From Candidatus Limnocylindria bacterium (GTDB lineage Bacteria > Chloroflexota > Limnocylindria > P2-11E): DNA of 63,748 bases. The position numbers were made by a program, and so were the translations under genes. Shown one piece after another: positions 1-63,748 of the stretch. Each line of letters begins with the position of its first letter. Positions within the stretch are counted from its first letter, which is position 1. The DNA lies in contig DATDEH010000056.1 in NCBI GenBank assembly GCA_036523395.1, forward strand, positions 1 through 63,748. Direction: 5' to 3'. The notes beneath the pieces are model-generated. The model had not been told where the DNA came from and did not search any database. It saw only the letters and a program-made list of their open reading frames with translations.

Positions 1-73
1 TCGCTTCCTCTACGACGGTTGGCAGCGCGCTGTCGAACGCTCGCGCGGTTGGGCATCGAGCACGCCGGGCTGA
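1..73 (+). CDS. 3' end of an unidentified gene (partial)
   Basis: Reading from base 2, an open frame runs in from the window edge and stops at TGA 71-73, giving a tail that starts RFLYDGWQRAVERSRGW. The mix of aromatic and charged residues and the G/C third positions look like coding sequence, and the tail stops 3 nt before the convergent GDPD gene ends. Only about 23 residues are visible, so no family can be named. The neighbouring frame stops at about 84 and reads as a less protein-like, Arg-rich string. Confidence 0.45.
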   Translation, partial: RFLYDGWQRAVERSRGWASSTPG

Positions 74-76
74 GGA

Positions 77-697
77 CTACTCCTTAGGCACGCGCTCCGG
101 GAAGTCGGACATGATCCCGTCGACCGACCAGTTGCGGAACGCCGCGATCTCCTTCGGATCGTTCACCGTCCAGGCATTCACCTTCAGCGACGCCGCGTGC
201 GCGGCCCGGATCAGCTCCGATGTCACGTATGCGCGATTCGGGTGCAGCGCCCAGAGCCCGAGCGCCCGCGCGCTCGCGAGCAGCGCCGCGCGGTCCGGCG
301 AATCCGAAAAGAGGAACGCGCGGCGCACGGTGGGCGCCGCGGCCCTCGCGCCTTCGAGCGCCGACCACCAGAAGCTGGACACGTACGCGTCGGAAGAGCC
401 GCGTCCCGCAAGGCGCTTCGCGACGCTCGCGCCCGTGTCGCGCGCGCGGGTCTCGTCCTTTTCACACTTCAGCTCGACGTTCACGGCCATGCGACCGCGG
501 CAGAAGTCGAGCACCTCGTCGAGGGAGAGCGACGACTTCTCCGTTGGGCGATCGTGCGTGATGAGCAGCCGGCCGTCCCGTGTGAGCCACACGTCCGTCT
601 CGACCTCATCGCAGCCGAGCTCGAGCGCCTTCTGGAACGACGCCATGGTGTTCTCGGGGGCATGACCCATCGCCCCTCGGTGTCCTATGCGGCGCAT
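77..697 (-). CDS. glycerophosphodiester phosphodiesterase family protein
   Basis: A 206-aa protein with the GDPD signature at its N-terminus: HRG at residues 6-8 followed by PENT (about 14-17), the acidic metal-binding ETD near residue 38 and the THD motif near 48. The family hydrolyses glycerophosphodiesters to glycerol-3-phosphate and an alcohol using a divalent metal in a TIM barrel. It is slightly shorter than typical UgpQ-like enzymes (about 240 aa) and has no signal peptide, so it is probably cytoplasmic. The ATG lies about 45 bp from the likely start of the divergent lipoprotein gene. The family assignment is secure; the in vivo substrate is not known. Confidence 0.88.
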   Translation of the reverse strand: MRRIGHRGAMGHAPENTMASFQKALELGCDEVETDVWLTRDGRLLITHDRPTEKSSLSLDEVLDFCRGRMAVNVELKCEKDETRARDTGASVAKRLAGRGSSDAYVSSFWWSALEGARAAAPTVRRAFLFSDSPDRAALLASARALGLWALHPNRAYVTSELIRAAHAASLKVNAWTVNDPKEIAAFRNWSVDGIMSDFPERVPKE

Positions 698-743
698 AAC
701 GCGATTCTGCCTTGCCGCTCAGCGCGTCACTACTGTTGACCTC

Positions 744-1346
744 TTGAAGCTCGGTTCAGCGTTGATCGTCGCCGTCCTGGTTGCCTGCGCGGCTCCGGCG
801 CCGACGCCGAGCGCCTCGCCCGCGCCGGTGGTCCGCGCGGCCCTCCGGAACGTGATCCTCCAGCCCGCTGACCTCGCGGCGGAGTACGTGATGGAGAAGG
901 ACGAGGAGATGACACCCGACGACCTCGCGAACGGTCTGGGCGCGACGCAGGCCGAGCTGAAACAGCGACTCGCGGTCGGCTACGTGCGAACGTTCGTCAG
1001 GAACGGCGACCCATTCGTCTGCTGCGCGGTCGACTCCATCCTCGTCGCGACGGCCGATGAAGGGGCAGCGGTCGCGACGGCCAACGAGTTCCGCAAGAGA
1101 GCGCTCGAGCTCGGGTCGATCGAGACGGCTCTGGGCGACACCGTCGGCGACGAAGCGCGCGCATTCACATTTCAGCAGCCGACAGGCGACGGGTATTTGA
1201 TCACGCTCACGGTCCTATTTCGCTACGCCAACGTCGTCGATGCGGTCGAAGTCACAGGACAGCCCGGCTCATTCGAACGCCCGTACGTCCTCGAGCTCGC
1301 GAAGAAGCAGCTCGAGCGGCTCCGCGCGGACGCCCAGAAGCGCTGA
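744..1346 (+). CDS. putative lipoprotein, function unknown
   Basis: A protein of about 200 aa that begins with a short basic/hydrophobic signal (LKLGSALIVAVLVAC) ending in a lipobox-like LVAC, followed by a Pro/Ala/Ser-rich linker (APAPTPSASPAP). The TTG at 744 is preferred because it puts the signal peptide at the N-terminus. The longer ATG at 687 would overlap the divergent GDPD start and prepend 19 non-signal residues. The mature part is acidic with no family I recognise; it has two neighbouring cysteines (FVCCAVDS). It probably sits on the outer face of the membrane as a lipid-anchored protein. Confidence 0.7.
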   Translation: MKLGSALIVAVLVACAAPAPTPSASPAPVVRAALRNVILQPADLAAEYVMEKDEEMTPDDLANGLGATQAELKQRLAVGYVRTFVRNGDPFVCCAVDSILVATADEGAAVATANEFRKRALELGSIETALGDTVGDEARAFTFQQPTGDGYLITLTVLFRYANVVDAVEVTGQPGSFERPYVLELAKKQLERLRADAQKR

Positions 1347-1368
1347 TGCCAGACTGGACCGCGCGGCG

Positions 1369-2472
1369 ATGAAGTTCCCCATCTTCGACATGGAGCGCAT
1401 GCAGTCCACCTGGGAGCACCGGGTGAAGTACGACCTGTCCGAGTCAGGCGTCGAGGCCATGACGCTCGAAGAGATCGCGCGTGATCAGAAAGAGCTCATG
1501 CGCTCGAAGCTCGGCTACGCCGAGGGCGTGGGCCGCGAGCAAACGCGCGCGCTCATCGCGGGATTCCATTCCGGAAGCGACGCGAAGAACGTGCTCATCA
1601 CGACCGGGACGAGCGAGGCCAACTTCCTCGCGCTCTTGACGCTCGTCTCGCCCGGCGACGAGGTCGTCGTCGTCATGCCGAACTACATGCAGGTGCACGG
1701 CATCGCTCAGGGCCTCGGCGCGCGTGTGCGCGAGGTGTGGCTGCGCGAGGAGCGTAGCTGGCGGATCGATCTCGACGCGCTCGCGGCTGCGGTGAACCAG
1801 CGCACGAAGCTCATCTGCGTCTGCACCCCGAACAATCCGACCGGCCAGGTGCTGTCGCACAGCGAGATCGATCGCGTCGTGGCGATCGCCGCGAAGCACG
1901 GAGCGTGGATCCTGTCCGACGAGGTCTACCGCGGCGCCGAGCTCGACAGCGTGGAGAGCGCGTCGTTCTCAGGGCGCGGCGAGCGGATCGTCGTCACGGG
2001 CGGGCTCTCCAAGGTGTACGGGCTACCGGGCCTGCGCATCGGATGGCTCGTCGCCTCCGAAACGGAGGTCCAGAACGCGCTTCGCCTCAAGGACTACACG
2101 ACGATCGCGCCGGCGACGGTGTCCGAGTCCCTGGCCGAGATCGCCCTCGAGCGGCGTGACGAGTTGCTGAAGCGGGCGCGCTTCATCCTCGGGGAGCGCT
2201 GGCCGAAGCTCGAGGACTGGGCGGCAACGCACTCGCGCGAGCTCCACTGGACGGTTCCGCAGGCAGGGGGGATCTGTTTCTTCAGCTACCGCTTCCCGCT
2301 CGAGTCGATGGCCCTCGTCGATCGGCTCATCCGCGAGTATTCGACGATGGTGGTCCCCGGCATCCACTTCCGCGCCGAGCGGCACCTGCGCATCGGCTAC
2401 GGCATGGAGTCGCGGATCCTGCACGCCGGCCTCGCGGCGATCGACCGCTTGCTCACCTCGCTCGGGGACTGA
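1369..2472 (+). CDS. PLP-dependent aminotransferase, class I/II
   Basis: A 367-aa fold-type I aminotransferase. Visible motifs are the NPTG substrate/PLP motif (CVCTPNNPTG), LSDEVY, the PLP Schiff-base lysine in GGLSKVYGLPG (about K215) and the C-terminal substrate-binding arginine in LRIGYG. The start is the ATG at 1369, just after the lipoprotein stop. An upstream in-frame ATG at 1240 only adds Ser/Arg-rich sequence read out of the preceding gene. The N-terminus (KFPIFDMERMQSTWEH) resembles the branch that includes capreomycidine-synthase-type enzymes, but the substrate cannot be read from sequence. It probably acts in cytoplasmic amino-acid transamination. Confidence 0.85.
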   Translation: MKFPIFDMERMQSTWEHRVKYDLSESGVEAMTLEEIARDQKELMRSKLGYAEGVGREQTRALIAGFHSGSDAKNVLITTGTSEANFLALLTLVSPGDEVVVVMPNYMQVHGIAQGLGARVREVWLREERSWRIDLDALAAAVNQRTKLICVCTPNNPTGQVLSHSEIDRVVAIAAKHGAWILSDEVYRGAELDSVESASFSGRGERIVVTGGLSKVYGLPGLRIGWLVASETEVQNALRLKDYTTIAPATVSESLAEIALERRDELLKRARFILGERWPKLEDWAATHSRELHWTVPQAGGICFFSYRFPLESMALVDRLIREYSTMVVPGIHFRAERHLRIGYGMESRILHAGLAAIDRLLTSLGD

Positions 2473-2529
2473 ACCGGCCGCGGCGCCATACTCTTGCTCG
2501 CCCAGCAGGGCAGCACACGGAGGTAGTTC

Positions 2530-2679
2530 ATGACGATCACCGTCGGCCTTCTGCTCGCGCTCATCGCGCTCGTCTGCGGCATCCTCATGCTCGTCTCGGG
2601 CCGCTGGTCGAAGTGGCCGCTCGCGGCTATCGCGATCATCTGCCTGGCGCTGAACCAGAGTGGTCTCATAAAGCTCTAA
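2530..2679 (+). CDS. small two-helix membrane protein
   Basis: A 49-aa ORF with a good ribosome-binding site (GGAGG at 2519-2523) 6 nt before the ATG. It reads as two hydrophobic helices (roughly residues 4-23 and 30-43) separated by the basic hairpin SGRWSKWP. No family is recognised. It lies between the aminotransferase and arginase genes on the same strand and is followed by a hairpin. The strong Shine-Dalgarno and clean membrane topology argue that it is real. Confidence 0.65.
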   Translation: MTITVGLLLALIALVCGILMLVSGRWSKWPLAAIAIICLALNQSGLIKL

Positions 2680-2683
2680 AAGG

Positions 2684-2705
2684 GCCTCCTGGGCGTCCGG
2701 GAGGC
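2684..2705 (+). terminator. short hairpin after the small membrane gene
   Basis: GCCTCC (2684-2689) pairs with GGAGGC (2700-2705) around a 10-nt loop, beginning 5 nt after the stop codon. There is no T-run, so termination, if any, would be weak. Confidence 0.35.
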
Positions 2706-2733
2706 TTCCGGACAGGCGACCGAGCGCCCTAAG

Positions 2734-3576
2734 ATGCGCCCACAAATGGCGGCTCGTCCGCTGCATCTCTTCGAGGCCGGTGTGGTCACGGAGACGCGCT
2801 TCGCGGGGATGGCAGCCGCTCCCGGCGCGCTCTCCGAGCACTTCGTTCGACGACTCGGACCGGAGAAGCACGTCCGAGTTCCGTTCAACCCGCGCGACCG
2901 CTGGGTGAGCGCGGCGCGCGAGGCCTGCCGCACCCTCGGCGAGGCCATCGGGTCGTCGATGCGCTCCGGCGCCGCCTGCGCGGTGCTCGGCGGCGAATGC
3001 ACCCTCATCGCGGGCAGCCTGGCGGGTGCGCTCCCGGTCGAGCCCGAGCTGGCGCTCGTGTACTTCGACGCCCACGGCGACTTCAACACGCTCGCGACGA
3101 CGCCGTCCCACTACGTCGGCGGCATGTGCCTGGCGCACGTCTGCGGCCGCTCGGTCGCGCCGCTCCTGTGGCCGGGCTCGCACAAGATCGCCGAGGACCA
3201 CGTCGCGCTCGTCGGCGGGCGCGCTCTAGACGCTGGCGAGCGGACGAATCTCGACCGCTCGAAGGTCACGCGCATCCGCTTCGACTCCGAGCAGGCGGAC
3301 ACCGCGGGCGTCATCGCCTTCGCGCGCAAACGGAGGATCTGGCTGCACGTCGACATCGACGTGGTCGATCCGGCCGAGGTCAGCGCGGTCGTGTTCCCCG
3401 CCCCCGGTGGCGTGTCGCTGGCGCTGCTCGGCGAGACCATCGCGTCGCTCGCATCCATTTCCGATGTCCGTGGCTTCGAGCTCTGCGGGTACGACGCCCG
3501 ACAGGATCCGGGCGGCAAGCTCCCGAGCGCGATCGCAGACCTGTTCTCAGTCTTCCGATCGAAGGTCCTCGCCTAG
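2734..3576 (+). CDS. arginase/agmatinase-family (ureohydrolase) protein
   Basis: A 280-aa protein with the binuclear-metal motifs of the ureohydrolase superfamily: FDAHGDFNT (DAHGD about residues 112-116) and HVDIDVVDP (about 206-213). The usual first metal motif GGDH appears here as GGEC (about 86-89), so one histidine ligand is replaced by cysteine. The family hydrolyses guanidino compounds such as arginine, agmatine or formimidoylglutamate. It ends 9 nt before the cyclase-family gene and is probably co-transcribed with it. An alternative ATG lies four codons downstream. Superfamily membership is firm; the substrate is unassigned. Confidence 0.83.
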   Translation: MRPQMAARPLHLFEAGVVTETRFAGMAAAPGALSEHFVRRLGPEKHVRVPFNPRDRWVSAAREACRTLGEAIGSSMRSGAACAVLGGECTLIAGSLAGALPVEPELALVYFDAHGDFNTLATTPSHYVGGMCLAHVCGRSVAPLLWPGSHKIAEDHVALVGGRALDAGERTNLDRSKVTRIRFDSEQADTAGVIAFARKRRIWLHVDIDVVDPAEVSAVVFPAPGGVSLALLGETIASLASISDVRGFELCGYDARQDPGGKLPSAIADLFSVFRSKVLA

Positions 3577-3585
3577 CATCATCGC

Positions 3586-4287
3586 GTGCCCACGCGGTTA
3601 GTCGACCTCACGCTGACGCTCAAGGACGGACTCCGCACGTGGGACATCAAACCGCCGTTCACGATGCTGCCGTACATGAACGCCGCGACGTTCAAGCTCG
3701 GCTTCTCCACGAAGCTCCTCATCATGGAAGACCACACCGGCACCCACGTCGATGCGTCGCTCCACTTCTACGACGGCGTGCGGCGCACACCGCGCGGTGC
3801 ATCGATTGCGGAGCTGCCGCTCGAGAAGCTGTACGGCGACGCGGTGTGCATCGACGTGAGCGCGAAGCGCGCCGACGAGCCTGTGACGGCGGAGATGCTC
3901 GCGGCCGCGGTCGACAAGCAGCATGTCGAGATCCGTAAGGACGACATCGTGCTCGTGCGGTTCTGGTCGGGCACCTGGGGCGGCGATGCCTTCCTCGGGG
4001 CGCGCGGCCTCACGAAGGAAGCCTGCGAATGGCTCGTCGAGCGCGACGTGAAGTGCGTCGGCGTCGATCATCCGAACCTCGAAGGGCGCGTCGCGGAAGA
4101 GCTTGGCAATGCTGAGTGCCCGGGACACGTGCTGCTGCTCCATCCCGATCGCCAGATCCCGATCATCGAGAACCTCGTCGGACTCAAGGGCCTGCGCGGA
4201 AAGCGCTTCCGTTTCTTCGGGCTACCGCTCAAGATGGACGGCGCGACCGGATCGCCGATACGCGCGGTCGCGCTGATCGATGATTAG
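3586..4287 (+). CDS. cyclase-family (kynurenine formamidase-like) metal hydrolase
   Basis: A 233-aa protein starting at GTG 3586. It carries the signature HTGTHVDASLHF (about residues 50-61), corresponding to the HxGTHxDxPxH metal-binding motif of the cyclase/KynB family with Pro replaced by Ser. Members hydrolyse amide or ester bonds such as N-formylkynurenine using Zn or Mn. The 9-nt gap after the arginase-family gene suggests a two-gene operon acting on a nitrogenous compound. No kynurenine-pathway gene is nearby, so a kynurenine role is not supported. Confidence 0.8.
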   Translation: MPTRLVDLTLTLKDGLRTWDIKPPFTMLPYMNAATFKLGFSTKLLIMEDHTGTHVDASLHFYDGVRRTPRGASIAELPLEKLYGDAVCIDVSAKRADEPVTAEMLAAAVDKQHVEIRKDDIVLVRFWSGTWGGDAFLGARGLTKEACEWLVERDVKCVGVDHPNLEGRVAEELGNAECPGHVLLLHPDRQIPIIENLVGLKGLRGKRFRFFGLPLKMDGATGSPIRAVALIDD

Positions 4288-4314
4288 CCCTTCGGCGCAA
4301 GCCACGATCGGAAC

Positions 4315-4643
4315 ATGGATCGGCCTCGGCTCTATGCCGCTTCGGTCGCGCTCGCCGTCCCAGCCGCGGTATTCGCGCTTAACGCGCTCGTGTCGTATCG
4401 CGAGCGCGGTTTCGTCGAGCTCTTCGATCTACCGGCAGCGATCGCGTTCGCCATCCCGTCGTTCTGGTCGGCCGCGGCTCGCGACCAGCGCTCCACGGCG
4501 CGGTCGCTCTGGTGGCGGTCTACCTGGTGACCGCGCTCGCCGGCGGTGTTCTCGCGTTCGTCTCGTACTGGGTCGCCACGCTGGTGCTCGCGCTGCAGGC
4601 CCTGCCCGTCATTCGCGACGCGCGGGCCCGCAGCGCGGTCTAA
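4315..4643 (+). pseudogene. small membrane-protein gene interrupted by an apparent frameshift
   Basis: The ATG frame at 4315 encodes a hydrophobic N-terminal part (helix within YAASVALAVPAAVFALNALV) and stops at 4530 after an abrupt Ser/Arg/Trp-rich tail. In the frame of base 4512 the sequence reads ALVAVYLVTALAGGVLAFVS and continues as a good membrane segment to TAA 4641-4643. Joining the two near 4480-4505 gives a coherent protein of about 108 aa with three or four helices. This could be a genuine pseudogene or a single-base sequencing or assembly error. No family is recognised. Confidence 0.45.
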
Positions 4644-4646
4644 TCG

Positions 4647-4832
4647 TCAGTCGGCGTCGTGCGTGGTCGCCAAGGTGAGATCGCCCAGCCAGGCCTCGAG
4701 ATCGCGACCGACTTTGTCGGTCGGGACCGTCGCGCTCTTCGACACACGGAGATGCCGCGGCGGCTCGGGAAGCGCACGCTGCGCCCAGTGCTTTCCACTC
4801 CCCGGCTCACGCCACTGGATCACCGCTGTCAT
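4647..4832 (-). CDS. small hypothetical protein downstream of glnA
   Basis: A 61-aa protein starting MTAVIQWREPGSGKHWAQ. The start at 4832 is supported by a strong AAGGAG located 6 nt upstream; the longer ATG at 4910 would lie inside glnA. It begins 10 nt after the glnA stop, so it is probably co-transcribed with it. The sequence is soluble and mixed-charge with no recognisable domain. The tight linkage suggests a link to nitrogen metabolism, which is inference only. Confidence 0.65.
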   Translation of the reverse strand: MTAVIQWREPGSGKHWAQRALPEPPRHLRVSKSATVPTDKVGRDLEAWLGDLTLATTHDAD

Positions 4833-4842
4833 CTGAGTCTCC

Positions 4843-6303
4843 TTACACGTCGCTGTAGAGATGGAACTCGTACGGGTGCGGCCGCAGGGCCACCTGCTTA
4901 GCGCTTGCACGTTTGAAGCCTAGCCACTCCTCGATGAGGTCCTCGGTGAAAACGCCCCCGCGCATGAGGAAGTCGCGGTCCGCGTCGAGCGCGTCGAGGA
5001 CCTCCTCGAGTGAGCCCGGCGTCTGCTTGACGGAGCGGTGCTCGCCTTCGTACAGGTCCTCGTCGATCGGGGTCGGCGGCTCGATCTGGTTGATCACGCC
5101 GTCGAGGCCGGCCATGAGGCACGCGGAGAACGACAGGTATGGGTTGCATGACGGGTCCGGCGCGCGGAACTCGAGGCGCCGCGCCTCGGGCTTGTCGAAG
5201 TACGTCGGGATGCGCACGCAGGCCGACCGGTTGCGCTGCGAGTAGACGAGGTTGATCGGCGCCTCGTAGCCCGGCACGAGCCGGCGGTACGAGTTCGTCG
5301 TCGGAGCTGCGAACGCGAGGATCGCGGGCGCGTGCTTCAGGAGCCCGCCGATGTAGTGGCGCGCCGTCTCCGACAGGAGCGCGTAGCCGCCCTTGTCGTA
5401 GAAGAGGTTGCGGCCGTCCTTCCACAGGCTCTGATGAGTGTGCATGCCCGACCCGTTGTCGCCGTACAGCGGCTTGGGCATGAAGGTCACGACGTAGCCG
5501 TTCTTCGCCGCGACGTTCTTCGCGATGTACTTGTACTTCAGGACCTTGTCCGCGGTCTCGACCATCGTGCCGAAGCGGATGTCGATCTCCGTCTGACCGG
5601 CGGTGCCGACCTCGTGGTGATGCACCTCGACGGCGATGCCCGACGCGATCATCGCGCGGACCATCTTCGAGCGCAGGTCCTGCAGCTTGTCGGCCGGCGG
5701 GACCGGGAAGTAGCCCTCCTTGAAGCGCGGGCGGTGCGCCAGGTTCGGCGTCCCGTTCGACCCCGAGTTCCAGATGCCTTCCTCTGAGTCGATGTAGTAG
5801 AAGCCGAAGTTCGCGCTCTGGTCGAAGCGGAGCGAGTTGAAGATGTAGAACTCGATCTCCGGTCCCCAGTACGCGATGTCCGCGATGCCGGTCGTCGGCA
5901 GGAACGCCTCCGCCTTCTTCGCGACATACCGCGGGTCGCGCGAGTACGGCTGGCGCGTGATCGGGTCGATGACATCGCAGACGATGTCCATCGTCCTCAC
6001 CTCGAGCACCGGGTCGATGAACGTCGAGGTCGCGTCCGGCAAGAGCAGCATGTCGCTCTCGTGGATGTGCTGGAACCCACGGATCGACGAGCCATCGAAG
6101 CCGATGCCGTCGACGAAGAGACCCTCTGAGAGCTCTTCGACCGGGATCGAGAAGTGTTGCCATGTGCCGGGCAGGTCGACGAAGCGGAGGTCGACGATCT
6201 GGACGCCTTCCTTCTTCGCCATCGCCAGTACGTCTTTGGGTGAGGTCTTCGGGGTGGGCGGCGCGGCGGTCGCGGGGCGCTCGCGCTCGATGGTCAACGT
6301 CAT
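4843..6303 (-). CDS. glnA: glutamine synthetase, type I
   Basis: A 486-aa class I glutamine synthetase, which makes glutamine from glutamate, ammonia and ATP in the cytoplasm. Visible hallmarks include [11 protein letters not shown] (about residue 70), [17 protein letters not shown], the [12 protein letters not shown] stretch of the ammonia/glutamate site, and the C-terminal [13 protein letters not shown]. The segment [13 protein letters not shown] aligns with the adenylylation loop of GSI-beta enzymes and retains a tyrosine (Y418), although no adenylyltransferase gene is in the window. The gene is divergent from arsR, and a small ORF follows it. An ammonium transporter lies about 1.5 kb away, consistent with a nitrogen-assimilation neighbourhood. 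Confidence 0.97.
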
Positions 6304-6412
6304 CGGTCAACTCCCCACACGTGTTGTTGACCGAGAGCATCCCGCGCGAGTCCCTTCGGGTGAACGGGGCCTGGGTTTCGCTTGGGTTGTGGAACGGTGC
6401 CTACCGCTCATC

Positions 6413-6432
6413 GCAGGGGGAGAACCCCCTGC
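6413..6432. repeat. dispersed hairpin repeat, copy 1
   Basis: GCAGGGGG (6413-6420) and CCCCCTGC (6425-6432) form a perfect 8-bp stem around the loop AGAA, flanked by CTCATC on the left and AACCCC on the right. Two further copies lie at 9180-9224. This copy lies between two divergent genes, so it cannot be a terminator for either. Confidence 0.8.
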
Positions 6433-6449
6433 AACCCCAGATATGTAAG

Positions 6450-6478
6450 TTGACACTTTCGTAAGTGTGTGCTCACAT
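6450..6478 (+). promoter_or_regulatory. arsR-operon promoter with overlapping inverted-repeat operator
   Basis: TTGACA at 6450-6455 and TCACAT at 6473-6478 are spaced by 17 bp as a sigma-70-type promoter. The inverted repeat ACACTT (6453-6458), spacer TCGT, AAGTGT (6463-6468) overlaps the -35 box, as expected for repression by the adjacent ArsR-family protein. A start site 7 nt after the -10 would fall at the ATG at 6485, predicting a leaderless transcript. Confidence 0.55.
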
Positions 6479-6484
6479 GTGGAC

Positions 6485-6820
6485 ATGGAAGCCGCGATCC
6501 GCGCCATCGCCGAGCCCCGCAGGCGGGAGATCCTTCGCCTGGTCTGGACCTCGGAGCTCGCGGCAGGCGTGATCGCCAGCCACTTCGACGTGACCCGCCC
6601 GGCGATCTCGCAGCACCTGCGCGTCCTGAAGGAGGCGGGCCTGGTGAGCGAAAGACGAAGCGGCACCAAGCGCCTGTACCGGGCGCGGCCCGAGAGCATC
6701 GCGCAATTGCGTGCCTACCTTGAGTCGTACTGGGACGAGAACCTGCGGCTGCTGAAGCAGGCGGCGGAGCAGGACGAGCAAAGGGGGACCCGTCGTGACC
6801 GTCGACACAAAGGCAATTGA
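6485..6820 (+). CDS. ArsR-family winged-helix transcriptional regulator
   Basis: A protein of about 111 aa with a canonical ArsR helix-turn-helix: EPRRREILRLV, then SHFDVTRPAISQHLRVL and EAGLVSERRSG, with a charged C-terminal tail. The sensor is probably not a metal-binding one, since there is no clustered Cys motif in the DNA-binding helix. It belongs to the ArsR subset that pairs with an SRPBCC/AHSA1 gene, whose start it overlaps by 26 nt. The ATG at 6485 is chosen over the GTG at 6467 because the proposed promoter places transcription start there. It probably autoregulates through the inverted repeat at 6453-6468. Confidence 0.85.
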   Translation: MEAAIRAIAEPRRREILRLVWTSELAAGVIASHFDVTRPAISQHLRVLKEAGLVSERRSGTKRLYRARPESIAQLRAYLESYWDENLRLLKQAAEQDEQRGTRRDRRHKGN

Positions 6821-7259
6821 GAAGGTCATCACCATCGCCGCGCGTCCGGAGACCGTCTTCCGGCTGCTGACCGACCCGAACGAATACGTCCGCTGGAAGG
6901 GGAAGATCGCGCAGTTCGAGCCGCGACCGGGCGGGAAGTTCCACGTCGACTTCCAGAACGAGAAGGACATCGTCGACGGCCGATTCGTCGAGGTGATCCC
7001 CTCACGGCGCGTCGTCTTCACCTGGGGCTGGAAGGACAGCCCGGTCGTCCCGCCGGGCTCGAGCACGGTCGAGATCGACCTTGAGCCGGACGGCCAGGGC
7101 ACGCGACTCCGACTCGTGCATCGCGGCCTCCCGGACGGCGCGCTCGCGTCGCACACCGAAGGTTGGGACTACTTCCTCCCGCGGCTCATCAACGTCGCCG
7201 AGGGCCGCGACGTGGGCACCGACACCGGGCATCACACCGCTGCCAAGACGCAGGAATAG
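6795..7259 (+). CDS. SRPBCC-domain (AHSA1-like) protein
   Basis: A 154-aa START/Bet v1-like protein. It begins at a GTG inside the end of arsR and shows family features such as AARPETVFRLLTDP, RWKGKIAQFEPRPGGKF, VVFTWGWKD and the C-terminal HTEGWDYFLPRL helix. The fold encloses a hydrophobic ligand pocket. The arsR-SRPBCC overlap implies translational coupling and is a common arrangement for small-molecule-responsive operons. The ligand is not deducible. Confidence 0.87.
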   Translation: MTVDTKAIEKVITIAARPETVFRLLTDPNEYVRWKGKIAQFEPRPGGKFHVDFQNEKDIVDGRFVEVIPSRRVVFTWGWKDSPVVPPGSSTVEIDLEPDGQGTRLRLVHRGLPDGALASHTEGWDYFLPRLINVAEGRDVGTDTGHHTAAKTQE

Positions 7260-7275
7260 AAAGGGGACACAGGAC

Positions 7276-7623
7276 ATGGCGTATCCCGTCACGCACTTCG
7301 AGGTCATTGGGAAGGACAACAAGAAGCTCCGCGACTTCTACGCCAAGGCGTTCGATTGGAAGCTCACCGAAGCTCCCGAGGACTACGCGATGGTCGACAC
7401 GGGCGCCAACGGGCACGGCATCAACGGCGGCATCGGTCCATCGCGCACCGGCAAGAGCAGCGTGACCTTCTACATCGAGACCGAGGATCTGAAGGGCACG
7501 CTCGCGAAGGTCGAGAAGCTCGGTGGGAAGACGGTCATGCCGCCGATGAAGGCGGGCCCCGTCGAGCTCGCGATGTTCGCGGACCCCGAGGGCAACGTCA
7601 TCGGCCTCGCCAAGGGAATGTGA
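7276..7623 (+). CDS. VOC (glyoxalase/bleomycin-resistance) superfamily protein
   Basis: A 115-aa single-module VOC protein: THFEVIGKDNKKLRDFYAKA at the N-terminus, VTFYIETEDLKGTLAKVEKL in the middle and FADPEGNVIGLAKG at the C-terminus. Such proteins form paired beta-alpha-beta-beta-beta modules binding a metal or small ligand. The ATG at 7276 follows the SRPBCC stop by 16 nt and is preceded by AAAGGGG. It is the third gene of the arsR operon, which ends at the strong hairpin at 7640-7683. Confidence 0.87.
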   Translation: MAYPVTHFEVIGKDNKKLRDFYAKAFDWKLTEAPEDYAMVDTGANGHGINGGIGPSRTGKSSVTFYIETEDLKGTLAKVEKLGGKTVMPPMKAGPVELAMFADPEGNVIGLAKGM

Positions 7624-7639
7624 CCACGCACTAGTTCCC

Positions 7640-7683
7640 GCGCCGCGCAAAGGTCCGTGAAGAGCGGCCCCTTTGCGCGGCGC
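7640..7683 (+). terminator. 14-bp stem-loop ending the arsR-SRPBCC-VOC operon
   Basis: A perfect 14-bp stem, 7640-7653 against 7670-7683 (GCGCCGCGCAAAGG with its complement), and a 16-nt loop, starting 17 nt after the VOC stop. There is no T-run, but the position and stem strength fit a transcription end before amt. Confidence 0.6.
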
Positions 7684-7756
7684 CTAGAACCGAACCGAAA
7701 CCGAGGGCTCCCGATGCGCTACTGACCGGGGCGCGCCCGCTGCGCAGGCTACGGGC

Positions 7757-8986
7757 ATGGAAAACATCAGCGCTGGCGACACCGCCTGGCTCCTCGCGTC
7801 CGCCGCACTCGTCATGCTCATGACACCCGCGCTCGGCTTCTTCTACGGCGGGCTGGTCCGTCGCAAGAACGTCCTCGCGACGATCATGCACAGCTTCTTC
7901 ATCCTGTGCCTGATCAGCGTGCAGTGGGTGCTGTGGGGGTACTCGCTGGCGTTCGGTCCCGATCACGGCGGTCTCATCGGGGGGCTCGATTGGCTATCGC
8001 TTCGGGGCGTCGGACAGACGCCGAACCCCGACTACGCGCCGACGGTCCCGCACCTCGGCTTCATGGTCTTCCAGATGATGTTCGCAGTCATCACGCCCGC
8101 GCTCATCACCGGCGCCTTCGCGGAGCGCAAGCGCTTCAAGGCCTTCGTCGTGTTCACACTCCTGTGGGCGACGTTCGTCTATGACCCCGTCGCGCACTGG
8201 GTTTGGGGCACGGGTGGCTGGCTCCGCGAGCTCGGCACGCTCGACTTCGCGGGCGGCACCGTCGTGCACATCACCAGCGGTGTCTCCGCGCTCGTCGCGG
8301 CGCTCGTGCTCGGTCGGCGCAAGGGTCTTGGCATGGAGCCGATCGAGCCGCACGACGCGACCATGACCGTCCTCGGCGCCTCGCTCCTCTGGTTCGGCTG
8401 GTTCGGATTCAACGCCGGCAGCGCGATCAACGCGGGCGGTCTCGCCGCGAACGCCTTCGTCGTCACCAACACCGCCGCGGCCATGGCCGCGCTCACCTGG
8501 ATGACCGTCTCGTGGCTGCACAAGGGCGCGCCGAGCGTCCTCGGTGCCGCGGCCGGCGCGGTCGCCGGTCTCGTCGCGATCACGCCGGCATCCGGCTTCG
8601 TCGATGTCTCGGCCGCGATCCTTATCGGCCTCGGCGCCGGCACCTTCTGCTACGTCGGGATCCAGGTCACCAAGCGACTGCGAGTCGACGACGCCCTCGA
8701 TGTCTTTGGAGTGCATGGCATCGGAGGCATGTGGGGCGCGCTCGCGACCGGCATCTTCGCGACCGTCGCGGTGAACGCGGCCGGCAAAGACGGCCTCGTG
8801 TTCGGCAACCCGGGACAGCTCGGGGTGCAGGCGATCGCCGTCCTCGCGTCCGTCACATATTCCGCGGTCATGACCTTCGTGATCCTGAAGCTCATCGATG
8901 TCTTCGTAGGACTGCGCGTACCGGAGAGCGAAGAGGTCCTCGGTCTCGACGCGTCGCAACACCGCGAAGCCGCGTACACGATCTAA
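7757..8986 (+). CDS. amt: ammonium transporter (Amt/MEP/Rh family)
   Basis: A 409-aa polytopic protein with eleven predicted helices and the family landmarks: TAWLLASAALVMLMTPALGF at the N-terminus, GFFYGGLVRRKN, FAERKRFKAF, DFAGGTVVHITSGVSAL (pore-region histidine), FGWFGFNAGSA and the second pore histidine in VFGVHGIGGMWGALATG. It conducts ammonium or ammonia across the cytoplasmic membrane. No glnK follows; instead a 41-aa membrane peptide gene starts 11 nt downstream. The start is ATG 7757. The nearby glnA supports a role in nitrogen assimilation. Confidence 0.96.
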   Translation: MENISAGDTAWLLASAALVMLMTPALGFFYGGLVRRKNVLATIMHSFFILCLISVQWVLWGYSLAFGPDHGGLIGGLDWLSLRGVGQTPNPDYAPTVPHLGFMVFQMMFAVITPALITGAFAERKRFKAFVVFTLLWATFVYDPVAHWVWGTGGWLRELGTLDFAGGTVVHITSGVSALVAALVLGRRKGLGMEPIEPHDATMTVLGASLLWFGWFGFNAGSAINAGGLAANAFVVTNTAAAMAALTWMTVSWLHKGAPSVLGAAAGAVAGLVAITPASGFVDVSAAILIGLGAGTFCYVGIQVTKRLRVDDALDVFGVHGIGGMWGALATGIFATVAVNAAGKDGLVFGNPGQLGVQAIAVLASVTYSAVMTFVILKLIDVFVGLRVPESEEVLGLDASQHREAAYTI

Positions 8987-8997
8987 GGGAGGTAGAC

Positions 8998-9123
8998 ATG
9001 GAACTCGCAGCCTTCGCATCGTTCGCGGTCCTGGTGGTGGCTTGGCTGATCGCCCCGACCAAGGGCGAGGTCGTCCACATCGAGTCGGTCAAGAAGCCGG
9101 CCGAGGCCGCACAGGCCGCTTAA
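8998..9123 (+). CDS. 41-aa single-helix membrane peptide linked to amt
   Basis: The ORF begins with a strong SD (GGGAGG, 8988-8993) and ATG 8998, 11 nt after the amt stop. It encodes one transmembrane helix (about residues 3-20, AAFASFAVLVVAWLIAP) and a short charged cytoplasmic-type tail (TKGEVVHIESVKKPAEAAQ). No family is recognised. Position and spacing argue for co-translation with Amt, possibly as an accessory subunit; this is inference. Confidence 0.65.
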   Translation: MELAAFASFAVLVVAWLIAPTKGEVVHIESVKKPAEAAQAA

Positions 9124-9179
9124 CACCCAACGGTCGCATCGCGGACGCGCGGCTCCAACGGTCGCGCGTCCGCTGATCG

Positions 9180-9224
9180 CAGGGGGAGAACCCCCTGTCT
9201 CATCGCAGGGGGAGAACCCCCTGC
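9180..9224. repeat. dispersed hairpin repeat, copies 2 and 3 in tandem
   Basis: Copy 2 has CAGGGGG (9180-9186), AGAA and CCCCCTG (9191-9197). Copy 3 has GCAGGGGG (9205-9212), AGAA and CCCCCTGC (9217-9224) and is followed by AACCCC, as at 6433-6438. The left flanks (CGCTGATCGC and TCTCATCGC) also resemble copy 1. They lie between the amt companion gene and the thiamine riboswitch. Confidence 0.8.
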
Positions 9225-9269
9225 AACCCCCCTAAAGGGTACGAAGTACACTCGACGAACAATTGAATA

Positions 9270-9356
9270 CGACGGGGGAGCGCCCACGGGGCGCTGAGAG
9301 TGCGGTGAACCGCAGACCCCAGAACCTGATCTGAGTAATGTCAGCGTAGGGAGTCG
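9270..9356 (+). promoter_or_regulatory. TPP riboswitch (THI element)
   Basis: The conserved THI-box strings are present in order: GGGGAGC, GCTGAGAG, GCAGACCCC, then GAACCTGATCTGAGTAATG and GCGTAGGGAG. The closing stem P1 pairs CGAC (9270-9273) with GTCG (9353-9356). This RNA binds thiamine pyrophosphate. It sits directly before an intrinsic terminator and the thiN-ykoEDC genes, so TPP would reduce read-through. Confidence 0.96.
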
Positions 9357-9375
9357 GAACGCGTGAGACCTCGCT

Positions 9376-9401
9376 GCGGCGCTCGGATGCGCCGCTTTTT
9401 T
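9376..9401 (+). terminator. riboswitch-controlled intrinsic terminator
   Basis: GCGGCGC (9376-9382) and GCGCCGC (9389-9395) form a 7-bp GC stem with a 6-nt loop, followed by six T (9396-9401). It lies 20 nt after the TPP aptamer and 5 nt before the thiN start, the expected place for transcriptional attenuation. Confidence 0.85.
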
Positions 9402-9406
9402 GTTTC

Positions 9407-10057
9407 TTGAAAGCCGTTGTGATCGCGCATGGTGACGTCGATCCGGACGATCGCGCGCATCTCGCGGGCGCCGAGCTCGTCGTGGCCGCCGATGGCGGGA
9501 CGCTCGCGCTCGAGCGCTGGGGTTTCGTCCCCCACGCGATCGTGGGCGACCTCGATTCGCTCGGAGTGGACCGCGCCGCCGACTACGCCGCCCAAGGAGT
9601 CACGGTGGTCCCCTACTCGCCCGAGAAGGACGAGTCGGATCTCGAGCTCGCGATCGCCTACGCCACCGCAGCCAAGGCGGATGACATCGTGCTGCTCGGC
9701 AGTCTCGGCGGCGCGCGTTTCGATCACGAGATCGCGAACACGCTGCTCATCGCGGCCGACATCTACCGCGGACGCAGGCTGCGCGCGGTCCGCGGCAAGG
9801 TGACCGTGCGCGCGCTGCACGGCGGCGAAGGGCTCGAGCTTGACGGCGCTGCCGGTGACCTCGTGACCCTGCTCGCGGTCAGCGGCGACGCCTCCGGCGT
9901 CCGCACTCAGGGGCTGAAGTACCCGCTGGCCGGCGAGGTGCTGCACTTCGGTGCCGCGCGCGGTCTCTCCAACGTCGTGATGTCCGCAGGCGCCACGGTC
10001 TCATGTGACCGCGGCGTGCTGCTCGTCATCGAAACAGCAAGTGGAGGTGTCTCGTGA
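9407..10057 (+). CDS. thiN: thiamine pyrophosphokinase
   Basis: A 216-aa thiamine pyrophosphokinase, which transfers pyrophosphate from ATP to thiamine to make TPP. Motifs seen are the VVAADGGT strand, VGDLDSLG (nucleotide/metal site), EKDESDLELAI and LGSLGGARFDHEIANTLLI. The start is TTG 9407, immediately after the riboswitch terminator. The last codons overlap ykoE by 4 nt (GTGA). As the first gene of the riboswitch operon, it should be expressed when TPP is low. Confidence 0.92.
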   Translation: MKAVVIAHGDVDPDDRAHLAGAELVVAADGGTLALERWGFVPHAIVGDLDSLGVDRAADYAAQGVTVVPYSPEKDESDLELAIAYATAAKADDIVLLGSLGGARFDHEIANTLLIAADIYRGRRLRAVRGKVTVRALHGGEGLELDGAAGDLVTLLAVSGDASGVRTQGLKYPLAGEVLHFGAARGLSNVVMSAGATVSCDRGVLLVIETASGGVS

Positions 10058-10635
10058 GCTCGCGAGTGTCCTGGCGAACGGTGGACATCGTCGTGACGGC
10101 GGCGATCGCAGTCGCATTCGGCGTGGTGTTCTGGGCCTGGAACGCGTTGTGGGCGGCAGCGACTCCCGCATTCCTCGCCGTCCCGCCCGCGCAGAACATC
10201 CTGTACGGAACCTGGCTCGCGGCGGGTGTCGTCGCGGGTCTGGTCGTGCAGAAGCCCGGCGCCGCGCTCTTCGCCGAGCTCGTCGCGGCCAGCGTCTCGC
10301 TCATTCTCGGATCGCAGTGGGGTCTCGACGCCGCGCTCTCCGGTCTTTTCCAGGGTGCCGGCGCCGAGCTCGCGTTCGCGCTCTTCCGGTACCGACGCTG
10401 GCACTTCACGGCGGCGCTGCTCGCCGCGGCCCTCGCGGCCATCGGCGCGTGGATCCACGACACGCCGCTGTACTACGCGGAGCTGCCGCTCACCGATCAG
10501 CTCGTGATCGGCGCTTTCATGCTCATCTCCGCGATCGTCATCGCGGGCGTGGGCTCGTGGTGGCTGACCCGCGCGCTCGTGCAGACCGGCGTGCTCGCGC
10601 AGTTCCCATCGGGTCGGTCCCAGCAGCGCATCTAG
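10054..10635 (+). CDS. ykoE: YkoE-type substrate-binding (S) component of a thiamine-precursor transporter
   Basis: A 193-aa membrane protein with about five helices, beginning TVDIVVTAAIAVAFGVVFWA and containing the characteristic stretch from VPPAQNILYGTW through GLVVQKPGAALFAELVAA. YkoE proteins are the S component of ECF-type systems importing thiamine or its hydroxymethylpyrimidine precursor. It overlaps thiN by 4 nt and is followed 10 nt later by the ATPase gene. The riboswitch and the YkoD/YkoC partners strongly support the assignment. Confidence 0.9.
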   Translation: MSSRVSWRTVDIVVTAAIAVAFGVVFWAWNALWAAATPAFLAVPPAQNILYGTWLAAGVVAGLVVQKPGAALFAELVAASVSLILGSQWGLDAALSGLFQGAGAELAFALFRYRRWHFTAALLAAALAAIGAWIHDTPLYYAELPLTDQLVIGAFMLISAIVIAGVGSWWLTRALVQTGVLAQFPSGRSQQRI

Positions 10636-10645
10636 AGTCCCTCGC

Positions 10646-12076
10646 GTGACCATCAGCGCGGGCGCGGCGATCGAGGCCAAGGGCTGGGGCTGGCGCCATC
10701 CTGGGCGCGAGGCCTGGGCGGTGCGTGGCCTCGACCTGCACGTCGATCCCGGCGAGCGCGTGCTCCTGCTCGGCGCGTCCGGCGCCGGCAAGAGCACGCT
10801 GCTCGGGGCGCTCGCGGGCCTCCTCGATGCCAGCGGAGGCGGCGAATCCGAAGGCGAGCTCCGCGTGGACGGTCGGCTGCCTCACGCTGCGCGCGACGCG
10901 ATCGGCATCGTGTTCCAGGATCCCGAGACGCAGCTCGTCATGGCGCGCGCCGGGGACGACGTCGCGTTCGGGCTCGAGAACCACTGCCTTCCAACGGCGG
11001 CGATCTGGCCACGCGTGCACCGCGCCCTTGCGCAGGTGCACTTCCCGTATCCCGAGGACCGCCCAACCGCGGCCCTGTCGGGGGGCGAGAAGCAGCGCCT
11101 GGCGATCGCCGGTGCGCTTGCGCTGCGGCCACGTCTGCTGCTGCTCGACGAGCCGACCGCGAATCTCGATCCCGACGGAGCGCAGACGGTGCGCGACACG
11201 CTCACTGAGCTGAGGGAGATGACGCTCGTGCTCGTCGAGCACCGCATCACGGAGGCGCTGCCGCTCGTCGATCGCGTAGTCGTCATCGAGGCGGGCGGCG
11301 GTGTGGTCGCGGATGGCTCACCCCAGGAGATCTTCGCGCGCCACGGCCCGCGGCTCGCCGAGCTCGGCGTCTGGGTACCCGGTCCGCCGCCGGCAGGCCC
11401 GATCCCACGCACGAAGTTCGGCCCTGAGCTCGCGCGCGCTGACGACGTCGCATTCCGCTACCCGGGTGCCGAAACCTGGGCGCTCGGCGGCGTCGACCTT
11501 GCCGTGCGCGCGGGCGAAGCCCTCGCGGTCACCGGACCGAACGGGTCTGGGAAGTCGACTCTTGCCCTCATCATCGCGGGGCTGCTGCGACCTGCGCGGG
11601 GACGTGTGGCGCTCGAGGACGCCGAGCCGTGGTCGCTTCCCGCGCGCCGGCTCGTCACGCGTGTCGGCACGGTCTTCCAGGATCCCGAGCATCAGTTCGT
11701 CACCGGTCGAGTGGACGAGGAGCTCATGGTCGGCCCGCTGCGTGCGGGGCGCTATGCGCCCGACGCACGGCGGATCGCGATGGACCTGCTCGAACGGCTG
11801 CGACTCACCCACCTCGCTGCCGCGAATCCGTTCACGCTCTCGGGTGGCGAGCAGCGCCGCCTTTCGGTCGCGACCGCGCTCGCGACGGCGCCGCCACTCC
11901 TCGTGCTCGACGAGCCGACGTTCGGACAGGACCGTCGCACGTACGCCGAGCTCGTGTCCCTACTCGCCGCTCATTGCGACGGCGGCGGCGCGACGCTCTT
12001 CGCGACGCACGACGAGGACCTGGTCGCGTCGCTTGGCGATCGGACCCTGCGCCTCGCGGGCGGTCGCGCCGCATGA
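10646..12076 (+). CDS. ykoD: YkoD-type ECF ATPase with two ABC domains
   Basis: A 476-aa protein containing two complete ABC ATPase modules. The first has Walker A GASGAGKST (about residues 43-51), signature LSGGEKQRLAIAGAL and LLLLDEPTANLDP. The second has Walker A GPNGSGKST (about 297) and signature LSGGEQRRLSVATAL, then LLVLDEPTFGQD. The duplicated ATPase is typical of YkoD, which energises YkoE/YkoC. The start is GTG 10646. The 3' end overlaps ykoC by ATGA. Confidence 0.92.
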   Translation: MTISAGAAIEAKGWGWRHPGREAWAVRGLDLHVDPGERVLLLGASGAGKSTLLGALAGLLDASGGGESEGELRVDGRLPHAARDAIGIVFQDPETQLVMARAGDDVAFGLENHCLPTAAIWPRVHRALAQVHFPYPEDRPTAALSGGEKQRLAIAGALALRPRLLLLDEPTANLDPDGAQTVRDTLTELREMTLVLVEHRITEALPLVDRVVVIEAGGGVVADGSPQEIFARHGPRLAELGVWVPGPPPAGPIPRTKFGPELARADDVAFRYPGAETWALGGVDLAVRAGEALAVTGPNGSGKSTLALIIAGLLRPARGRVALEDAEPWSLPARRLVTRVGTVFQDPEHQFVTGRVDEELMVGPLRAGRYAPDARRIAMDLLERLRLTHLAAANPFTLSGGEQRRLSVATALATAPPLLVLDEPTFGQDRRTYAELVSLLAAHCDGGGATLFATHDEDLVASLGDRTLRLAGGRAA

Positions 12077-12825
12077 GGCTCCTCGAGCCGCTGGTCCCGG
12101 ACCCTCGCGCGCCGCTCGCACGCCTGCACCCGATGGCGAAGATCGTCGCTGCGCTCATCCTGATGCTCGCGCTGTTCATCACCGTAGACCTCCTCACTTC
12201 AGGGGTCGTCGTAGGTGCGCTACTGGTGGCCGCACGCTTCAGCGGACTTCCGCCGCGCTCGCTCATGGCGCGCGCGGCCCCCCTCCTCATCGGCGCGGCC
12301 AGCCTCGGCATCTTCAACGCGGTGCTGTCGCAGAGCCCGGTGTCCGGCGCAGCGATCGCGCTGCGCATCATCGGCGTCTCACTCGCCGGCATGCTCGCGG
12401 TCGCCACGATCGATCCGACCGATCTCGCCGACGCGCTGGTCGAGCACGCGCACGCGCCGTCGCGCTTCGTCGTCGGCGCGCTCGCGGCGTTCCGGCTCTT
12501 CCCGCTGTTCTCGCGCGAGTGGGACGTGCTCGGTCTCGCGCGCCGTGCGCGCGGCATCGAGGCGGACCGAACCTATGTGGATCGGCTGCGGGCGTTCCCC
12601 GGTCGCGCGCTCGGCCTGCTCGTCGCGGCGATCCGGCGCGCGACGCGCCTCGCTCTCGCGATGGACGCGCGCGGTTTCGGCGCGCAGCCGTGCCGCACGC
12701 TCGCCCGTCCACGTGCGCTCACGCTGCCTGACGCTGTGCTCGTCGCCGGCGCGCTGGTGGTGGCGGCCGGCGCGACCTCACTCAGCATCGCGCTCGGGAC
12801 GTGGCGACCGCTCATCGCGTTCTAG
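12073..12825 (+). CDS. ykoC: YkoC/EcfT-type transmembrane component
   Basis: A 250-aa integral membrane protein starting at the ATGA overlap with ykoD. It shows EcfT features: RLHPMAKIVAALILMLALF at the N-terminus, then FRLFPLFSREWDVLGLARRA and ALAMDARGF, which form the cytoplasmic coupling helices that contact the ATPases. With YkoE and YkoD it completes the importer, and it is the last gene of the TPP-riboswitch operon. Confidence 0.9.
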   Translation: MRLLEPLVPDPRAPLARLHPMAKIVAALILMLALFITVDLLTSGVVVGALLVAARFSGLPPRSLMARAAPLLIGAASLGIFNAVLSQSPVSGAAIALRIIGVSLAGMLAVATIDPTDLADALVEHAHAPSRFVVGALAAFRLFPLFSREWDVLGLARRARGIEADRTYVDRLRAFPGRALGLLVAAIRRATRLALAMDARGFGAQPCRTLARPRALTLPDAVLVAGALVVAAGATSLSIALGTWRPLIAF

Positions 12826-12862
12826 CCAGACGCCGGCGACACGGCGGTGCTACTACAACGTG

Positions 12863-13477
12863 ATGCTGAAGATGCTCGATCACGTCGTCTATGTCGCACG
12901 CGACCTCGCGGCGGCAGTTGAGGACCACAGGCGTCGAGGCTTCACTGTCACGCCGGGTGGCGAGCACGCCGGCGGCGTGACGCACAACGCTCTCGTCTGC
13001 TTCGCCGACGGCAGCTACCTCGAGATCGTCGGGTTCCGGAGACCCGATCCCACCCATCGCTGGTGGAGCCACGCGACGAATGGCGGCTTCGCCGACTTCG
13101 CTGTGCTCTCGGACGACCTCGCGAAGGACGTATCCGCGCTGACCGACCTGGTCGTGCGCGAGCCGGCCGAGGGCGCTCGTACGCGTCCCGATGGCGTGTT
13201 GCTGCGATGGCGCGCCGCGTTCCTTCGCGCGCCGCTGCCATTCCTGATCGAAGATCTCACGCCGCGAGATCTTCGCGTCCCGGCCGGACACGCGGCGCGG
13301 CATGCCAACGGCGTCGCCGGTATCGCGTCCCTCGTCGTCGCGGCGCGCGACGAACGCTCGGTCGTCAAGAGCTATGAAAGGCTCCGCGCTCGCGGGGCAC
13401 CCGAGATCCAGATCATCCGGACGGACTTCGACGGGCTCACCGATGTCAACTTCGCCAGTCCGCGCGGAGCGCGCTAG
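12863..13477 (+). CDS. glyoxalase-like domain protein
   Basis: A 204-aa protein that starts MLKMLDHVVYVARDLAAAVE, contains FADGSYLEIVGF, and repeats a VOC-like half near GVAGIASLVVAARD. This matches the glyoxalase-like family with two beta-alpha-beta modules in one chain. It begins 38 nt after ykoC without an obvious SD and may be read from the same transcript. Its last 4 nt overlap the convergent arsC stop. Its biochemical role is unknown. Confidence 0.8.
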   Translation: MLKMLDHVVYVARDLAAAVEDHRRRGFTVTPGGEHAGGVTHNALVCFADGSYLEIVGFRRPDPTHRWWSHATNGGFADFAVLSDDLAKDVSALTDLVVREPAEGARTRPDGVLLRWRAAFLRAPLPFLIEDLTPRDLRVPAGHAARHANGVAGIASLVVAARDERSVVKSYERLRARGAPEIQIIRTDFDGLTDVNFASPRGAR

Positions 13478-13884
13478 AGCAACTCCTGCTCGATGCGTTC
13501 GCGGATCGCGTCACGCACCTCGCGGAACGCGGCGAACCGAGTCTCGTCGTCGCCAAGCGCCGCGGATGGGTCCGGGAACGACCAGTGGCGACGCTCTTTC
13601 GCGTTGGCGAAGTACGGGCATGACTCGTTCGCGTCGTCGCATACCGTGACCACGACATCGAACGCGTCGTTGACGAACTGGGCGAGGCTCTTGGACTCCT
13701 GGAGCGAGATGTCGATCCCCTCTTCCGCCATCGCCTGCACCGCAAGCGGGTGTAGACCTCGGGCGCGCGTGCCCGCGCTCATGGCCTCGAAGCGTCCCGA
13801 GCCGAGCGCGCGCAGGTAGCCCTCCGCCATCTGCGAGCGCGCCGAGTTGTGCGTGCAGAGAAAGAGGACGCGCTTCGTGGTCAT
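13474..13884 (-). CDS. arsC: arsenate reductase, thioredoxin-coupled low-molecular-weight phosphatase type
   Basis: A 136-aa protein with the P-loop CTHNSARSQMAEG (CX5R, C10-R16), then VTVCDDANESCPYF, which supplies the second and third redox cysteines, and HWSFPDPSAA with the catalytic Asp-Pro. This is the Bacillus/Staphylococcus pI258 ArsC type, which reduces arsenate to arsenite using thioredoxin. Its start overlaps the phoU stop by 4 nt, making it the last gene of the phosphate-uptake operon. No arsenite exporter is nearby. Confidence 0.92.
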   Translation of the reverse strand: MTTKRVLFLCTHNSARSQMAEGYLRALGSGRFEAMSAGTRARGLHPLAVQAMAEEGIDISLQESKSLAQFVNDAFDVVVTVCDDANESCPYFANAKERRHWSFPDPSAALGDDETRFAAFREVRDAIRERIEQELL

Positions 13885-14579
13885 TCCTCCGGCGGTCGCG
13901 GGCTGTGCGAGGTGAACTCGCGCATCACACCGGTGACCTCGTACACGGTCCGCTCGCAGATGTTCTGGATCCGGTCGCCCATCCGCTCAAGGTTATGCGC
14001 GACCCAAAGCAGCCACGTGGCGCGATCGATCGTGGTCGGGTCCTCGGTCATGTACTGGAGCAGCTCGCGGTAGACGATGTTGTACAGGCGGTCGACCTCA
14101 TCGTCCTGGAACGCGACCCGCTCGGCGGTGTGCTCGTTGCGCTGGAGGAACGCGTCGACCGCCTCGCGGAGCATCTCGCGGACGAGGCGGGCCATCTCGG
14201 GCACGTCGACGAGCGGCTTCAGGAGCCGCCGGCCCTCGTGGAGCTGGGTGACCTTCGCGATACCCGCGGCGTAGTCGCCCATGCGCTCGATCTCCGAGAC
14301 GACCATGAGCGTCGCCACGATGAACCGCAGGTCGCCGGCGATCGGCTGCTGCGTTGCGATGAGGTGGATCGCGCGGTCCTCGATCGAGAAGCGCATCTTG
14401 TTGATCTGCTGGTCGCCGGCGATCACGAGCCCCGCGAGACGCTGATCGAGGGTCTGCAGCGATAGCACGCTGCGCTCGACGGCGACATCGAGAAGGCTGG
14501 TCATCGCGCGCAGGTCGGCCTGGAGCTGCGCCAGGCCGTCGTCGAGCGCCGCGCGGGCGTGGATCGAGCGCACGGTCAT
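13881..14579 (-). CDS. phoU: phosphate-signalling regulator PhoU
   Basis: A 232-aa all-helical protein with the two PhoU repeats, each with acidic E/DxxxD-type metal motifs ([11 protein letters not shown]-like [14 protein letters not shown] and [12 protein letters not shown]). PhoU links Pst transporter activity to the PhoR kinase and restrains the Pho response when phosphate is sufficient. It overlaps pstB upstream and arsC downstream by 4 nt each. Confidence 0.95.
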
Positions 14580-15445
14580 CCGAAGCGCCCCGTGATGTAC
14601 GCCTCGGTACGTGGATCCTTCGGCATCGTGAACAGGTCGTCGGTCCGGCCGAACTCGACGAGGCGGCCGACGCCATCGTCCGCGGCGAGCATGAACGCGG
14701 TCCGCTCGCTCACGCGTGAGGCCTGCTGCATGTTGTGCGTGACGATCACGATCGTGACCTCGTGACTCAGCTCGCGCACGAGCTCCTCGATCTTGTACGT
14801 GGCGATCGGGTCGAGGGCCGAGCAGGGCTCGTCCATCAGCAGCACGCTCGGGTCCGTCGCGAGCGCGCGCGCGATGCAGAGCCGCTGCTGCTGCCCGCCC
14901 GAGAGCGCGGCGCCGGAGCGATGCAGCCTTTCCTTCACCTCATCCCACAGCGCGGCACGGCGGAGATTCCGTTCGACGAGGTCGTCCATCTCGCGACGTG
15001 TCATCTTCCAGCCGCGAAGCCGCGGACCCGCCGCGACGTTGTCGTACACGCTCATCATCGGGAACGGGTTCGGCTTCTGGAACACCATTCCGACCATGCT
15101 CCTGACCTCGACCGGATCGGTCGCCGGCGCGTAGACCTCGACGTCGCCGAGCATGACACGACCGAAGGCGCGTGCGCCCGGTGTCGTCTCGTGCATGCGG
15201 TTGAGGCAACGGAGGAGCGTCGACTTGCCGCAGCCGGACGGCCCGATGATGGCGGTCACCGCGCCGACCTCGAACGTGAGATCGACGTCGCCGACCGCCT
15301 GCGCCGCCCCGTAATAGGCGGACAGCTTCTCCGTGCGCAGCGCGATCGCGCGTGGTGTCGCCGGCGACTCGGCCACGGGCGACCGCGGCGTGGCAGCCTC
15401 GTCGTGCCGCTCGCGTGTTTCGGTGTCCGGCATCGTCACTGACAT
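14576..15445 (-). CDS. pstB: phosphate ABC transporter ATPase
   Basis: A 289-aa ABC ATPase with Walker [10 protein letters not shown], signature [15 protein letters not shown] and Walker [13 protein letters not shown], plus the PstB-specific [14 protein letters not shown]. The start is placed at ATG 15445, preceded by GGAAGGG and AGAAGAGA; the ATG at 15517 would lie inside pstA. An acidic Pro/Ala-rich N-terminal extension of about 35 residues precedes the ABC domain. It powers high-affinity phosphate import with PstSCA. Confidence 0.94.
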
Positions 15446-15467
15446 TCTCTTCTGCCCTTCCACCGCG

Positions 15468-16352
15468 TCAGCGGACCCGCTGCCGCGCCACGACCCGCAG
15501 CACCATGCCGACCGCACCGATCACGACGACGAGGACGAGCGAGGCGCCCCACGCCTTGGTGTGCCAGTCGTCGTACGGCGAGATCGCATAGCGGTAGATC
15601 GCGAGTGGCAGGGCACCGATCGGCCGCAGCAGGTCGGTGCTGAAGAAATCGTTGCCGAGAGCGGTCAGCAGCAGCGGAGCGGTCTCCCCGGCCGACCGCG
15701 CGAGCGCGAGGATCGAGGCGGTGAGCAATCCCGCGCGCGCGGTGGGCAGGACGATCGACAGGATGACCTTCCACCGCGGGGCGCCGAGCGCGAGCGCCGC
15801 CTCGCGCAGCGAATTCGGGACAAGCCTCAGCACCTCCTCGACGGTGCGCGCGACGATCGGGACCATGATCACCGCGAGTGCGACCGCTCCAGCGATCGCG
15901 GCGTAGTGGCCGACGAGGCCCCTGACGAGCAGCGTCCAGACGAAGACACCGATGACGATCGATGGCAGTCCCGCGATGAGCTCTGCCGCGAAGCGCACCG
16001 GCGCTGCGAAGCGGCCGGAGCGGTACTCGACGACGAAGATCGCCGCGGCGATCCCGACCGGGATCGCGATCGCGCCCGAGACGGCGGCGAGGAGGACGGT
16101 CCCGATCAGTGCGGGGGCGATGCCGCCGCCGACCTCGCCGAAGGGCTTCGGCCGCTCGGTGAAGAACGCCAGGTCGATCGCAGGCAGACCACGCACGATG
16201 ACGTAGCCGAGGATCGTGACGAGGAGCGCCACCGCGACGAGCGTCGCGAGCAGGAGAAGCGCGATGACGGCGCCCTCCGCAACGCGTCTCCGAGCGATGA
16301 CGCGATGACGCGCCGGGATCGCCGATGACGGAGTGGCCACCGCAACGGCCAT
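15468..16352 (-). CDS. pstA: phosphate ABC transporter permease PstA
   Basis: A 294-aa permease with six predicted helices and the EAA-type coupling loop ([20 protein letters not shown]). The segment [15 protein letters not shown] is typical of PstA. The ATG lies 1 nt after the pstC stop (TGACATG). It forms the membrane channel with PstC. Confidence 0.94.
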
Positions 16353-16353
16353 G

Positions 16354-17292
16354 TCAGACCACCGCGCCCGCGGGACGATCGGCGATCGAGCGCCGAATGA
16401 GCACTCGCGCGACCGCGTTCACGACGATCCCCACGAGCAGAAGGACCAGCGCGATCTCGACGATCGCGCTGAAGTACAGGTCGCTGTCAGCTTCCACGAA
16501 CTGATTCGCGATCGCCGACGCCATGGTGTAGCCCGGGATGAACAGCGAACCACTGATGTCGCGCGACGAGTTCCCGACGACCATGGTCACGGCCATCGTC
16601 TCGCCGAAGGCTCGAGCGACACCGAGGACCGCGCCGCCGATGATCCCTGGCCGCGCGTACGGCAGTACCGCCCGGCTCACGGCTTCCCACCTGGTCGCGC
16701 CAAGGCCGATCATCGCCTCGCGCTGCGTCGGCGGGACAGCGAGCAGGACCTCGCGGGATACGGCCATGAGGATCGGCAGGATCATGATCGCGAGGACCAC
16801 GCCGCCGCTCAGCAGATCGAGCCCGATGGGCGTTCCGCTGAAGAGCCTGCCGATCACCGGCAGCTGGCCGAGGGTCGCCTGCAGTCCCGGTTCGATGACG
16901 GAGCGCATCACCGGGACCATCACGAAGATCGCCCAGAGGCCGTAGACGATGCTGGGGATGTACGCGAGGAGCTCGATGGTAAAAGAGACGGGCGCGCGCA
17001 CCGCGCGCGGCGCGAACTCGGTGAGGTAGATCGCGGAACCGACGGCGATCGGAGTGGCGATCGCCACCGCCACCACGGTGGTGACGACGGTCCCGTAGAC
17101 ATAGGCCGCGGCCCCGAAAACGAAGTGCACCGGATCCCAGACGGTCGTCGTGAAGTACGAGAACCCGAAGGTCGTGAGCGACTGCCAGGCGCCGATCAGA
17201 AGGAGTACCGCGATCGCGACGAGCGTGAGCGGCACCAGCAGCGCCAGTGCCGCCACGCCAGTCGCGAACGCTCGGTCGAAGGTGCGGGTCAC
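16354..17292 (-). CDS. pstC: phosphate ABC transporter permease PstC
   Basis: A 312-aa permease starting with GTG 17292. It has six helices, the segment YLTEFAPRAVRAPVSFTIEL, the IPSIVYGLWAIFVMVP motif and the coupling loop REAMIGLGATRWEAVSRAVL. It begins 5 nt after the pstS stop and pairs with PstA. Confidence 0.95.
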   Translation of the reverse strand: MTRTFDRAFATGVAALALLVPLTLVAIAVLLLIGAWQSLTTFGFSYFTTTVWDPVHFVFGAAAYVYGTVVTTVVAVAIATPIAVGSAIYLTEFAPRAVRAPVSFTIELLAYIPSIVYGLWAIFVMVPVMRSVIEPGLQATLGQLPVIGRLFSGTPIGLDLLSGGVVLAIMILPILMAVSREVLLAVPPTQREAMIGLGATRWEAVSRAVLPYARPGIIGGAVLGVARAFGETMAVTMVVGNSSRDISGSLFIPGYTMASAIANQFVEADSDLYFSAIVEIALVLLLVGIVVNAVARVLIRRSIADRPAGAVV

Positions 17293-17297
17293 GAGGG

Positions 17298-18443
17298 CTA
17301 CTTGGGCAGGACCGCGGTGCCCCCGCTGGTCACCGCACGGAGCACCGCTTCGGCGGAAGTGACGACACCAGATGGCAGTGGTGCGTATCCGAGCTCCTTC
17401 GCGAAGCCCTGCCCTTCATGCGTTCCATACCAGGCGAACCGGAGGATCGCCTGGGCCTTCGCCTTGTCCGAGATGTCCTTGCCGACGACGAGGAACGTGA
17501 ACGTCGAGATCGGCCAGGCGTCCGCATTGCTCGAGTTGGTGATCGAGATCTTCGCCTGCTGGCCCTTGAGGTTGCCGAGGTCGGGCATCGTGAAGCCGTC
17601 GGCAGCCTTGGTCGTCGAGTCCAGGCTCGCCTCGACGTACTTGCCGGCAGCATTCTTCACGACGCCGTAGGTGATCTTGTTCTGGATCGCGTAGATGAGC
17701 TCGACATAACCGATCGCGCCGGGGGTGCTCTTCACGGCACCCGCGACGCCGGCGTTGCCCGAGCCGCCCACACCGCCCGGCCAGTTCACCGATGTGGCGG
17801 AGCCGACCTTGGTCTTCCAGTCCGCGCTGATCTTCGAGAGGTAATCGGTGAATACCCCAGTGGTCCCGGAGCCGTCCGAGCGGTGAACGGTCGTGATCGC
17901 CGTGTCGGGGAGCGTTACGCCGGTGTTCTCACTCGCGATCTTCGGATCGTTCCACTTCGTGATCGTCCCCAGGTAGATCCCGGCAAGGGCGTCGGGCGTG
18001 AACTTGAGCGACGCCGTCACGTTCGGGATGTTGTAGGTCGGGACGACGGCACCCATGATCGTCGGCACCATGTAGAGGCCGCCGGTGATGGCGTCGATCT
18101 GCGCATCGGTCAGAGGCACGTCGGAGGCGCCGAAGTCGACCGTCTTGTCGGTGAACGACTTGATGCCGCCGCCCGAGCCCACGGCCTGGTAGTTGATCTG
18201 GATGCCGGTGAGCTTGTTGTATTCGTCGACCCACTTCGTGTAGATCGGCGCCGGGAACGTCGCGCCCGCGCCGGTGAGTGCGCTCGCCTCGGTCGGGCAC
18301 TTGCCCTTCACGGGCACGCCGCACGGGTCGGCTGCCGCGGGGCCGCCACCGCTGGGCACGCTCGTCGCGGCTGGGGTCGCGCCGCCGCAGGCGGTGAGCA
18401 AAGTCGCGAACGCCAGGGTGGACGCGATCAGGGGCTTTTTCAT
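17298..18443 (-). CDS. pstS: phosphate-binding lipoprotein PstS
   Basis: A 381-aa substrate-binding protein. The start MKKPLIASTLAFATLLTAC carries a lipobox cysteine at residue 19 and is preceded by GGAGG. Conserved phosphate-binding segments include GAGATFPAPIYTKW, AVGSGGGIKSFTDKTVDFGA (T/S and Asp ligands) and HRSDGSGTTGVFTDYL. Attached to the outer face of the membrane, it captures phosphate for PstCA. A PHO box lies about 75-105 nt upstream of the ATG. Confidence 0.96.
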   Translation of the reverse strand: MKKPLIASTLAFATLLTACGGATPAATSVPSGGGPAAADPCGVPVKGKCPTEASALTGAGATFPAPIYTKWVDEYNKLTGIQINYQAVGSGGGIKSFTDKTVDFGASDVPLTDAQIDAITGGLYMVPTIMGAVVPTYNIPNVTASLKFTPDALAGIYLGTITKWNDPKIASENTGVTLPDTAITTVHRSDGSGTTGVFTDYLSKISADWKTKVGSATSVNWPGGVGGSGNAGVAGAVKSTPGAIGYVELIYAIQNKITYGVVKNAAGKYVEASLDSTTKAADGFTMPDLGNLKGQQAKISITNSSNADAWPISTFTFLVVGKDISDKAKAQAILRFAWYGTHEGQGFAKELGYAPLPSGVVTSAEAVLRAVTSGGTAVLPK

Positions 18444-18516
18444 CTCTCTCCTACCTCCACTCATCTCGCATCCAGCCTCGCGGCACCTGGTGACAGGCTC
18501 GTGTTGCGGGATGTGT

Positions 18517-18549
18517 GGAGGGTGAGGGCTGTGTGAACGCTCGGTGAAC
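18517..18549 (-). promoter_or_regulatory. PHO box upstream of pstS
   Basis: On the minus strand three consecutive 11-nt units read GTTCACCGAGC, GTTCACACAGC and CCTCACCCTCC. The first two match each other at 9 of 11 positions. This has the architecture of PhoP direct-repeat boxes known from Streptomyces, built on 11-nt GTTCACC units. It lies between phoP and pstS, upstream of pstS. Confidence 0.7.
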
Positions 18550-18573
18550 GCCCGGTCTCGGGCCGGGATCGGC

Positions 18574-19266
18574 CTAAGGGGGTGCCGTCTCGCGGAAGCG
18601 ATAGCCGACGCCACGGACCGTGTCGATCCACAACGGGTGCTCGGCGTCGTCGTCGAGCTTCTCGCGGAGGGTCTTCACGTGCGTGTCGACGGTGCGCGAG
18701 TCGCCGGCAAAGTCGTAGCCCCAGACGCTCGCAAGCAGCTGCTCCCGGCCGAACACCTGCCCCGGGTGGGCCATGAAGAACGCGAGGAGGTCGAACTCCT
18801 TCGGCTTGAGCGCGATCTCGCGACCCTCAAGCGTTACCCGGTGGCGGACCGCGTCCAGCAGGAGCCCCGCGCTCTCGAGCCGTTCCCCCACCGGGGTCAC
18901 CGTCTGGCGCGTTCTTCGAAGCAGCGCGCGCACCCGCGCAACCAGCTCGCGCGTTGAGAAGGGCTTCGCGAGGTAATCGTCGGCGCCGAGCTCGAGGCCC
19001 ACGACCTTGTCGAGCTCGGTGTCGCGCGCGGTCAGCATGAGGATCGGCACATCGCTCTCCTTGCGGATGCGTCGGCAAACCTCGAACCCATCGAGACTCG
19101 GAAGCATGACGTCGAGGAGAACGACGTCCGGCCGGCTCTGATGGAACGCCTCGAGGCCACGCTCGCCGTCCTCGGCCGCGAACACTTCGAAGCCTTCCTG
19201 GCGCAGCGCGTAACCGAGCGTGTGACGCAGATTCGCGTCGTCGTCGACGAGAACGATCCGTGCCAC
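18574..19266 (-). CDS. phoP: OmpR/PhoB-family response regulator (PhoP-like)
   Basis: A 230-aa protein: a receiver domain (acidic VDDDANLR, phospho-acceptor in VVLLDVMLPSLDG, KPFSTRE lysine) and a winged-helix DNA-binding domain (LKPKEFDLLAFF, RTVDTHVKTLREKL, VRGVGYRFRE). Its location directly upstream of pstSCAB-phoU and downstream of a PhoR-like kinase argues that it is the Pho regulator. PHO-box repeats flank it on both sides, consistent with autoregulation. The symbol phoP rather than phoB is a naming choice. Confidence 0.88.
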   Translation of the reverse strand: MARIVLVDDDANLRHTLGYALRQEGFEVFAAEDGERGLEAFHQSRPDVVLLDVMLPSLDGFEVCRRIRKESDVPILMLTARDTELDKVVGLELGADDYLAKPFSTRELVARVRALLRRTRQTVTPVGERLESAGLLLDAVRHRVTLEGREIALKPKEFDLLAFFMAHPGQVFGREQLLASVWGYDFAGDSRTVDTHVKTLREKLDDDAEHPLWIDTVRGVGYRFRETAPP

Positions 19267-19296
19267 CTGCGGCCGAGCCTACCATCCGCCTCGAAC

Positions 19297-19318
19297 GTTC
19301 ACCGCGCGTTCACGGCAC
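19297..19318. promoter_or_regulatory. second PHO box between phoP and the 67-aa ORF
   Basis: On the plus strand GTTCACCGCGC (19297-19307) is followed directly by GTTCACGGCAC (19308-19318), 8 of 11 identical and of the same unit type as the box at pstS. A weaker third unit may follow (GGTGACAATCG). It lies 31 bp from the phoP start and 30 bp before the GTG of the opposing small ORF, so it could control either or both. Confidence 0.6.
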
Positions 19319-19347
19319 GGTGACAATCGCGCGCGACGCTGCTAGGT

Positions 19348-19551
19348 GTGATCACGGTGACGAAGCTCAGCTTCGTGCATCCCTGGGTACGGGTCGGCGT
19401 GGTGATCTTCCGGAACGACTCGATCGGGGTCGATCGCCGCGGTGAGCCGCTGCGCGTCGACCGCGACGTCGTTGTCACCGGCATCGTTCCCGAGATGGAT
19501 GGGCCACTCGTCGCGTTCCGCCCGTTCACGGAACACTGCCTCTACGCCTGA
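19348..19551 (+). CDS. small hypothetical protein between phoP and phoR
   Basis: A 67-aa ORF with GTG start (MITVTKLSFVHPWVRVGVVI) and a beta-strand-like, balanced composition (VVVTGIVPEMDGPLVAFRPF). No family is recognised. It runs opposite to phoP and phoR and separates them, immediately downstream of the PHO box at 19297-19318. It could be a small Pho-regulon gene. There is no clear SD, and the competing minus-strand frames look less protein-like. Confidence 0.5.
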   Translation: MITVTKLSFVHPWVRVGVVIFRNDSIGVDRRGEPLRVDRDVVVTGIVPEMDGPLVAFRPFTEHCLYA

Positions 19552-19560
19552 CCGCGCCCG

Positions 19561-21285
19561 CTACGCCAGCGGCAGCGTGAAGCGGAAGGTGGTCCCGCGG
19601 CCCGGTCCATCGCTCCGGGCTTCGATGTCGCCGCCGTGCGCCTGCACGATGTGCTTCGCGATCGCGAGGCCCAGCCCCGTGCCGCCGCCCGACCGCGACC
19701 GATCGGCCTTGTAGAAGCGCTCGAACACGCGCTCGAGGTCCTTGCGTTCGATGCCGACCCCGGTGTCGGAGACGCTGAAGACGACGCGGCCGTCATCGCG
19801 CGCCGCGGAGAGCCGGACGTTCCCGCCGGCGGGCGTGAACTTCACAGCGTTGTGCACGAGATTCGCCAGCACCTGCCCAACTCGGTCGCCATCGGCGCGG
19901 ACGGGCGGGGCGTCAGTCGGTTCGACGAGCAGCGCGACATCGGCGCGCGAGGCGAGCGGTCCCATCCGCCGCGCGCACTCGGTGAGCAGATCGCCGGGCG
20001 ACTGAGGCGCGAGCGCGAGCGTCTCGGCACCCGACTCGATCCGCGTGAGGGCGAGCAGCTCGTTCGTGAGCTGAGCGAGGCCGTCGATCTCCTGGTGCAT
20101 GCGGTGGACGAAGTCGCGGGCCGCGGCGGGATCGTCCAGCGCACCTTCCTCCAGCGCTTCGGCCATCGCCTTCAGTGAGGTGATGGGCCGCCGCAGCTCG
20201 TGCGAAACGTTCGCCACGAAGTCCGAACGCACTGTCTCGAGGCGGCGCAGCGTCGTGAGGTCTTGAATGACGACAAGGATCTGACCGCGCTCGAGGGGCC
20301 GCGCGAACGCGCGCAGGAAGCGGCGCGGCTCGGCGCGCTCGATCGTTGCGGTCGCCTCGCGGCCCTCGCGGGCCGAAGCGATCGCGCCCAGGGTCTCGTG
20401 GTGGCGGATCACCTCGGGGAGCTGGCGCCCGATCACACCCTCTCCGGCGGTCGCGCGCGCCGCCGCGTTGGCGAGGAGCACGCGCCCGTCCGCATCGGCG
20501 ATGAAGATCGCGTCACCGAGCTGGTCGATCAGTGTCGCGAGCCGATCGCGCTCCGCTTCCGCTGCCGCATGCTCCACTCGCACTGCGGCCGAGGAACGCC
20601 GGAGCGCAGCCGCCAGTCGCTCGACCTCTACCGGACCGCGTATCTCAAACGCCGCGTCCTGCGCTTCCGCGCGTTCGGTGAGCAGTTCGATCGGGCGCGC
20701 GATGGCGCGCTGGATGACCCAAGCGGCGACGATCGCAACGACCGCGGCGATGACCGCTGCCGCGAGTAGCGACAGCGAGAGACGCGCGGCGAGTGCGTCG
20801 ACCGCGACGAGCGGGAGCGCGAGCCGCGAAACGCCGACGATGGTGTCGCCGATGCGCACCGGCACGGCGACGTACAGGAGATCGCGTCCCAAGGTCGTCG
20901 AGAAACGGACCGCGCGTCCTTCGCCACCAGCGAGGGCAGGCACGATCTCGGGCCGTGAGCCGTGGTTCTCCATCGTCCGACGGTCTTCGTCGGACTCGCC
21001 GAGCACCGTTCCATCGGTCGCGACGAAGGTCACGCGCACGCTCGCATCGGATGCGATGCGCTTGGCGAGCAGGTCGAGCGCGTCGGCATCCGCGCGCACG
21101 AAGAGGTCGCGCGACAGGTCCCCGGCAAGCGCGGCCTCGGATGCCAGGCGCGCGCCCAGCACGTCGATCTCGTGTTGCGTCGCGATGCCAGGGACAGCGA
21201 CGGCGACGACCGCGAGGGCGACGAGGATGGCGATGACCGACCCGAGCAGGACGCGTGCGCGGATCGAGCGCGGCACGAGCACCAC
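19561..21285 (-). CDS. phoR: PhoR-type membrane sensor histidine kinase
   Basis: A kinase of about 574 aa: N-terminal helix (ARVLLGSVIAILVALAVVAV), extracytoplasmic domain of about 140 aa, second helix with HAMP, a PAS domain (AIFIADADGRVLLANAAA), then HisKA (FVANVSHELRRPITSLKAM) and an ATPase with N (NLVHNAVKFT), G1 (VSDTGVGIE) and G2 (GGGTGLGLAIAKHI) boxes. GTG codons at 21285, 21282 and 21276 are possible starts, 1-10 nt after the upstream stop, so translation is probably coupled. The architecture and the adjacent PhoP/Pst genes support a role in phosphate sensing. Confidence 0.88.
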   Translation of the reverse strand: MVLVPRSIRARVLLGSVIAILVALAVVAVAVPGIATQHEIDVLGARLASEAALAGDLSRDLFVRADADALDLLAKRIASDASVRVTFVATDGTVLGESDEDRRTMENHGSRPEIVPALAGGEGRAVRFSTTLGRDLLYVAVPVRIGDTIVGVSRLALPLVAVDALAARLSLSLLAAAVIAAVVAIVAAWVIQRAIARPIELLTERAEAQDAAFEIRGPVEVERLAAALRRSSAAVRVEHAAAEAERDRLATLIDQLGDAIFIADADGRVLLANAAARATAGEGVIGRQLPEVIRHHETLGAIASAREGREATATIERAEPRRFLRAFARPLERGQILVVIQDLTTLRRLETVRSDFVANVSHELRRPITSLKAMAEALEEGALDDPAAARDFVHRMHQEIDGLAQLTNELLALTRIESGAETLALAPQSPGDLLTECARRMGPLASRADVALLVEPTDAPPVRADGDRVGQVLANLVHNAVKFTPAGGNVRLSAARDDGRVVFSVSDTGVGIERKDLERVFERFYKADRSRSGGGTGLGLAIAKHIVQAHGGDIEARSDGPGRGTTFRFTLPLA

Positions 21286-21286
21286 T

Positions 21287-22222
21287 CTAGGTGCGCACGT
21301 CCACGGCGAGAGCGCGGAGGCGCGCGAAGAGCACGTCGGGATCGACCTGCTTGTCGGCCGGCACGACCCCCGGCGGGTCATCGATGCCGCGCGCGAGCGA
21401 CTCCGCTGCGATCACGGCCGGCTCCGCGGCGATGAGATAGCTACCGCGGGGCGCGGAGAGACGCGTGAGCGAGTATCGCCCGGCCTCGCTGATCGCGATG
21501 GAGAACGATCCGTCGCGGCGGCCGAGGAGACGCGCCGAGACGGGCGCGACCGCGGAGAACGCGCCGGTCAGCCCGAGGCGCGACGCGAGCGCGACCCCTT
21601 TCGCCGCGAACGGTGCGTTCGGGTCGACCCAGAAGTCGACCCAGCGCAGGCTGGGCCACGAGCGAGGCAGCACCACCGCGGCCGCGCTCTCGACCCGGTA
21701 GCCGCGCCGGCGATCGGCGGGAAACTCGCGCGACCGCGACCAGTCGACCGACGCGAGGAACGCCCGGATCGTCGCCGGATTGCCCGTGTCGGCGGACGCC
21801 GGCGCGAGAAAGAGGTCGCATGTCTCGGGTGCGACACGCCCGCTGGCGCGGATGGCCGACGCGGCCACCGTCGCGATCGCGCTGCAGGAGGTGAAGACCC
21901 GCACGCCATTCGCGACCGCGCGCTCGTGCAGCGCGAGCACGGCGCGCGCGTAGCCGAGCGAATCGGACAGATCGACGACGTCGCAGCCGAGCCCGATCGC
22001 GGCTTCGACGAGCGCGGTCGAGCGCTGCTGGAACGGCCCGGCCGTGTCGACGATCACATCGCCCTGGCGCAGCGCGGCTCGCATCGAGGCGCCGTCCTCG
22101 ACATCGAGGCGCAGCTCACCACTCGTGCGAGAGGCGACCATCGGCATGACCCCGACGTCCGCGAGACGGCGCGCGATCACGCGGCCGAAGAAGCCGGCGC
22201 CGATCACCACGACGCGTCTCAC
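21287..22222 (-). CDS. saccharopine dehydrogenase-like NAD(P)-binding protein
   Basis: A 311-aa protein starting at GTG 22222 in a GTGA overlap with the membrane-protein gene. It opens with a Rossmann dinucleotide motif (VVVIGAGFFGRVIARRL), followed by VIVDTAGPFQQRS and GCDVVDLSDS, typical of saccharopine dehydrogenase-like/trans-acting enoyl reductase proteins. The catalytic substrate is unknown. It sits inside a run of signal-transduction genes and its stop is 1 nt from phoR. Confidence 0.8.
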   Translation of the reverse strand: MRRVVVIGAGFFGRVIARRLADVGVMPMVASRTSGELRLDVEDGASMRAALRQGDVIVDTAGPFQQRSTALVEAAIGLGCDVVDLSDSLGYARAVLALHERAVANGVRVFTSCSAIATVAASAIRASGRVAPETCDLFLAPASADTGNPATIRAFLASVDWSRSREFPADRRRGYRVESAAAVVLPRSWPSLRWVDFWVDPNAPFAAKGVALASRLGLTGAFSAVAPVSARLLGRRDGSFSIAISEAGRYSLTRLSAPRGSYLIAAEPAVIAAESLARGIDDPPGVVPADKQVDPDVLFARLRALAVDVRT

Positions 22223-22770
22223 CGGAGCCTCGCCGCGAGGTAAACGCACCACGGACAGAAGAGCGCGAAGAGAACCGCGGTCGCGCCGGCGGTGATGGCC
22301 GGGATGTTCGCGAGCGCGCCGACGCTGAGGAGGATGCCGGCGGCCCACATGCCCCCCGCCCACGCGCGCTCCCATCCACGCAGCGGGGTCGCGAGCGTCA
22401 GCCCGATGCCACAGACCGTGTAGAGCCCGTTCGCGACCCCGCCGGTGAGCGTGAACGCGAAAGGCGAGGCACTGAGGTACGTCTCGATGCCGCCGACGAT
22501 GAGGATCAGCTCGGCCGTGACGTCGGCGACGAGCCCGAGGCCGCCGAAGATGAGCGGGACGTACGAGCCGTTGATGCGGTCGCGCCACCACCAGTAGAAC
22601 CACAGCAGCGACAGCGCCGCCGCGATCCACGTCATCCAACCTAGCCGCCACTCGAGGAGATGCGTACCCACGTAATCCAGGCGCTCCACCGGATCGGCAA
22701 CGAGCGGCGTCGCCGGCGCGAGCACGAACAGCAAGGCGAACGCGGCGGCGAAGTTGAGCGCCGCGCACAC
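22219..22770 (-). CDS. integral membrane protein, function unknown
   Basis: A 183-aa protein with about six hydrophobic helices (LNFAAAFALLFVLA, WMTWIAAALSLLWFYWWW, IFGGLGLVADVTAELILIV and others) and a C-terminal CPWCVY motif whose CxxC-like pair could bind metal or be redox-active. The start is GTG 22770, 25 nt after the response-regulator stop. It overlaps the next gene by GTGA. Its placement next to an NAD(P)-binding protein suggests they act together; that is inference. Confidence 0.72.
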   Translation of the reverse strand: MCAALNFAAAFALLFVLAPATPLVADPVERLDYVGTHLLEWRLGWMTWIAAALSLLWFYWWWRDRINGSYVPLIFGGLGLVADVTAELILIVGGIETYLSASPFAFTLTGGVANGLYTVCGIGLTLATPLRGWERAWAGGMWAAGILLSVGALANIPAITAGATAVLFALFCPWCVYLAARLR

Positions 22771-22795
22771 GATGGGCGGGGCGATCTCCGCCCGC

Positions 22796-23464
22796 CTAAC
22801 CGAGGCGATAGCCGACGCCGCGCACGTTGGAAAGTGATGGGGCTCCCGCTAGGTCGAGCTTCGAGCGAAGCCGAGCGAGGTGCGCCTTGAGCCACTCGGG
22901 ATCGGGATCGCGCTCGTCAGGCCAGCCCGCCCGTAGCAGGGCGCGACGATCCACGACCTCGCCGGGATGGCCCGCGAGCGCAGCGAGCAGGCGGAACTCG
23001 GTGGGTGTGAGATCCAGTGATTGGCCCGCGACCGTGGCCTGATGCGCGCGCGCATCGACCGTGAGCTTCCCGATCGATGCCGCGGGGCTCGCGCGCGCAG
23101 TGGGCGCGGCGCGACGGAGGAGCGCTCGCACGCGGGCCGAGAGCTCTTTTCTCGAGAATGGCTTCTCGAGATAGTCGTCGGCGCCGAGGTCGAGCAGCCG
23201 CGCGCGCTCGTCGCTCCCCTTCTCGCCGGTGAGCATGAGGATCGGCGTTGACGAGATGGCACGGATGCGCCGGCAGACGTCGTCGCCCGACATCTTCGGC
23301 AGGCCGCGATCGAGGATCACGAGGTCCGGCGACTCTTCCGCGTGGCGCTTGAGCGCGGCCTCCCCGTCGTAGGCGGTCACGACCTCGTAGCCGTCCTCGC
23401 CGAGGAGCGCCGCGACCATGCCCACCATCGCGCGCTCGTCGTCGACGACCAGCACGCTCGTCAC
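22796..23464 (-). CDS. OmpR-family response regulator
   Basis: A 222-aa protein: receiver domain (VLVVDDERAM, phospho-acceptor in LVILDRGLPKMSG, LEKPFSRKEL) and an OmpR/PhoB winged helix (LTPTEFRLLAALAGHPGEVV, LKAHLARLRSKL, VRGVGYRLG). The GTG at 23464 overlaps the kinase stop by GTGA, pairing it with the GAF-domain kinase upstream. Its regulon is unknown; the nearest candidates are the genes it precedes, including phoR. Confidence 0.9.
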   Translation of the reverse strand: MTSVLVVDDERAMVGMVAALLGEDGYEVVTAYDGEAALKRHAEESPDLVILDRGLPKMSGDDVCRRIRAISSTPILMLTGEKGSDERARLLDLGADDYLEKPFSRKELSARVRALLRRAAPTARASPAASIGKLTVDARAHQATVAGQSLDLTPTEFRLLAALAGHPGEVVDRRALLRAGWPDERDPDPEWLKAHLARLRSKLDLAGAPSLSNVRGVGYRLG

Positions 23465-25101
23465 GCGCGCACCTCTTTCATGAGCGGCACGCTGAACGCG
23501 AAGACGCTGCCACCGCCCGCGTTCTCCTCGTACCAGATGTCGCCGCCCTGCGCCTCGACGACGCGCCGCGACGCGAAGAGGCCGATGCCGGAGCCGGGCA
23601 GTCCGGCGTGCGCCGCGGCGCGGACGTACGGCTCGAAGATCCGCGCGCGATCCTGCGCGGCGACCCCCGGTCCCTCGTCCGTCACGCGCACGACACCGCG
23701 GTCGCGCCGTCGCTCGACCTTGACGGCGATGCGCGTGTCCTCGGGCGCGTACTTCGTCGCGTTGTGCACGAGACCCGCGAGCACTTCCGCGGTGCGGCGC
23801 CGGTCGCCGCGCACCCATATCGCCGTCCCCTCGCGCGGAGCGACGAGCTTGTGCCGACGGGCCAGCGGCGCGACCTCCTTCAACGCAGCGATGGCCGTCA
23901 CGCGCAGGTCGAAGCGGGTGCGGCGCAGCGTGAAGTCGGGATTCTCGACGCGCACTCCCGCGAGGATGCGATCGACGAGCTGGTCGAGCCGAACGACCTG
24001 TTGCACCGCCTCGTCGATCGGGATCTTGCGGTTGCCGTTCTTCTCCGCGAGCAGATCGAGGTAGCCGCGGATGACAGAGAGCGGCGTTCGCAGGTCGTGT
24101 GTGACGACGGCGACGAATTCGGTGCGTGCTCGCTCGAGCTCGCGCAGGGTCTCCGTGTTCTGTCGCTCGAGCGCGTAGAGCGCCGCCTTGTCGATGGCGA
24201 GTGCGGCCTGGTTGGCCAGGGCGCCGACGAACGCGACCTCTTCATCCGCGAGCTCGGTCCCGCTGGGAACGCGCAGCGCGACTGCGCCGAGGAGCCGGTC
24301 GCCCGCCAGGAGCGGCAGCGCGACATGCTCGCCCTCGACGATCGGCCGCGCCTCGTCCATCGATCGGCGCGCCGTCTGCAGCAGGGCCTTCCCGATCTCA
24401 CCCGAGCGCGCGCGCTCGCGCACGACGTCCCCGTCGCGGAGCAGGATGGCGCCGACCGATCCGGGATAGACCCGGACCAGGCGATCGACGATGAGCGCGA
24501 GCACCTCGTCGAGATCGAGGGTCGAGGTCAGGACGTTCGAGACCTCGAAGAGCGCCGAGACCTCGCGCAGCTTGCGCTCGGACTCGCGCTGCAGCCGCCC
24601 CTTCTCGATGATGCCCGCGACCTGGTTCGCGATCGTCTGGAGGAAGTCGATCTCGGTGCGGTCGAAGTCGCGCGGCTCGCGGGTCTGGACGTTCATCACG
24701 CCGATGACCTCGTCGCGCGACACGAGTGGCACCGACAGCATCGAGGTGAATCGGTCGACGTCGACGGACGGGACGTTCTTCCAGCGCGGCTCGTTCCGCA
24801 CGTCGCGCACGGCGAGGGGGACGCGCGCGTTCGCCACCCAGCCCGTGATGCCCTCCCCCACGCGGAGCGTCGCGCGGCCGACGGCTCGCGGGTTGAGCCC
24901 GTTCGTGGCGACGAGACGCACCAGGCCATCACGCTTCTCGAGGAGATACAGACTCGACACCTCGGCCCGCATCGCGTCGGTGGTGCGGTCGATCACGATG
25001 CGAAGCATCTCGTCCCAGTCGCGTGCGGAGGACGCGAGCTGCGCGACCTCATGGAGGAAGGAAAGCTCACGCAGTTTCCGTTCGGCATCGGTGGGAGTCA
25101 C
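23461..25101 (-). CDS. soluble GAF-domain sensor histidine kinase
   Basis: A 546-aa kinase without membrane helices. Two GAF domains (roughly residues 20-170 and 190-330, each with the IxNQxAxxIxKxxL-type exit helix) precede HisKA (FVAVVTHDLRTPLSVIRGYL) and an HATPase domain (LVHNATKYAPED, VTDEGPGVAAQD, GSGIGLFASRRVVEAQGG). GAF domains usually bind small cytoplasmic ligands, haem or nucleotides; none can be named here. It is the first gene of a tightly overlapping minus-strand run that ends with phoR. Confidence 0.92.
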   Translation of the reverse strand: MTPTDAERKLRELSFLHEVAQLASSARDWDEMLRIVIDRTTDAMRAEVSSLYLLEKRDGLVRLVATNGLNPRAVGRATLRVGEGITGWVANARVPLAVRDVRNEPRWKNVPSVDVDRFTSMLSVPLVSRDEVIGVMNVQTREPRDFDRTEIDFLQTIANQVAGIIEKGRLQRESERKLREVSALFEVSNVLTSTLDLDEVLALIVDRLVRVYPGSVGAILLRDGDVVRERARSGEIGKALLQTARRSMDEARPIVEGEHVALPLLAGDRLLGAVALRVPSGTELADEEVAFVGALANQAALAIDKAALYALERQNTETLRELERARTEFVAVVTHDLRTPLSVIRGYLDLLAEKNGNRKIPIDEAVQQVVRLDQLVDRILAGVRVENPDFTLRRTRFDLRVTAIAALKEVAPLARRHKLVAPREGTAIWVRGDRRRTAEVLAGLVHNATKYAPEDTRIAVKVERRRDRGVVRVTDEGPGVAAQDRARIFEPYVRAAAHAGLPGSGIGLFASRRVVEAQGGDIWYEENAGGGSVFAFSVPLMKEVRA

Positions 25102-25141
25102 AACTCAAAGGATAGGGACGATGCGCCAATAGACTCGCGAC

Positions 25142-26071
25142 GTGCAGACCGTGATCCGGACAGAGAAGCTCACCAAGCGCTTCGGCACGCTCGTCGCGGT
25201 CGACGGGCTCGACCTCGAGGTCCGCGAGGGCGAGGTGTTCGGCTTTCTTGGACCGAACGGCGCGGGAAAGACGACGACGCTGCGCCTGCTCTGCGCGCTC
25301 ATCGGTCCGACATCGGGGACGGCGGAGGTCGCCGGTTACAAGTTGGGGCGCCAGGATCCCCAGATCCGCGCGGCGGTCGGGATCCTCACCGAGCAGCCGG
25401 GCCTGTACGAGCGCCAGTCCGCTTGGGACAACCTCGTGTTCTTCGCGACGCTGTACGGGCTCGATCGCACGACGGCGGCGCGTCAGGCCGAGCACTTCCT
25501 GCGGCTCATGGGCCTGTGGGACCGGCGCCTCGAAGCGGTCGCGACGTTCTCGCGCGGCATGAAGCAGAAGATGGCGATCGCGCGCGCGGCACTGCACGAG
25601 CCGCGCGTGCTCTTCCTCGACGAGCCGACCACCGGTCTCGATCCCGACGCGGCGAAGACCGTGCGCGAGTTCATCGTCGCGGTGCGCGGCGAGGGACGCA
25701 CCGTCTTCCTCTGCACGCACAACCTCGACGAAGCCGATCGCCTCTGTGACCGCATCGCGTTCTTCCGGCAGTCGGTCATCCGCATCGACACACCGGATCA
25801 TCTTCGAGCCGAGCTGTACGGGCGCGCGACGGAGATCCGGCTCATGCCGACGCCGCGCGCGGAAGACCTCGTGCGCGTGCGGGCCGTGAACGGAGTGAGA
25901 GAAGCGCGCCTGGAGAACGGATCGATCATCGTGTCGGCGGCGGACCCGCTACGGACGAACCCACTCCTCGTGCGCGCACTCGTCGACGGCGGCGCTCAGA
26001 TCGCGTACGTCATCGAGCGCAAGGTGCACCTCGAAGAGGTCTACCTGAGCATCGTGGAAGGACAGAAGTAG
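25142..26071 (+). CDS. ABC-2 type exporter ATP-binding protein
   Basis: A 309-aa ATPase with Walker A GPNGAGKTT (about residues 38-46), signature FSRGMKQKMAIARAAL, Walker B VLFLDEPTTGLDP and the H-loop LCTHNLDEA. A C-terminal domain of about 80 aa typical of drug/antibiotic-type ABC-2 ATPases follows. It starts 40 bp from the divergent kinase and shares one base with the permease start (TAGTG), so the two form a transporter. The substrate is unknown. Confidence 0.92.
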   Translation: MQTVIRTEKLTKRFGTLVAVDGLDLEVREGEVFGFLGPNGAGKTTTLRLLCALIGPTSGTAEVAGYKLGRQDPQIRAAVGILTEQPGLYERQSAWDNLVFFATLYGLDRTTAARQAEHFLRLMGLWDRRLEAVATFSRGMKQKMAIARAALHEPRVLFLDEPTTGLDPDAAKTVREFIVAVRGEGRTVFLCTHNLDEADRLCDRIAFFRQSVIRIDTPDHLRAELYGRATEIRLMPTPRAEDLVRVRAVNGVREARLENGSIIVSAADPLRTNPLLVRALVDGGAQIAYVIERKVHLEEVYLSIVEGQK

Positions 26072-26889
26072 TGGCGACGCTGGCACTGGCGCGGACGCCC
26101 GAGCGTGGCGCGCTGGTGCGCGCGGTCTGCCTGCGCGAGTGGCGCGAAGCGCTGGGCAACCGGCTGCTCGTCGCGATGACGCTGCTCCCACCGATCGTCA
26201 TCCTCGCCGCGGGCATCGGAGCGGTGGCTGCGGCCGCGGCGAATCCGCCAAGTGACCGCGACGTGCAGGCGATGTACGCCGCGGCGCCCGCGGTCGTTGG
26301 TCTCGATCCGAAGGAGGCCATCCAGGGCTTCATCGCGACGTACTTCCTGATCCTGTTCATGCTGATCCCGACCGTGGTGCCGTTGACGATGGCGATCTTC
26401 TCCGTCATCGGCGAGAAGGCGGCGCGCACGCTTGAGCCGCTGCTCGCGACGCCGGTCGGCGTCGGAGAGCTCCTGCTCGCGAAGTGCCTCGCATCGACCA
26501 TCCCCTCGGTGATCGTGACGTGGCTGGCGTACTCGATCTACCTGCTGTCGGTGTCGGCGATCGGGAGCCAGGCCGCGGTGCGCGCAGTGACCGCGCCGCG
26601 ATGGGTGCTCGCGATCATCGTGATGGTGCCGCTGCTGACCCTGCTGTCGGTCACCCTGGGAATCCTCATCTCGACGCGCGTGAACGACGTGCGCGTCGCG
26701 CAGCAGATCGGCGGTCTCGTGGTCGTGCCCGTCGTCGGGCTCGGTATCGCGGAGGTCACCGGCCGCGTCGTCCTCGACAACCAGTCGTTCCTGCAGTTCA
26801 CGGCCTTCCTCATCGTCGTCGACCTCGCCGTCTTCTTCTTCGCGCGTCTCGCGTTCCAGCGCGAGAACATCCTCGCAAGGTGGCGGTAG
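26071..26889 (+). CDS. ABC-2 type transporter permease
   Basis: A 272-aa membrane protein starting at GTG 26071. An N-terminal helix (LLVAMTLLPPIVILAAGIGA) and an extracytoplasmic segment precede the ABC-2 core (VVPLTMAIFSVIGEKAARTLEPLLATPVG, shown in part), which contains the conserved ERKxxTLEPLL-like motif. Six helices are expected. It is the membrane partner of the preceding ATPase. Confidence 0.88.
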   Translation: MATLALARTPERGALVRAVCLREWREALGNRLLVAMTLLPPIVILAAGIGAVAAAAANPPSDRDVQAMYAAAPAVVGLDPKEAIQGFIATYFLILFMLIPTVVPLTMAIFSVIGEKAARTLEPLLATPVGVGELLLAKCLASTIPSVIVTWLAYSIYLLSVSAIGSQAAVRAVTAPRWVLAIIVMVPLLTLLSVTLGILISTRVNDVRVAQQIGGLVVVPVVGLGIAEVTGRVVLDNQSFLQFTAFLIVVDLAVFFFARLAFQRENILARWR

Positions 26890-26959
26890 CGAGCCCCAAA
26901 GTCGCCTGATACCGCCCTGCGGCCGCTCATCGAGGACCGCGTTCCTATGATTCGGCCAC

Positions 26960-27760
26960 ATGCAGCTCTCGATCGTCATTCCCGCCTACAACGAGCGCGA
27001 ACGGCTCTCGCGATCGCTCGAGGTCCTGTCGGCGCACCTCGCCCGTGCCGGGCACCGGGACGCTGAGGTGATCGTCGTGGACGATGGGAGCACCGACGGC
27101 ACGGCCGGTCTCGTGCGCGAATGGTCGGTCCGCTGGCCCAGGCTCGAGCTGCTGCAGCTTCCGAGGAACATGGGCAAGGGCGCGGCGGTGCGGGCTGGGA
27201 TCGTCGCCAGCCATGGTGATGTCGTCGCGTTCGCCGACGCGGACCTGTCCGCTCCGATCGAACAGCTCGAACTTCTCCTCAATGACCTCGACGATGCGGA
27301 GATCGCGATCCTCTCGCGCGCTCTGCCCGGAACGCGCCTGGAGCGAAGGCAGACCCGACCACGCGAAGCGATGGGCAAGCTCTACGCGCTCCTCGCGCAG
27401 CTGCTCCTCATCCGTGGCGTCCCCGACGCTCAGTGCGGACTGAAGGCGTATCGCGGCGCGCTGGGTCGCGAGCTCTTCGCGAGGTCGCGAGAGACGGGCG
27501 TGCTCTTCGACACCGAGATCCTCGTCATGGCCGCGCAGCGTCGCATCCGCATCAGCCAACGGCCAGCCCTATGGCGGCACGATCCGGACAGCCGACTGCG
27601 CTTCGGGCTGTCGGGCTCGATAGGCGTCGCGCTCGCACTCCTCCGTCTGAAGCTGCGGCACCGCCTCGTGTTCGCGGTACGCGTGAGGGGACCGGTCAGG
27701 TCTTACGAGCGATCACTTGCATATCCCCAAGCCATACGGGTACCCGGCACCAAGGTATGA
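26960..27760 (+). CDS. family 2 glycosyltransferase (dolichyl/polyprenyl-phosphate glycosyltransferase-like)
   Basis: A 266-aa GT-A fold enzyme: LSIVIPAYNERERLSRSLE at the N-terminus, EVIVVDDGSTDGTAGLV, NMGKGAAVRAGI and the metal-binding AFADADLSAP. This resembles DPM1-like enzymes, which move a sugar from a nucleotide to a polyprenyl phosphate. The product would feed a membrane GT such as the GT87 protein 0.8 kb downstream. The 3' end overlaps the convergent methyltransferase by 65 nt. Confidence 0.88.
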   Translation: MQLSIVIPAYNERERLSRSLEVLSAHLARAGHRDAEVIVVDDGSTDGTAGLVREWSVRWPRLELLQLPRNMGKGAAVRAGIVASHGDVVAFADADLSAPIEQLELLLNDLDDAEIAILSRALPGTRLERRQTRPREAMGKLYALLAQLLLIRGVPDAQCGLKAYRGALGRELFARSRETGVLFDTEILVMAAQRRIRISQRPALWRHDPDSRLRFGLSGSIGVALALLRLKLRHRLVFAVRVRGPVRSYERSLAYPQAIRVPGTKV

Positions 27761-28601
27761 CGGGGGGTTCGACGCGCCGCCGAAGGTAGTAGTGCGCGGC
27801 GCGCTCGAACAGCCGATGCAGCGGCACGAGGAGCGGATCATCGGCGCCGATGAGCTCGATGTGGAACCCCTCTTCCTCGAGGAGTCGCCGGAGGGAGCGC
27901 TGGTCGAGATACACGAGGTGCTCGGGGCGATAGCTGGGCCAGAGCCCGCGCGTCGCCTTTCGGCTCAGGCTGCCGTGGTCGGGGCTCGTCAGGAACACCA
28001 GACCGCGCGGCCGCAGCGCCTCGCGCACCTGACGGAGCGCTGAGCGAACATCGACCAGATGCTCGATCGTCTGGAACGCCGCGATCACATCCCAGCACTC
28101 GTGATCGCGGAGGTCGTCGAAGCCACCGACCGCCACGTCTACGCCGAAGCGCTGGCGCGCCCATGCCACAGCACCGCTGGAGAGCTCGAGGCCGTGCACG
28201 TCCCAGCCCGCATCACGGGCCGCCTCGAGCGCGAATCCCGCGCCGGCACCCAGCTCGAGCAGCGCGCCAGGCGGGGTCGCGTAGCGCCGAAGGATCGCGA
28301 CCTTGCGCCGGAAGTACGGCCGGTACACCGTCGCATCGGCGAAGTAGTCGCGGTAGCCGATGCCAGTGGCACTGGAGAGCTGGAAGTAGTCCTCCGCGCT
28401 GTAGATGGCGCGGAGGTCGCCCGGAGCTGGGATCGGGTCGCGCCGCGCGAGCCCGCATACCTGACACGCGACGATCCGTCCGCGATGTTCGTACATGACG
28501 CGGTCCGTACCGCCGCCGCAGAGTGGGCATGGATGGGAGACGAGAGCTGGTCCGATCGCTCGAGGATAGGGTGACCCGGCACCGCGTCGCCGATCTGGCA
28601 T
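27696..28601 (-). CDS. class I SAM-dependent methyltransferase with N-terminal zinc ribbon
   Basis: A protein of up to 301 aa. A CPLC...CQVC zinc ribbon (residues about 25-50) precedes a Rossmann methyltransferase with motif I LLELGAGAGFALEAA, AFQTIEHLVD and a C-terminal arm. The layout (PLCG ribbon followed by methyltransferase) is common among sugar- and glycan-modifying C-methyltransferases. The only in-frame start I see is ATG 28601, which overlaps the divergent GT87 start. The neighbours suggest cell-surface glycan modification. Confidence 0.82.
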   Translation of the reverse strand: MPDRRRGAGSPYPRAIGPALVSHPCPLCGGGTDRVMYEHRGRIVACQVCGLARRDPIPAPGDLRAIYSAEDYFQLSSATGIGYRDYFADATVYRPYFRRKVAILRRYATPPGALLELGAGAGFALEAARDAGWDVHGLELSSGAVAWARQRFGVDVAVGGFDDLRDHECWDVIAAFQTIEHLVDVRSALRQVREALRPRGLVFLTSPDHGSLSRKATRGLWPSYRPEHLVYLDQRSLRRLLEEEGFHIELIGADDPLLVPLHRLFERAAHYYLRRRVEPPVIPWCRVPVWLGDMQVIARKT

Positions 28602-29731
28602 TCGCGAGCGGGCTCGCGCTCGGTCTTGTACTCCTCTTCGTCTTCGGCTTCTTCGACGTCCGCGACCGCGTTGTCGGGCACAACGACTTCACGTACACGT
28701 GGGCGGGAGCGCGCACGGTCGTCGATGGAGGCAATCCCTACGAGCCTTCGGCGTGGCTCGGGACGGCCGCGCGCTATGGCACCACGACGCCGCGTGAGAC
28801 GGTCTTCGGATACCCGCCGTGGATCGCGCTGGCGGCCCTTCCGTTCGCGCTTCTCCCGGTGCCCATAGCGTCCGGCATCTGGACGTTCGGAGGGATGGCG
28901 CTCGCCGCGCTCGCGCTGCGCCTGCTGCTCCGCGGTCTCGATCCGGCTCCGCCGCTGGTGCACTTCCTCTCGGGCCTGGCGCTGTTCGCGTCGCAGCCCG
29001 GCAGCGCGAATATGTGGAGCGGTCAGTGGACGTTCGTGCTGCTGGCGGTGCTCGTGATGGCCGTCGTGGCGGTCCGCGAGCGGCGCCGCGGGCCGCTGGT
29101 CGCCGCGTTCCTGCTCACGACGAAGCCACAACTCGTTGTGTTCGCCTTCCCTGCGCTCGCGCGCGCCGCCAACGCGCGCTGGGGCCCGCGCTACCTTGCT
29201 CTGGCGACGGTCCCCCCTGCCATCGCGATCGCGATCGGCTGGCTTGCCTTCCCGGGATGGCTCGAAGCGTGGCGGACGAAGCTGTTCGAACAGCGTTTGG
29301 CGGTCCAGCCGCCGACGACGCTCGCGAACGGGCTGGGCGATCTGATCGGGCCCCTTGGTGCGGTGATCGCAGCCGGTCTGGTGCTCGCGCTGGTCGGCGC
29401 GGGCCTGGCCTTCACACCACGCGGCGACGCGTTCCTCGCTGTCTGGCTCGCGATCTCCGCGACGGCGCCTATCTACTCGTGGTCGTACGACCACCTGCTT
29501 CTCATCGTGCCTCTCGTGATCGCCACCGCCGTCGTGGGCAGGCGTTCACGGCGTGCCGGCGTGACCTTCGCTGCGGTCGGCTTCGGGGCATTCCTCATCG
29601 TGCCCGTCCTGCTCTACGTCGTAGCCGATGCGAGACAGAACGAGAGTTTCAACATCTTCGTGCCGCTCACGGTCGCGGTCGGCTGCATCGCAGTGCTGTG
29701 GCGGCAACGCGCCGAGATCACGCCGGCCTGA
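28523..29731 (+). CDS. GT87-like membrane mannosyltransferase (DUF2029 family)
   Basis: A 402-aa polytopic protein with about ten helices. The N-terminal loop NDFTYTWAGARTVVDGGNPY matches the DF...G.NPY pattern of GT87/DUF2029 polyprenyl-phosphate-dependent glycosyltransferases. An aspartate in that loop is the presumed catalytic base, facing outside. The start is uncertain: ATG 28523, ATG 28529 or GTG 28571 are possible and all overlap the divergent methyltransferase start. It may use lipid-linked sugar made by the GT2 enzyme. Confidence 0.82.
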   Translation: MGMDGRRELVRSLEDRVTRHRVADLAFASGLALGLVLLFVFGFFDVRDRVVGHNDFTYTWAGARTVVDGGNPYEPSAWLGTAARYGTTTPRETVFGYPPWIALAALPFALLPVPIASGIWTFGGMALAALALRLLLRGLDPAPPLVHFLSGLALFASQPGSANMWSGQWTFVLLAVLVMAVVAVRERRRGPLVAAFLLTTKPQLVVFAFPALARAANARWGPRYLALATVPPAIAIAIGWLAFPGWLEAWRTKLFEQRLAVQPPTTLANGLGDLIGPLGAVIAAGLVLALVGAGLAFTPRGDAFLAVWLAISATAPIYSWSYDHLLLIVPLVIATAVVGRRSRRAGVTFAAVGFGAFLIVPVLLYVVADARQNESFNIFVPLTVAVGCIAVLWRQRAEITPA

Positions 29732-29741
29732 GGGTCGGCGT

Positions 29742-31427
29742 CTATGGCGTCGACGTGCGACCGCGCGGGAGGGGCAGCGTCGGCAGCTGCGGGTTCGGGA
29801 TCACACCGCCCGTTGGCGATGGGAAGCGCATTCGCGGCGATGGCGACGGCGTCGCTATCGGCGTGATGACCGGTGGGGTGCGGCCACCCTCGTCGTCCGG
29901 GAACGTACGCGCACCGACGATCGTCACGTTCGCCGTGAACGTCTCGCTCGCGGCAACGTTCTTTTCACGCACGTCGTACGCGAGACGGTAGGAGCCAAGC
30001 ACCGCCGGAGCGAGGAAGGGCGCGAAGAAGGTGCCGGTGGCGCCGGACTGAAGCGTGCCGAGAGGGATCGCCCCTGTCGCGACCGACCGGCTTGTCTTCG
30101 TGTCGACGAGCCGCCACGAGAGGACCAGCGCGTGCGGCGCCGTGCCCGCGGTGGGCAGCGCGGTGTACTTCGTCACGAGCAGCGAGGCTTCGCCGCGGTG
30201 CAGGATCGTGGGCACTACCGTCGTGGCACTCACGATGTACGCCTGGTGCGCGCGCACCTGGAACGACGCCGTCGTCGCACCAAGCTTCGCGAGACCTTTG
30301 CCGTTCGCGTCGACGAGACCGAGCGTCACCTTGTAGTCGCCCGGCACCTGCGGGATCGCGAGCACGACACCGACGTTCGCGCTGCGGCCCGGCGCGAGCG
30401 CGGGAAGGGCGATCGGTGTCGGCGATGTCGCGACGAGGACGTCCTTGCTGTCGCGCATCTCCCAGATCAAGCGGACCGCATCCGGACCGCTGGCGCTCCA
30501 CGTCGCGCTGCCGGCGTTCGTGATCGGCACGGTGAACCGCGAGGATGATCCGGCGTCCACGCTCGTGATGGTGCGCGGAACCTCGTAGCGCGCGTTGGCC
30601 GGCGGCTCGAGCAGCGCGCTGTACACGAGGGAGCCGACATTCGCGATGAAGGCGTGCGCGTCCGCGTCGAAGGCATCCCATGTCATCGCGACGACGACGC
30701 GCGGCCCTGACGGCGCGAAGATGATGCCCGCATCGTGCGTGAGGCCGGGGAGGTTACCGGTCTTGTGCGCCACCACCACACCCGCGGGAAGCGCGGCCGG
30801 CAGCCGATCGTTGATCTGCTGTCGCTCGAGGCGCGCCAGCATCCGATCGGACGCCGCGGCCGAAATGAGCTGACGCTTCGCGAGCAGCGTCAGCAGCATG
30901 CCGACAGCGCGCGGCGTCGCGACGTTGTCTTCATCCCAGTTGAGGAATACGTGGAAATCCTTGATGCCGGCGTGCGACAGCGTCGCGTTGATGTTCTCGG
31001 GACCGAGCACGTGCCATAGCGCGATGGCGGCACCGTTGTCGGAGATCGTGATCATCGCTTCGAGCGCCTCATCCAAGGTGAGCTCGGTGCCCGCGACCTC
31101 GAACGATCCATCCTCCGTGATGTCCTCGTCCTCGATCTTGATGATGTCGTTGTAATGGAGCTGCCCGGCATCGACGCGCCGCTCGGCCTCGGCCAGCACC
31201 GCGAGCTTGTAGAGCGACGCCGTGATGATCGGCTCGTCCGCATCGTGGGAGTAGAGCGGCGTGCTCAGGTTCGGGTCGGCGATCCACAGGCCCGCGCCAC
31301 CCGGAAACGTGCTGACGAGCTGATCGAGGTGCTGCACGAGCTCGCCGGTGCCCGCGGCGGCGGGCGCGCCGGGCACCAGGCCCGCGAGGGCGAGCACGGC
31401 GGCCAGGACGAGGGCGCTCCCTCTCAT
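29742..31427 (-). CDS. secreted class A beta-lactamase-fold serine hydrolase with Ig-like C-terminal domains
   Basis: A 561-aa protein with signal peptide (LVLAAVLALAGLVPGAPAAA). The serine-hydrolase domain has all three catalytic motifs: SLYK (S71-K74), SDN (129-131) and KTG (222-224). After about residue 280 come two beta-sandwich-like repeats (FTVPITNAGSATWSASGP, then a second near 400-510) and a Pro-rich tail. The fold could be a beta-lactamase or a penicillin-binding or related peptidase. Its ATG overlaps the ybeY stop by 4 nt, an unusual position at the end of an RNA-processing operon. Confidence 0.85.
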   Translation of the reverse strand: MRGSALVLAAVLALAGLVPGAPAAAGTGELVQHLDQLVSTFPGGAGLWIADPNLSTPLYSHDADEPIITASLYKLAVLAEAERRVDAGQLHYNDIIKIEDEDITEDGSFEVAGTELTLDEALEAMITISDNGAAIALWHVLGPENINATLSHAGIKDFHVFLNWDEDNVATPRAVGMLLTLLAKRQLISAAASDRMLARLERQQINDRLPAALPAGVVVAHKTGNLPGLTHDAGIIFAPSGPRVVVAMTWDAFDADAHAFIANVGSLVYSALLEPPANARYEVPRTITSVDAGSSSRFTVPITNAGSATWSASGPDAVRLIWEMRDSKDVLVATSPTPIALPALAPGRSANVGVVLAIPQVPGDYKVTLGLVDANGKGLAKLGATTASFQVRAHQAYIVSATTVVPTILHRGEASLLVTKYTALPTAGTAPHALVLSWRLVDTKTSRSVATGAIPLGTLQSGATGTFFAPFLAPAVLGSYRLAYDVREKNVAASETFTANVTIVGARTFPDDEGGRTPPVITPIATPSPSPRMRFPSPTGGVIPNPQLPTLPLPRGRTSTP

Positions 31428-31936
31428 CGCTGTGAAGTAACGCGCAGGCGAGCGCGGTGTTTCACCGGTTTAACTGTTCGTTCACCTTTCAGCGCGTCGC
31501 GGCCGAGTTGCAGCATCTCTCTATACCCGGCGCCGGTGTCGTCTTCGTATCCCAGCAGATGGAGTGCCCCGTGAGCGGCCAGGAAAGCGACCTCCGTCGC
31601 CAGGGGCCAGCGCCGCCGCTTCGCCTGCCGTGCGGCCTGGGCGCCGCTGATGACCACGTCGCCGAGCTCGAGCGTGCCGTCCGCCTCGCGCCGGAGCGAC
31701 GTCGCCGCGGCCGTCCCTTTCGCGCCACGCGGCAGTGACTGCCCGAACGAGAGCACGTCGGTCGTACGGTCTTTTCGCCGATATCGCAGGTTGAGGCCGC
31801 GCATCGCCGCATCGTCGACGAACGCGAGCGCCAGCTCCGCATCCTGCGTCACTCCGTAGGGGCGGAGCGCGGCGCGGACCGCGCGGCGCGCCGGCCCGAG
31901 GTCACAAGGCGCTTCGCCTCGGACCGCGATCTTCAG
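31424..31936 (-). CDS. ybeY: endoribonuclease YbeY (rRNA maturation factor), apparent CTG start
   Basis: A 170-aa YbeY. Conserved parts include LNLRYRRKDRTTDVLSF, ELGDVVISGAQAARQA and the zinc motif HGALHLLGYEDD. The family motif is HGxLHLxGYDH; here the third histidine is replaced by Asp (D132), leaving H122 and H126. The reading frame has no ATG, GTG or TTG near the expected N-terminus. A CTG at 31936 forms a CTGA overlap with the pgpH stop and gives the expected length, so I place the start there. It cleaves and processes 16S rRNA in bacteria where it has been studied. Confidence 0.85.
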   Translation of the reverse strand: MKIAVRGEAPCDLGPARRAVRAALRPYGVTQDAELALAFVDDAAMRGLNLRYRRKDRTTDVLSFGQSLPRGAKGTAAATSLRREADGTLELGDVVISGAQAARQAKRRRWPLATEVAFLAAHGALHLLGYEDDTGAGYREMLQLGRDALKGERTVKPVKHRARLRVTSQR

Positions 31937-34050
31937 CGGTCGGACGCCGCCTGGCCGGACGCCGGAGGGATGCGCGCGATCCGGTCTTCCGGGTACGGGA
32001 TCCGCTCGTGGTACACGCCCAGGAGCAGCTCGCAGAAGGCGTCTTTGATCCGCGTGATGTCGCGCAGGGTCAGGTCGCACTCGTCGAGCTGGCCTTCCGC
32101 GAGACGATCGTCGACGATCCGCTCGACCATGGCGCGGATCGTCTCCGGTTTCTTCTCCGCGAGCGAGCGCACTGAAGCCTCGGTGCCGTCCGCGAGCATC
32201 ACGATGCCGGCTTCCTTCGTGCGCGGGCGCGGCCCGGGGTAATGGAACGCCGACTCGTCAGGGTTCTGCCCGCGCTGCTGCGCGAGCTGATAGAAGTACT
32301 TCACGACGCTGGTGCCGTGATGCGCTGGGATCATCTCGCGGATCATCGGCGGCAGGTGATACCGGTCCGCGAGCGACAGTCCATCGCGGACGTGCGCCGC
32401 GACGATCCCGGCCGACACCATCGGGTCGAGCTCGTCATGCGGATTGGTGCCGGTCTGGTTCTCGATGAACCCTGTGGGGTTCCGCATCTTGCCGATGTCG
32501 TGGTAATACGCGCCGACGCGCGCGACGAGCGGGTCAGCCCCGATGACTTCAGCCGCTCGCTCGGCGAGGTTCGCGACCAGAAGCGAGTGGTGATAGGTGC
32601 CGGGCGTCCGGAGCAGGAGCTGTCGCAGGAGCGGGTGGTTCGGGTCCGCCAGCTCGCGTAGCTCGAACACCGTCGTGATCCGGAAGAGGTGCCCGAAGAT
32701 CGCGGTGCCCGCGAACGCGAGCAGCCCAGAGGCCGCACCGCTCACGAGCGCCGCGGCCGCGAGCTGCGCCGCACCGACAGGATCGGTCGACTGTCCGACC
32801 AGCGTGAACGCGACGACCACGCCGAGGTTGCCGACCGCCACCGAGCCCGCGCCCGCCGCGAACTCGCGCGCGGTCGTGGCGCGGCGCACAGCGGCCATGC
32901 CGAGCAGCGCGGGCACCAAGACATAGGCGACGAGCTCGACTTGCCCCGACAGGATCCCGACATGGAGCGCGCCGGCGATCTGCGTCGCGAGCGCCGTGCG
33001 CCCGCCGACGAGCACGGTGATGATCATCGCCACCGCCGCGAACGGGATGAAGTACACGAGGAGCGTGTGGCTCGGGATGAGCACGCGCGCGGCGATCGTG
33101 ACCGCGAGCAAGGAGAGCGCGACGACGATCATCCTGTTGGTGTCGTTCCACGCCTCCGTCGCATAGCGCTCGATGAACAGCGCGAGGACCGCGGCGATGA
33201 GGACCGCCCAGATCGTGAGGCCGACCGCGCCCGGCCAGTCGATGCCGGTGTTGACGAGACCGAGGACGCGCAGCTTCTCGAGATCGAGATCACCAACGAC
33301 GCTGCCCTCGCGTACGACGACCTCGCCCGCGACGACCTGCACCTGCACCGGTTGTACGCCGCTGCGCGCTGCCTGCTGCGCGCTGGCCGTCTGGATCGGA
33401 TCGAGTGCGACGTCCGCGTCGACGAACTGGCGCACCAGCGCGGTGCCAGCTGTCTTTTGACGATCGGTCCACGCCGGCGGCAGTGAGGTCGCGGATGCGT
33501 CACGCGCCGTCTCAAGCTGCTCGGGCCGGATCCCCGGCTGATAAAGGGTGCGCAGCGCGTTGTCGACTTCCTTCGACACCGCGTCCCACTCGGCGCCGTT
33601 CATGTCGACGATCAGCGGTGCGACCGCGGGACTGATCGCGACCTCAGCGAGACGTGTGAGCGAGGTGATGCGCTGCTCCCGCGTCTGCGCTGTGTCGGAC
33701 CGCACGCGCCCGATGGCCGCGACCGCCTGTGCGAGCCGGTCGCGCGAGCTCGCGACCACGGCCGGGTTGCGCGTGTAGACCTTCGCCACCGCCGCGGCGG
33801 CCCGTTCGCGTTCAGCGGCGGTGAGCGCTTCCGAGACGAACGCGACGGAGCGCGGCGCTTTGACGGTCCGGTCCGCCAGCGTGCCGACGTCGTAGCCCAC
33901 TGTCGCCGGTGGCGACAGGAGCAGCGCGATCGCCGTCAGCAGCCCGGTGGCGATCACGAACACGTACATGCGCGCCGTCGTCGCGCCGAGTGTGTTGCGC
34001 AGCGCGACGGGCAGCTGCTCGATCCGCCGTCCTGAAGGGAGTCGGATCAC
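31933..34050 (-). CDS. pgpH: 7TM-HD family cyclic-di-AMP phosphodiesterase (PgpH/YqfF-like)
   Basis: A 705-aa protein: N-terminal helix, a large extracytoplasmic 7TMR-HDED-type domain (about residues 45-290), seven helices (about 290-480) and a cytoplasmic HD domain with TPGTYHHSLLVANLAE, the AYYHDIGKM HD motif and MIPAHHGTS. PgpH proteins hydrolyse cyclic di-AMP. It lies between phoH and ybeY with 4-nt overlaps on both sides, the conserved Gram-positive-type order. Confidence 0.92.
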   Translation of the reverse strand: MIRLPSGRRIEQLPVALRNTLGATTARMYVFVIATGLLTAIALLLSPPATVGYDVGTLADRTVKAPRSVAFVSEALTAAERERAAAAVAKVYTRNPAVVASSRDRLAQAVAAIGRVRSDTAQTREQRITSLTRLAEVAISPAVAPLIVDMNGAEWDAVSKEVDNALRTLYQPGIRPEQLETARDASATSLPPAWTDRQKTAGTALVRQFVDADVALDPIQTASAQQAARSGVQPVQVQVVAGEVVVREGSVVGDLDLEKLRVLGLVNTGIDWPGAVGLTIWAVLIAAVLALFIERYATEAWNDTNRMIVVALSLLAVTIAARVLIPSHTLLVYFIPFAAVAMIITVLVGGRTALATQIAGALHVGILSGQVELVAYVLVPALLGMAAVRRATTAREFAAGAGSVAVGNLGVVVAFTLVGQSTDPVGAAQLAAAALVSGAASGLLAFAGTAIFGHLFRITTVFELRELADPNHPLLRQLLLRTPGTYHHSLLVANLAERAAEVIGADPLVARVGAYYHDIGKMRNPTGFIENQTGTNPHDELDPMVSAGIVAAHVRDGLSLADRYHLPPMIREMIPAHHGTSVVKYFYQLAQQRGQNPDESAFHYPGPRPRTKEAGIVMLADGTEASVRSLAEKKPETIRAMVERIVDDRLAEGQLDECDLTLRDITRIKDAFCELLLGVYHERIPYPEDRIARIPPASGQAASDR

Positions 34051-35006
34051 TTCTTCTCGTACCGATCGTACGCCCGGACGATCCGCGCGACGAGCTCGTG
34101 GCGAACGACGTCACGCTCGTTGAAGTCAACAAAGGCGATGCCTTCGACGTCCTTGAGGATCTCGCGTGCTACGACCAGTCCGGAACGCTGGTCCTTTTCC
34201 AAATCCACCTGAGTGACGTCGCCGTTCACGACCGCCTGCGCGCCGTACCCGAGACGCGTGAGGAACATCTTCATCTGTGCGGGCGTCGCGTTCTGTGCCT
34301 CATCCAAGATGATGAACGCTTCGTTCAGGCTTCTTCCGCGCATGAAGGCCAGCGGCGCGACCTCGATCTCGCCGCGCTCCATCGCGCGCGTGAATCGCTC
34401 GGGTGGCATCAGCTCGTAGAGCGCGTCGTACAGCGGGCGGAGATACGGATCGATCTTCTCCGTGAGATCACCCGGAAGGAATCCGAGCCGTTCTCCCGCC
34501 TCCACCGCTGGCCGCGTGAGGATGAGCCGCGCGACCTTCCGATCGCGCAGCGCCGCGACGCCGAGCGCAACGGCCAAATATGACTTTCCCGTGCCGGCCG
34601 GACCTGTCGCGAAGACGAGATCGTGACTGCGGATCGCCTCCACGTAACTCCGCTGGTTCGGCGACTGCGGTGTGATGCGCTTGCCGCGCACCGTCGTCGC
34701 GACCACGTCGCGCATCAGCTCGGGCGTGCTGATAGGCGCGTCCTTCGCGTCGCCGATGAGCCGCTCCAGCGCGGGCTTGCGCAGATTCTCGTCGCGATCG
34801 GAGATCGTCCGCATCGCGCTCACGAGCTCGCCGACACGCGCGACGTTCCCCGGGTCGCCCATGATGCGCAGCTCCGCACCGCGCGACACGATCTTCACGC
34901 CGAACTCGCGCTCGATGCGGTCGATATTCGCGTCGTTGTTCCCGGTGACGAACATCATCTCGGCGGGGTCGGGGATCAGGATGGTGATCTGCGCGGGGGC
35001 ACTCAC
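34047..35006 (-). CDS. phoH: PhoH-family P-loop ATPase
   Basis: A 319-aa protein with an N-terminal KH-like segment (NDANIDRIEREFGVKIVSRG) and an AAA-type PhoH domain: Walker A ATGPAGTGKSYLA, RPAVEAGERLGFLPGDL and Walker B EAFIILDEAQNATPAQ. PhoH/YbeZ proteins partner YbeY in RNA metabolism. It overlaps pgpH by ATGA and its start overlaps the yqeY stop. Despite the name, it is not necessarily phosphate-regulated, and no PHO box is seen here. Confidence 0.94.
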   Translation of the reverse strand: MSAPAQITILIPDPAEMMFVTGNNDANIDRIEREFGVKIVSRGAELRIMGDPGNVARVGELVSAMRTISDRDENLRKPALERLIGDAKDAPISTPELMRDVVATTVRGKRITPQSPNQRSYVEAIRSHDLVFATGPAGTGKSYLAVALGVAALRDRKVARLILTRPAVEAGERLGFLPGDLTEKIDPYLRPLYDALYELMPPERFTRAMERGEIEVAPLAFMRGRSLNEAFIILDEAQNATPAQMKMFLTRLGYGAQAVVNGDVTQVDLEKDQRSGLVVAREILKDVEGIAFVDFNERDVVRHELVARIVRAYDRYEKK

Positions 35007-35533
35007 GAAGCAGCCTTCTCTTTCAGCATCGCGCCGACGAGACCCGCGACCTTCTTGCCGTCGGCGCGGTCCTTCGTCTCCGCAAGCACCTTCGGCATGA
35101 CCTTTCCCATGTCGCGCGGACCGGCGGCACCCGTCTCGGCGACGACGCGCTCGACGATCGCGCGCAGGTCGGCATCCGACATCTGCGTGGGCAGGTAGCC
35201 CTGGATGATCGCGAGCTCCTGCTCTTCCTTTGCGGCGAGCTGCGGCCGGTCGCCCTTGCGGAACGCGTCGATCGAGTCGCGGCGCATCTTCGCCTGCTTC
35301 TGAAGGACGTCGAGCACCGCGACGTCGTCGAGGTCGGCTGGGCGGTGCTCGGCGACGTACGCCAGCCGCGACGCCTCGTCCTTGCCCTCAGCGGAGAGGC
35401 GCTCGATCGTTGCCTGGAGACGGTCGACGCCCTCGCGCTGGATGGCGGCCAGCACGAAGCGCAGCGTGTCACGGCGGGACGTGTCGCCCGACTTCATGGC
35501 GGCCCGAAGATCGCTCTCGAGCCTCTGTTTCAG
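35003..35533 (-). CDS. yqeY: GatB/YqeY-domain protein, start uncertain (CTG 35533 or ATG 35497)
   Basis: YqeY proteins are helical and resemble the GatB tail, with a proposed tRNA/amidotransferase-related role. The family's first helix is seen as LKQRLESDLRAAMKSGDTSR, followed by EEQELAIIQGYLPTQMSDAD and GPRDMGKVMPKVL. The first helix begins at a CTG codon at 35533; the next ATG (35497) would delete it, and upstream frames run into rpsU. A CTG start is therefore my preferred reading, giving 176 aa. It lies 28 nt after rpsU. Confidence 0.82.
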   Translation of the reverse strand: MKQRLESDLRAAMKSGDTSRRDTLRFVLAAIQREGVDRLQATIERLSAEGKDEASRLAYVAEHRPADLDDVAVLDVLQKQAKMRRDSIDAFRKGDRPQLAAKEEQELAIIQGYLPTQMSDADLRAIVERVVAETGAAGPRDMGKVMPKVLAETKDRADGKKVAGLVGAMLKEKAAS

Positions 35534-35561
35534 AGGGGACGCGACGGCGGGGCTCCCCGAA

Positions 35562-35729
35562 CTAGCGCTTGCGCCGCTTGGCTTCCTTGCGCTTGCGACG
35601 GGCGGCGGGGCGCTCGTAGAACTCACGGCGGCGGGCTTCGGCGAGGATCCCGGCTTGCTGGATCTTCTTGTTGAATCGGCGAAGGGCGGCCTCGAACGAC
35701 TCGCCATCGCCAACGATCACTTCAGACAA
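35562..35729 (-). CDS. rpsU: 30S ribosomal protein bS21
   Basis: A 55-aa protein, [18 protein letters not shown] at the N-terminus and then a strongly basic tail ([17 protein letters not shown]), typical of bS21. I start it at TTG 35729 so the residue pattern xxVIVxxGESFExALRRF is complete; GTG 35720 is an alternative. An AAGGA lies just upstream. It is the first gene of the rpsU-yqeY-phoH-pgpH-ybeY-hydrolase run. Confidence 0.9.
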
Positions 35730-35862
35730 CGGTCCTTGGATCACCCGCCCTTCGGTCTTATCAGACTGGTCGCCAGAGACAGAATGCCGGCCCCCCACAG
35801 AGGCCGACGGGCACCATGATACCCGTGCAGGGGCGTCGCAGGCACGATACAAATACGCGCTT

Positions 35863-36198
35863 TTAACCAGGCGGCCAGGCGAACTCGCGACCCCCAAGGA
35901 CGTGGAGGTGGAGGTGCGGGACCGTCTGGCCGGCGTGATCGCCGTTGTTGACGACCAGGCGGAAGTTCTCGGCGACCCCTCCCAGCCGAGCGACGCGCCG
36001 GACTGCCTGGAGCAATTGGCCGCCAAGGACCTCGTCCTCGAGCCCGGAGAGCTTCTCCACATGCTTCCTGGGGACGACAAGAACGTGGAACGGGGCGCGC
36101 GGAAAGACGTCATTGATGGCCATGACGTCGTCGTCCTCGTAGACGATGGTCGCCGGGATCTTCCCAGCCACGATGCGGCAGAACAGGCAGTCGTCCAC
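35863..36198 (-). CDS. HIT-family nucleotide hydrolase/transferase
   Basis: A 111-aa HINT-branch protein: [20 protein letters not shown] at the N-terminus, [19 protein letters not shown], and the histidine triad HLHLHVLGG with the catalytic histidine. Members hydrolyse nucleoside phosphoramidates or AMP-lysine-like bonds. It lies 133 nt upstream of rpsU on the same strand and 20 bp from the divergent plsY-like gene. Confidence 0.93.
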
Positions 36199-36218
36199 GC
36201 AGCCAAGAGAATACCGAC

Positions 36219-36884
36219 GTGCACCTAGCCGCCGTCATCGTCACCTACCTCCTGTCTTCCATCTCCTTTCCGTATTGGATCGCACGCGCGAAGGGCGTCG
36301 ACCTGCGGGCGGTCGGAGAGCGCAAGCTCGGCGGTGGGAATCTGGCGAAGACCGTCGGCCTTGCGCAGGGCATCCTCGGCGGGACGCTCGACGGCGCGAA
36401 GGGTTTCCTCGCCGTGCTCATCTCCCGCGCACTCGAGTTCCCCGTCGAGGTGCAGCTCGCGTGCGGCGTCGCCGCGCTCGTCGGTCAGATGTGGCCGGTG
36501 TTCCACCAGTTCGATGGCGGCCGAGCGAACGCGACCGGATGGGGTTTCGCCCTCGCAGCCGATCCCATCGCCGCGCTGATCATGGGTGTGCCGCTCTACT
36601 TCGGCTTGCTCAGCGTCCGAGTGGTCCACCCGCGGCCGACTCGGTTGCTCCCTCTCGCGAGCATCCTGTCGTTCGCGATCTTTCCGGCCGTCATCTGGGA
36701 GCAGGAGGGCACCACGCCGACGGTCGTCGCGGGCCTCATCGTCCTCGGCCTCATCCTGTTGCGCCGGATCACCGCCGGTCTCCGAAGGGACCTCGACACC
36801 GGCGCGCCGGCCGCGCGCGTCCTCGCCAACCGGGCGCTGTACGACCGTAGCGAGCTCCAGGAGCGTGGAGTGGTGGCGATCTAG
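36219..36884 (+). CDS. PlsY-like (glycerol-3-phosphate acyltransferase family) membrane protein with altered motifs
   Basis: A 221-aa protein with GTG start and five to seven helices. The family outline is clear: [38 protein letters not shown] and [20 protein letters not shown]. In PlsY the matching motifs are GSGNxGATN and GHxxPvFxxFxGGKGVAT, so the serine, histidine and phosphate-binding lysine are changed here (to Gly, Gln and Arg). The third motif (HRxNxxRLxxGxE) is reduced to [11 protein letters not shown]. It may be a divergent acyltransferase or a paralogue with another substrate. A hairpin follows the stop. Confidence 0.78.
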
Positions 36885-36932
36885 AGCACTCCGCGCGAGC
36901 CCTTCGGCGACGCGCGGCATCCGGCGTGCTCT
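36883..36932 (+). terminator. two-tier stem-loop after the plsY-like gene
   Basis: AGAGCAC (36883-36889) pairs with GTGCTCT (36926-36932), enclosing CCGCGCG (36891-36897) with CGCGCGG (36911-36917). It overlaps the stop codon. No T-run follows; it is probably a transcription end or RNA-stability structure. Confidence 0.5.
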
Positions 36933-37091
36933 GCCGCACGGTGTGCCGCCGTTGGATGGTTTCTACCCGCGGGTGTCGCTGGCGGCGTTCCTGTCAGGCG
37001 GCTGCTTCGGCTGCTACGCGGCGTGGCGTGGAAACGCCCAGCGTCGCACTCAAATACGGGCGCTGCCATCGAAGTGGAGCGAGGTGGACGG

Positions 37092-37271
37092 TTGGGCAGC
37101 CTAGTGCTCTTCCCGCGGAGCCCCGCTCGGCGGAACGACGGGCAGCGGCGCGAGCCGACCGAGGGTCCGGCGCGCAAGCTGTCCGAGGCTTCGTTCGTGA
37201 TGTGGCTCGATGCGAAACGATCGCACGAGGGCGACGACGATGATGGCGGCGGCGGAGGTCGCGCCGCTTAG
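37092..37271 (+). CDS. small hypothetical protein, tentative
   Basis: A 59-aa ORF starting at TTG 37092 with GAGGTGG nine nt upstream. It opens GSLVLFPRSPARRNDGQRRE, has a helical middle (KLSEASFVMWLDAKRSHEG) and ends in an Asp/Gly-rich tail. Its last 4 nt overlap the convergent rsmE stop. No family is recognised. Longer versions from 37023 or 36926 look non-coding at the N-terminus. The stretch 36933-37091 holds nothing I can assign. Confidence 0.35.
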   Translation: MGSLVLFPRSPARRNDGQRREPTEGPARKLSEASFVMWLDAKRSHEGDDDDGGGGGRAA

Positions 37272-37975
37272 CTGAAGCGATCCATCGCGACCGCGACCGC
37301 CGCGATCGCTGCCGTCTCGCTCCGGAGATTCCGACCGCCCAGAGACACCGTGATGGCGCCGTGCTGCCGCGCGAGCGCGATCTCGTCGTCGGCGATCCCC
37401 CCCTCGGGTCCGATCACGAGCGATAGCTCACGCGCACTCTGTGGCACTGCGTCGCGCAGACGCGCGCGCCGCTCGCTCTCCCACGCGACGAGGACGGGCG
37501 CCGGAAGAGCACCGAACAGCTGTGTCCATGAGAGAGCCGCATCGACCTGTGGGATGCGCCCGCGCCGCGCCGTCTCGGCCGCTTCGCGCGCGATGCGCTC
37601 CCAGCGAGAGCGTTTCGCCTCGCTAAGGCTACGTACCACGGAACGGGCGCTGGTGAACGGAACGATCCGCGAAACACCGAGTTGCGTCACGGCCTCCACG
37701 ACCTCCTCGTCGTGATCGCCCCGCAGCACCGGTAGCGCGAGCGTGAGCGCGACGGTCGGCTCCCCTGGCGTGAAGCCGCGTTCGCGAACGACCGCGGTCA
37801 CGGACGTCGGCCGCACGGTCTCCAGAGTGACGACGGCCTCGGCGCCGTCGGCCACGAGCGCGACCTCGTCGCCAGCGCGCAGGCGCAGGACAGTCGCGAT
37901 CTGCCGCGCCTGCGCGCCGGTGAGCGTCACGCGGTCCGCGCGCAGCGTCTCGGCACCGACAAAGAAGCGGTGCAC
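37268..37975 (-). CDS. rsmE: 16S rRNA (uracil(1498)-N3)-methyltransferase
   Basis: A 235-aa SPOUT methyltransferase. It has MHRFFVGAETL at the N-terminus, TQLGVSRIVPFTSARSVV, then the knot motifs VIGPEGGIADDEI and VSLGGRNLRSETAAIAAVA. RsmE methylates U1498 of 16S rRNA. It starts at GTG 37975, sharing one base with the prmA stop, and forms a dnaJ-prmA-rsmE operon. Confidence 0.95.
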   Translation of the reverse strand: MHRFFVGAETLRADRVTLTGAQARQIATVLRLRAGDEVALVADGAEAVVTLETVRPTSVTAVVRERGFTPGEPTVALTLALPVLRGDHDEEVVEAVTQLGVSRIVPFTSARSVVRSLSEAKRSRWERIAREAAETARRGRIPQVDAALSWTQLFGALPAPVLVAWESERRARLRDAVPQSARELSLVIGPEGGIADDEIALARQHGAITVSLGGRNLRSETAAIAAVAVAMDRFS

Positions 37976-38844
37976 TAGCGACGCAGCGCGAGCGCGACCC
38001 AGTCGTCGCGCTCGTTGCGATCGAGGACTTCGAGGCGCACGTGCGAGAACGCCTCGCGCGTCGCGGCCTCCGACGGCGCGCTGATGCCGGCGAGAAGGAG
38101 CGTGCCGCCACTCGTGAGTCGCGCCGCGAGGTGCGGCGCGATGCGCTGAAGCACCGGCGCGACGATGTTCGCGATGACGACCTCGAAACGACCAGGCACG
38201 TCTGCGGCGCTTCCGACCCCGACCGGGATCGCGATGCCGTTGCCGACCGCGTTCTCACGCGCCGCGTCCACCGCGAGCGTGTCCGTATCGACGGCGACGA
38301 CGGGAGACGCGCCGCGCTTCGCCGCGGCGATCGCGAGGATCCCCGAGCCGGTACCGACATCGAGAACGCTCTTGCCCTCGAGTGCCAACGTGGAAAGCGC
38401 TTCGAGGCACTGCTGCGTCGTCGGATGCAGACCAGTGCCGAACGCCATTCCGGGATCGAGGACGAGCTCGACCGCGTCACCAGAGGCCTCGGACCACGTC
38501 GGCCGGACGACGAAGGCACCGATGCGGATCGGCACGAACTCCGCCTTCCAGCTCTCGAGCCAGTCATTGTCGTCGACGAGCCGCGCGGTGAGCTCGCCGA
38601 TCGGGCCGAGGCCGAACGCCTGAAGGTGGCCGAGCGCGTCACGCACGTCCGACACCTTCGCGAAAACGTCGGCGTCCTCGATGAGGTACGCCTTCACCGT
38701 GTGGTCGGCGCCGCGTCCCCGCTCGAGCGGGACTTCGACCGCGATGCCGTTGTACCCGACGCGCGACAGGATCTCGCTCACCGCTTCGACGGCTTCGGCG
38801 TGCGCGGGAACGGCGATCTCGAGCCAGCGGATCGGCGGCGTCAT
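37975..38844 (-). CDS. prmA: ribosomal protein L11 methyltransferase
   Basis: A 289-aa class I methyltransferase with an N-terminal substrate-binding domain and the PrmA signatures [20 protein letters not shown] and [20 protein letters not shown], then [12 protein letters not shown]. It methylates ribosomal protein uL11. It overlaps dnaJ by ATGA upstream. Confidence 0.95.
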
Positions 38845-39956
38845 TCGCCGCCGATGGCGTCCTTGATGCGGTCGAAGACGTTGCGTGCGTCGCCCTCGTC
38901 GTGCTGCTCGGGCGCGCCCTCGATCTCATGCAGCTGGCGGTAGAGCGCCTTCTGCTCTTTCGTCAGCGTGCGCGGGATCGCGACATCGAGGTACACGAGC
39001 TGGTCGCCACGGCCCGATGAGCCGAGATGCGGCACGCCCTTCGCGCGCAGACGGACCATCTGCCCGTGTTGAGCGCCGCTCGGCACCTTCACGGCCGCGG
39101 TCGCGCCTTCGATCGTCGGGACCTCGAGGTCTGCCCCGAGCGCGGCCTGCGCCGGTGAGATCCGGAGCACGTGCACGAGGTCGTCGCCCTCGCGACGGAA
39201 GAACGCGTGCTCGCGAAGCCGGATGAGCACGTAGAGATCTCCTGAGGGTCCGCCGCGCAGGCCGGCCTCGCCTTCGCCGGCGACGCGCAGCTGCTGCCCG
39301 TCGTCGATCCCCGCGGGGATGTCGAGGGGAAGCTCGTGGTCACGGCGCTCGCGACCCTCACCGCGGCAGCGCGTGCAGAGCGCGTCGACCGTCTTGCCCG
39401 AGCCGCCGCAGCGCGGGCAGGTCGACACGTTCACGAAGCGACCGAAGACCGATTGCTGCACCTGCCGGACCTCGCCACGCCCGTTGCAGGTGGCGCAGGT
39501 CGAGATCTTCGAGCCGGGCTCAGCGCCGCTGCCCTCGCAGCGCTCGCAGGTCTCGAGGCGCGGGACGCGGATCGTGCGCGCGCCGCCCTTCACGGCGTCG
39601 ATGAGCTCTATCTCGATCTCCATGCGCAGATCGGCGCCGCGCATCGGTCCGCGCGGCTCGCGCCGGCGGAAGTCGCTGCCGAAGAACGTCTCGAAGAGAT
39701 CGCCGATGCCGAAGTCGCCCAGACCCTGGCCGTTCCCGAACATGTCGTAACGCTGGCGCCGCTCAGCGTCGGAGAGCACCTCGTACGCCTCGGTGATCGC
39801 CTTGAAGCGCTCGCCGCCGTCGGACGTCTGGCTCGTGTCAGGGTGGTGCTGGCGCGCGAGCTTCCGGTACGCGCTGCGGATCTCATCCGTCGTCGCGGTG
39901 CGCGGCACGCCGAGGAGCTCGTAGTAGTCGATGCGCGTCCCAGCCATCACTGTCAT
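38841..39956 (-). CDS. dnaJ: chaperone DnaJ
   Basis: A 371-aa type I DnaJ: J domain ([23 protein letters not shown] in RQHHPDTSQ), short G/F region, four CxxCxGxG-type zinc repeats ([32 protein letters not shown]) and the C-terminal substrate domains. It stimulates DnaK ATPase. The ATG at 39956 or 39947 may be the true start; only 11 bp separate 39956 from the divergent membrane-protein gene. It is about 3.8 kb from the hrcA-grpE-dnaK operon and I see no CIRCE in front of it. Confidence 0.95.
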
Positions 39957-39967
39957 TATCCCGGCTC

Positions 39968-40474
39968 ATGGCTGACCTCTTCCGCTTCATTACACAGTTC
40001 CTGCACGTCTTCGCCGGCATCCTCTGGATCGGCGGCGGCTTCTACACGCTGTTCGTGCAGCTGCCGGCCCTCCTCGCCGCCCCCGCGCCAGCGCGCGGGC
40101 CGGTCATGGCGCAGCTGGCGCCGCGGCAGATCTTCTACATCCTCCGGGTGGCGGAGCTCACGCTCGTGACCGGCGTGCTCAACCTGTTCGCGTCGGGCCG
40201 AGCCCAACAGCTTCAGGACCCCCTCGGGTCACGTTGGAGCATCGTCCTGGGCCTCGGCATCCTCCTGGCCTTCGGGCTGTACATCCTCGTCCGCAGGACC
40301 GTCGTCCCGTGGACGCAGCGGATGTTGACGCTCGGTCCGAAAGCCGCCGCGGGCGACGCGGCCGCCGCGGCCGAAGCGGGCCAGATCATCAAACGCATCC
40401 AGATGATCGGTCGCGTCCAGATCGTCATCGGCACGCTCATCATCCTCGCGATGGTCACCGCGCGCCTCAGCTGA
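39968..40474 (+). CDS. four-helix membrane protein, function unknown
   Basis: A 168-aa protein with about four helices (ITQFLHVFAGILWIGGGFYT, ILRVAELTLVTGVLNLF, WSIVLGLGILLAFGLYILV, MIGRVQIVIGTLIILAMV). The histidine in the first helix and the overall topology recall CopD/DUF2269-like or cytochrome-type membrane proteins, but no firm family is assigned. It is divergent from dnaJ and 3 nt before the dioxygenase gene. Confidence 0.7.
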   Translation: MADLFRFITQFLHVFAGILWIGGGFYTLFVQLPALLAAPAPARGPVMAQLAPRQIFYILRVAELTLVTGVLNLFASGRAQQLQDPLGSRWSIVLGLGILLAFGLYILVRRTVVPWTQRMLTLGPKAAAGDAAAAAEAGQIIKRIQMIGRVQIVIGTLIILAMVTARLS

Positions 40475-40477
40475 CCG

Positions 40478-41311
40478 GTGGCCCTGGTGTTCGCGGCGAT
40501 CGCGCCGCACGGCAGCATGGCGATCGCGGAATGGTGCAAGCCCGAGGAGCGCGCGCTCGCCGCCAAGACGCGCGCCGCGATGGAGGATCTCGGGCGCCGT
40601 TTCGCCGTAGCCTCGCCGGAGGTCACCGTCGTGCTGACGCCGCACAACATCCACGTCGAGCGCGGCATGGCCGTCGTCCTCGCGGGCACGATGGCTGGGA
40701 CGCTCGAGAGCGGCGCGACGCCGATCGCGATGCGCGTCCCGGTGGACCGCGACTTCGCGATCGACATCGCCGTCGCGGTCGGTGAGGCAGGCGTTCCTAT
40801 CGCGGCAGTGAGCTACGGCGCGAACGACACGGCGGCGGCGGTGTTCCCGATGGACTGGGGCACGCAGGTGCCGCTGCACTTCATGGGCGGCCGGGATGAG
40901 CCGCCCAAGCCGATCGTCATGGTCGCGCCGGCGCGCGATCTTCCGTGGGACGCGCACGTGACCGCAGGCCGTGCGATCGCGAAAGCGGCCGAGACATCCG
41001 GCAAGCGCGTCGCGCTCATCGCCTCGTGCGATCACGGACACGCGCATGACCCGAAGGGTCCCTATGGGTTCAGCCCGGCATCCAAAGAGTTCGACGACAA
41101 GGTCGTGGAGCTCGTGAAGAGCGACGCCCTCGGTGAGCTGCTGCGATTCGACAAAGCGTTCGTCGCCGAGGCGAAGGCCGACAGCTTCTGGCAGATGCTG
41201 ATGCTCCACGGCGCGATCGCCGACCGCTGGCACGGCGAGTTCCTTTCGTACGAGGCGCCGACGTATTTCGGCATGCTCTGCGCGGCGTATTTGCCCAGAA
41301 ATCCGGCCTAG
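40478..41311 (+). CDS. class III extradiol dioxygenase (LigB-like) family protein
   Basis: A 277-aa protein starting at GTG 40478. It has the iron-site histidines of the LigB/MEMO fold: IAPHGSM at residue about 8-14, VLTPHNIHVE, then PMDWGTQVPLHFM and the strong C-terminal motif SCDHGHAHDPKGPYGF. LigB enzymes open catechol rings using Fe(II); MEMO-like members are non-catalytic. The substrate is not indicated by the neighbours. It is probably co-transcribed with the preceding membrane protein. Confidence 0.85.
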   Translation: MALVFAAIAPHGSMAIAEWCKPEERALAAKTRAAMEDLGRRFAVASPEVTVVLTPHNIHVERGMAVVLAGTMAGTLESGATPIAMRVPVDRDFAIDIAVAVGEAGVPIAAVSYGANDTAAAVFPMDWGTQVPLHFMGGRDEPPKPIVMVAPARDLPWDAHVTAGRAIAKAAETSGKRVALIASCDHGHAHDPKGPYGFSPASKEFDDKVVELVKSDALGELLRFDKAFVAEAKADSFWQMLMLHGAIADRWHGEFLSYEAPTYFGMLCAAYLPRNPA

Positions 41312-41345
41312 GGAACCTTCCGCCCGGCTCGCCGTCATACCGCCA

Positions 41346-41361
41346 TCCGGCCATGGCCGGA
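41346..41361. promoter_or_regulatory. 16-bp perfect palindrome before the DUF2330 gene
   Basis: TCCGGCCATGGCCGGA is self-complementary over 16 bp and directly precedes the AAGGAGG ribosome-binding site (41361-41367) of the next gene. It could be an operator or an RNA hairpin masking the RBS. Confidence 0.35.
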
Positions 41362-41374
41362 AGGAGGACACGGT

Positions 41375-42421
41375 ATGAGACGGTTCATCGCCGGCGCGGC
41401 AGCACTCGTCGCAGCCTTCGTCGTGAGCACGCAGCCAGCCGCAGCCTGCGCGGGCCTCATCGGCCCCAACGGCGCGGTCAACCTGCTCCGCACCACGACC
41501 TTCGCGGGTTACCACGATGGCATCGAGCACTACGTCACCGCGTTCAAGTTCCAGGGCGGTAGCGGGCAGTTCGGCTCGCTCGTACCGCTTCCGGGTGTTC
41601 CGACGTCGGTCGAAAAGGGCGGCGACTGGACGCTCCAGCGCCTGATCCGCGAGACCGAGCTCGCGAAGCGCTCGCTCTTCGCGCCGACCGCTCTCGCGTC
41701 GGCGGGTGCGCGCGAGGACGCGCAGGTCCTGATGCAGGTGAAGATCGACGCGCTCGACATCAGCGTTCTCAAGGGCGGCGGCGAGGCCGTCGGACGGTGG
41801 GCCACCGAGCACGGCTTCCGTCTTCCCGCTGACGCACCCGAGGTGCTCGACTTCTACGCCGCGCGTAGCCCGATCTTCCTGGCCGCCGTCTTCGACGCCG
41901 ACGCGGCAAAGGCAAAGGGCCAGAACATCGGCGACGGCACGCCGGTCCACATCACGATCCCGACCGCGAATCCCTGGGTCCCGCTGCGGATCCTCGGCAC
42001 CGGCAAGAACGCCAACGATCGCATCACCGCGGATGTCTATCTCCTGACGGATCGCAAGCCTGTGCTGCTCCCCGCGCCGATCGGCAACGGCATGCAGCTC
42101 GAGCACAGCGCGACCGCATCGGCGTCGCTGCTGGACGACCTTCGTTCCGACAAGGGCATGGACTGGGTCCCTGAGATGGGTTGGCTCACCAAGCTCGCCA
42201 TCAACGCGTCGGCGAGCCAGCTGACGTACGACCTCGCGGTCAGCGCGAACGGGACCGTCGCGTCTCGTGTCGCCGCCGGACTCGAGGCTCCTGCGAACCC
42301 GACGACTCCCGCAAGCAACAACTCATCGAGCCAGCCGGTCGCCCTCATGGGCATCGCGATCCTCGGACTCGGCGCGCTCCTTCTCGTCGGCAGGTTCGCC
42401 CCACGGTCGGTCAAGCCGTGA
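41375..42421 (+). CDS. DUF2330-domain secreted, membrane-anchored protein
   Basis: A 348-aa protein with signal peptide (FIAGAAALVAAFVVSTQPAAA), a DUF2330 body beginning CAGLIGPNGAVNLLRTTTF with FGSLVPLPGVPTSVEKGGDW, and a C-terminal anchor helix (VALMGIAILGLGALLLVGRF) followed by basic residues. It has a strong SD (AAGGAGG). DUF2330 has no established function. The protein ends in a GTGA overlap with the cupredoxin gene, suggesting the pair act together outside the membrane. Confidence 0.85.
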   Translation: MRRFIAGAAALVAAFVVSTQPAAACAGLIGPNGAVNLLRTTTFAGYHDGIEHYVTAFKFQGGSGQFGSLVPLPGVPTSVEKGGDWTLQRLIRETELAKRSLFAPTALASAGAREDAQVLMQVKIDALDISVLKGGGEAVGRWATEHGFRLPADAPEVLDFYAARSPIFLAAVFDADAAKAKGQNIGDGTPVHITIPTANPWVPLRILGTGKNANDRITADVYLLTDRKPVLLPAPIGNGMQLEHSATASASLLDDLRSDKGMDWVPEMGWLTKLAINASASQLTYDLAVSANGTVASRVAAGLEAPANPTTPASNNSSSQPVALMGIAILGLGALLLVGRFAPRSVKP

Positions 42422-42816
42422 GGCGCGCCCTGGTGGCGCTCGCGCTCGCCGCATTCGCGGCGAGCGCCTGCGCCACGGCGCAGGCCGCCACGCCGACGCA
42501 GGTCGGCGTCCGGATCCACTACTCGCACTTCGCGCCAGATCGCATCGAGGTGCCAGCCGGAGTGCCGATCACCTTCACGATCGTGAACGACGACCCGATC
42601 GACCACGAGTGGCTCATCGGAGACGCCGCGTTCCACGACCGGCATCGCACCGGCACCGAGCCGGTCCACGGTGACCGTCCCGATGAGGTCTCGCTCCCGC
42701 CGATGTCGACCAAACTGACTACGCTCACCTTCGCGCCCGGCACGTACACGTACATCTGCCACTTCCCTGGGCACGAGGCCTACGGAATGGTCGGAGCGCT
42801 CGTCGCCAGAGGCTAG
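42418..42816 (+). CDS. secreted cupredoxin-like copper protein
   Basis: A 132-aa protein. After a signal peptide (LVALALAAFAASACATAQAA) comes a cupredoxin sandwich with candidate copper ligands: His in NDDPIDHEW and Cys, His and Met in the C-terminal loop TYICHFPGHEAYGM. The fold suits electron transfer or copper binding outside the membrane. The GTG start overlaps the DUF2330 stop by 4 nt. Its 3' end overlaps the convergent gene by 4 nt. Confidence 0.85.
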   Translation: MRRALVALALAAFAASACATAQAATPTQVGVRIHYSHFAPDRIEVPAGVPITFTIVNDDPIDHEWLIGDAAFHDRHRTGTEPVHGDRPDEVSLPPMSTKLTTLTFAPGTYTYICHFPGHEAYGMVGALVARG

Positions 42817-43514
42817 TGAGGTCCGCTGAGCACTGGCAGTGCGAAGCTCGTGACGCGCCACCCACCATCGACATAGCCGAGCGTCGCGACGTACTTGCGA
42901 TCGAACAAGCCGGTCACGCCGTAGTGGCCCACGGTCGCGGTGGCTGCGGGACGGTCGAGGACCAATGGATTCGGAAGCGCGTCCCAGCGGCGCGTCTCGT
43001 CGAAGTCCCACGACCCAAGTAATCCAGCATCGCTGGCCCAGTACTGCGGCTGAGTGATCAACAGCTTCGCGCTCGCGATCGCGCTCGACTTGACCTGGTA
43101 CGCGCCTCGCGCATCCGTGATCGCGCTCGCGCTCTCCGGTGGCACGGGCGTCGGTCCGTGGTTGGACGGGTCGGACGGAAAGACCATGACCTGAGCGCCG
43201 CGGACCGGCGCGCCGCCCACGGTCACCGTCCCGCTCAGCAGGTGCTTCGCGCCGGTATACGGAGTGGTGAACGGGGTGGGCACGACCGTCCGGGCGGCAG
43301 GCGCCGGCGTCGCTTGCCGTGGCGGGGCGGTCACCTGCATCGTCGCCATCGGCGTCGGGACTGCCGTCGTCGGCTGGACGCTCGCAGCGCTCCCAGCCTG
43401 ACCGGTCCCGAGCCGCTCGCGCGACGCGCGCAACTGCTGTCCGACCACCAGGCCAGCGGCGATGATCGCAACGGCGAGAGCGCCCTGCATGAGCAGACGA
43501 GGCATCACTTTCAT
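42813..43514 (-). CDS. membrane-anchored protein with carboxypeptidase-regulatory-like domain
   Basis: A 233-aa protein with an N-terminal anchor helix (LLMQGALAVAIIAAGLVVG), a Thr/Pro/Ala-rich spacer (about residues 45-85), then a beta-sandwich of the carboxypeptidase-regulatory-like/CnaB type (LLSGTVTVGGAPVRGAQVMV) and a C-terminal part of unknown type. It is likely extracytoplasmic. It lies convergent to the cupredoxin gene and downstream of the chaperone operon region. Function unknown. Confidence 0.72.
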   Translation of the reverse strand: MKVMPRLLMQGALAVAIIAAGLVVGQQLRASRERLGTGQAGSAASVQPTTAVPTPMATMQVTAPPRQATPAPAARTVVPTPFTTPYTGAKHLLSGTVTVGGAPVRGAQVMVFPSDPSNHGPTPVPPESASAITDARGAYQVKSSAIASAKLLITQPQYWASDAGLLGSWDFDETRRWDALPNPLVLDRPAATATVGHYGVTGLFDRKYVATLGYVDGGWRVTSFALPVLSGPH

Positions 43515-43536
43515 GATGGGGCTTGCCCGCCTGGTC

Positions 43537-43656
43537 CTAACGTGTGGCGGCGCCGTGGGAGTTTGATGCGGGCTCGGAGCGGACCGCCTGCGCGGCGATC
43601 AGCGTCGGGGCACAGGCCGCGAGCAGCAGGACCACATAGAGGAAGAGGCGCCGCAT
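43537..43656 (-). CDS. 39-aa putative lipoprotein-like peptide, tentative
   Basis: The ORF starts at ATG 43656 with GGAGG 8 nt upstream. It reads as a signal-peptide-like helix ending in LLAAC (residues 11-15), then a polar tail ([18 protein letters not shown]). The SD and ATG lie inside a long perfect hairpin (43645-43680), so translation may be blocked or regulated, or the ORF may be fortuitous. It lies between dnaK and the membrane-anchored protein gene on the same strand. Confidence 0.4.
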
Positions 43657-43680
43657 GGAGTCATCCTCCAGCGGCGCCTC
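43645..43680 (-). repeat. long inverted repeat enclosing a ribosome-binding site
   Basis: GAGGCGCCGC at 43645-43654 is complementary to GCGGCGCCTC at 43671-43680, and inside the loop TGGAG pairs with CTCCA. On the minus strand this makes a hairpin of about 15 bp containing GGAGG and the ATG of the 39-aa ORF. It may also act as a transcription end for the dnaK operon. Confidence 0.6.
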
Positions 43681-43693
43681 TCTTCGCGCGTCT

Positions 43694-43713
43694 GAGTTCG
43701 CTCGCGCGAACTC
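43694..43713 (-). terminator. stem-loop just after dnaK
   Basis: GAGTTCGC (43694-43701) and GCGAACTC (43706-43713) form a perfect 8-bp stem with a 4-nt loop, 3 nt past the dnaK stop on the minus strand. No T-run follows. It is likely the end or a processing point of the hrcA-grpE-dnaK transcript. Confidence 0.5.
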
Positions 43714-43716
43714 TTA

Positions 43717-45636
43717 TCAGCTCTGCTCTTTGAACTCGCCCTCGATGGTGTCGCCGTCCTTCTTGTCGCCGGCCGTGGCACCCGCGGGTTCGCCCTCGGG
43801 CTGCTGTGGCTGGCCGTCGTTTGAGGGCGGCTGCTGCTGGTTCATGGCCTCGCCGATCTTCATCGACGCGACTCGCAGCTCCTCCATCGCGGTCTTGATC
43901 CGCTGCGTGTCGTCGCCCTTCAGCGTCTCGCGCAGCGCGGCGATCTTCTCCTCGACATCCTTCTTGATTTCGGCGGGAGCCTTGTCGCCGAGGTCGCGGA
44001 GCGTCTTCTCGATCTGGTACGCGAAGGTGTCGGCTTCATTGCGGGTCTGGATCCGCTCGACGTTGCGGCGGTCCTCCTCCGCATGCGCCTGCGCGTCCTT
44101 CACCAGCTTCTCGACCTCGTCCTTGCTGAGGCCGCTCGAAGCGGTGATCGTGACGTGCTGCTCCTTGCCACTGGCCTTGTCCTTCGCCTTGACGTTGAGG
44201 ATCCCGTTCGCGTCGATGTCGAACGTCACCTCGATCTGCGGAACGCCTCGTGGAGCAGGCGGGATGCCGTCGAGGATGAATCGCGCCAGGCTCTTGTTGT
44301 CCGCGGCGAGCTCGCGCTCACCCTGGACGACATGGATCTCCACCTGGGTCTGGCCGTCGCTGGCCGTGGTGAAGATCTGCGACTTCGACGTCGGAATGGT
44401 GCTGTTGCGCTCGATGAGCTTGGTGGCGACGCCACCGAGGGTCTCGATGCCGAGCGACAGCGGCGTGACGTCGAGGAGAAGGATGTCCTTCACCTCGCCC
44501 TTGAGCACGCCGGCCTGGATCGCGGCGCCGATCGCCACGACCTCGTCAGGGTTGACGCTCTTGTTCGGCTCCTTGCCGAACAGCTTCTTCACGGTCTCCA
44601 CGACGAGCGGCATGCGCGTCATGCCACCGACCAGGACCACTTCGTCGATCTTGTCCGCGCTCACGCCCGCGTCTGCGATGGCCTTCTTGACGGGACTGAC
44701 CGTCTTCTCGACGAGGTCACCGATGAGCTGCTCGAGCTTGCTCCGCGTCAGCGTGATGACGAGGTGCTTCGGACCGGCCTGATCCGCCGTGATGAACGGC
44801 AGGTTGATCTCGGTCTGCTGCGTGCTCGAGAGCTCGATCTTCGCCTTCTCCGCAGACTCCTTCAGACGCTGAAGGGCCATGCGGTCGTTCTTCAGATCGA
44901 TGCCCTGATCCTTCTTGAATTCCTCGATGAGCCAGTCGATGATCCGCGCGTCGAAGTCGTCGCCACCCAGGTGCGTGTCACCATTCGTGGCCTTGACCTC
45001 GAAGACACCTTCACCGAGCTGCAGGATCGAGATGTCGAAGGTCCCGCCGCCGAGGTCGTAGACCGCGACGAGCTCGTCCTTCTTCTTGTCGAGCCCATAG
45101 GCCAGCGCGGCCGCGGTGGGCTCGTTGATGATGCGCAGGACCTCGAGGCCAGCGATCTGGCCGGCGTCCTTCGTGGCCTGACGCTGGCTGTCGTCGAAGT
45201 ACGCGGGAACGGTGATGACCGCCTGCGTGACCTTGTCGCCGAGGAACGCCTCGGCGTCGGTCTTCAGCTTGCCGAGGATCATCGCCGAGACCTCGGGCGG
45301 CGTGAGCTTGCGGCTGTCGGCGAGGACGACCTCGACGCCGCCGTTGCTTGCCTGACCGACCTTGTATGGGACCTGCTTCAACGATCGCTGCACCTCGGGG
45401 TCGGTGAAACGCCGCCCCATGAAGCGCTTGATCGAGTAGATCGTGTTCTCCGGGTTCGTGATCGCCTGCCGCTTCGCGACCTGGCCGACCAGACGCTCCC
45501 CGCTCTTGGTGAACGCGACGACGGACGGCGTGATCCGTCCACCCTCCGCGTTCGGGATGATCGTGGGCTCTCCACCTTCCATGTACGCCACGGCCGAGTT
45601 GGTGGTGCCCAGGTCGATACCGATGACCTTTGGCAT
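43717..45636 (-). CDS. dnaK: chaperone DnaK (Hsp70)
   Basis: A 639-aa Hsp70: [18 protein letters not shown] at the N-terminus, [19 protein letters not shown] and [20 protein letters not shown] in the ATPase domain, the linker followed by [17 protein letters not shown] in the substrate domain, a helical lid and a Gln/Gly-rich tail ending IEGEFKEQ. It refolds proteins with GrpE and DnaJ. It begins 5 nt after the grpE stop. Confidence 0.98.
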
Positions 45637-45641
45637 GTTCG

Positions 45642-46190
45642 CTACTCCTTCTTCTTGGCGACCGTGACGAGCGCTGGGCGGATGACCCGGTCGTGCAGTC
45701 GGTACGCCTTTTGATGTTCTTCGATGACAGTGCCCTCGGGCTTGTCGGACTCGACGTACGCGACGGCCTGGTGCAGATACGGGTCGAACGGTTTGCCGAG
45801 CGAGTCGATCACGTCGAGGCCTTCGGCCTCGAGGACCGTGCGCAGCTTGCGCTCAACGAGCCACATCCCTTCGACCCACGGCTGACCCTTCAGATCCTCC
45901 GGCACCGTGCCAAGCGCGCGGTCGTAGCCGTCGAGAACGTCGAGCAGCTTCGCGATGAGATCCGCCTTTGCGAACTTGGCGAACTCGTTCCGCTCGCTTT
46001 CGTTGCGCTTGCGGTAATTCGCGAAGTCCGCGGTCATGCGCTGGAGATCGCTCGTGAGCTCCTCGACCTTGGACTGCGTCGTGGGCGGTTCGGGCTCCAC
46101 ATCGGCGACCGCGCCGTGGGTCGGCCCATTCGTCCGCGTCCGAAGACGCTCTTCGAGCAGCTCCTCCGCCTTTCGTGCTTTGTCGTCCAT
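45642..46190 (-). CDS. grpE: nucleotide-exchange factor GrpE
   Basis: A 182-aa protein with an acidic N-terminal region, a long coiled coil ([20 protein letters not shown]) and the C-terminal wing with [20 protein letters not shown]. It releases ADP from DnaK. It starts 3 nt after the hrcA stop. Confidence 0.96.
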
Positions 46191-46193
46191 GAT

Positions 46194-47240
46194 CTAGTGA
46201 CCCTCCATGACTCGAACGAGATCGCTCATCAGCGATCCGACGTAGCGCACCGCGCCGATGGTGCGCGCGTAGTCCATGCGCGTCGGACCTACGACGCCGA
46301 CGTATCCGAGGTATTCCGTGCCGGCACCGTACCGTCCGAACACCAGGCTGCAGCCACGGAGTGGCTCCAGCCGGTGCTCGCTGCCGATCGCGACATGCAC
46401 CTCGTCGTCGCCGAGCGTCGGCGGCAGCAGGTCGATGAGGCGCGTGCGGTCCTCGAGGAGCCGCAGCATGTCCTGCATCCGTCCGCCGGCCGCGAACTCC
46501 GGTTGCGCGAGGATGTTCTGGATGCCATCGGTATAGACGTCATGCGTCCGCGCGGCGTCGTGGTCGTCCAGCGCTCGCGCGATCGCTCCGGCGACCTCGG
46601 AGTCGACACCCGTCTCGCTCCGAGTCGCGCCGCGCACACCGGCGGCGTCGCGAGATAGCAGCGCCTCGGTGAGACGCGATGACAGCGAACGCAGATGCTC
46701 GGGCGTCGTCGCGACGCGCAGCTCGATCAGCTGCTGCGCCACCGTGCCTCCTTCGAAGACGACGACGACCAGGGCGCGCCTCTCGCTGATCGGGACCACC
46801 TCGACGTGCCGCAGCGTGGCCCGGCCCGATGCCGGTGGCGTCACGATGGCCGCCTCGGTCGTCAGACGAGCGAGCGTCGAGGCCGCGAGACGCAGCCACT
46901 CCGACGTGTTCGAGAGCGCCTGCTGGAACTGGTGGCTCACCGTGAGCTGCTCCTCCGGATGAAGACTCGGCCGCGGCATCAGGCTCTCGATGAAGTAGCG
47001 GTACCCCAGATCTGTCGGAACGCGTCCGGCGGATGTGTGCGGATGCGTGAGGAGACCCATCTCCTCGAGCGCGGCCAGCTCACTCCGGACCGTGGCCGAC
47101 GAGACATCGAGGCGGTACTGACGGACGAGCGCCGCTGAGGCCACCGGCTGGGCCGTGGCGATGTACTCACGGATGACGGCGCGCAGCAGATCACGTTGCC
47201 GCTCGCCGAGCTGTGGGAGCTGATCGCTCTTCTGAGGCAC
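46194..47240 (-). CDS. hrcA: heat-inducible transcription repressor HrcA
   Basis: A 348-aa protein with an N-terminal winged helix (LRAVIREYIATAQPVASAAL, VSSATVRSELAALEEMGLL, HPHTSAGRVPTDLGYRYFI) followed by the GAF-like and insertion domains of HrcA. It binds CIRCE and represses its own chaperone operon until heat or misfolded protein releases it. It starts at GTG 47240, immediately downstream of a perfect CIRCE, with no room for a separate SD. Confidence 0.96.
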   Translation of the reverse strand: MPQKSDQLPQLGERQRDLLRAVIREYIATAQPVASAALVRQYRLDVSSATVRSELAALEEMGLLTHPHTSAGRVPTDLGYRYFIESLMPRPSLHPEEQLTVSHQFQQALSNTSEWLRLAASTLARLTTEAAIVTPPASGRATLRHVEVVPISERRALVVVVFEGGTVAQQLIELRVATTPEHLRSLSSRLTEALLSRDAAGVRGATRSETGVDSEVAGAIARALDDHDAARTHDVYTDGIQNILAQPEFAAGGRMQDMLRLLEDRTRLIDLLPPTLGDDEVHVAIGSEHRLEPLRGCSLVFGRYGAGTEYLGYVGVVGPTRMDYARTIGAVRYVGSLMSDLVRVMEGH

Positions 47241-47267
47241 TTAGCACTCTCCCATCGAGAGTGCTAA
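47241..47267 (-). promoter_or_regulatory. CIRCE operator
   Basis: TTAGCACTC (47241-47249), 9-nt spacer, GAGTGCTAA (47259-47267): an exact match to the CIRCE consensus bound by HrcA. It abuts the hrcA start codon, so it occupies nearly the whole 5' leader. Confidence 0.97.
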
Positions 47268-47268
47268 T

Positions 47269-47298
47269 ACCCTAGCAAGGCACCGCAGTCGTCGTCAA
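47269..47298 (-). promoter_or_regulatory. candidate sigma-70 promoter of hrcA-grpE-dnaK
   Basis: On the minus strand TTGACG (47293-47298) and TAGGGT (47269-47274) are spaced 18 bp, directly upstream of CIRCE. Transcription would begin at or in the first CIRCE arm, so bound HrcA would block initiation. Confidence 0.6.
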
Positions 47299-47384
47299 GC
47301 CTGTAACGCTCGCTAAGCCGGTCGTTCGGCTGGCACCCAGCGTGCTGATTGCCACACACTGACGTAGGCGTGGAGGTTCCATCG

Positions 47385-47810
47385 ATGGGGTCGGAGTTCA
47401 AGGACTTTCTGCTCAAGGCGAACGTGCTCGCGCTGGCTCTCGCGTTCATCATCGGCGTGGCGCTCGCGGCGGTGGTCAATTCCCTGGTGAAGGACATCAT
47501 CATGCCGCCCGTGGGGCTGCTCCTCGGTGGGGTCGATTTCAACAACCTGTTCGTCGACCTCTCGGGAAAGCATCCCGCGAGCTTGAAGGCGGCGCAGGAC
47601 GCGGGGCTGGCGACGCTCAATTACGGCGTGTTCATCAACACGGTGATCACGTTCATCATCGTCGCCTTCGTGGTGTTCGTGATCGCGCGAACGTTCGTGC
47701 CGAAGGGCGCACCGACGAAGATCTGCCAGTTCTGCGGCGAGGAGATCCTTGCCTCGGCGACGCGCTGCCGGTACTGCACCAGCCAGCTGACGGCGGGTGC
47801 GCGAACCTAG
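47385..47810 (+). CDS. mscL: large-conductance mechanosensitive channel MscL with C-terminal zinc ribbon
   Basis: A 141-aa protein. The channel part has the amphipathic N-helix (GSEFKDFLLKANVLALALAF), the first pore helix through VKDIIMPPVGLLLGGVDFNN and the second helix (VFINTVITFIIVAFVVFVIA). In place of the usual C-terminal helical bundle it has CQFCGEEILASATRCRYC, a four-cysteine zinc ribbon. The channel relieves osmotic downshock. The start at ATG 47385 follows GGAGG. The 3' end overlaps the convergent receiver gene by 4 nt. Confidence 0.92.
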   Translation: MGSEFKDFLLKANVLALALAFIIGVALAAVVNSLVKDIIMPPVGLLLGGVDFNNLFVDLSGKHPASLKAAQDAGLATLNYGVFINTVITFIIVAFVVFVIARTFVPKGAPTKICQFCGEEILASATRCRYCTSQLTAGART

Positions 47811-48193
47811 ACCGGCGTCGGGCTGATCAGCGCGCGGACGCGGCCGACAAGATCATCGAGCTCGAATGGCTTGGTGACGTAGTCGGCCGCGCCCAGCTCC
47901 GTCGCGTAGTTGCGCTCGGACAGGCCGAACATCGCGGTCACCACCACGACGGGCATCTTCACGAGACGGCCATCCGAACGCAGCTCGCGCAGCACCGAGA
48001 AGCCGTCGCGTCGCGGCATCATGAGGTCGAGGACCATGCACGAGGGCTCCAGCGAGTCCACGAGCCGCATCGCCTCGTCGCCGTCGCTCGCGAGCTTCGA
48101 GTCAAGGCCGTCGTCCCGCAGCGCTGTGACGATCACGTCGCCCAGAGCGGGATCGTCCTCGACCACCAGGACCAGAGGACGCTTTCGCGCCAC
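47807..48193 (-). CDS. single-domain response regulator (CheY/receiver type)
   Basis: A 128-aa receiver: VLVVEDDPALG with the acidic pair, phospho-acceptor in CMVLDLMMPRRDG, VVVVTAMFGLS and the conserved lysine in YVTKPFELDDL. No output domain is attached, so it should act through a partner. It shares one base with the stop of the Crp-family gene upstream, so the two are co-transcribed. No kinase is adjacent. Confidence 0.92.
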   Translation of the reverse strand: MARKRPLVLVVEDDPALGDVIVTALRDDGLDSKLASDGDEAMRLVDSLEPSCMVLDLMMPRRDGFSVLRELRSDGRLVKMPVVVVTAMFGLSERNYATELGAADYVTKPFELDDLVGRVRALISPTPV

Positions 48194-48870
48194 TAGACCC
48201 GGATCTCCTTCGCAAGCCGTTCGGGATCAACGATGACGATGTGGCGCCGGCGGATCCCGATGATCTCGCGCCGCTCGAGGTCCCCGAGCACACGGTTCAC
48301 CGACACGCGCGACGCGCCGATGAAGGCCGCCAGCTCGTCCTGCGTGAGCGTGAGCTCGAGCTTCGCGGTGCCGTCCGCCTGCGCGAGATCGAGCAGGTAC
48401 TTCGCGACCCGGCTCGGCACGTCCAGGAAGATGAGGTCCTCGACCCGATCCGACAGCCTGCGGATCGTCTTCGCGAGCGCATCGAGCACGACGCGGACCG
48501 ACGCCGGATGCGCCTCGAGGAACGCGAGGAAGTCGTCGCGCGCCAGAAGGGCGGCCCGGGTGTCCTCGAGCGCCGTCGCCGAGGCGGAGCGCGGGCTGCC
48601 GTCGAACAGCGCGAGCTCCCCGAAGAAGTCGCCGGTGCGCATGATCGAGACCAGCGCCTCCTGACCGAACTCGCCCGGGAGCGCGATCTTCACCGCTCCG
48701 GCCAGCACCACGTAGAGGTGCATCCCCGGATCGTCCTTACGGAAGAGCGCCTCGCCGCGTTTGAACGACCGCATGCGCATCCGCTCGGCAAGCTGCGCAA
48801 CTTCGGCATCGTCGAGCTTGGCGAAGAGCGGATAGCGCCGCAGGTGGTCCGGGAGACGTGTCTCCGGCAC
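48193..48870 (-). CDS. Crp/Fnr-family transcriptional regulator
   Basis: A 225-aa protein: cyclic-nucleotide-binding-type beta-roll (GEALFRKDDPGMHLYVVLAG, GDFFGELALFDGSPRSASA, close to the cAMP phosphate-binding cassette GE..L), a dimer helix and an HTH (LTQDELAAFIGASRVSVNRV). The cassette retains the GEL-x6-RSA pattern, so cAMP or cGMP binding is plausible. There are no FNR-type N-terminal cysteines. It is the first gene of a pair with the receiver protein. Confidence 0.93.
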   Translation of the reverse strand: MPETRLPDHLRRYPLFAKLDDAEVAQLAERMRMRSFKRGEALFRKDDPGMHLYVVLAGAVKIALPGEFGQEALVSIMRTGDFFGELALFDGSPRSASATALEDTRAALLARDDFLAFLEAHPASVRVVLDALAKTIRRLSDRVEDLIFLDVPSRVAKYLLDLAQADGTAKLELTLTQDELAAFIGASRVSVNRVLGDLERREIIGIRRRHIVIVDPERLAKEIRV

Positions 48871-48972
48871 GGCGCGATTCTAGGTATTCGAACCGCGAAG
48901 GGCGTCTCGGACGACGAGGAATTCACCGCGCACATGCGCGTGGAGCAAAGGTGGAGCAACGAGCCTGCCCCG

Positions 48973-49327
48973 ATGAGCGCTGCGCCACGCTGGCGGCTTG
49001 TCGGATGGTTGGGCCTTGTCCTTGTACTCGGTGGCCCCTGCGGCGCGTTCTTCCTCGCGTGCAACGGCCTTCCGCCGTTCCAGATCTCGGACGACTCCGG
49101 CCAGCAGTTCGGGCTAAAGCGCGGCGTGCCCGGACGGACTCAGGGTCTGGTTGATCCCCGTGACGTTCGAGAACCGCGCCACATATCCATCGGGCGACGG
49201 GTGAACGCTGGGCGAGCATCCTTGCTGTCACGCATCCCGTCGGCGCCCGCTCCGCCCACCTTACGTGCTATCGGATGGCCTACGTTGCGGCGGCTTTCGA
49301 TCTGTCGCCGTTCCTGTCCGGCCCTTG
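48973..49327 (+). pseudogene. decayed or frameshifted secreted/membrane protein gene
   Basis: Frame 1 from ATG 48973 gives a helix-bearing N-terminus (VGWLGLVLVLGGPCGAFFLA) and reads sensibly to about 49135. The protein-like sequence then continues in frame 2 (RVWLIPVTFENRATYPSGD, 49142 to about 49198) and then frame 3 (GERWASILAVTHPVGARSA and on to TGA 49325). Two same-direction shifts would restore a protein of about 118 aa. This could be a pseudogene or sequencing error. No family is recognised. Confidence 0.4.
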
Positions 49328-49352
49328 ACGGCCACTCCACAATCGACCGCCC

Positions 49353-50270
49353 ATGGACGGCGAGACCACGGTCCGCACCGGCGAGGCGTACGTCTCGGGC
49401 GCTCTCACAGCGCTCGAGGAGGGCGCACGCATGCGGCTCTTTTATGAGCTGCTGGCGGAGGTGGTGGAGTCGGTCGGCCTCCGCGCCTACCTTCCCCACC
49501 GCGTGACGGGTCCCGTGGCCGCCGCCCATTTGGAACCGCGTGCCGTATACGACATCGACCGCGCGCACGTGACCTCGGCACGCGTCGTCGTGGCGTATGC
49601 GGGCATCCCGTCCTTCGGCGTCGGCATCGAGGTCGAGCTCGCACGCGAGCACGCCGTGCCGGTCGTCCTCGTCGTCGAGCGCGAGCGGACGGTATCGCGC
49701 CTGCTGCTCGGCAACCCCGCGGTCGTCGAGGTCGTGCGCTTCGTAGACCTCGACGGACTCCGACGCGGGCTGGGCGCGGCCCTCGAGCGCATCGCGGCCA
49801 TCGCTCCGGGAGCCGCCCTCCCCGTCGTGTCGGACGATGTGGTCGTCCAGCGTTTCCTCGCATCGCTCGAGCAGGCGCGCCACCTTCCTGATGGCGAGAT
49901 CGCGGCGCTCCTTCGCATCGGAGAGCTGGACGGGGCGGCCGCATCGACGATCCGCGATGCCGTGGCGACCGGACGCCTGTTCGGCGCGGGCCTGCGCGAC
50001 CTCGTCGGCCGCCACGCGCTCCGCGGCGCCGACCTCGGCGTTTTCGTCCTTCACGACGTGCTCGAGCGTTCGCTCGCCGATACCGCGCGGGCGATCGGCC
50101 TCGATCCCCGCGCGACGAGAAAGCGCCTCGAGAACGCGCGCTCGCGCGTCGGCCTCGCGGCGGACGCGCCGGGCGCGGACATCGCACAATGGCTCGTGAC
50201 CGAGCTGATCGCCCCGCCGACGCGGGCGCTGCAGCTCCATCTCTTCAGTGGAGGGCACGACGCCGCATGA
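49353..50270 (+). CDS. nucleoside 2-deoxyribosyltransferase-like protein with C-terminal HTH-like region
   Basis: A 305-aa protein. Residues about 11-135 fit the nucleoside 2-deoxyribosyltransferase-like fold: AYVSGALTALEE, GLRAYLPHR, VYDIDRAHVTSARVVVAYAG and PSFGVGIEVELARE with a candidate catalytic Glu. The C-terminal half has no clear family, but SLADTARAIGLDPRATRKRL (about 245-264) resembles a sigma-type helix-turn-helix. This fold can cleave N-glycosidic bonds of nucleotides or NAD. The stop overlaps the ATG of a 35-aa basic peptide by ATGA. Metabolic or conflict/defence roles are both possible. Confidence 0.6.
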   Translation: MDGETTVRTGEAYVSGALTALEEGARMRLFYELLAEVVESVGLRAYLPHRVTGPVAAAHLEPRAVYDIDRAHVTSARVVVAYAGIPSFGVGIEVELAREHAVPVVLVVERERTVSRLLLGNPAVVEVVRFVDLDGLRRGLGAALERIAAIAPGAALPVVSDDVVVQRFLASLEQARHLPDGEIAALLRIGELDGAAASTIRDAVATGRLFGAGLRDLVGRHALRGADLGVFVLHDVLERSLADTARAIGLDPRATRKRLENARSRVGLAADAPGADIAQWLVTELIAPPTRALQLHLFSGGHDAA

Positions 50271-50374
50271 GCAAGGGGCAAAAGAAGCAGAAGACGACCG
50301 GCAAGCTGGGCTGGCGCAGCAAGAAGGCCAACCATGGGCGGAAGCCCGGGATGGGTCGCGGCAAGCGCAACTAG
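50267..50374 (+). CDS. 35-aa highly basic peptide, translationally coupled
   Basis: The ORF starts inside the ATGA stop overlap of the preceding gene. It is Lys/Arg/Gly-rich throughout (SKGQKKQKTTGKLGWRSKKA, then HGRKPGMGRGKRN) with no hydrophobic core. This looks like an RNA- or ribosome-binding tail-type peptide. It ends 22 nt before a strong bidirectional terminator, marking the operon end. Confidence 0.65.
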   Translation: MSKGQKKQKTTGKLGWRSKKANHGRKPGMGRGKRN

Positions 50375-50395
50375 CCGGTTTCTTGAGGTAAATGA

Positions 50396-50424
50396 GACAC
50401 GCCGCCCCTTCCGGGCGGCGTGTC
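50396..50424. terminator. bidirectional terminator hairpin between convergent genes
   Basis: A perfect 12-bp stem, GACACGCCGCCC (50396-50407) with GGGCGGCGTGTC (50413-50424), and a 5-nt loop. It lies between the stop of the basic peptide gene (plus strand) and the stop of the Lys-rich gene (minus strand). Short T-rich segments lie on both sides (ACGTTT; TCATTT on the minus strand). Confidence 0.8.
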
Positions 50425-50445
50425 ACGTTTCAGTGGGTACGCGAA

Positions 50446-50802
50446 CTAGCGGCGGCGCTTGCGTGCGGTGCTCTTACGCGCAGTCGACTTGCGGCCGGTG
50501 CTCTTTCGCGTCGCCTTGCGCGCTGTCGACTTGCGCTTGGTGCCTTTGCGCGCGGTGGTCTTCTTCTTGGCGGTGGTCTTCTTGCGACCGGTGCTCTTAC
50601 GAGCCGTCGTCTTCTTCCTCGCGGTCGTCTTCTTGCGGGCGGTGCTCTTCCGGCCGGCGCTGGGCTTCGAGGCGCCGCCCATCGAACCGCCACCCATCGA
50701 TGACGGTGGCGTTGGCGGTGTACCCGACGGCTGCGGTGCGGGCCAGATGGATCCAGGCTGCTTCTGCGATGACCAATCGTTACCGGTGTTCTCGTCCTGC
50801 AT
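50446..50802 (-). CDS. Lys/Arg-rich repeat protein, histone H1-like
   Basis: A 118-aa protein. A polar N-terminal part (QDENTGNDWSSQKQPG, Pro/Gly-rich to about residue 45) precedes a tail made of about ten short repeats such as KKTTARK, RKSTGRK and KSTARK. This resembles the DNA-compacting tails of bacterial H1-like and HupB-type proteins. The start at 50802 has GGGGAGG 6 nt upstream; longer starts at 50856 and 50880 have no SD. It may bind DNA or RNA in the nucleoid. Confidence 0.75.
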   Translation of the reverse strand: MQDENTGNDWSSQKQPGSIWPAPQPSGTPPTPPSSMGGGSMGGASKPSAGRKSTARKKTTARKKTTARKSTGRKKTTAKKKTTARKGTKRKSTARKATRKSTGRKSTARKSTARKRRR

Positions 50803-50893
50803 GAGGCCTCCCCAAATTTCTTTCGCGCTGGGAGAAGTGCTGTCTGTGCGTGTCATATCGCGTTCGGCACTTCGCCGCAAGCGCGTAGTCGTA

Positions 50894-52204
50894 CTAGACC
50901 GGTGCCAACGAGTTCACGTCGTCGGGAAGCAGTCGGACGAACACCTCATTCGCGAGCAAGCGGCCTCGCGCGGTGAGGCGCACGCGCTCGCCGGACCAAC
51001 GCACGAGGCGCGTGCCGTCGAGCGAGCGCAGCGCGCTCCGAACGTGCAACACCGCGTCCGGCCCGAAGCGCGAGCCGTAACGGACCAGGTCGAGGCCCTC
51101 GTCGAGACGCAGCGCGAGCATCGCGCCGTCCACCGCGGCGTCGGCGGCCGCGTCGACGATCCGCTCATCGCCTCGATCGATCGCGCCGATGTAGGCGGTC
51201 AGCACTCCCACGTTGCGTGAGCGCACGCCGGCGACGTGCGAATGCGCACCCGCGCCCACACCGAGCCAGTCGCCGTTACGCCAGTAGCCGAGGTTGTGGC
51301 GGCAGCGCTTGCCGGGACGCGCCCAGTTCGCGATCTCGTAGTGCCGGTAGCCGCTACGTGCCAGGAACGCCTCAGCCAGCTCGTACAGCGTCGCGATCCC
51401 GTCCTCGTCGGGCTGCGCCGCCGCAGACCGCCGCCGCCACCGCTCGACGGACCGCCAGCCGGCCCCCGGCCAGTTGGCCACGGCCTCCTCCGGCTCGAGC
51501 GCGAGCTCCAGTGGATAGCAGGAGAGGTGGTCCGGCCCCAGGGCCGTCGCGATCTCGAGGTCCTCCCGCCACCCCGCGGCGGTCTGCCCCGGCCAGCCGA
51601 AGATCAGGTCCAGGTTGACGTCTAAACCCACCGAGCGCGCGGCGGCCACCGCGGGCGCGATGTCCTCGGGCTGGTGGGTGCGGCCGAGGGCGCGCAGGCC
51701 GGCGGGCGAGAACGACTGGGCGCCGAGCGACAGGCGCGTGATCCCCAGGCCGGCCCACGCCTCGAGCCGCGCGCGATCGAGTGTCGCTGGGTTCGCCTCG
51801 ACGGTCGCCTCGACTGGTCGGAGATCGAATGCGTCCCCGAGAGCGGCTCCGAGCCGCGCGATCTCGCGAGGTTCAAGGAGGCTGGGAGTTCCGCCGCCGA
51901 AGAACAGCGTCGTTACCCGCGGCTTCTCCAACCGCTGACCCTCGCGCCTGATCTCCGCGTCGACGGCATCGAGGTAACGCGAGCGGAGCGCAGTCCGAGC
52001 AGGAGCCGTCGCGAAGTCGCAATAGGGACATCGCGATGCGCAGAACGGGATGTGCACGTATACGCCCAGCGCTTTCGGCGGGCGACGCGCCGAAACCCTC
52101 TCAACGCGCGAAACCCCGTCCCTTCGGGACGGGGACCCCTCGCGCGCGGGGGCCCTCGGCGCGTCGCCCGCGCCTCGCTCGTCTCGCACCGACATCCCGT
52201 TCAT
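50894..52204 (-). CDS. hemW: radical SAM haem chaperone HemW (coproporphyrinogen oxidase-like)
   Basis: A 436-aa protein. The radical SAM cluster motif is PFCASRCPYCDF (CxxxCxxC), followed by LFFGGGTPSLLE, EANPATLDRARL, GAQSFSPAGLRALGR and HYEIANWARPGKRCRHNLGY. HemW-type proteins carry haem to respiratory enzymes; they lack the extra cysteine of true HemN. The ATG at 52204 overlaps the upstream stop by ATGA. The first 45 residues before the conserved ALGVYVHIPF are encoded by a large DNA hairpin and look non-conserved. Confidence 0.92.
   Translation of the reverse strand: MNGMSVRDERGAGDAPRAPAREGSPSRRDGVSRVERVSARRPPKALGVYVHIPFCASRCPYCDFATAPARTALRSRYLDAVDAEIRREGQRLEKPRVTTLFFGGGTPSLLEPREIARLGAALGDAFDLRPVEATVEANPATLDRARLEAWAGLGITRLSLGAQSFSPAGLRALGRTHQPEDIAPAVAAARSVGLDVNLDLIFGWPGQTAAGWREDLEIATALGPDHLSCYPLELALEPEEAVANWPGAGWRSVERWRRRSAAAQPDEDGIATLYELAEAFLARSGYRHYEIANWARPGKRCRHNLGYWRNGDWLGVGAGAHSHVAGVRSRNVGVLTAYIGAIDRGDERIVDAAADAAVDGAMLALRLDEGLDLVRYGSRFGPDAVLHVRSALRSLDGTRLVRWSGERVRLTARGRLLANEVFVRLLPDDVNSLAPV
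52078..52171. repeat. three-tier inverted repeat in the 5' part of hemW
   Basis: Outer arms 52078-52093 and 52156-52171 are complementary over 16 bp. Middle arms CGCGCGA (52105-52111) pair with TCGCGCG (52140-52146). Inner arms CCCCGTCCC (52114-52122) pair with GGGACGGGG (52126-52134). It could form a cruciform or a very stable RNA hairpin inside the first 45 codons of hemW. Confidence 0.8.
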
Positions 52205-52701
52205 CGGCGAATGGCTCCGAGAAGATCAGGCAGCTCGGCGTCGGCTGACAGCTCCGAAGTTCGCGCAAGGTCGACGAGCCAATCGCGGGACTCGTGCACG
52301 AAGGCGAGCAGGTGCGAGGGGCGCCACTCGTCCTCGGTCACGACGCGCTCGTCGCCGAAGTCGGGCAGCAACAACACGTACGCCGTGTTCCGATCGACGA
52401 GTCGCGCTCCGGCCACGCCGTAGGCGCCGATCTTCTCGGCCCCGCCGAGCGCACCGAGCACGGACGCTCGCAGCGGCACGACGATCTCCACGAGCCTCGC
52501 GTCGTCCTCGGTCTCGCCAACTCCCGCGGCGCGGTGGAGCGCGAGCCCGGCATGCCCCGCGTAGAGCCCTTCGAGCAGACCGCGCGTCTCGCGCGAGAGG
52601 CAGGCCCACACGGTCGCGGCGTCACCGGCCGCGATCGCCTGTAGGAATGTCGAGGCATTCGTCTGTGTCGGATGGTCGAACTGCAGCTTGGGCTGCTTCA
52701 T
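52201..52701 (-). CDS. hypothetical protein between lepA and hemW
   Basis: A 166-aa soluble protein. The start at ATG 52701 overlaps the lepA stop (ATGA), and its stop overlaps the hemW ATG. It opens [20 protein letters not shown] and has a helical [20 protein letters not shown] segment, reminiscent of NTF2/SnoaL-like small domains, with beta segments later ([16 protein letters not shown]). No firm family. The operon position suggests a translation- or haem-related setting but says little about its job. Confidence 0.72.
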
Positions 52702-54509
52702 GCGTCGTCCTTGATGCGCAGCACGGCGAGGAAGGCCTCCTGGGGGATCTCGACCGATCCCACCATCTTCATGCGCTTTTTGCCTTCCTTCTGCTTCTCG
52801 AGCAGCTTCTTCTTGCGCGTGATGTCGCCGCCGTAGCACTTCGCGATCACGTCCTTACGCTTCGCGCTGACGTTCTCGCTGGCGATGATCTTTCCGCCGA
52901 TCGCGGCCTGGATGCGCACGTCGAACATCTGCTTGGGGATGAGGCCGCGCAGCTTGTGGACGAGGAGACGACCGATGTGCTGCGCCTTGTCGCGGTGCAC
53001 GATGACCGACAGCGCGTCGACCAGCGTTCCCGCGACGAGGATGTCGAGGCGCACGAGATCGGCGGCGCGGTACTCGGCGAATTCGTAATCGAGCGAGGCG
53101 TAGCCCTGCGAACGGCTCTTCAGCTGGTCGTAGAAGTCGACGATGACCTCGGACAGCGGCATGTCGTACTTCAACATCGCGCGCGTCGGGTCGACGTAGC
53201 TCATATCGAGGAGCGTCCCGCGCTTGCCCTGCGCCAGATCCATGATCGGCCCGACGTAATTGGTCGGCGTGATGAGCGTCGTCGTCATCCACGGCTCGCG
53301 GATCTCCTCGATCGTGCCCGGGTCGGGGAGCATCGCGGGGTTGTCGACCGCGACCTCGTCGCCCTTTTGCGTGATCACGCGGTACTCGACCGAGGGTGAG
53401 GTCGCGATGAGATCCATGTCGTACTCGCGCTCGAGACGCTGCTGGATGATCTCGAGGTGGAACAGACCCAGGAACCCGCAGCGAAAGCCGAACCCGAGCG
53501 CCTGTGACGTCTCGGCCTCGTAGATCAGCGACGCGTCGTTGAGCCGCAGCTTCTCGAGCGCGTCGCGCAGCGATGGGTAGTCCTCGGCGCGCTGCGGGTA
53601 GAACCCGGCGAAGACCATCGGCTTCGCGGGCCGGTACCCAGGGAGCGGCGCCGCGGCTGGTCGCGATGCGAGCGTGAGCGTGTCGCCGACGCGGCAGTCG
53701 GCGACGGCCTTCAGTCCGGTCGCGGCGTAGCCGACTTCGCCCGCGGCAAGACGCGTGATCGGGCGCGGCTCGGGCGCGAAGACGCCAAGCTCGAGCATCT
53801 CGCTCGCCTTCTGCGTCGCCATCGGCAGGATGCGGTCCTCGGCGCTGAGAAGGCCGTCGACGACACGCACGTGCGCGACCACTCCCTTGTAGGCGTCGTA
53901 GTGCGAATCGAAGATGAGCGCGCGCAGCGGTGCGGTCGCGTCGCCTTTTGGCGGCGGCACGCGCTCGACGACGGCGTGGAGCAGGTCGGCGACACCCTGA
54001 CCGGTCTTGCCTGACGCGAGAAGGATCTCGTCGTCCCTGAAGCCGAGCGTCGTGCGCAGGTCTTCGCGGACGATGTCGAGGTCGATGCTCGGTAGGTCGA
54101 TCTTGTTGATGACCGGGATCACTTCGAGGCCCTGCTCGATCGCGAGGTAGGCATTCGCGAGCGTCTGCGCCTCGATCCCCTGCGACGCGTCGACCAGGAG
54201 GAGCGCGCCCTCGCATGCGGCGAGCGAACGGCTCACTTCGTAGTTGAAGTCGACGTGGCCGGGGGTGTCGATGAGGTTCAGCTCGTAGATCTCGCCGTCG
54301 CGGCCGGTCCATGCCATGCGCACGGCGCGGGCCTTGATCGTGACGCCGTGCTCGCGCTCGAGCTCCATCGAGTCGAGCAGCTGGTCCCGCATCTGCCGCA
54401 GCGCGACCGTGCCGGTCAGCTCGATGAGGCGGTCGGACAGCGTCGTCTTGCCGTGATCGACGTGCGCGATCACACAGAAGTTACGGATACGCGATTGTGG
54501 GTCGGACAT
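52698..54509 (-). CDS. lepA: translation elongation factor 4 (LepA)
   Basis: A 603-aa translational GTPase: G1 [15 protein letters not shown]3 [15 protein letters not shown]4 [10 protein letters not shown], then the EF-G-like domains II-III, V and the LepA-specific C-terminal domain with [24 protein letters not shown] region (seen in part). It back-translocates or remodels stalled ribosomes. The start at ATG 54509 is chosen because the N-terminus [19 protein letters not shown] aligns to the family; the ATG at 54638 reads from the divergent gene. Confidence 0.97.
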
Positions 54510-54540
54510 CGCCTCCAGAGTAGGGTGGCAGAATCCCGCT

Positions 54541-57500
54541 GTGCCCGAGGAGCGTCGCGTCGTGACCGTGGTCTTCGCCGACGTGACGGGATCGACCGCC
54601 ATGGGCGAAGCCAGTGATGCGGAGGACGTCCGCGCCATCCTCGGCCGCTATTACGAGATCGCGCGCGAGGTCGTCGCCGAGCACGGAGGCACGCTGGAGA
54701 AGTTCATCGGCGACGCGGTCATGGCGGTGTTCGGGATCCCACAGGCTCACGGCGACGATGCCGACCGCGCGCTCGCCGCAACCCTGACACTGCGGCAGCG
54801 TGTGGCCGCAGACCCACTGACCTCCGCGCTGCGTCTTCGCATCGGCGTGAACACCGGCGAGGTGGTGGCCGCGCGCGAGACGGCCGGAGGCGACTTCCTC
54901 GTCACCGGCGACCCTGTGAACGCCGCCGCTCGCCTTCAGCAGCACGCGGAAGAGGGAGCGATCCTCGTCGGCGAGCGAACACGACGTGCGGTGGCCGGCG
55001 CATTCCGTTTCGGCGACGAGCAACGTGTCAGCGCGAAAGGGAAAGCCACGCCGCTCGTCGCCGCGACCCTGCTCGAGCAGCTCCAGGGACGGCGCACGCA
55101 GCGCGCGCCGTTCCTCGGCCGGGAAACTGACCTCGCGCAGCTGGACCTCGTCGCTCGCCGCGCCTTCATCGAGCGCCGGCCCCAGCTGGTCATGATCACG
55201 GCCCCGGCCGGCACCGGTAAGTCACGCTTGGTCGAGGAGTTCGCTGCACGCGTGGGCGATGAAGTCAACGTCGCAACGGCGCAGTGCCTGCCCTACGGCG
55301 CCGCCGTGACGTTCCTGCCCCTGCGCGGTCTGCTCCGCGGGCTCCTCCGCATCCCGAGCGACGAGGGGCTGTTCGAGGCACTGCGGGCGGCATTCGCAGC
55401 TGCGGGCCATAACGACGAGGACGCGCAGCGCCTCTGCTCGATCATCGGCGCCACGCTCGGCGATGCGCAAGAGACGGAGCGCCGCGATCGCGACGAGATC
55501 TTCGCCGCGTGGCGGCTGCTCATCGAGGTGCTCGCGGCGCGTGGCTCGCTGGTCGTCGTCTTCGAGGATCTCCACTGGGCAAGTGACACGCTCCTCGACC
55601 TTGTCGAGCACGTGACGACGTCGCACACCGCGACACCACTCGTGATGGTCGCGCTCGCGCGACCGGAGCTCCACGACCGTAGGCCGAAATGGGGCGGTGG
55701 ACGGCGGAACTTCACGTCTCTTGCGCTCGAGCCGCTAAGCACGGACGAGGCCCGCCGGCTCGTGGGTGTGCTGACCGAGACGGTTCCGGGGCGGATCGCC
55801 GACCGGATCGTCGATCGCGCGGGTGGCAACCCGTTCTTCGTTGGCGAGCTCGTACGCGCGTACGAGGATCACCGGCGCGCTGGTACGCAGGACGACGCCA
55901 TCGTGCTGCCCGATACCGTCCACGCGACCGTGCTCGCCCGCATCGACGACCTGCCGGCCTCCGAGCGTTCCGTCCTTGAATACGCCGCGGTCGTCGGGCG
56001 CACAGCGCGAGCCTCGGCTGTCGGAACGCTTCTTCCCGAACTCGAGCCGCGCCAGATCGCTGACGCGCTCGAAGCCCTGGCGGAGCGCGACCTCATAACG
56101 CCGCAGGGCGCGGACGCCTACACCTTCCGCCACATCGTGATCCGAGAAGTCGCCTATGCCACGCTGCCGCGGGCCGATCGTGTGCGCGCACACCTGAGGC
56201 TTGCGCGCTGGCTCGAGGAGGATGCACCGGCGCACGGTAACGAGCTCGTCGAGCTCACCGCGTATCACTACCGGCAGGCGATCGCACTCTCGCCGGGCGG
56301 GCGCGTTCCCGAGGGACTCCCAGTCCCGACCGTTGTCCGCGCCCTCGAGCGGGCGGCACAGGTCGCCTCGAGCGGTGGCGCGTTCCGAGAGGCACGGGAG
56401 CAGCTGCGAGAGGCGATCCGGCTCGCGCCGGCTGAGGAGCATCTGCGTCTCTCCGAGCTGGTCGGCGACCTCGTTCGTTTCAGCGACTCCGCGGTCGACG
56501 GGTATGCCGAAGCGTTCGATCTGTGGCGGGCGAGTCCCGGCGGCGACCCTCAGGTGGGCGCGCGCCTGATGGTCAAGCGGATGAACGTGCTGGGTCGCTG
56601 GTCGGGCTCGCTGTCGCGTCCGGTCGACGGGGATGAGTTCGACAAGATGGCGGCCGTTGCGCGGCAGCTGCTCGATAGCGCTCCCAACGAGGTGCTCGAG
56701 GCGCAGCTCGCGTGCGCTCGTGCGTTTCAGTCACGCGCGGGTCTGACGGAGTCCACCGTCCTTGCTGATCTCGTGCGCGATGTTGAGTCAGCGCGGCGGC
56801 TCTACGCGGAGCGTGGTGACGCGGAGGCGGAGAGCGAAGCGCTCGACGCGCTCGGCGCGATCTACCGGAGCGGCTACGGCGACTATGAACGCGCCCTTGG
56901 CTGCGCGCGCCAGCGGATCGCCAACGCGCCGCGACTCGGTCTCCTCGAGCGCTCCGACGCGTGGAGTGTTGCGTTGTGGGACCTGACACTCCTCGGTCGC
57001 TACCGCGAAGCCATCGCGACCTACCAGGAGGCGCGAGGCGCGCTCCGCGCGGGCGAACCCGAGTACATCCTGGCGCACGCCACGACCTGGGCAACGTACT
57101 GCGCCATGTTGTGCGGCCGATGGGATGACGTGCAGAGCTTCGCCGACGCGGTGATCGCTATGCGCGAGCAGGGCCCCGACGGGATCGGTCGGTTCACGGC
57201 ACCGGCGTTGATCGCGGCGACACGCGTGGCGGCGGCGCGCCTCGACGCGACCCGGCTCGCCCGGTACCGCAGCGTGTTCACCGCGGTGGCCGATGTCGGA
57301 CGGCTGAAGCCCCCGACGCGGCTGCTCTGGGAGGCGTTCATCGCATCAGACGCCAAGATGGCCCGCGAGTACCTGCTGCAGCCGACCGGTCAGCGCGATC
57401 GCAAGGCCGAGCTCATCGCGATGATCCTCTTCGAAGTCGGCGAGCGGATCCCAGACAGCGAGCTCGACGAGATCGCCCGTCAGGGCGTGCGCGATCCCGC

Positions 57501-57738
57501 CGTGATGACGCTGCGCATCCAGGCCGCTCGCGCGCTGAACCGCGGCGCTCCCGAGCTGCGAGACGTCATCGCCGCGATGGACCAAGGAGATCTCGTGTCT
57601 GACGCGGCACGTGCCGCCGCGCTGCTCGCGATCCGCACCGGCGCAGCCGCTGATCGGACCGATGCGGAGCGACGCCTTCGCGCGCTCGGCGATCTCCTCT
57701 ATCTGCAGCGGATCGCGGAGGAGCTCCCCGCCCCGTAG
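54541..57738 (+). CDS. class III nucleotide cyclase-domain regulator with ATPase and TPR-like regions
   Basis: A 1065-aa protein. Residues about 5-180 form an adenylate/guanylate cyclase homology domain ([28 protein letters not shown] with the metal aspartates). A STAND/AAA-type ATPase follows with Walker [12 protein letters not shown] (about 221) and Walker [13 protein letters not shown] (about 335), then a helical tetratricopeptide-like region to the C-terminus. Proteins of this shape are widespread in Actinomycetota and Chloroflexota as signal-responsive regulators. The start is GTG 54541, 31 bp from the divergent lepA. Whether the cyclase is active cannot be told from sequence. Confidence 0.88.
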
Positions 57739-57745
57739 CCGTGCG

Positions 57746-58765
57746 TCATCCCCCGCCAGTCGCGCCCTGCACGTCGCGCCGCTCGAAGAGCCAGAACGCG
57801 GTGCCGCACAGCACGACCGTGTACGCGGCGAGCACGATGATCGCGTGCGTCTGGTCCGGCAGCACGGTGCCGGGGAAACCGCCGGCGCCGCCGGTCCACC
57901 CTGAGATGTTCCGGACGAGGAGGTAGTCGGCGACGTTCTGGAACCAGCTGAAGAAGTTCGTCAGCAGCGCAACGATGAGCTGCTCAGCGAAGTAGTAACC
58001 GAGTCCGATCGCCATGCCGGCGGCGGACGAACGCGCCAGGACCGTGACGAACGCCGTCAGCGCGATGTACGGAAGGATCGAGACCCATGCCTTCCAGAGC
58101 GCGATGCCCGCGTCCGACCACGTCGCGGCGGCGCCTGCGGCGTCTGGTGCCGCACCGGCGATATTCCCCGCGATCGTGCTGCTGAGCGCGATGCTCGCGA
58201 CCGCAACGAGAAGCCCGAGCGCGGTGAGCGTCGCGAGCGTCAGAAACTTCGCGGTCAGATACGGCCATCGTCCGGTGCCCTGCGTCAACACGGAGCGCAG
58301 CGTGCCCGCGCCGTAGTCGATCCCGATCGCGGACGCTGTGAGGATCGCCATCAGGATGAGTCCGAGGGTCTGCACCGTGCCGAGCGCGTTGGGGATGCTG
58401 CCGGGCAGCGTGAAGTTGCCGTACGCGCGCGACATCCGCGCCGGCAGCGTCGGCGCTTGCGCGCGGCACTGCGCCGTGAGACCGGCCGTCACCTGCGCGT
58501 CGAGGTCCGCCGGCTGTCGCGCAACATCGCCCGACAGGAGGTCATTGCAACGGACGGTCCTGGGCACACGGCCCTGCTGCTGCTGTAGCGTGGCCGGCAC
58601 GGTCAACTCGCCGCCGGTGTCGCGGAGATTCTGGTACGAGAAGAAGCTTCCCCACACCGCGAGCTGCGCGAAGAGAAGCGCGAACACGAGAAGGATCCAC
58701 ATCATCCAGCGCCGCCGGAGCTTGAACCACTCCCAGATCGCGAGGTTCCCGATGTTGGCGATCAC
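57746..58765 (-). CDS. ABC-2 type transporter permease
   Basis: A 339-aa membrane protein, GTG start in a GTGA overlap with the ATPase gene. An N-terminal helix (WMMWILLVFALLFAQLAVWG) and an extracytoplasmic segment with three cysteines precede five helices. The segment IGIDYGAGTLRSVLTQGTGR is the ABC-2 signature-like loop. It partners the ATPase upstream and is the last gene of the five-gene export operon. Confidence 0.85.
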   Translation of the reverse strand: MIANIGNLAIWEWFKLRRRWMMWILLVFALLFAQLAVWGSFFSYQNLRDTGGELTVPATLQQQQGRVPRTVRCNDLLSGDVARQPADLDAQVTAGLTAQCRAQAPTLPARMSRAYGNFTLPGSIPNALGTVQTLGLILMAILTASAIGIDYGAGTLRSVLTQGTGRWPYLTAKFLTLATLTALGLLVAVASIALSSTIAGNIAGAAPDAAGAAATWSDAGIALWKAWVSILPYIALTAFVTVLARSSAAGMAIGLGYYFAEQLIVALLTNFFSWFQNVADYLLVRNISGWTGGAGGFPGTVLPDQTHAIIVLAAYTVVLCGTAFWLFERRDVQGATGGG

Positions 58766-59694
58766 GAGCGCTGCCTCCCAGTCGTCGGGTCGGTCTCGGT
58801 GATCTCCATGAAGAACTCCTCGAGCGTGCGGTGCAGCGGGACAAGCTCGTTCACATAGATGTGCCGGTCGGCCAGCGCGCGCGAGACCTCCCACGAGCGT
58901 GCCTGCGGGGCGGTGACCACGAGGCCACCGTCCTGTGTTGCGACCTCCTCGACCCACGGGAGTCCTTTCAGGACGGTCTGGGCGCCCGCATCGTCCGTCG
59001 TGCGGAGGCGCAGTGAATCGTGTTCGCGCAGCAGCTCCTTGATCGTGCCCTGCGCGATGAGCTTTCCGCGCGACAGGACCGCGACGTTGTCACAGACGAG
59101 CTCGGTCTCCGCAAGCATGTGGCTGGACAGCACGACGGTGCGCCCGCCGGTCCCGAGCTCGCGGATCAGCTCGCGGACCTCCACCACACCCGCTGGATCG
59201 AGACCGTTCGTGGGCTCGTCGAGGAAGACCAGCTCAGGGTCGCCGAGGAGCGCGCACGCGATCCCGAGCCGCTGCTTCATGCCGAGCGAATAGGTCGCGA
59301 ACTTGCTGTCCGCGCGCTTACCGAGATCGACGAGCGTGAGGAGCCGATCGATGTCCGCCGGCGTGCCGCGCTGGCCGATGCCCTGGAAATAGCGGAGGTT
59401 CGCGCGACCGGAGAGGTATGGATAGAAGGTCGGTGACTCGACCATCGCGCCGACGAGCTTGAGCGTCGCGGGATGGCGTGCCGGGTCGCCAAAGATCTGC
59501 GCGCTGCCGGACGTCGGATGAACCAGGCCCAGCAGCATGCCCATCGTCGTCGTCTTGCCCGACCCGTTCGGACCGAGAAATCCGAACACGCCGCCGCGCG
59601 GCACTCGCAGTGAGAGCGCATCGACCGCGACCACGTCGCCGTATCGCTTGGTGAGGCGATCGGTCTCGACTACGAACTCTTGCGCGACCGTCAC
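58762..59694 (-). CDS. ABC-2 type exporter ATP-binding protein
   Basis: A 310-aa ATPase: Walker A GPNGSGKTT, signature YSLGMKQRLGIACALL, Walker B LVFLDEPTNGLDP, H-loop LSSHMLAE. It starts in an ATGA overlap with the large exporter gene upstream. The C-terminal 90 residues are typical of lantibiotic/drug-type ABC-2 ATPases. Substrate unknown. Confidence 0.92.
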   Translation of the reverse strand: MTVAQEFVVETDRLTKRYGDVVAVDALSLRVPRGGVFGFLGPNGSGKTTTMGMLLGLVHPTSGSAQIFGDPARHPATLKLVGAMVESPTFYPYLSGRANLRYFQGIGQRGTPADIDRLLTLVDLGKRADSKFATYSLGMKQRLGIACALLGDPELVFLDEPTNGLDPAGVVEVRELIRELGTGGRTVVLSSHMLAETELVCDNVAVLSRGKLIAQGTIKELLREHDSLRLRTTDDAGAQTVLKGLPWVEEVATQDGGLVVTAPQARSWEVSRALADRHIYVNELVPLHRTLEEFFMEITETDPTTGRQRS

Positions 59695-61661
59695 ACCGCG
59701 ACCGCCTCGGTCCCGACGTTCTCGGCGAACTGGCTGTAGTGCAGGTCGTGATAGAAACCGCGCTGCTCGAGCAGCTCTTCGTGGCTTCCCTGCTCGACGA
59801 TGCGCCCCTGGTCCATGACGACAATGGTGTCGGCGCTGCGGATCGTCGAGAGGCGATGCGCGATGACGAAGCTCGTGCGACCGCGTCGAAGCTGTGCCAT
59901 CGCCTTCTGGATGAGCACCTCGGTGCGCGTGTCGACGTTGCTCGTCGCCTCGTCGAGGATCAGCACGCTGCGGTCAGCAAGGAACGCGCGCGCGATCGTC
60001 AGGAGCTGCTTTTGGCCGCTCGAGATGTTCGACGCGTCCTCGGCGAGCACCGTGTTGTATCCGTCAGGGAGCGTGCGGATGAACTGATCGGCGTGCGCCG
60101 CCGTCGCGGCCGCGACGATCTCGTCCATCGTCGCGTTCTCCTTGCCGTAGGCGATGTTGTCGCGGATCGTCCCGGTGAAGAGCCACGTGTCCTGCAGCAC
60201 CATTCCGAATGCGCGCCGCACGACGTCGCGGGGTAGCTCGCGCGTATCGATACCGTCCAGCCGGATCGCTCCGCCGTCGATCTCGTAGAAGCGCATGAGC
60301 AGATTGACGATCGTGGTCTTCCCCGCTCCGGTCGGCCCGACGATCGCGACCGTCTGCCCGGGTCGCGCGTCGAGCGTGAAGTCCTCGATGAGCGGCTTCT
60401 CAGGCAGGTAGCGGAACGAGACGCGGTCGAACTCCACGTGGCCCTTGATCGCAGGGAGCGCGACGGGCGCGGGCCTGTCGGCGCCCTCCTCCGGGGCCTG
60501 GAGGAATTCGAAGACACGCTCGGCGGATGCGAGGCCCGACTGAAGGAGGTTCGCCTGCGCGGCCAGCTGTGTGAGCGGCATGGTGAACTGGCGCGAGTAC
60601 TGGATGAACGCCTGAACGTCACCGAGCGTCATCGTTCCCGACGCCACGCGGTAGCCACCGATGACGGCGACGCCGACGTAGTTGAGGTTGGACAGGAACG
60701 CCACCGCGGGCTGGATGATCCCGGACAGGAATTGCGCCTTGAAGCTCGCTGCGTACAGCTGCTCATTGAGCTGGTCGAACTGCGCGATCGACACCTGGCG
60801 CCGGCCGAATACCTGCACCAGTGCGTGTCCGGTGTGCATCTGCTCGACGTGTCCGTTCAGCGCGCCGGTCCGCGCCCACTGCGCGACGAACTCCTTCTGC
60901 GAGCGGCCGGCGATGACGACGGTCACGACCAGCGTGAGCGGGATCATGAGGATCGAGATGCCCGCAAGCAGCGGGCTGATCCAGAGCATCATCGCGAGCA
61001 CGCCGACGACGGTGAGCAGCGACGTGAGCAGCTGGCTCATGCCCTGCTGGAGCGTAGTCGCGATGTTGTCGACGTCGTTCGTGACCCGGCTCAGAAGGTC
61101 ACCGTGCGGATGGCTGTCGAAGTACCGCAGCGGGAGCCGGGCGAGCTTGGCTTCGACGTCGCGGCGCAGGCCGTACACGGTCCGCTGTGCGACTCCGGCC
61201 ATGAGGTATTGCTGCAGCCAGCCGAGGACCGCGGCGAGAAGATAGACGGCCGCGGCGAACAGCAGGATCTGCGCGAGCTGCGTGAAGTCGACACCAGCGC
61301 CCGGCACGACGTTCGTTCCGGACAGCATGTCGGCGAGCTGGCTCTGACCGCGCGACCGCAGCGCCTCGACGGCCTGGTCCTTCGTGATCCCCGCGGGCAA
61401 GGTCTTGCCGATGACGCCCTCGAAGATCACGTTCGTGGCGTTGCCGATGAGCTTCGGGCCGATCACGCTGAAGACGACGCTCGCTGACGCGAGCACCGCC
61501 ACGACCGCGATCGTCAGACGTTCTGGACGCAGACGCGCGACGAGCCGGCGGAATGTGCCGCGGAAGTCCTTCGACTTCTCGACGGGCATGCCCATGCCCA
61601 TGAAGCCGCCGCCACCGGGCCGCGCACCCGGCCGGTTCCCCGGCCGCCCCATCATCATCAT
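59691..61661 (-). CDS. type I ABC exporter, subunit B (fused membrane and ATPase domains)
   Basis: A 656-aa half-transporter. A Met/Gly/Pro-rich cytoplasmic leader (about 30 aa) precedes six membrane helices with a coupling segment (RYFDSHPHGDLLSRVTNDVD) and an ATPase with Walker A GPTGAGKTT, signature ISSGQKQLLTIARAFL (variant SSGQK) and Walker B VLILDEATSNVD. It forms a likely heterodimer with the next gene. The insert around residue 85-130 is longer than in typical subunits. Confidence 0.92.
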   Translation of the reverse strand: MMMMGRPGNRPGARPGGGGFMGMGMPVEKSKDFRGTFRRLVARLRPERLTIAVVAVLASASVVFSVIGPKLIGNATNVIFEGVIGKTLPAGITKDQAVEALRSRGQSQLADMLSGTNVVPGAGVDFTQLAQILLFAAAVYLLAAVLGWLQQYLMAGVAQRTVYGLRRDVEAKLARLPLRYFDSHPHGDLLSRVTNDVDNIATTLQQGMSQLLTSLLTVVGVLAMMLWISPLLAGISILMIPLTLVVTVVIAGRSQKEFVAQWARTGALNGHVEQMHTGHALVQVFGRRQVSIAQFDQLNEQLYAASFKAQFLSGIIQPAVAFLSNLNYVGVAVIGGYRVASGTMTLGDVQAFIQYSRQFTMPLTQLAAQANLLQSGLASAERVFEFLQAPEEGADRPAPVALPAIKGHVEFDRVSFRYLPEKPLIEDFTLDARPGQTVAIVGPTGAGKTTIVNLLMRFYEIDGGAIRLDGIDTRELPRDVVRRAFGMVLQDTWLFTGTIRDNIAYGKENATMDEIVAAATAAHADQFIRTLPDGYNTVLAEDASNISSGQKQLLTIARAFLADRSVLILDEATSNVDTRTEVLIQKAMAQLRRGRTSFVIAHRLSTIRSADTIVVMDQGRIVEQGSHEELLEQRGFYHDLHYSQFAENVGTEAVAV

Positions 61662-63388
61662 GCCGCGGCCTCACCGAGCTGCGATTCGACGATCTCGCGG
61701 TACTCCGCGCAGCCAGCCATCAGCTCGTCATGCGTGCCGATCCCGACGACGCGGCCTTCGTCGAGGACCACGATCCGATCCGCGTGCAGGATCGTGCTCA
61801 CGCGCTGCGCGACGATGACGACGTTCGCATCGCCCGTCTCGGCGCGGAGCGCCCTGCGCAGCCGCGCATCGGTCGCCGCGTCGAGCGCGGAGAAGCAGTC
61901 GTCGAAGAGGTAGATCGCGGGGCGTTTCACCAGCGCGCGCGCGATCGCGAGGCGCTGGCGCTGTCCGCCAGAGACGTTGGTGCCACCCTGGTCGATCGGC
62001 GCTTCGAGCTGACCGTCCATGGCCGCGACGAAGTCACGCGCCTGCGCGACCTCCAGAGCGTGCCACAGCTCCTCGTCGGTCGCGTTCGCGTTGCCGAAGC
62101 GCAGGTTGTCGGCCACGGTGCCCTTGAACAAGTAGGCCGTCTGTGGCACGAGACCGACGCGACTCCACAGGCGGTCGAGCGACTGGTCGCGCACGTCGAC
62201 CCCGTCGACCAAGACGGTCCCGCTTGTGACGTCGAATCCACGCGTGACGAGCGTGAGGAGCGTCGTCTTGCCCGACCCGGTGCCGCCGATGATCCCGGTC
62301 GTCGTCCCGGGCCGCAGCGCGAACGACAGGTCGTGCAGCACCGCTCGCTCACTGTGCGGATACGCAAAGGTCACGTCCCGCATTTCGACGACGCCGGTGT
62401 TCCGCTCGGGCTCGACGGGCTGAGCCGGATCCGACACCGACGGGATCGTCCTCACCACGTCCTCGATCCGCTGCGCGCTCGCCTCCGCGCGCGGCACGAG
62501 GATGACCATGAACACCGCCATCATCACGGCGAACAGGATCTGGAAGATGTACATGAGGAAGGCGGTGAGGTTTCCGATCGGCATCTGCCCGCTGTCGACG
62601 AGGTGACCACCGAACCACAGCACCGCGACGGTCGACAGATTCATGATGCCAAGCAGGCTCGGCATCGCAAGCGCGAAGATGCGGTTCACCCGGAGGGCGG
62701 TGTCCGTGAGATCGCTATTCGCCCCATCGAACCGGCGCTGCTCGGACTCCGTTCGAATGAACGCGCGTACGACCCGGATGCCCATGATCTGCTCGCGCAA
62801 CACCTCGGTGATCTTGTCCACTCGACCCTGCATCTGACGGAAAAGGGGGATCGAGATCGCGACGAGCGTGCCGATGACCACAGCCATGAGCGGGACGATC
62901 ACGACCAGAGTGAGCGAGAGCTGCGCGTTCTCGCGGATCGCCATGATGACCCCGCCGATCGCAAGGATCGGTGCGGTGAGCAGGATCGTGAGCGCGATCT
63001 GCAGGAAGAGCTGGACCTGCTGGACGTCATTCGTGTTGCGCGTGATCAGCGACGGTGTCCCGAAGCGAGTCATCTCTCGCGCGGAGAAGTGCTGGACGCG
63101 CTCGAAGACCGCGCCGCGGACATCGCGGCCGACGCCCATTGATGTGCGCGACGCGAAGTACACACTGATGATGGCGAGAACACCCAGAACCAGCGTGACG
63201 CCGAGCATGACCGCGCCGATGCGCCAGATGTACTCGGTGTCGCCCTTCGCGACGCCGTTGTTGATGATGTCGGCGTTGAGGTTGGGCAGGTACAGGTTCG
63301 CGATCGATTGGATGAAGACGAGGACCGTGACGATCGCGACCTCGGTGCGGTACTTCGGCACGTAGCGGCGGAGCAGGCTTATCAGCAT
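61658..63388 (-). CDS. type I ABC exporter, subunit A (fused membrane and ATPase domains)
   Basis: A 576-aa half-transporter with six helices, the coupling segment TRFGTPSLITRNTNDVQQVQ, and an ATPase with Walker A GGTGSGKTT, signature VSGGQRQRLAIARALV and a Walker B ending FDDCFSALD. The catalytic residue after Walker B is Asp-Cys in place of the usual Asp-Glu, which is common in the degenerate site of heterodimeric exporters. It overlaps marR and subunit B. Confidence 0.92.
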   Translation of the reverse strand: MLISLLRRYVPKYRTEVAIVTVLVFIQSIANLYLPNLNADIINNGVAKGDTEYIWRIGAVMLGVTLVLGVLAIISVYFASRTSMGVGRDVRGAVFERVQHFSAREMTRFGTPSLITRNTNDVQQVQLFLQIALTILLTAPILAIGGVIMAIRENAQLSLTLVVIVPLMAVVIGTLVAISIPLFRQMQGRVDKITEVLREQIMGIRVVRAFIRTESEQRRFDGANSDLTDTALRVNRIFALAMPSLLGIMNLSTVAVLWFGGHLVDSGQMPIGNLTAFLMYIFQILFAVMMAVFMVILVPRAEASAQRIEDVVRTIPSVSDPAQPVEPERNTGVVEMRDVTFAYPHSERAVLHDLSFALRPGTTTGIIGGTGSGKTTLLTLVTRGFDVTSGTVLVDGVDVRDQSLDRLWSRVGLVPQTAYLFKGTVADNLRFGNANATDEELWHALEVAQARDFVAAMDGQLEAPIDQGGTNVSGGQRQRLAIARALVKRPAIYLFDDCFSALDAATDARLRRALRAETGDANVVIVAQRVSTILHADRIVVLDEGRVVGIGTHDELMAGCAEYREIVESQLGEAAA

Positions 63389-63748
63389 CTGCGGGTCTTC
63401 CCGTCAGCGAGCTCCGCGCTGATGCGAAGGAACGCACGCAGCGTCGTTGCGAGCGCCTCGCGCTCGTCGGAAGTCATCTTCTCGATGAGCCGGCCGAAAT
63501 GGTCGGAGGAGCCCCGCTCCATGATGTCCAGGATGTGCTGCCCCCGCCGTGACAGCTCGACCAGAACGGTGCGGCGGTCGTCGGGATCCGAACGGCGCGT
63601 CACGAAACCTCGCTGATCCATCCGGTCGATGAGCGCCGACGCGCTCGCCGCCGTCATGTCGAGCGCCCCCGCGAGGTCGCTCATGCGCTGCGGCTGCTTG
63701 CGGGCGAGCACGGACAGCCCCCGGAGCTGCGTGAACGTCAGATCGGCG
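63382..63748 (-). CDS. MarR-family transcriptional regulator (5' end outside the window)
   Basis: A winged-helix MarR regulator: TFTQLRGLSVLARKQPQRM, then SDLAGALDMTAASASALIDR (recognition helix) and the beta-wing GFVTRRSDPDDRRTVLVEL, with a C-terminal dimer helix. The frame is open to the window edge, so the start lies beyond 63748; the GTG at 63711 is internal. It overlaps the first exporter gene by 7 nt and is likely its local, drug-responsive repressor. Confidence 0.9.
   Translation of the reverse strand, partial: ADLTFTQLRGLSVLARKQPQRMSDLAGALDMTAASASALIDRMDQRGFVTRRSDPDDRRTVLVELSRRGQHILDIMERGSSDHFGRLIEKMTSDEREALATTLRAFLRISAELADGKTRRC

Follow-up and report, generated by a model that had tools for sequence, protein, structure and literature searches.

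A MilB-like HTH protein encoded upstream of a probable ribosomal protein bL37 in Chloroflexota

We investigated a pair of adjacent genes in a 63,748-nt stretch of DNA (hereafter, the window) from Candidatus Limnocylindria bacterium (phylum Chloroflexota). Based on its open reading frame (ORF), profile matches and predicted models, the first gene (49353..50270, + strand) encodes a 305-aa protein with a MilB/NDT-like domain and a helical HTH domain. The second (50267..50374, +) encodes a 35-aa basic peptide, which profiles and conservation identify as a probable ribosomal protein bL37. The explanation that we favor, with somewhat better than even confidence, is that the peptide is bL37 and that the upstream gene, in a shared operon with it, encodes a one-component regulator that binds, and perhaps hydrolyzes, a nucleotide. 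Such an operon would join two parts of different age, namely, bL37 and a lineage-specific regulator, and the gene pair probably serves ribosome housekeeping, with an unusual regulator placed upstream, rather than forming a conflict system.

The MilB-like and HTH domains of the 305-aa protein

The nearest solved relative of the 305-aa protein in a phmmer search of the PDB was the CMP N-glycosidase MilB (4jem, E = 5.2e-7); BlsM (5vto) matched at 2.9e-5, and both alignments span residues 29–149. Using 11 orthologues, AlphaFold2 produced a best full-length model with a mean pLDDT of 75.8 and a pTM of 0.51 (the other four of the five models: 60.9–66.1 mean pLDDT), whose top seven Foldseek matches were chains of MilB (E = 1e-5), BlsM and BcmB. 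VIA-align 2 superposed residues 8–159 of this model on 4jem_A over 146 residues (Z = 16.4, 2.5 Å). The predicted model therefore has the NDT fold by both Foldseek and VIA-align, and Pfam Nuc_deoxyrib_tr matched 8 of the 11 orthologues at E ≤ 1 (best 1.1e-3). An NDT-like N-terminal domain with a candidate catalytic Glu had been proposed in a preliminary description of this DNA, to be checked by structure prediction and fold search, and these results bear the proposal out.

Within this domain (49374..49829, +), alignment and conservation place the counterparts of MilB E103, D78, S97 and G99 at E93, D69, S87 and G89. E93 and S87 were kept in all 18 orthologues and D69 and G89 in 17 of 18, counted over distinct readable genomes from 20 rows, two of which repeat genomes already counted. 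In one further observation, the larger gene of genome G005 (locus L017) is split across two frames and has a Lys at the position of D69, pointing to decay or a sequence error there. A passage in PMC4081090, which describes MilB as an N-glycosidase, gives the roles of the four MilB residues above and of Phe22, Arg23 and Glu62, together with the cytosine recognition motif F-L-(G/A)-(G/A)-P-F-X-X-L-(L/V/T). This motif is absent from the window protein, which reads Y-V-S-G-A-L-T-A-L at that place, as positioned by eye beyond the range aligned by phmmer. MilB Glu62 aligns with T52, and Phe22 and Arg23 correspond to L18 and T19 (by motif position, judged by eye outside the aligned range). CMP catalysis is doubtful because the base-contacting residues of MilB are not kept; from the conserved residues, a ribose-phosphate could apparently be accommodated in the site, with any base preference not fixed by them. 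Compared with the MilB and BlsM CMP N-glycosidases of the NDT superfamily, the window protein thus has the same fold over residues 8–159 and the E103/D78/S97/G99 equivalents, whereas it lacks counterparts of Phe22-Arg23 and Glu62 and has a fused helical HTH domain.

The C-terminal half, previously considered to be of unknown family, carries a Sigma70_r4_2-type HTH: this Pfam family matched all 11 orthologues at E ≤ 1 (best 5e-8), and the window protein alone scored 19.4 bits, below the cut-off of 25.7. The profile places the HTH, which is sigma-70 region 4/LuxR-like, at residues of about 225–265, and a PDB profile search with the C-terminal half retrieved SigC, SigJ and CnrH at E = 0.03–0.13. 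A separate model of the C-terminal half (pLDDT 84.5, pTM 0.77) was all-helical and aligned with RcsB, EvgA and ECF sigma region 4 at Z ≤ 6.7, a level that VIA calls common among helical proteins, and Foldseek gave no match for it at E ≤ 0.001. Because the Z score was only middling and Foldseek gave no match, the HTH assignment is mainly profile-based, with the model lending it moderate support; to this extent, the HTH-like region of the preliminary description is upheld. The first three helices of the domain had no clear fold match, which is not evidence for a new fold. As delimited by profiles, the predicted model and alignment, the domain occupies 49824..50267 (+) and includes a tail, QWLVTELIAPPTRALQL (QWLVTELIAPPTRALQLxLF), that is invariant across the 11 aligned orthologue rows. 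The HTH at about 225–265 is thus shared by profile, and moderately by model, with ECF sigma region 4 and LuxR-type regulators (SigC 2o8x, SigJ 5xe7, RcsB 5w43), from which the window protein differs in its extra N-terminal helices and its conserved QWLVTELIAPP tail; unlike ECF sigma factors, it had no sigma region 2 match in Pfam.

In the window genome and 100 relatives, the 305-aa protein found matches at E ≤ 0.001 in 25 of 101 genomes. The window's own family accounted for 22 of these (22 of 28 family genomes), and the remaining three, from other families of the class, matched residues 201–291 only. A sample of 251 genomes from the phylum contained 14 that matched the full 305-aa profile at E ≤ 1e-6, comprising five from the window's family and nine others that matched within the NDT part only. 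The NDT-HTH gene was seen only in the window's family. Three genomes (L019–L021), of genera g7 and g8, have just the C-terminal half in front of the peptide gene, indicating that the HTH, not the enzyme fold, is kept longest.

The last observation bears on an unlikely but still serious alternative, in which the peptide is bL37 and the upstream protein acts simply as a nucleoside 5'-monophosphate N-glycosidase. In this view, its HTH would serve only for tethering or dimerization, and the operon with bL37 would have arisen by accident, through a common promoter. The conservation of the active-site Glu, Asp, Ser and Gly in 17–18 of 18 orthologues and the N-glycosidase activity of MilB itself (a passage in PMC4081090) speak for this alternative, as does the absence of the larger gene where the peptide persists. 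However, the genomes of L019–L021 retain the HTH half only, in front of the peptide, and the base-binding residues of MilB are not kept.

The basic peptide and its likeness to bL37

The window peptide, MSKGQKKQKTTGKLGWRSKKANHGRKPGMGRGKRN, has 13 Lys or Arg and no Asp or Glu among its 35 residues (+13, pI 12), and the family core reads KLxWRSKKANHGxKPxxG. Its profile was found in 26 of the 28 family genomes, in one copy per genome at E ≤ 0.01, and in one sister-family genome; beyond these, no match was accepted among the 151 class genomes (27 of 151 accepted). The family genomes without a match, G007 and G026, are 66% and 80% complete. A 28th match (G124), lying within a 181-aa frame, was discarded as due to chance. 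When 23 codons were compared across 26 genomes, 21 codon columns varied as against only five amino-acid columns (pN/pS 0.10, dN/dS about 0.06), meaning that the peptide is under purifying selection. This low pN/pS and the retention of both genes across the family (22 and 26 of 28 genomes) show that the 305-aa ORF and the peptide are not chance ORFs. At locus L013 (G025), the orthologous peptide reads R at the usual start codon (KDERGKGQ), which reflects either an alternative start or a sequence error.

Within the phylum, 148 of 301 genomes matched the peptide profile at E ≤ 0.5 and 16 were accepted, eight at E ≤ 1e-16 and eight as core-bearing sequences at 1.9e-6 to 3.2e-4. Eight phylum genomes outside the family and its sister carry short ORFs such as MVTNRKKQKHKLRWRSKKANHGKRPTHGRK and MASDKSANKRRLRWRSKKANHGTKPNHGK, and a match to a bL37 model in the phylum gave VSKKHDKRRQRRKKPANHGKRPLCGR; 14 weaker matches (L075–L088) contained no core by motif search. 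The accepted distribution within the phylum is therefore patchy. In a collection of 84,980 species, 440 pattern matches yielded 118 confirmed and 80 kept loci, in records titled Chloroflexi, Planctomycetota (with Scalindua), Omnitrophota, Hinthialibacteria, Tectomicrobia and others. At 11 peptide loci of several phyla, no shared neighbor stood out by eye.

In the ribosome of M. smegmatis, bL37 is a 24-aa protein in a pocket of H39, H40, the H41/H42 joint, H72 and H89, and the same passage in PMC5876184 states that it exists only in high G+C actinobacterial species. In C. acnes, it sits beneath the tip of 5S rRNA, according to a section of PMC10085706. NCBIfam has a planctomycete bL37 model, so its occurrence beyond Actinobacteria is partly known to curators. 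Our literature search found no paper pairing bL37 with Planctomycet-, and bL37 and Chloroflexi were not paired among the matches listed.

We searched a 21-row profile of peptides from several phyla, with no actinobacterial row and with locus L064 left out, against 177,635 PDB sequences. The seven matches at E ≤ 10 were mL102, a protein of the ciliate mitoribosomal large subunit (0.028), five bL37 chains (0.092–0.89) and a phospholipase (0.94), the last of which was discarded as chance; one of the five, 7sfr_v, is named only "peptide" but is nearly identical to bL37. A 13-row profile confined to Chloroflexota gave five matches, namely, four bL37 chains (0.76–3.2) and mL102 (1.3). The best bL37 E-value, 0.0035, came from a profile including L064, which had itself been found with a bL37 model, whereas the 13-row and 21-row profiles are free of it. 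Across the three profiles, the bL37 E-values are marginal (0.0035 to 3.2), and with the 21-row and L064-containing profiles the aligned region begins at the start codon and reaches residue 23 of the 24 in the bL37 chains. When the bL37 sequences of M. smegmatis, M. tuberculosis and C. acnes were shuffled 20,000 times each, the real score was reached by 2, 1 and 11 shuffles with the 21-row profile and by 13, 6 and 2 with the 13-row profile; because so few shuffles reach it, composition alone is not the explanation. This control was weak for the family-only profile (138, 115 and 92 of about 20,000), which found no bL37 in the PDB and a eukaryotic L18 fragment alone (E = 0.4), and the single peptide sequence found a designed protein alone (E = 9.5).

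Against the curated models, the window peptide scored 11.7 bits for planctomycete bL37 (cut-off 40) and 7.0 bits for mycobacterial bL37 (cut-off 30), and since both NCBIfam cut-offs are missed, we call it a probable bL37, not a member. L064 reached 29.5 bits against the mycobacterial cut-off of 30. The two models matched 15 and 13 of 22 peptide members at E ≤ 1, and none of the members scored singly exceeded a bL37 cut-off save M. smegmatis bL37 itself. In a six-frame scan of the window's own genome with the planctomycete model, other stretches ranked first (best 15.2 bits) and the peptide was absent among the matches listed. At E ≤ 10, the same model matched 59 of 61 genomes and 8 of 14 controls, none above the cut-off, and a genome search with this model alone is not evidence because controls also match; we read loci L057–L066 among these matches and kept only L064. 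The window peptide resembles bL37 (5o60 chain 3; 8crx chain V; NF047428, NF047429) in size class, basic N-terminus and ANHGxxP core, but it has 35 instead of 24 residues, KLxWRS before KANHG and a GMGRGKRN tail, it lies far under both curated cut-offs, and its host belongs to Chloroflexota and is not actinobacterial.

We regard as distinctly improbable the alternative that the peptide is a small protein that binds RNA or DNA outside the ribosome and has only a short basic motif in common with bL37. The similarity does rest on about 9–11 core residues, with marginal E-values (0.0035 to 3.2) and a patchy distribution. However, the alignments extend from the start codon over nearly the whole length of bL37 (to residue 23 of 24), and intermediate forms bridge the two within Chloroflexota. 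The peptide is very unlikely to represent a different small basic protein of the ribosome, for instance bTHX: the T. thermophilus protein is likewise short and K/R-rich (27 aa with an MGKG start, as confirmed in its PDB sequence), but it lacks ANHGxxP and scored 2.8 bits with the 21-row profile, a level reached by 877 of 19,997 shuffles as against 1–11 of 20,000 for bL37. In addition, no Thermus-type THX chain appeared in the PDB profile searches, and mycobacterial 7kgb_v, which has "THX" among its depositor names, is bL37 by sequence. We therefore rejected bTHX, given its score near shuffle level and its lack of the core, and retain bL37 as the probable identity of the peptide.

The preliminary description had suggested that the peptide could be an RNA-binding partner or a regulator. 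It is indeed adjacent, basic and probably RNA-binding, but it belongs to a separate and wider family resembling bL37. If it is the bL37 of this lineage, it would fold into the 23S/5S rRNA pocket as in the known cases. That pocket can be filled otherwise, since a section of PMC10618245 reports that an extension of uL30 occupies it in Borreliella. We considered uL30 as an extended substitute and found it in 43 of 46 class genomes, both with and without the peptide (presence only).

Residues 68–78 of Tetrahymena mL102 (6z1p chain AQ), the best PDB match of the multi-phylum profile, read KKANHGARPCS. According to a passage in PMC7326499, the mL102 C-terminus emerges between the central protuberance and the L7/L12 stalk and reaches the A-site tRNA. 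From this sequence, mL102 may hold a bL37 segment.

Locus layout, pairing and proposed regulation

The stop codon of the 305-aa ORF (TGA, 50268–50270) and the start codon of the peptide (ATG, 50267–50269) overlap by 4 nt (ATGA), and GGAGGG precedes the peptide ATG. This overlap, noted in the preliminary description, is real in the window but is not general: the spacing in 13 relatives ranges from −161 to +93 nt, with the exact 4-nt ATGA overlap in 3 of 13 (L123, L135 and L154), overlapping frames or gaps of ≤ 2 nt in 11 of 13 and gaps of 81 and 93 nt in the remaining two. A promoter-like stretch (49320..49352, +) was recognized by eye when the DNA 5' of the gene was compared between the window and 10 relatives. 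TTGAC is found by eye upstream of all 11 genes of the 305-aa type, and CAnnAT lies 9–10 nt 5' of the ATG in 9 of 11, with CATCGA instead in L123 and L135. Judging from these motifs, the 305-aa gene would have a near-leaderless start. Three loci without the larger gene (L107, L046 and L047) have a CACAAT stretch resembling that of the window a few dozen bases 5' of the peptide; this fits the loss of a dispensable regulator from in front of a needed gene, and other histories are possible.

The peptide gene lies downstream at the same locus in all 22 family genomes with the larger gene. The pair is therefore conserved in that direction, but the peptide is not confined to it. Four of the 26 peptide-bearing family genomes (G009, G017, G019 and G021) have no match to the larger protein, nor does the peptide-bearing sister-family genome G028. 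Among the 80 named peptide loci from the species collection, the HTH-half motif was present in 13, all in records titled Chloroflexi, and no trace of it was found in 67, up to 4 kb on each side. Since the peptide occurs without the other gene and resembles ribosomal bL37, the reading of the pair as an undescribed two-partner small system is mostly not supported.

By Pfam, the neighbors include a response regulator and a divergent Crp/Fnr-type regulator (48193..48870, −), the latter outside the proposed mechanism. Other nearby ORFs are presumably grpE, hrcA, hemW and lepA, and the neighborhood looks like housekeeping genes. The locus gave no match in PADLOC, in 72,556 plasmid records or in 50,697 phage records (E ≤ 1e-3 for both), and the suggested NAD-targeting conflict context is not borne out. 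A two-component conflict or toxin–antitoxin-like system, with an NDT-fold NAD/nucleotide hydrolase and the basic peptide as its regulator, is barely credible and was rejected: the NDT fold is real and the start–stop overlap occurs in the window and 3 of 13 relatives (overlap or gap ≤ 2 nt in 11 of 13), but the peptide is distributed independently, with the HTH half untraceable in 67 of 80 peptide loci and the larger gene missing in 4 of 26 peptide-bearing family genomes, and the PADLOC, plasmid and phage searches were negative.

For the favored reading, bL37 with a nucleotide-responsive regulator, we infer the following sequence of events. The MilB-like domain would bind, and perhaps hydrolyze, a nucleoside 5'-monophosphate, and the sigma-70 region 4/LuxR-like HTH would bind DNA, probably its own promoter. 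If the two genes are co-transcribed, expression of the bL37 operon would then follow the nucleotide signal. The peptide itself would bind the ribosome, where known bL37 contacts H89, beside the peptidyl transferase center. Placed 5' of bL37, an HTH regulator that carries a nucleotide site of the NDT type would connect ribosome composition with nucleotide pools in an unusual way. The most far-reaching version is quite unlikely as a whole: that the regulator reads or destroys a nucleoside monophosphate, sets the amount of bL37 and so tunes the pocket behind the peptidyl transferase center, and that bL37 is old, multi-phylum and possibly present inside ciliate mitochondrial mL102.

The broadest interest lies in the wide peptide family. 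Should the peptide prove to be bL37, this protein, described from actinobacterial ribosomes, would have a patchy occurrence in Chloroflexota, Planctomycetota, Omnitrophota and further groups; at only 26–37 aa, it easily escapes notice. The known bL37 pocket is in contact with H89 and 5S rRNA close to the peptidyl transferase center, so the reach of this family would bear on ribosome evolution and antibiotic sites.

Other features of the window and of related loci

A convergent gene at 50446–50880 (−) encodes a 144-aa protein with a repetitive tail rich in Lys, Thr, Ala and Arg, which had a sub-threshold match to histone H1-like HC2 (21.3 of 40 bits). At 47241–47267, just 5' of the hrcA-like ORF, lies a perfect inverted repeat, TTAGCACTC-N9-GAGTGCTAA, the only exact copy found in the genome, which we take to be a CIRCE-type element. 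A CIRCE-type inverted repeat is also located about 75 nt 5' of the peptide gene in the sister-family genome G028 (L054, about 1426–1452), hinting at heat-shock control of either the peptide gene or a divergent gene. Finally, a TPP riboswitch was detected at 9264–9369 of the window (69.8 bits).
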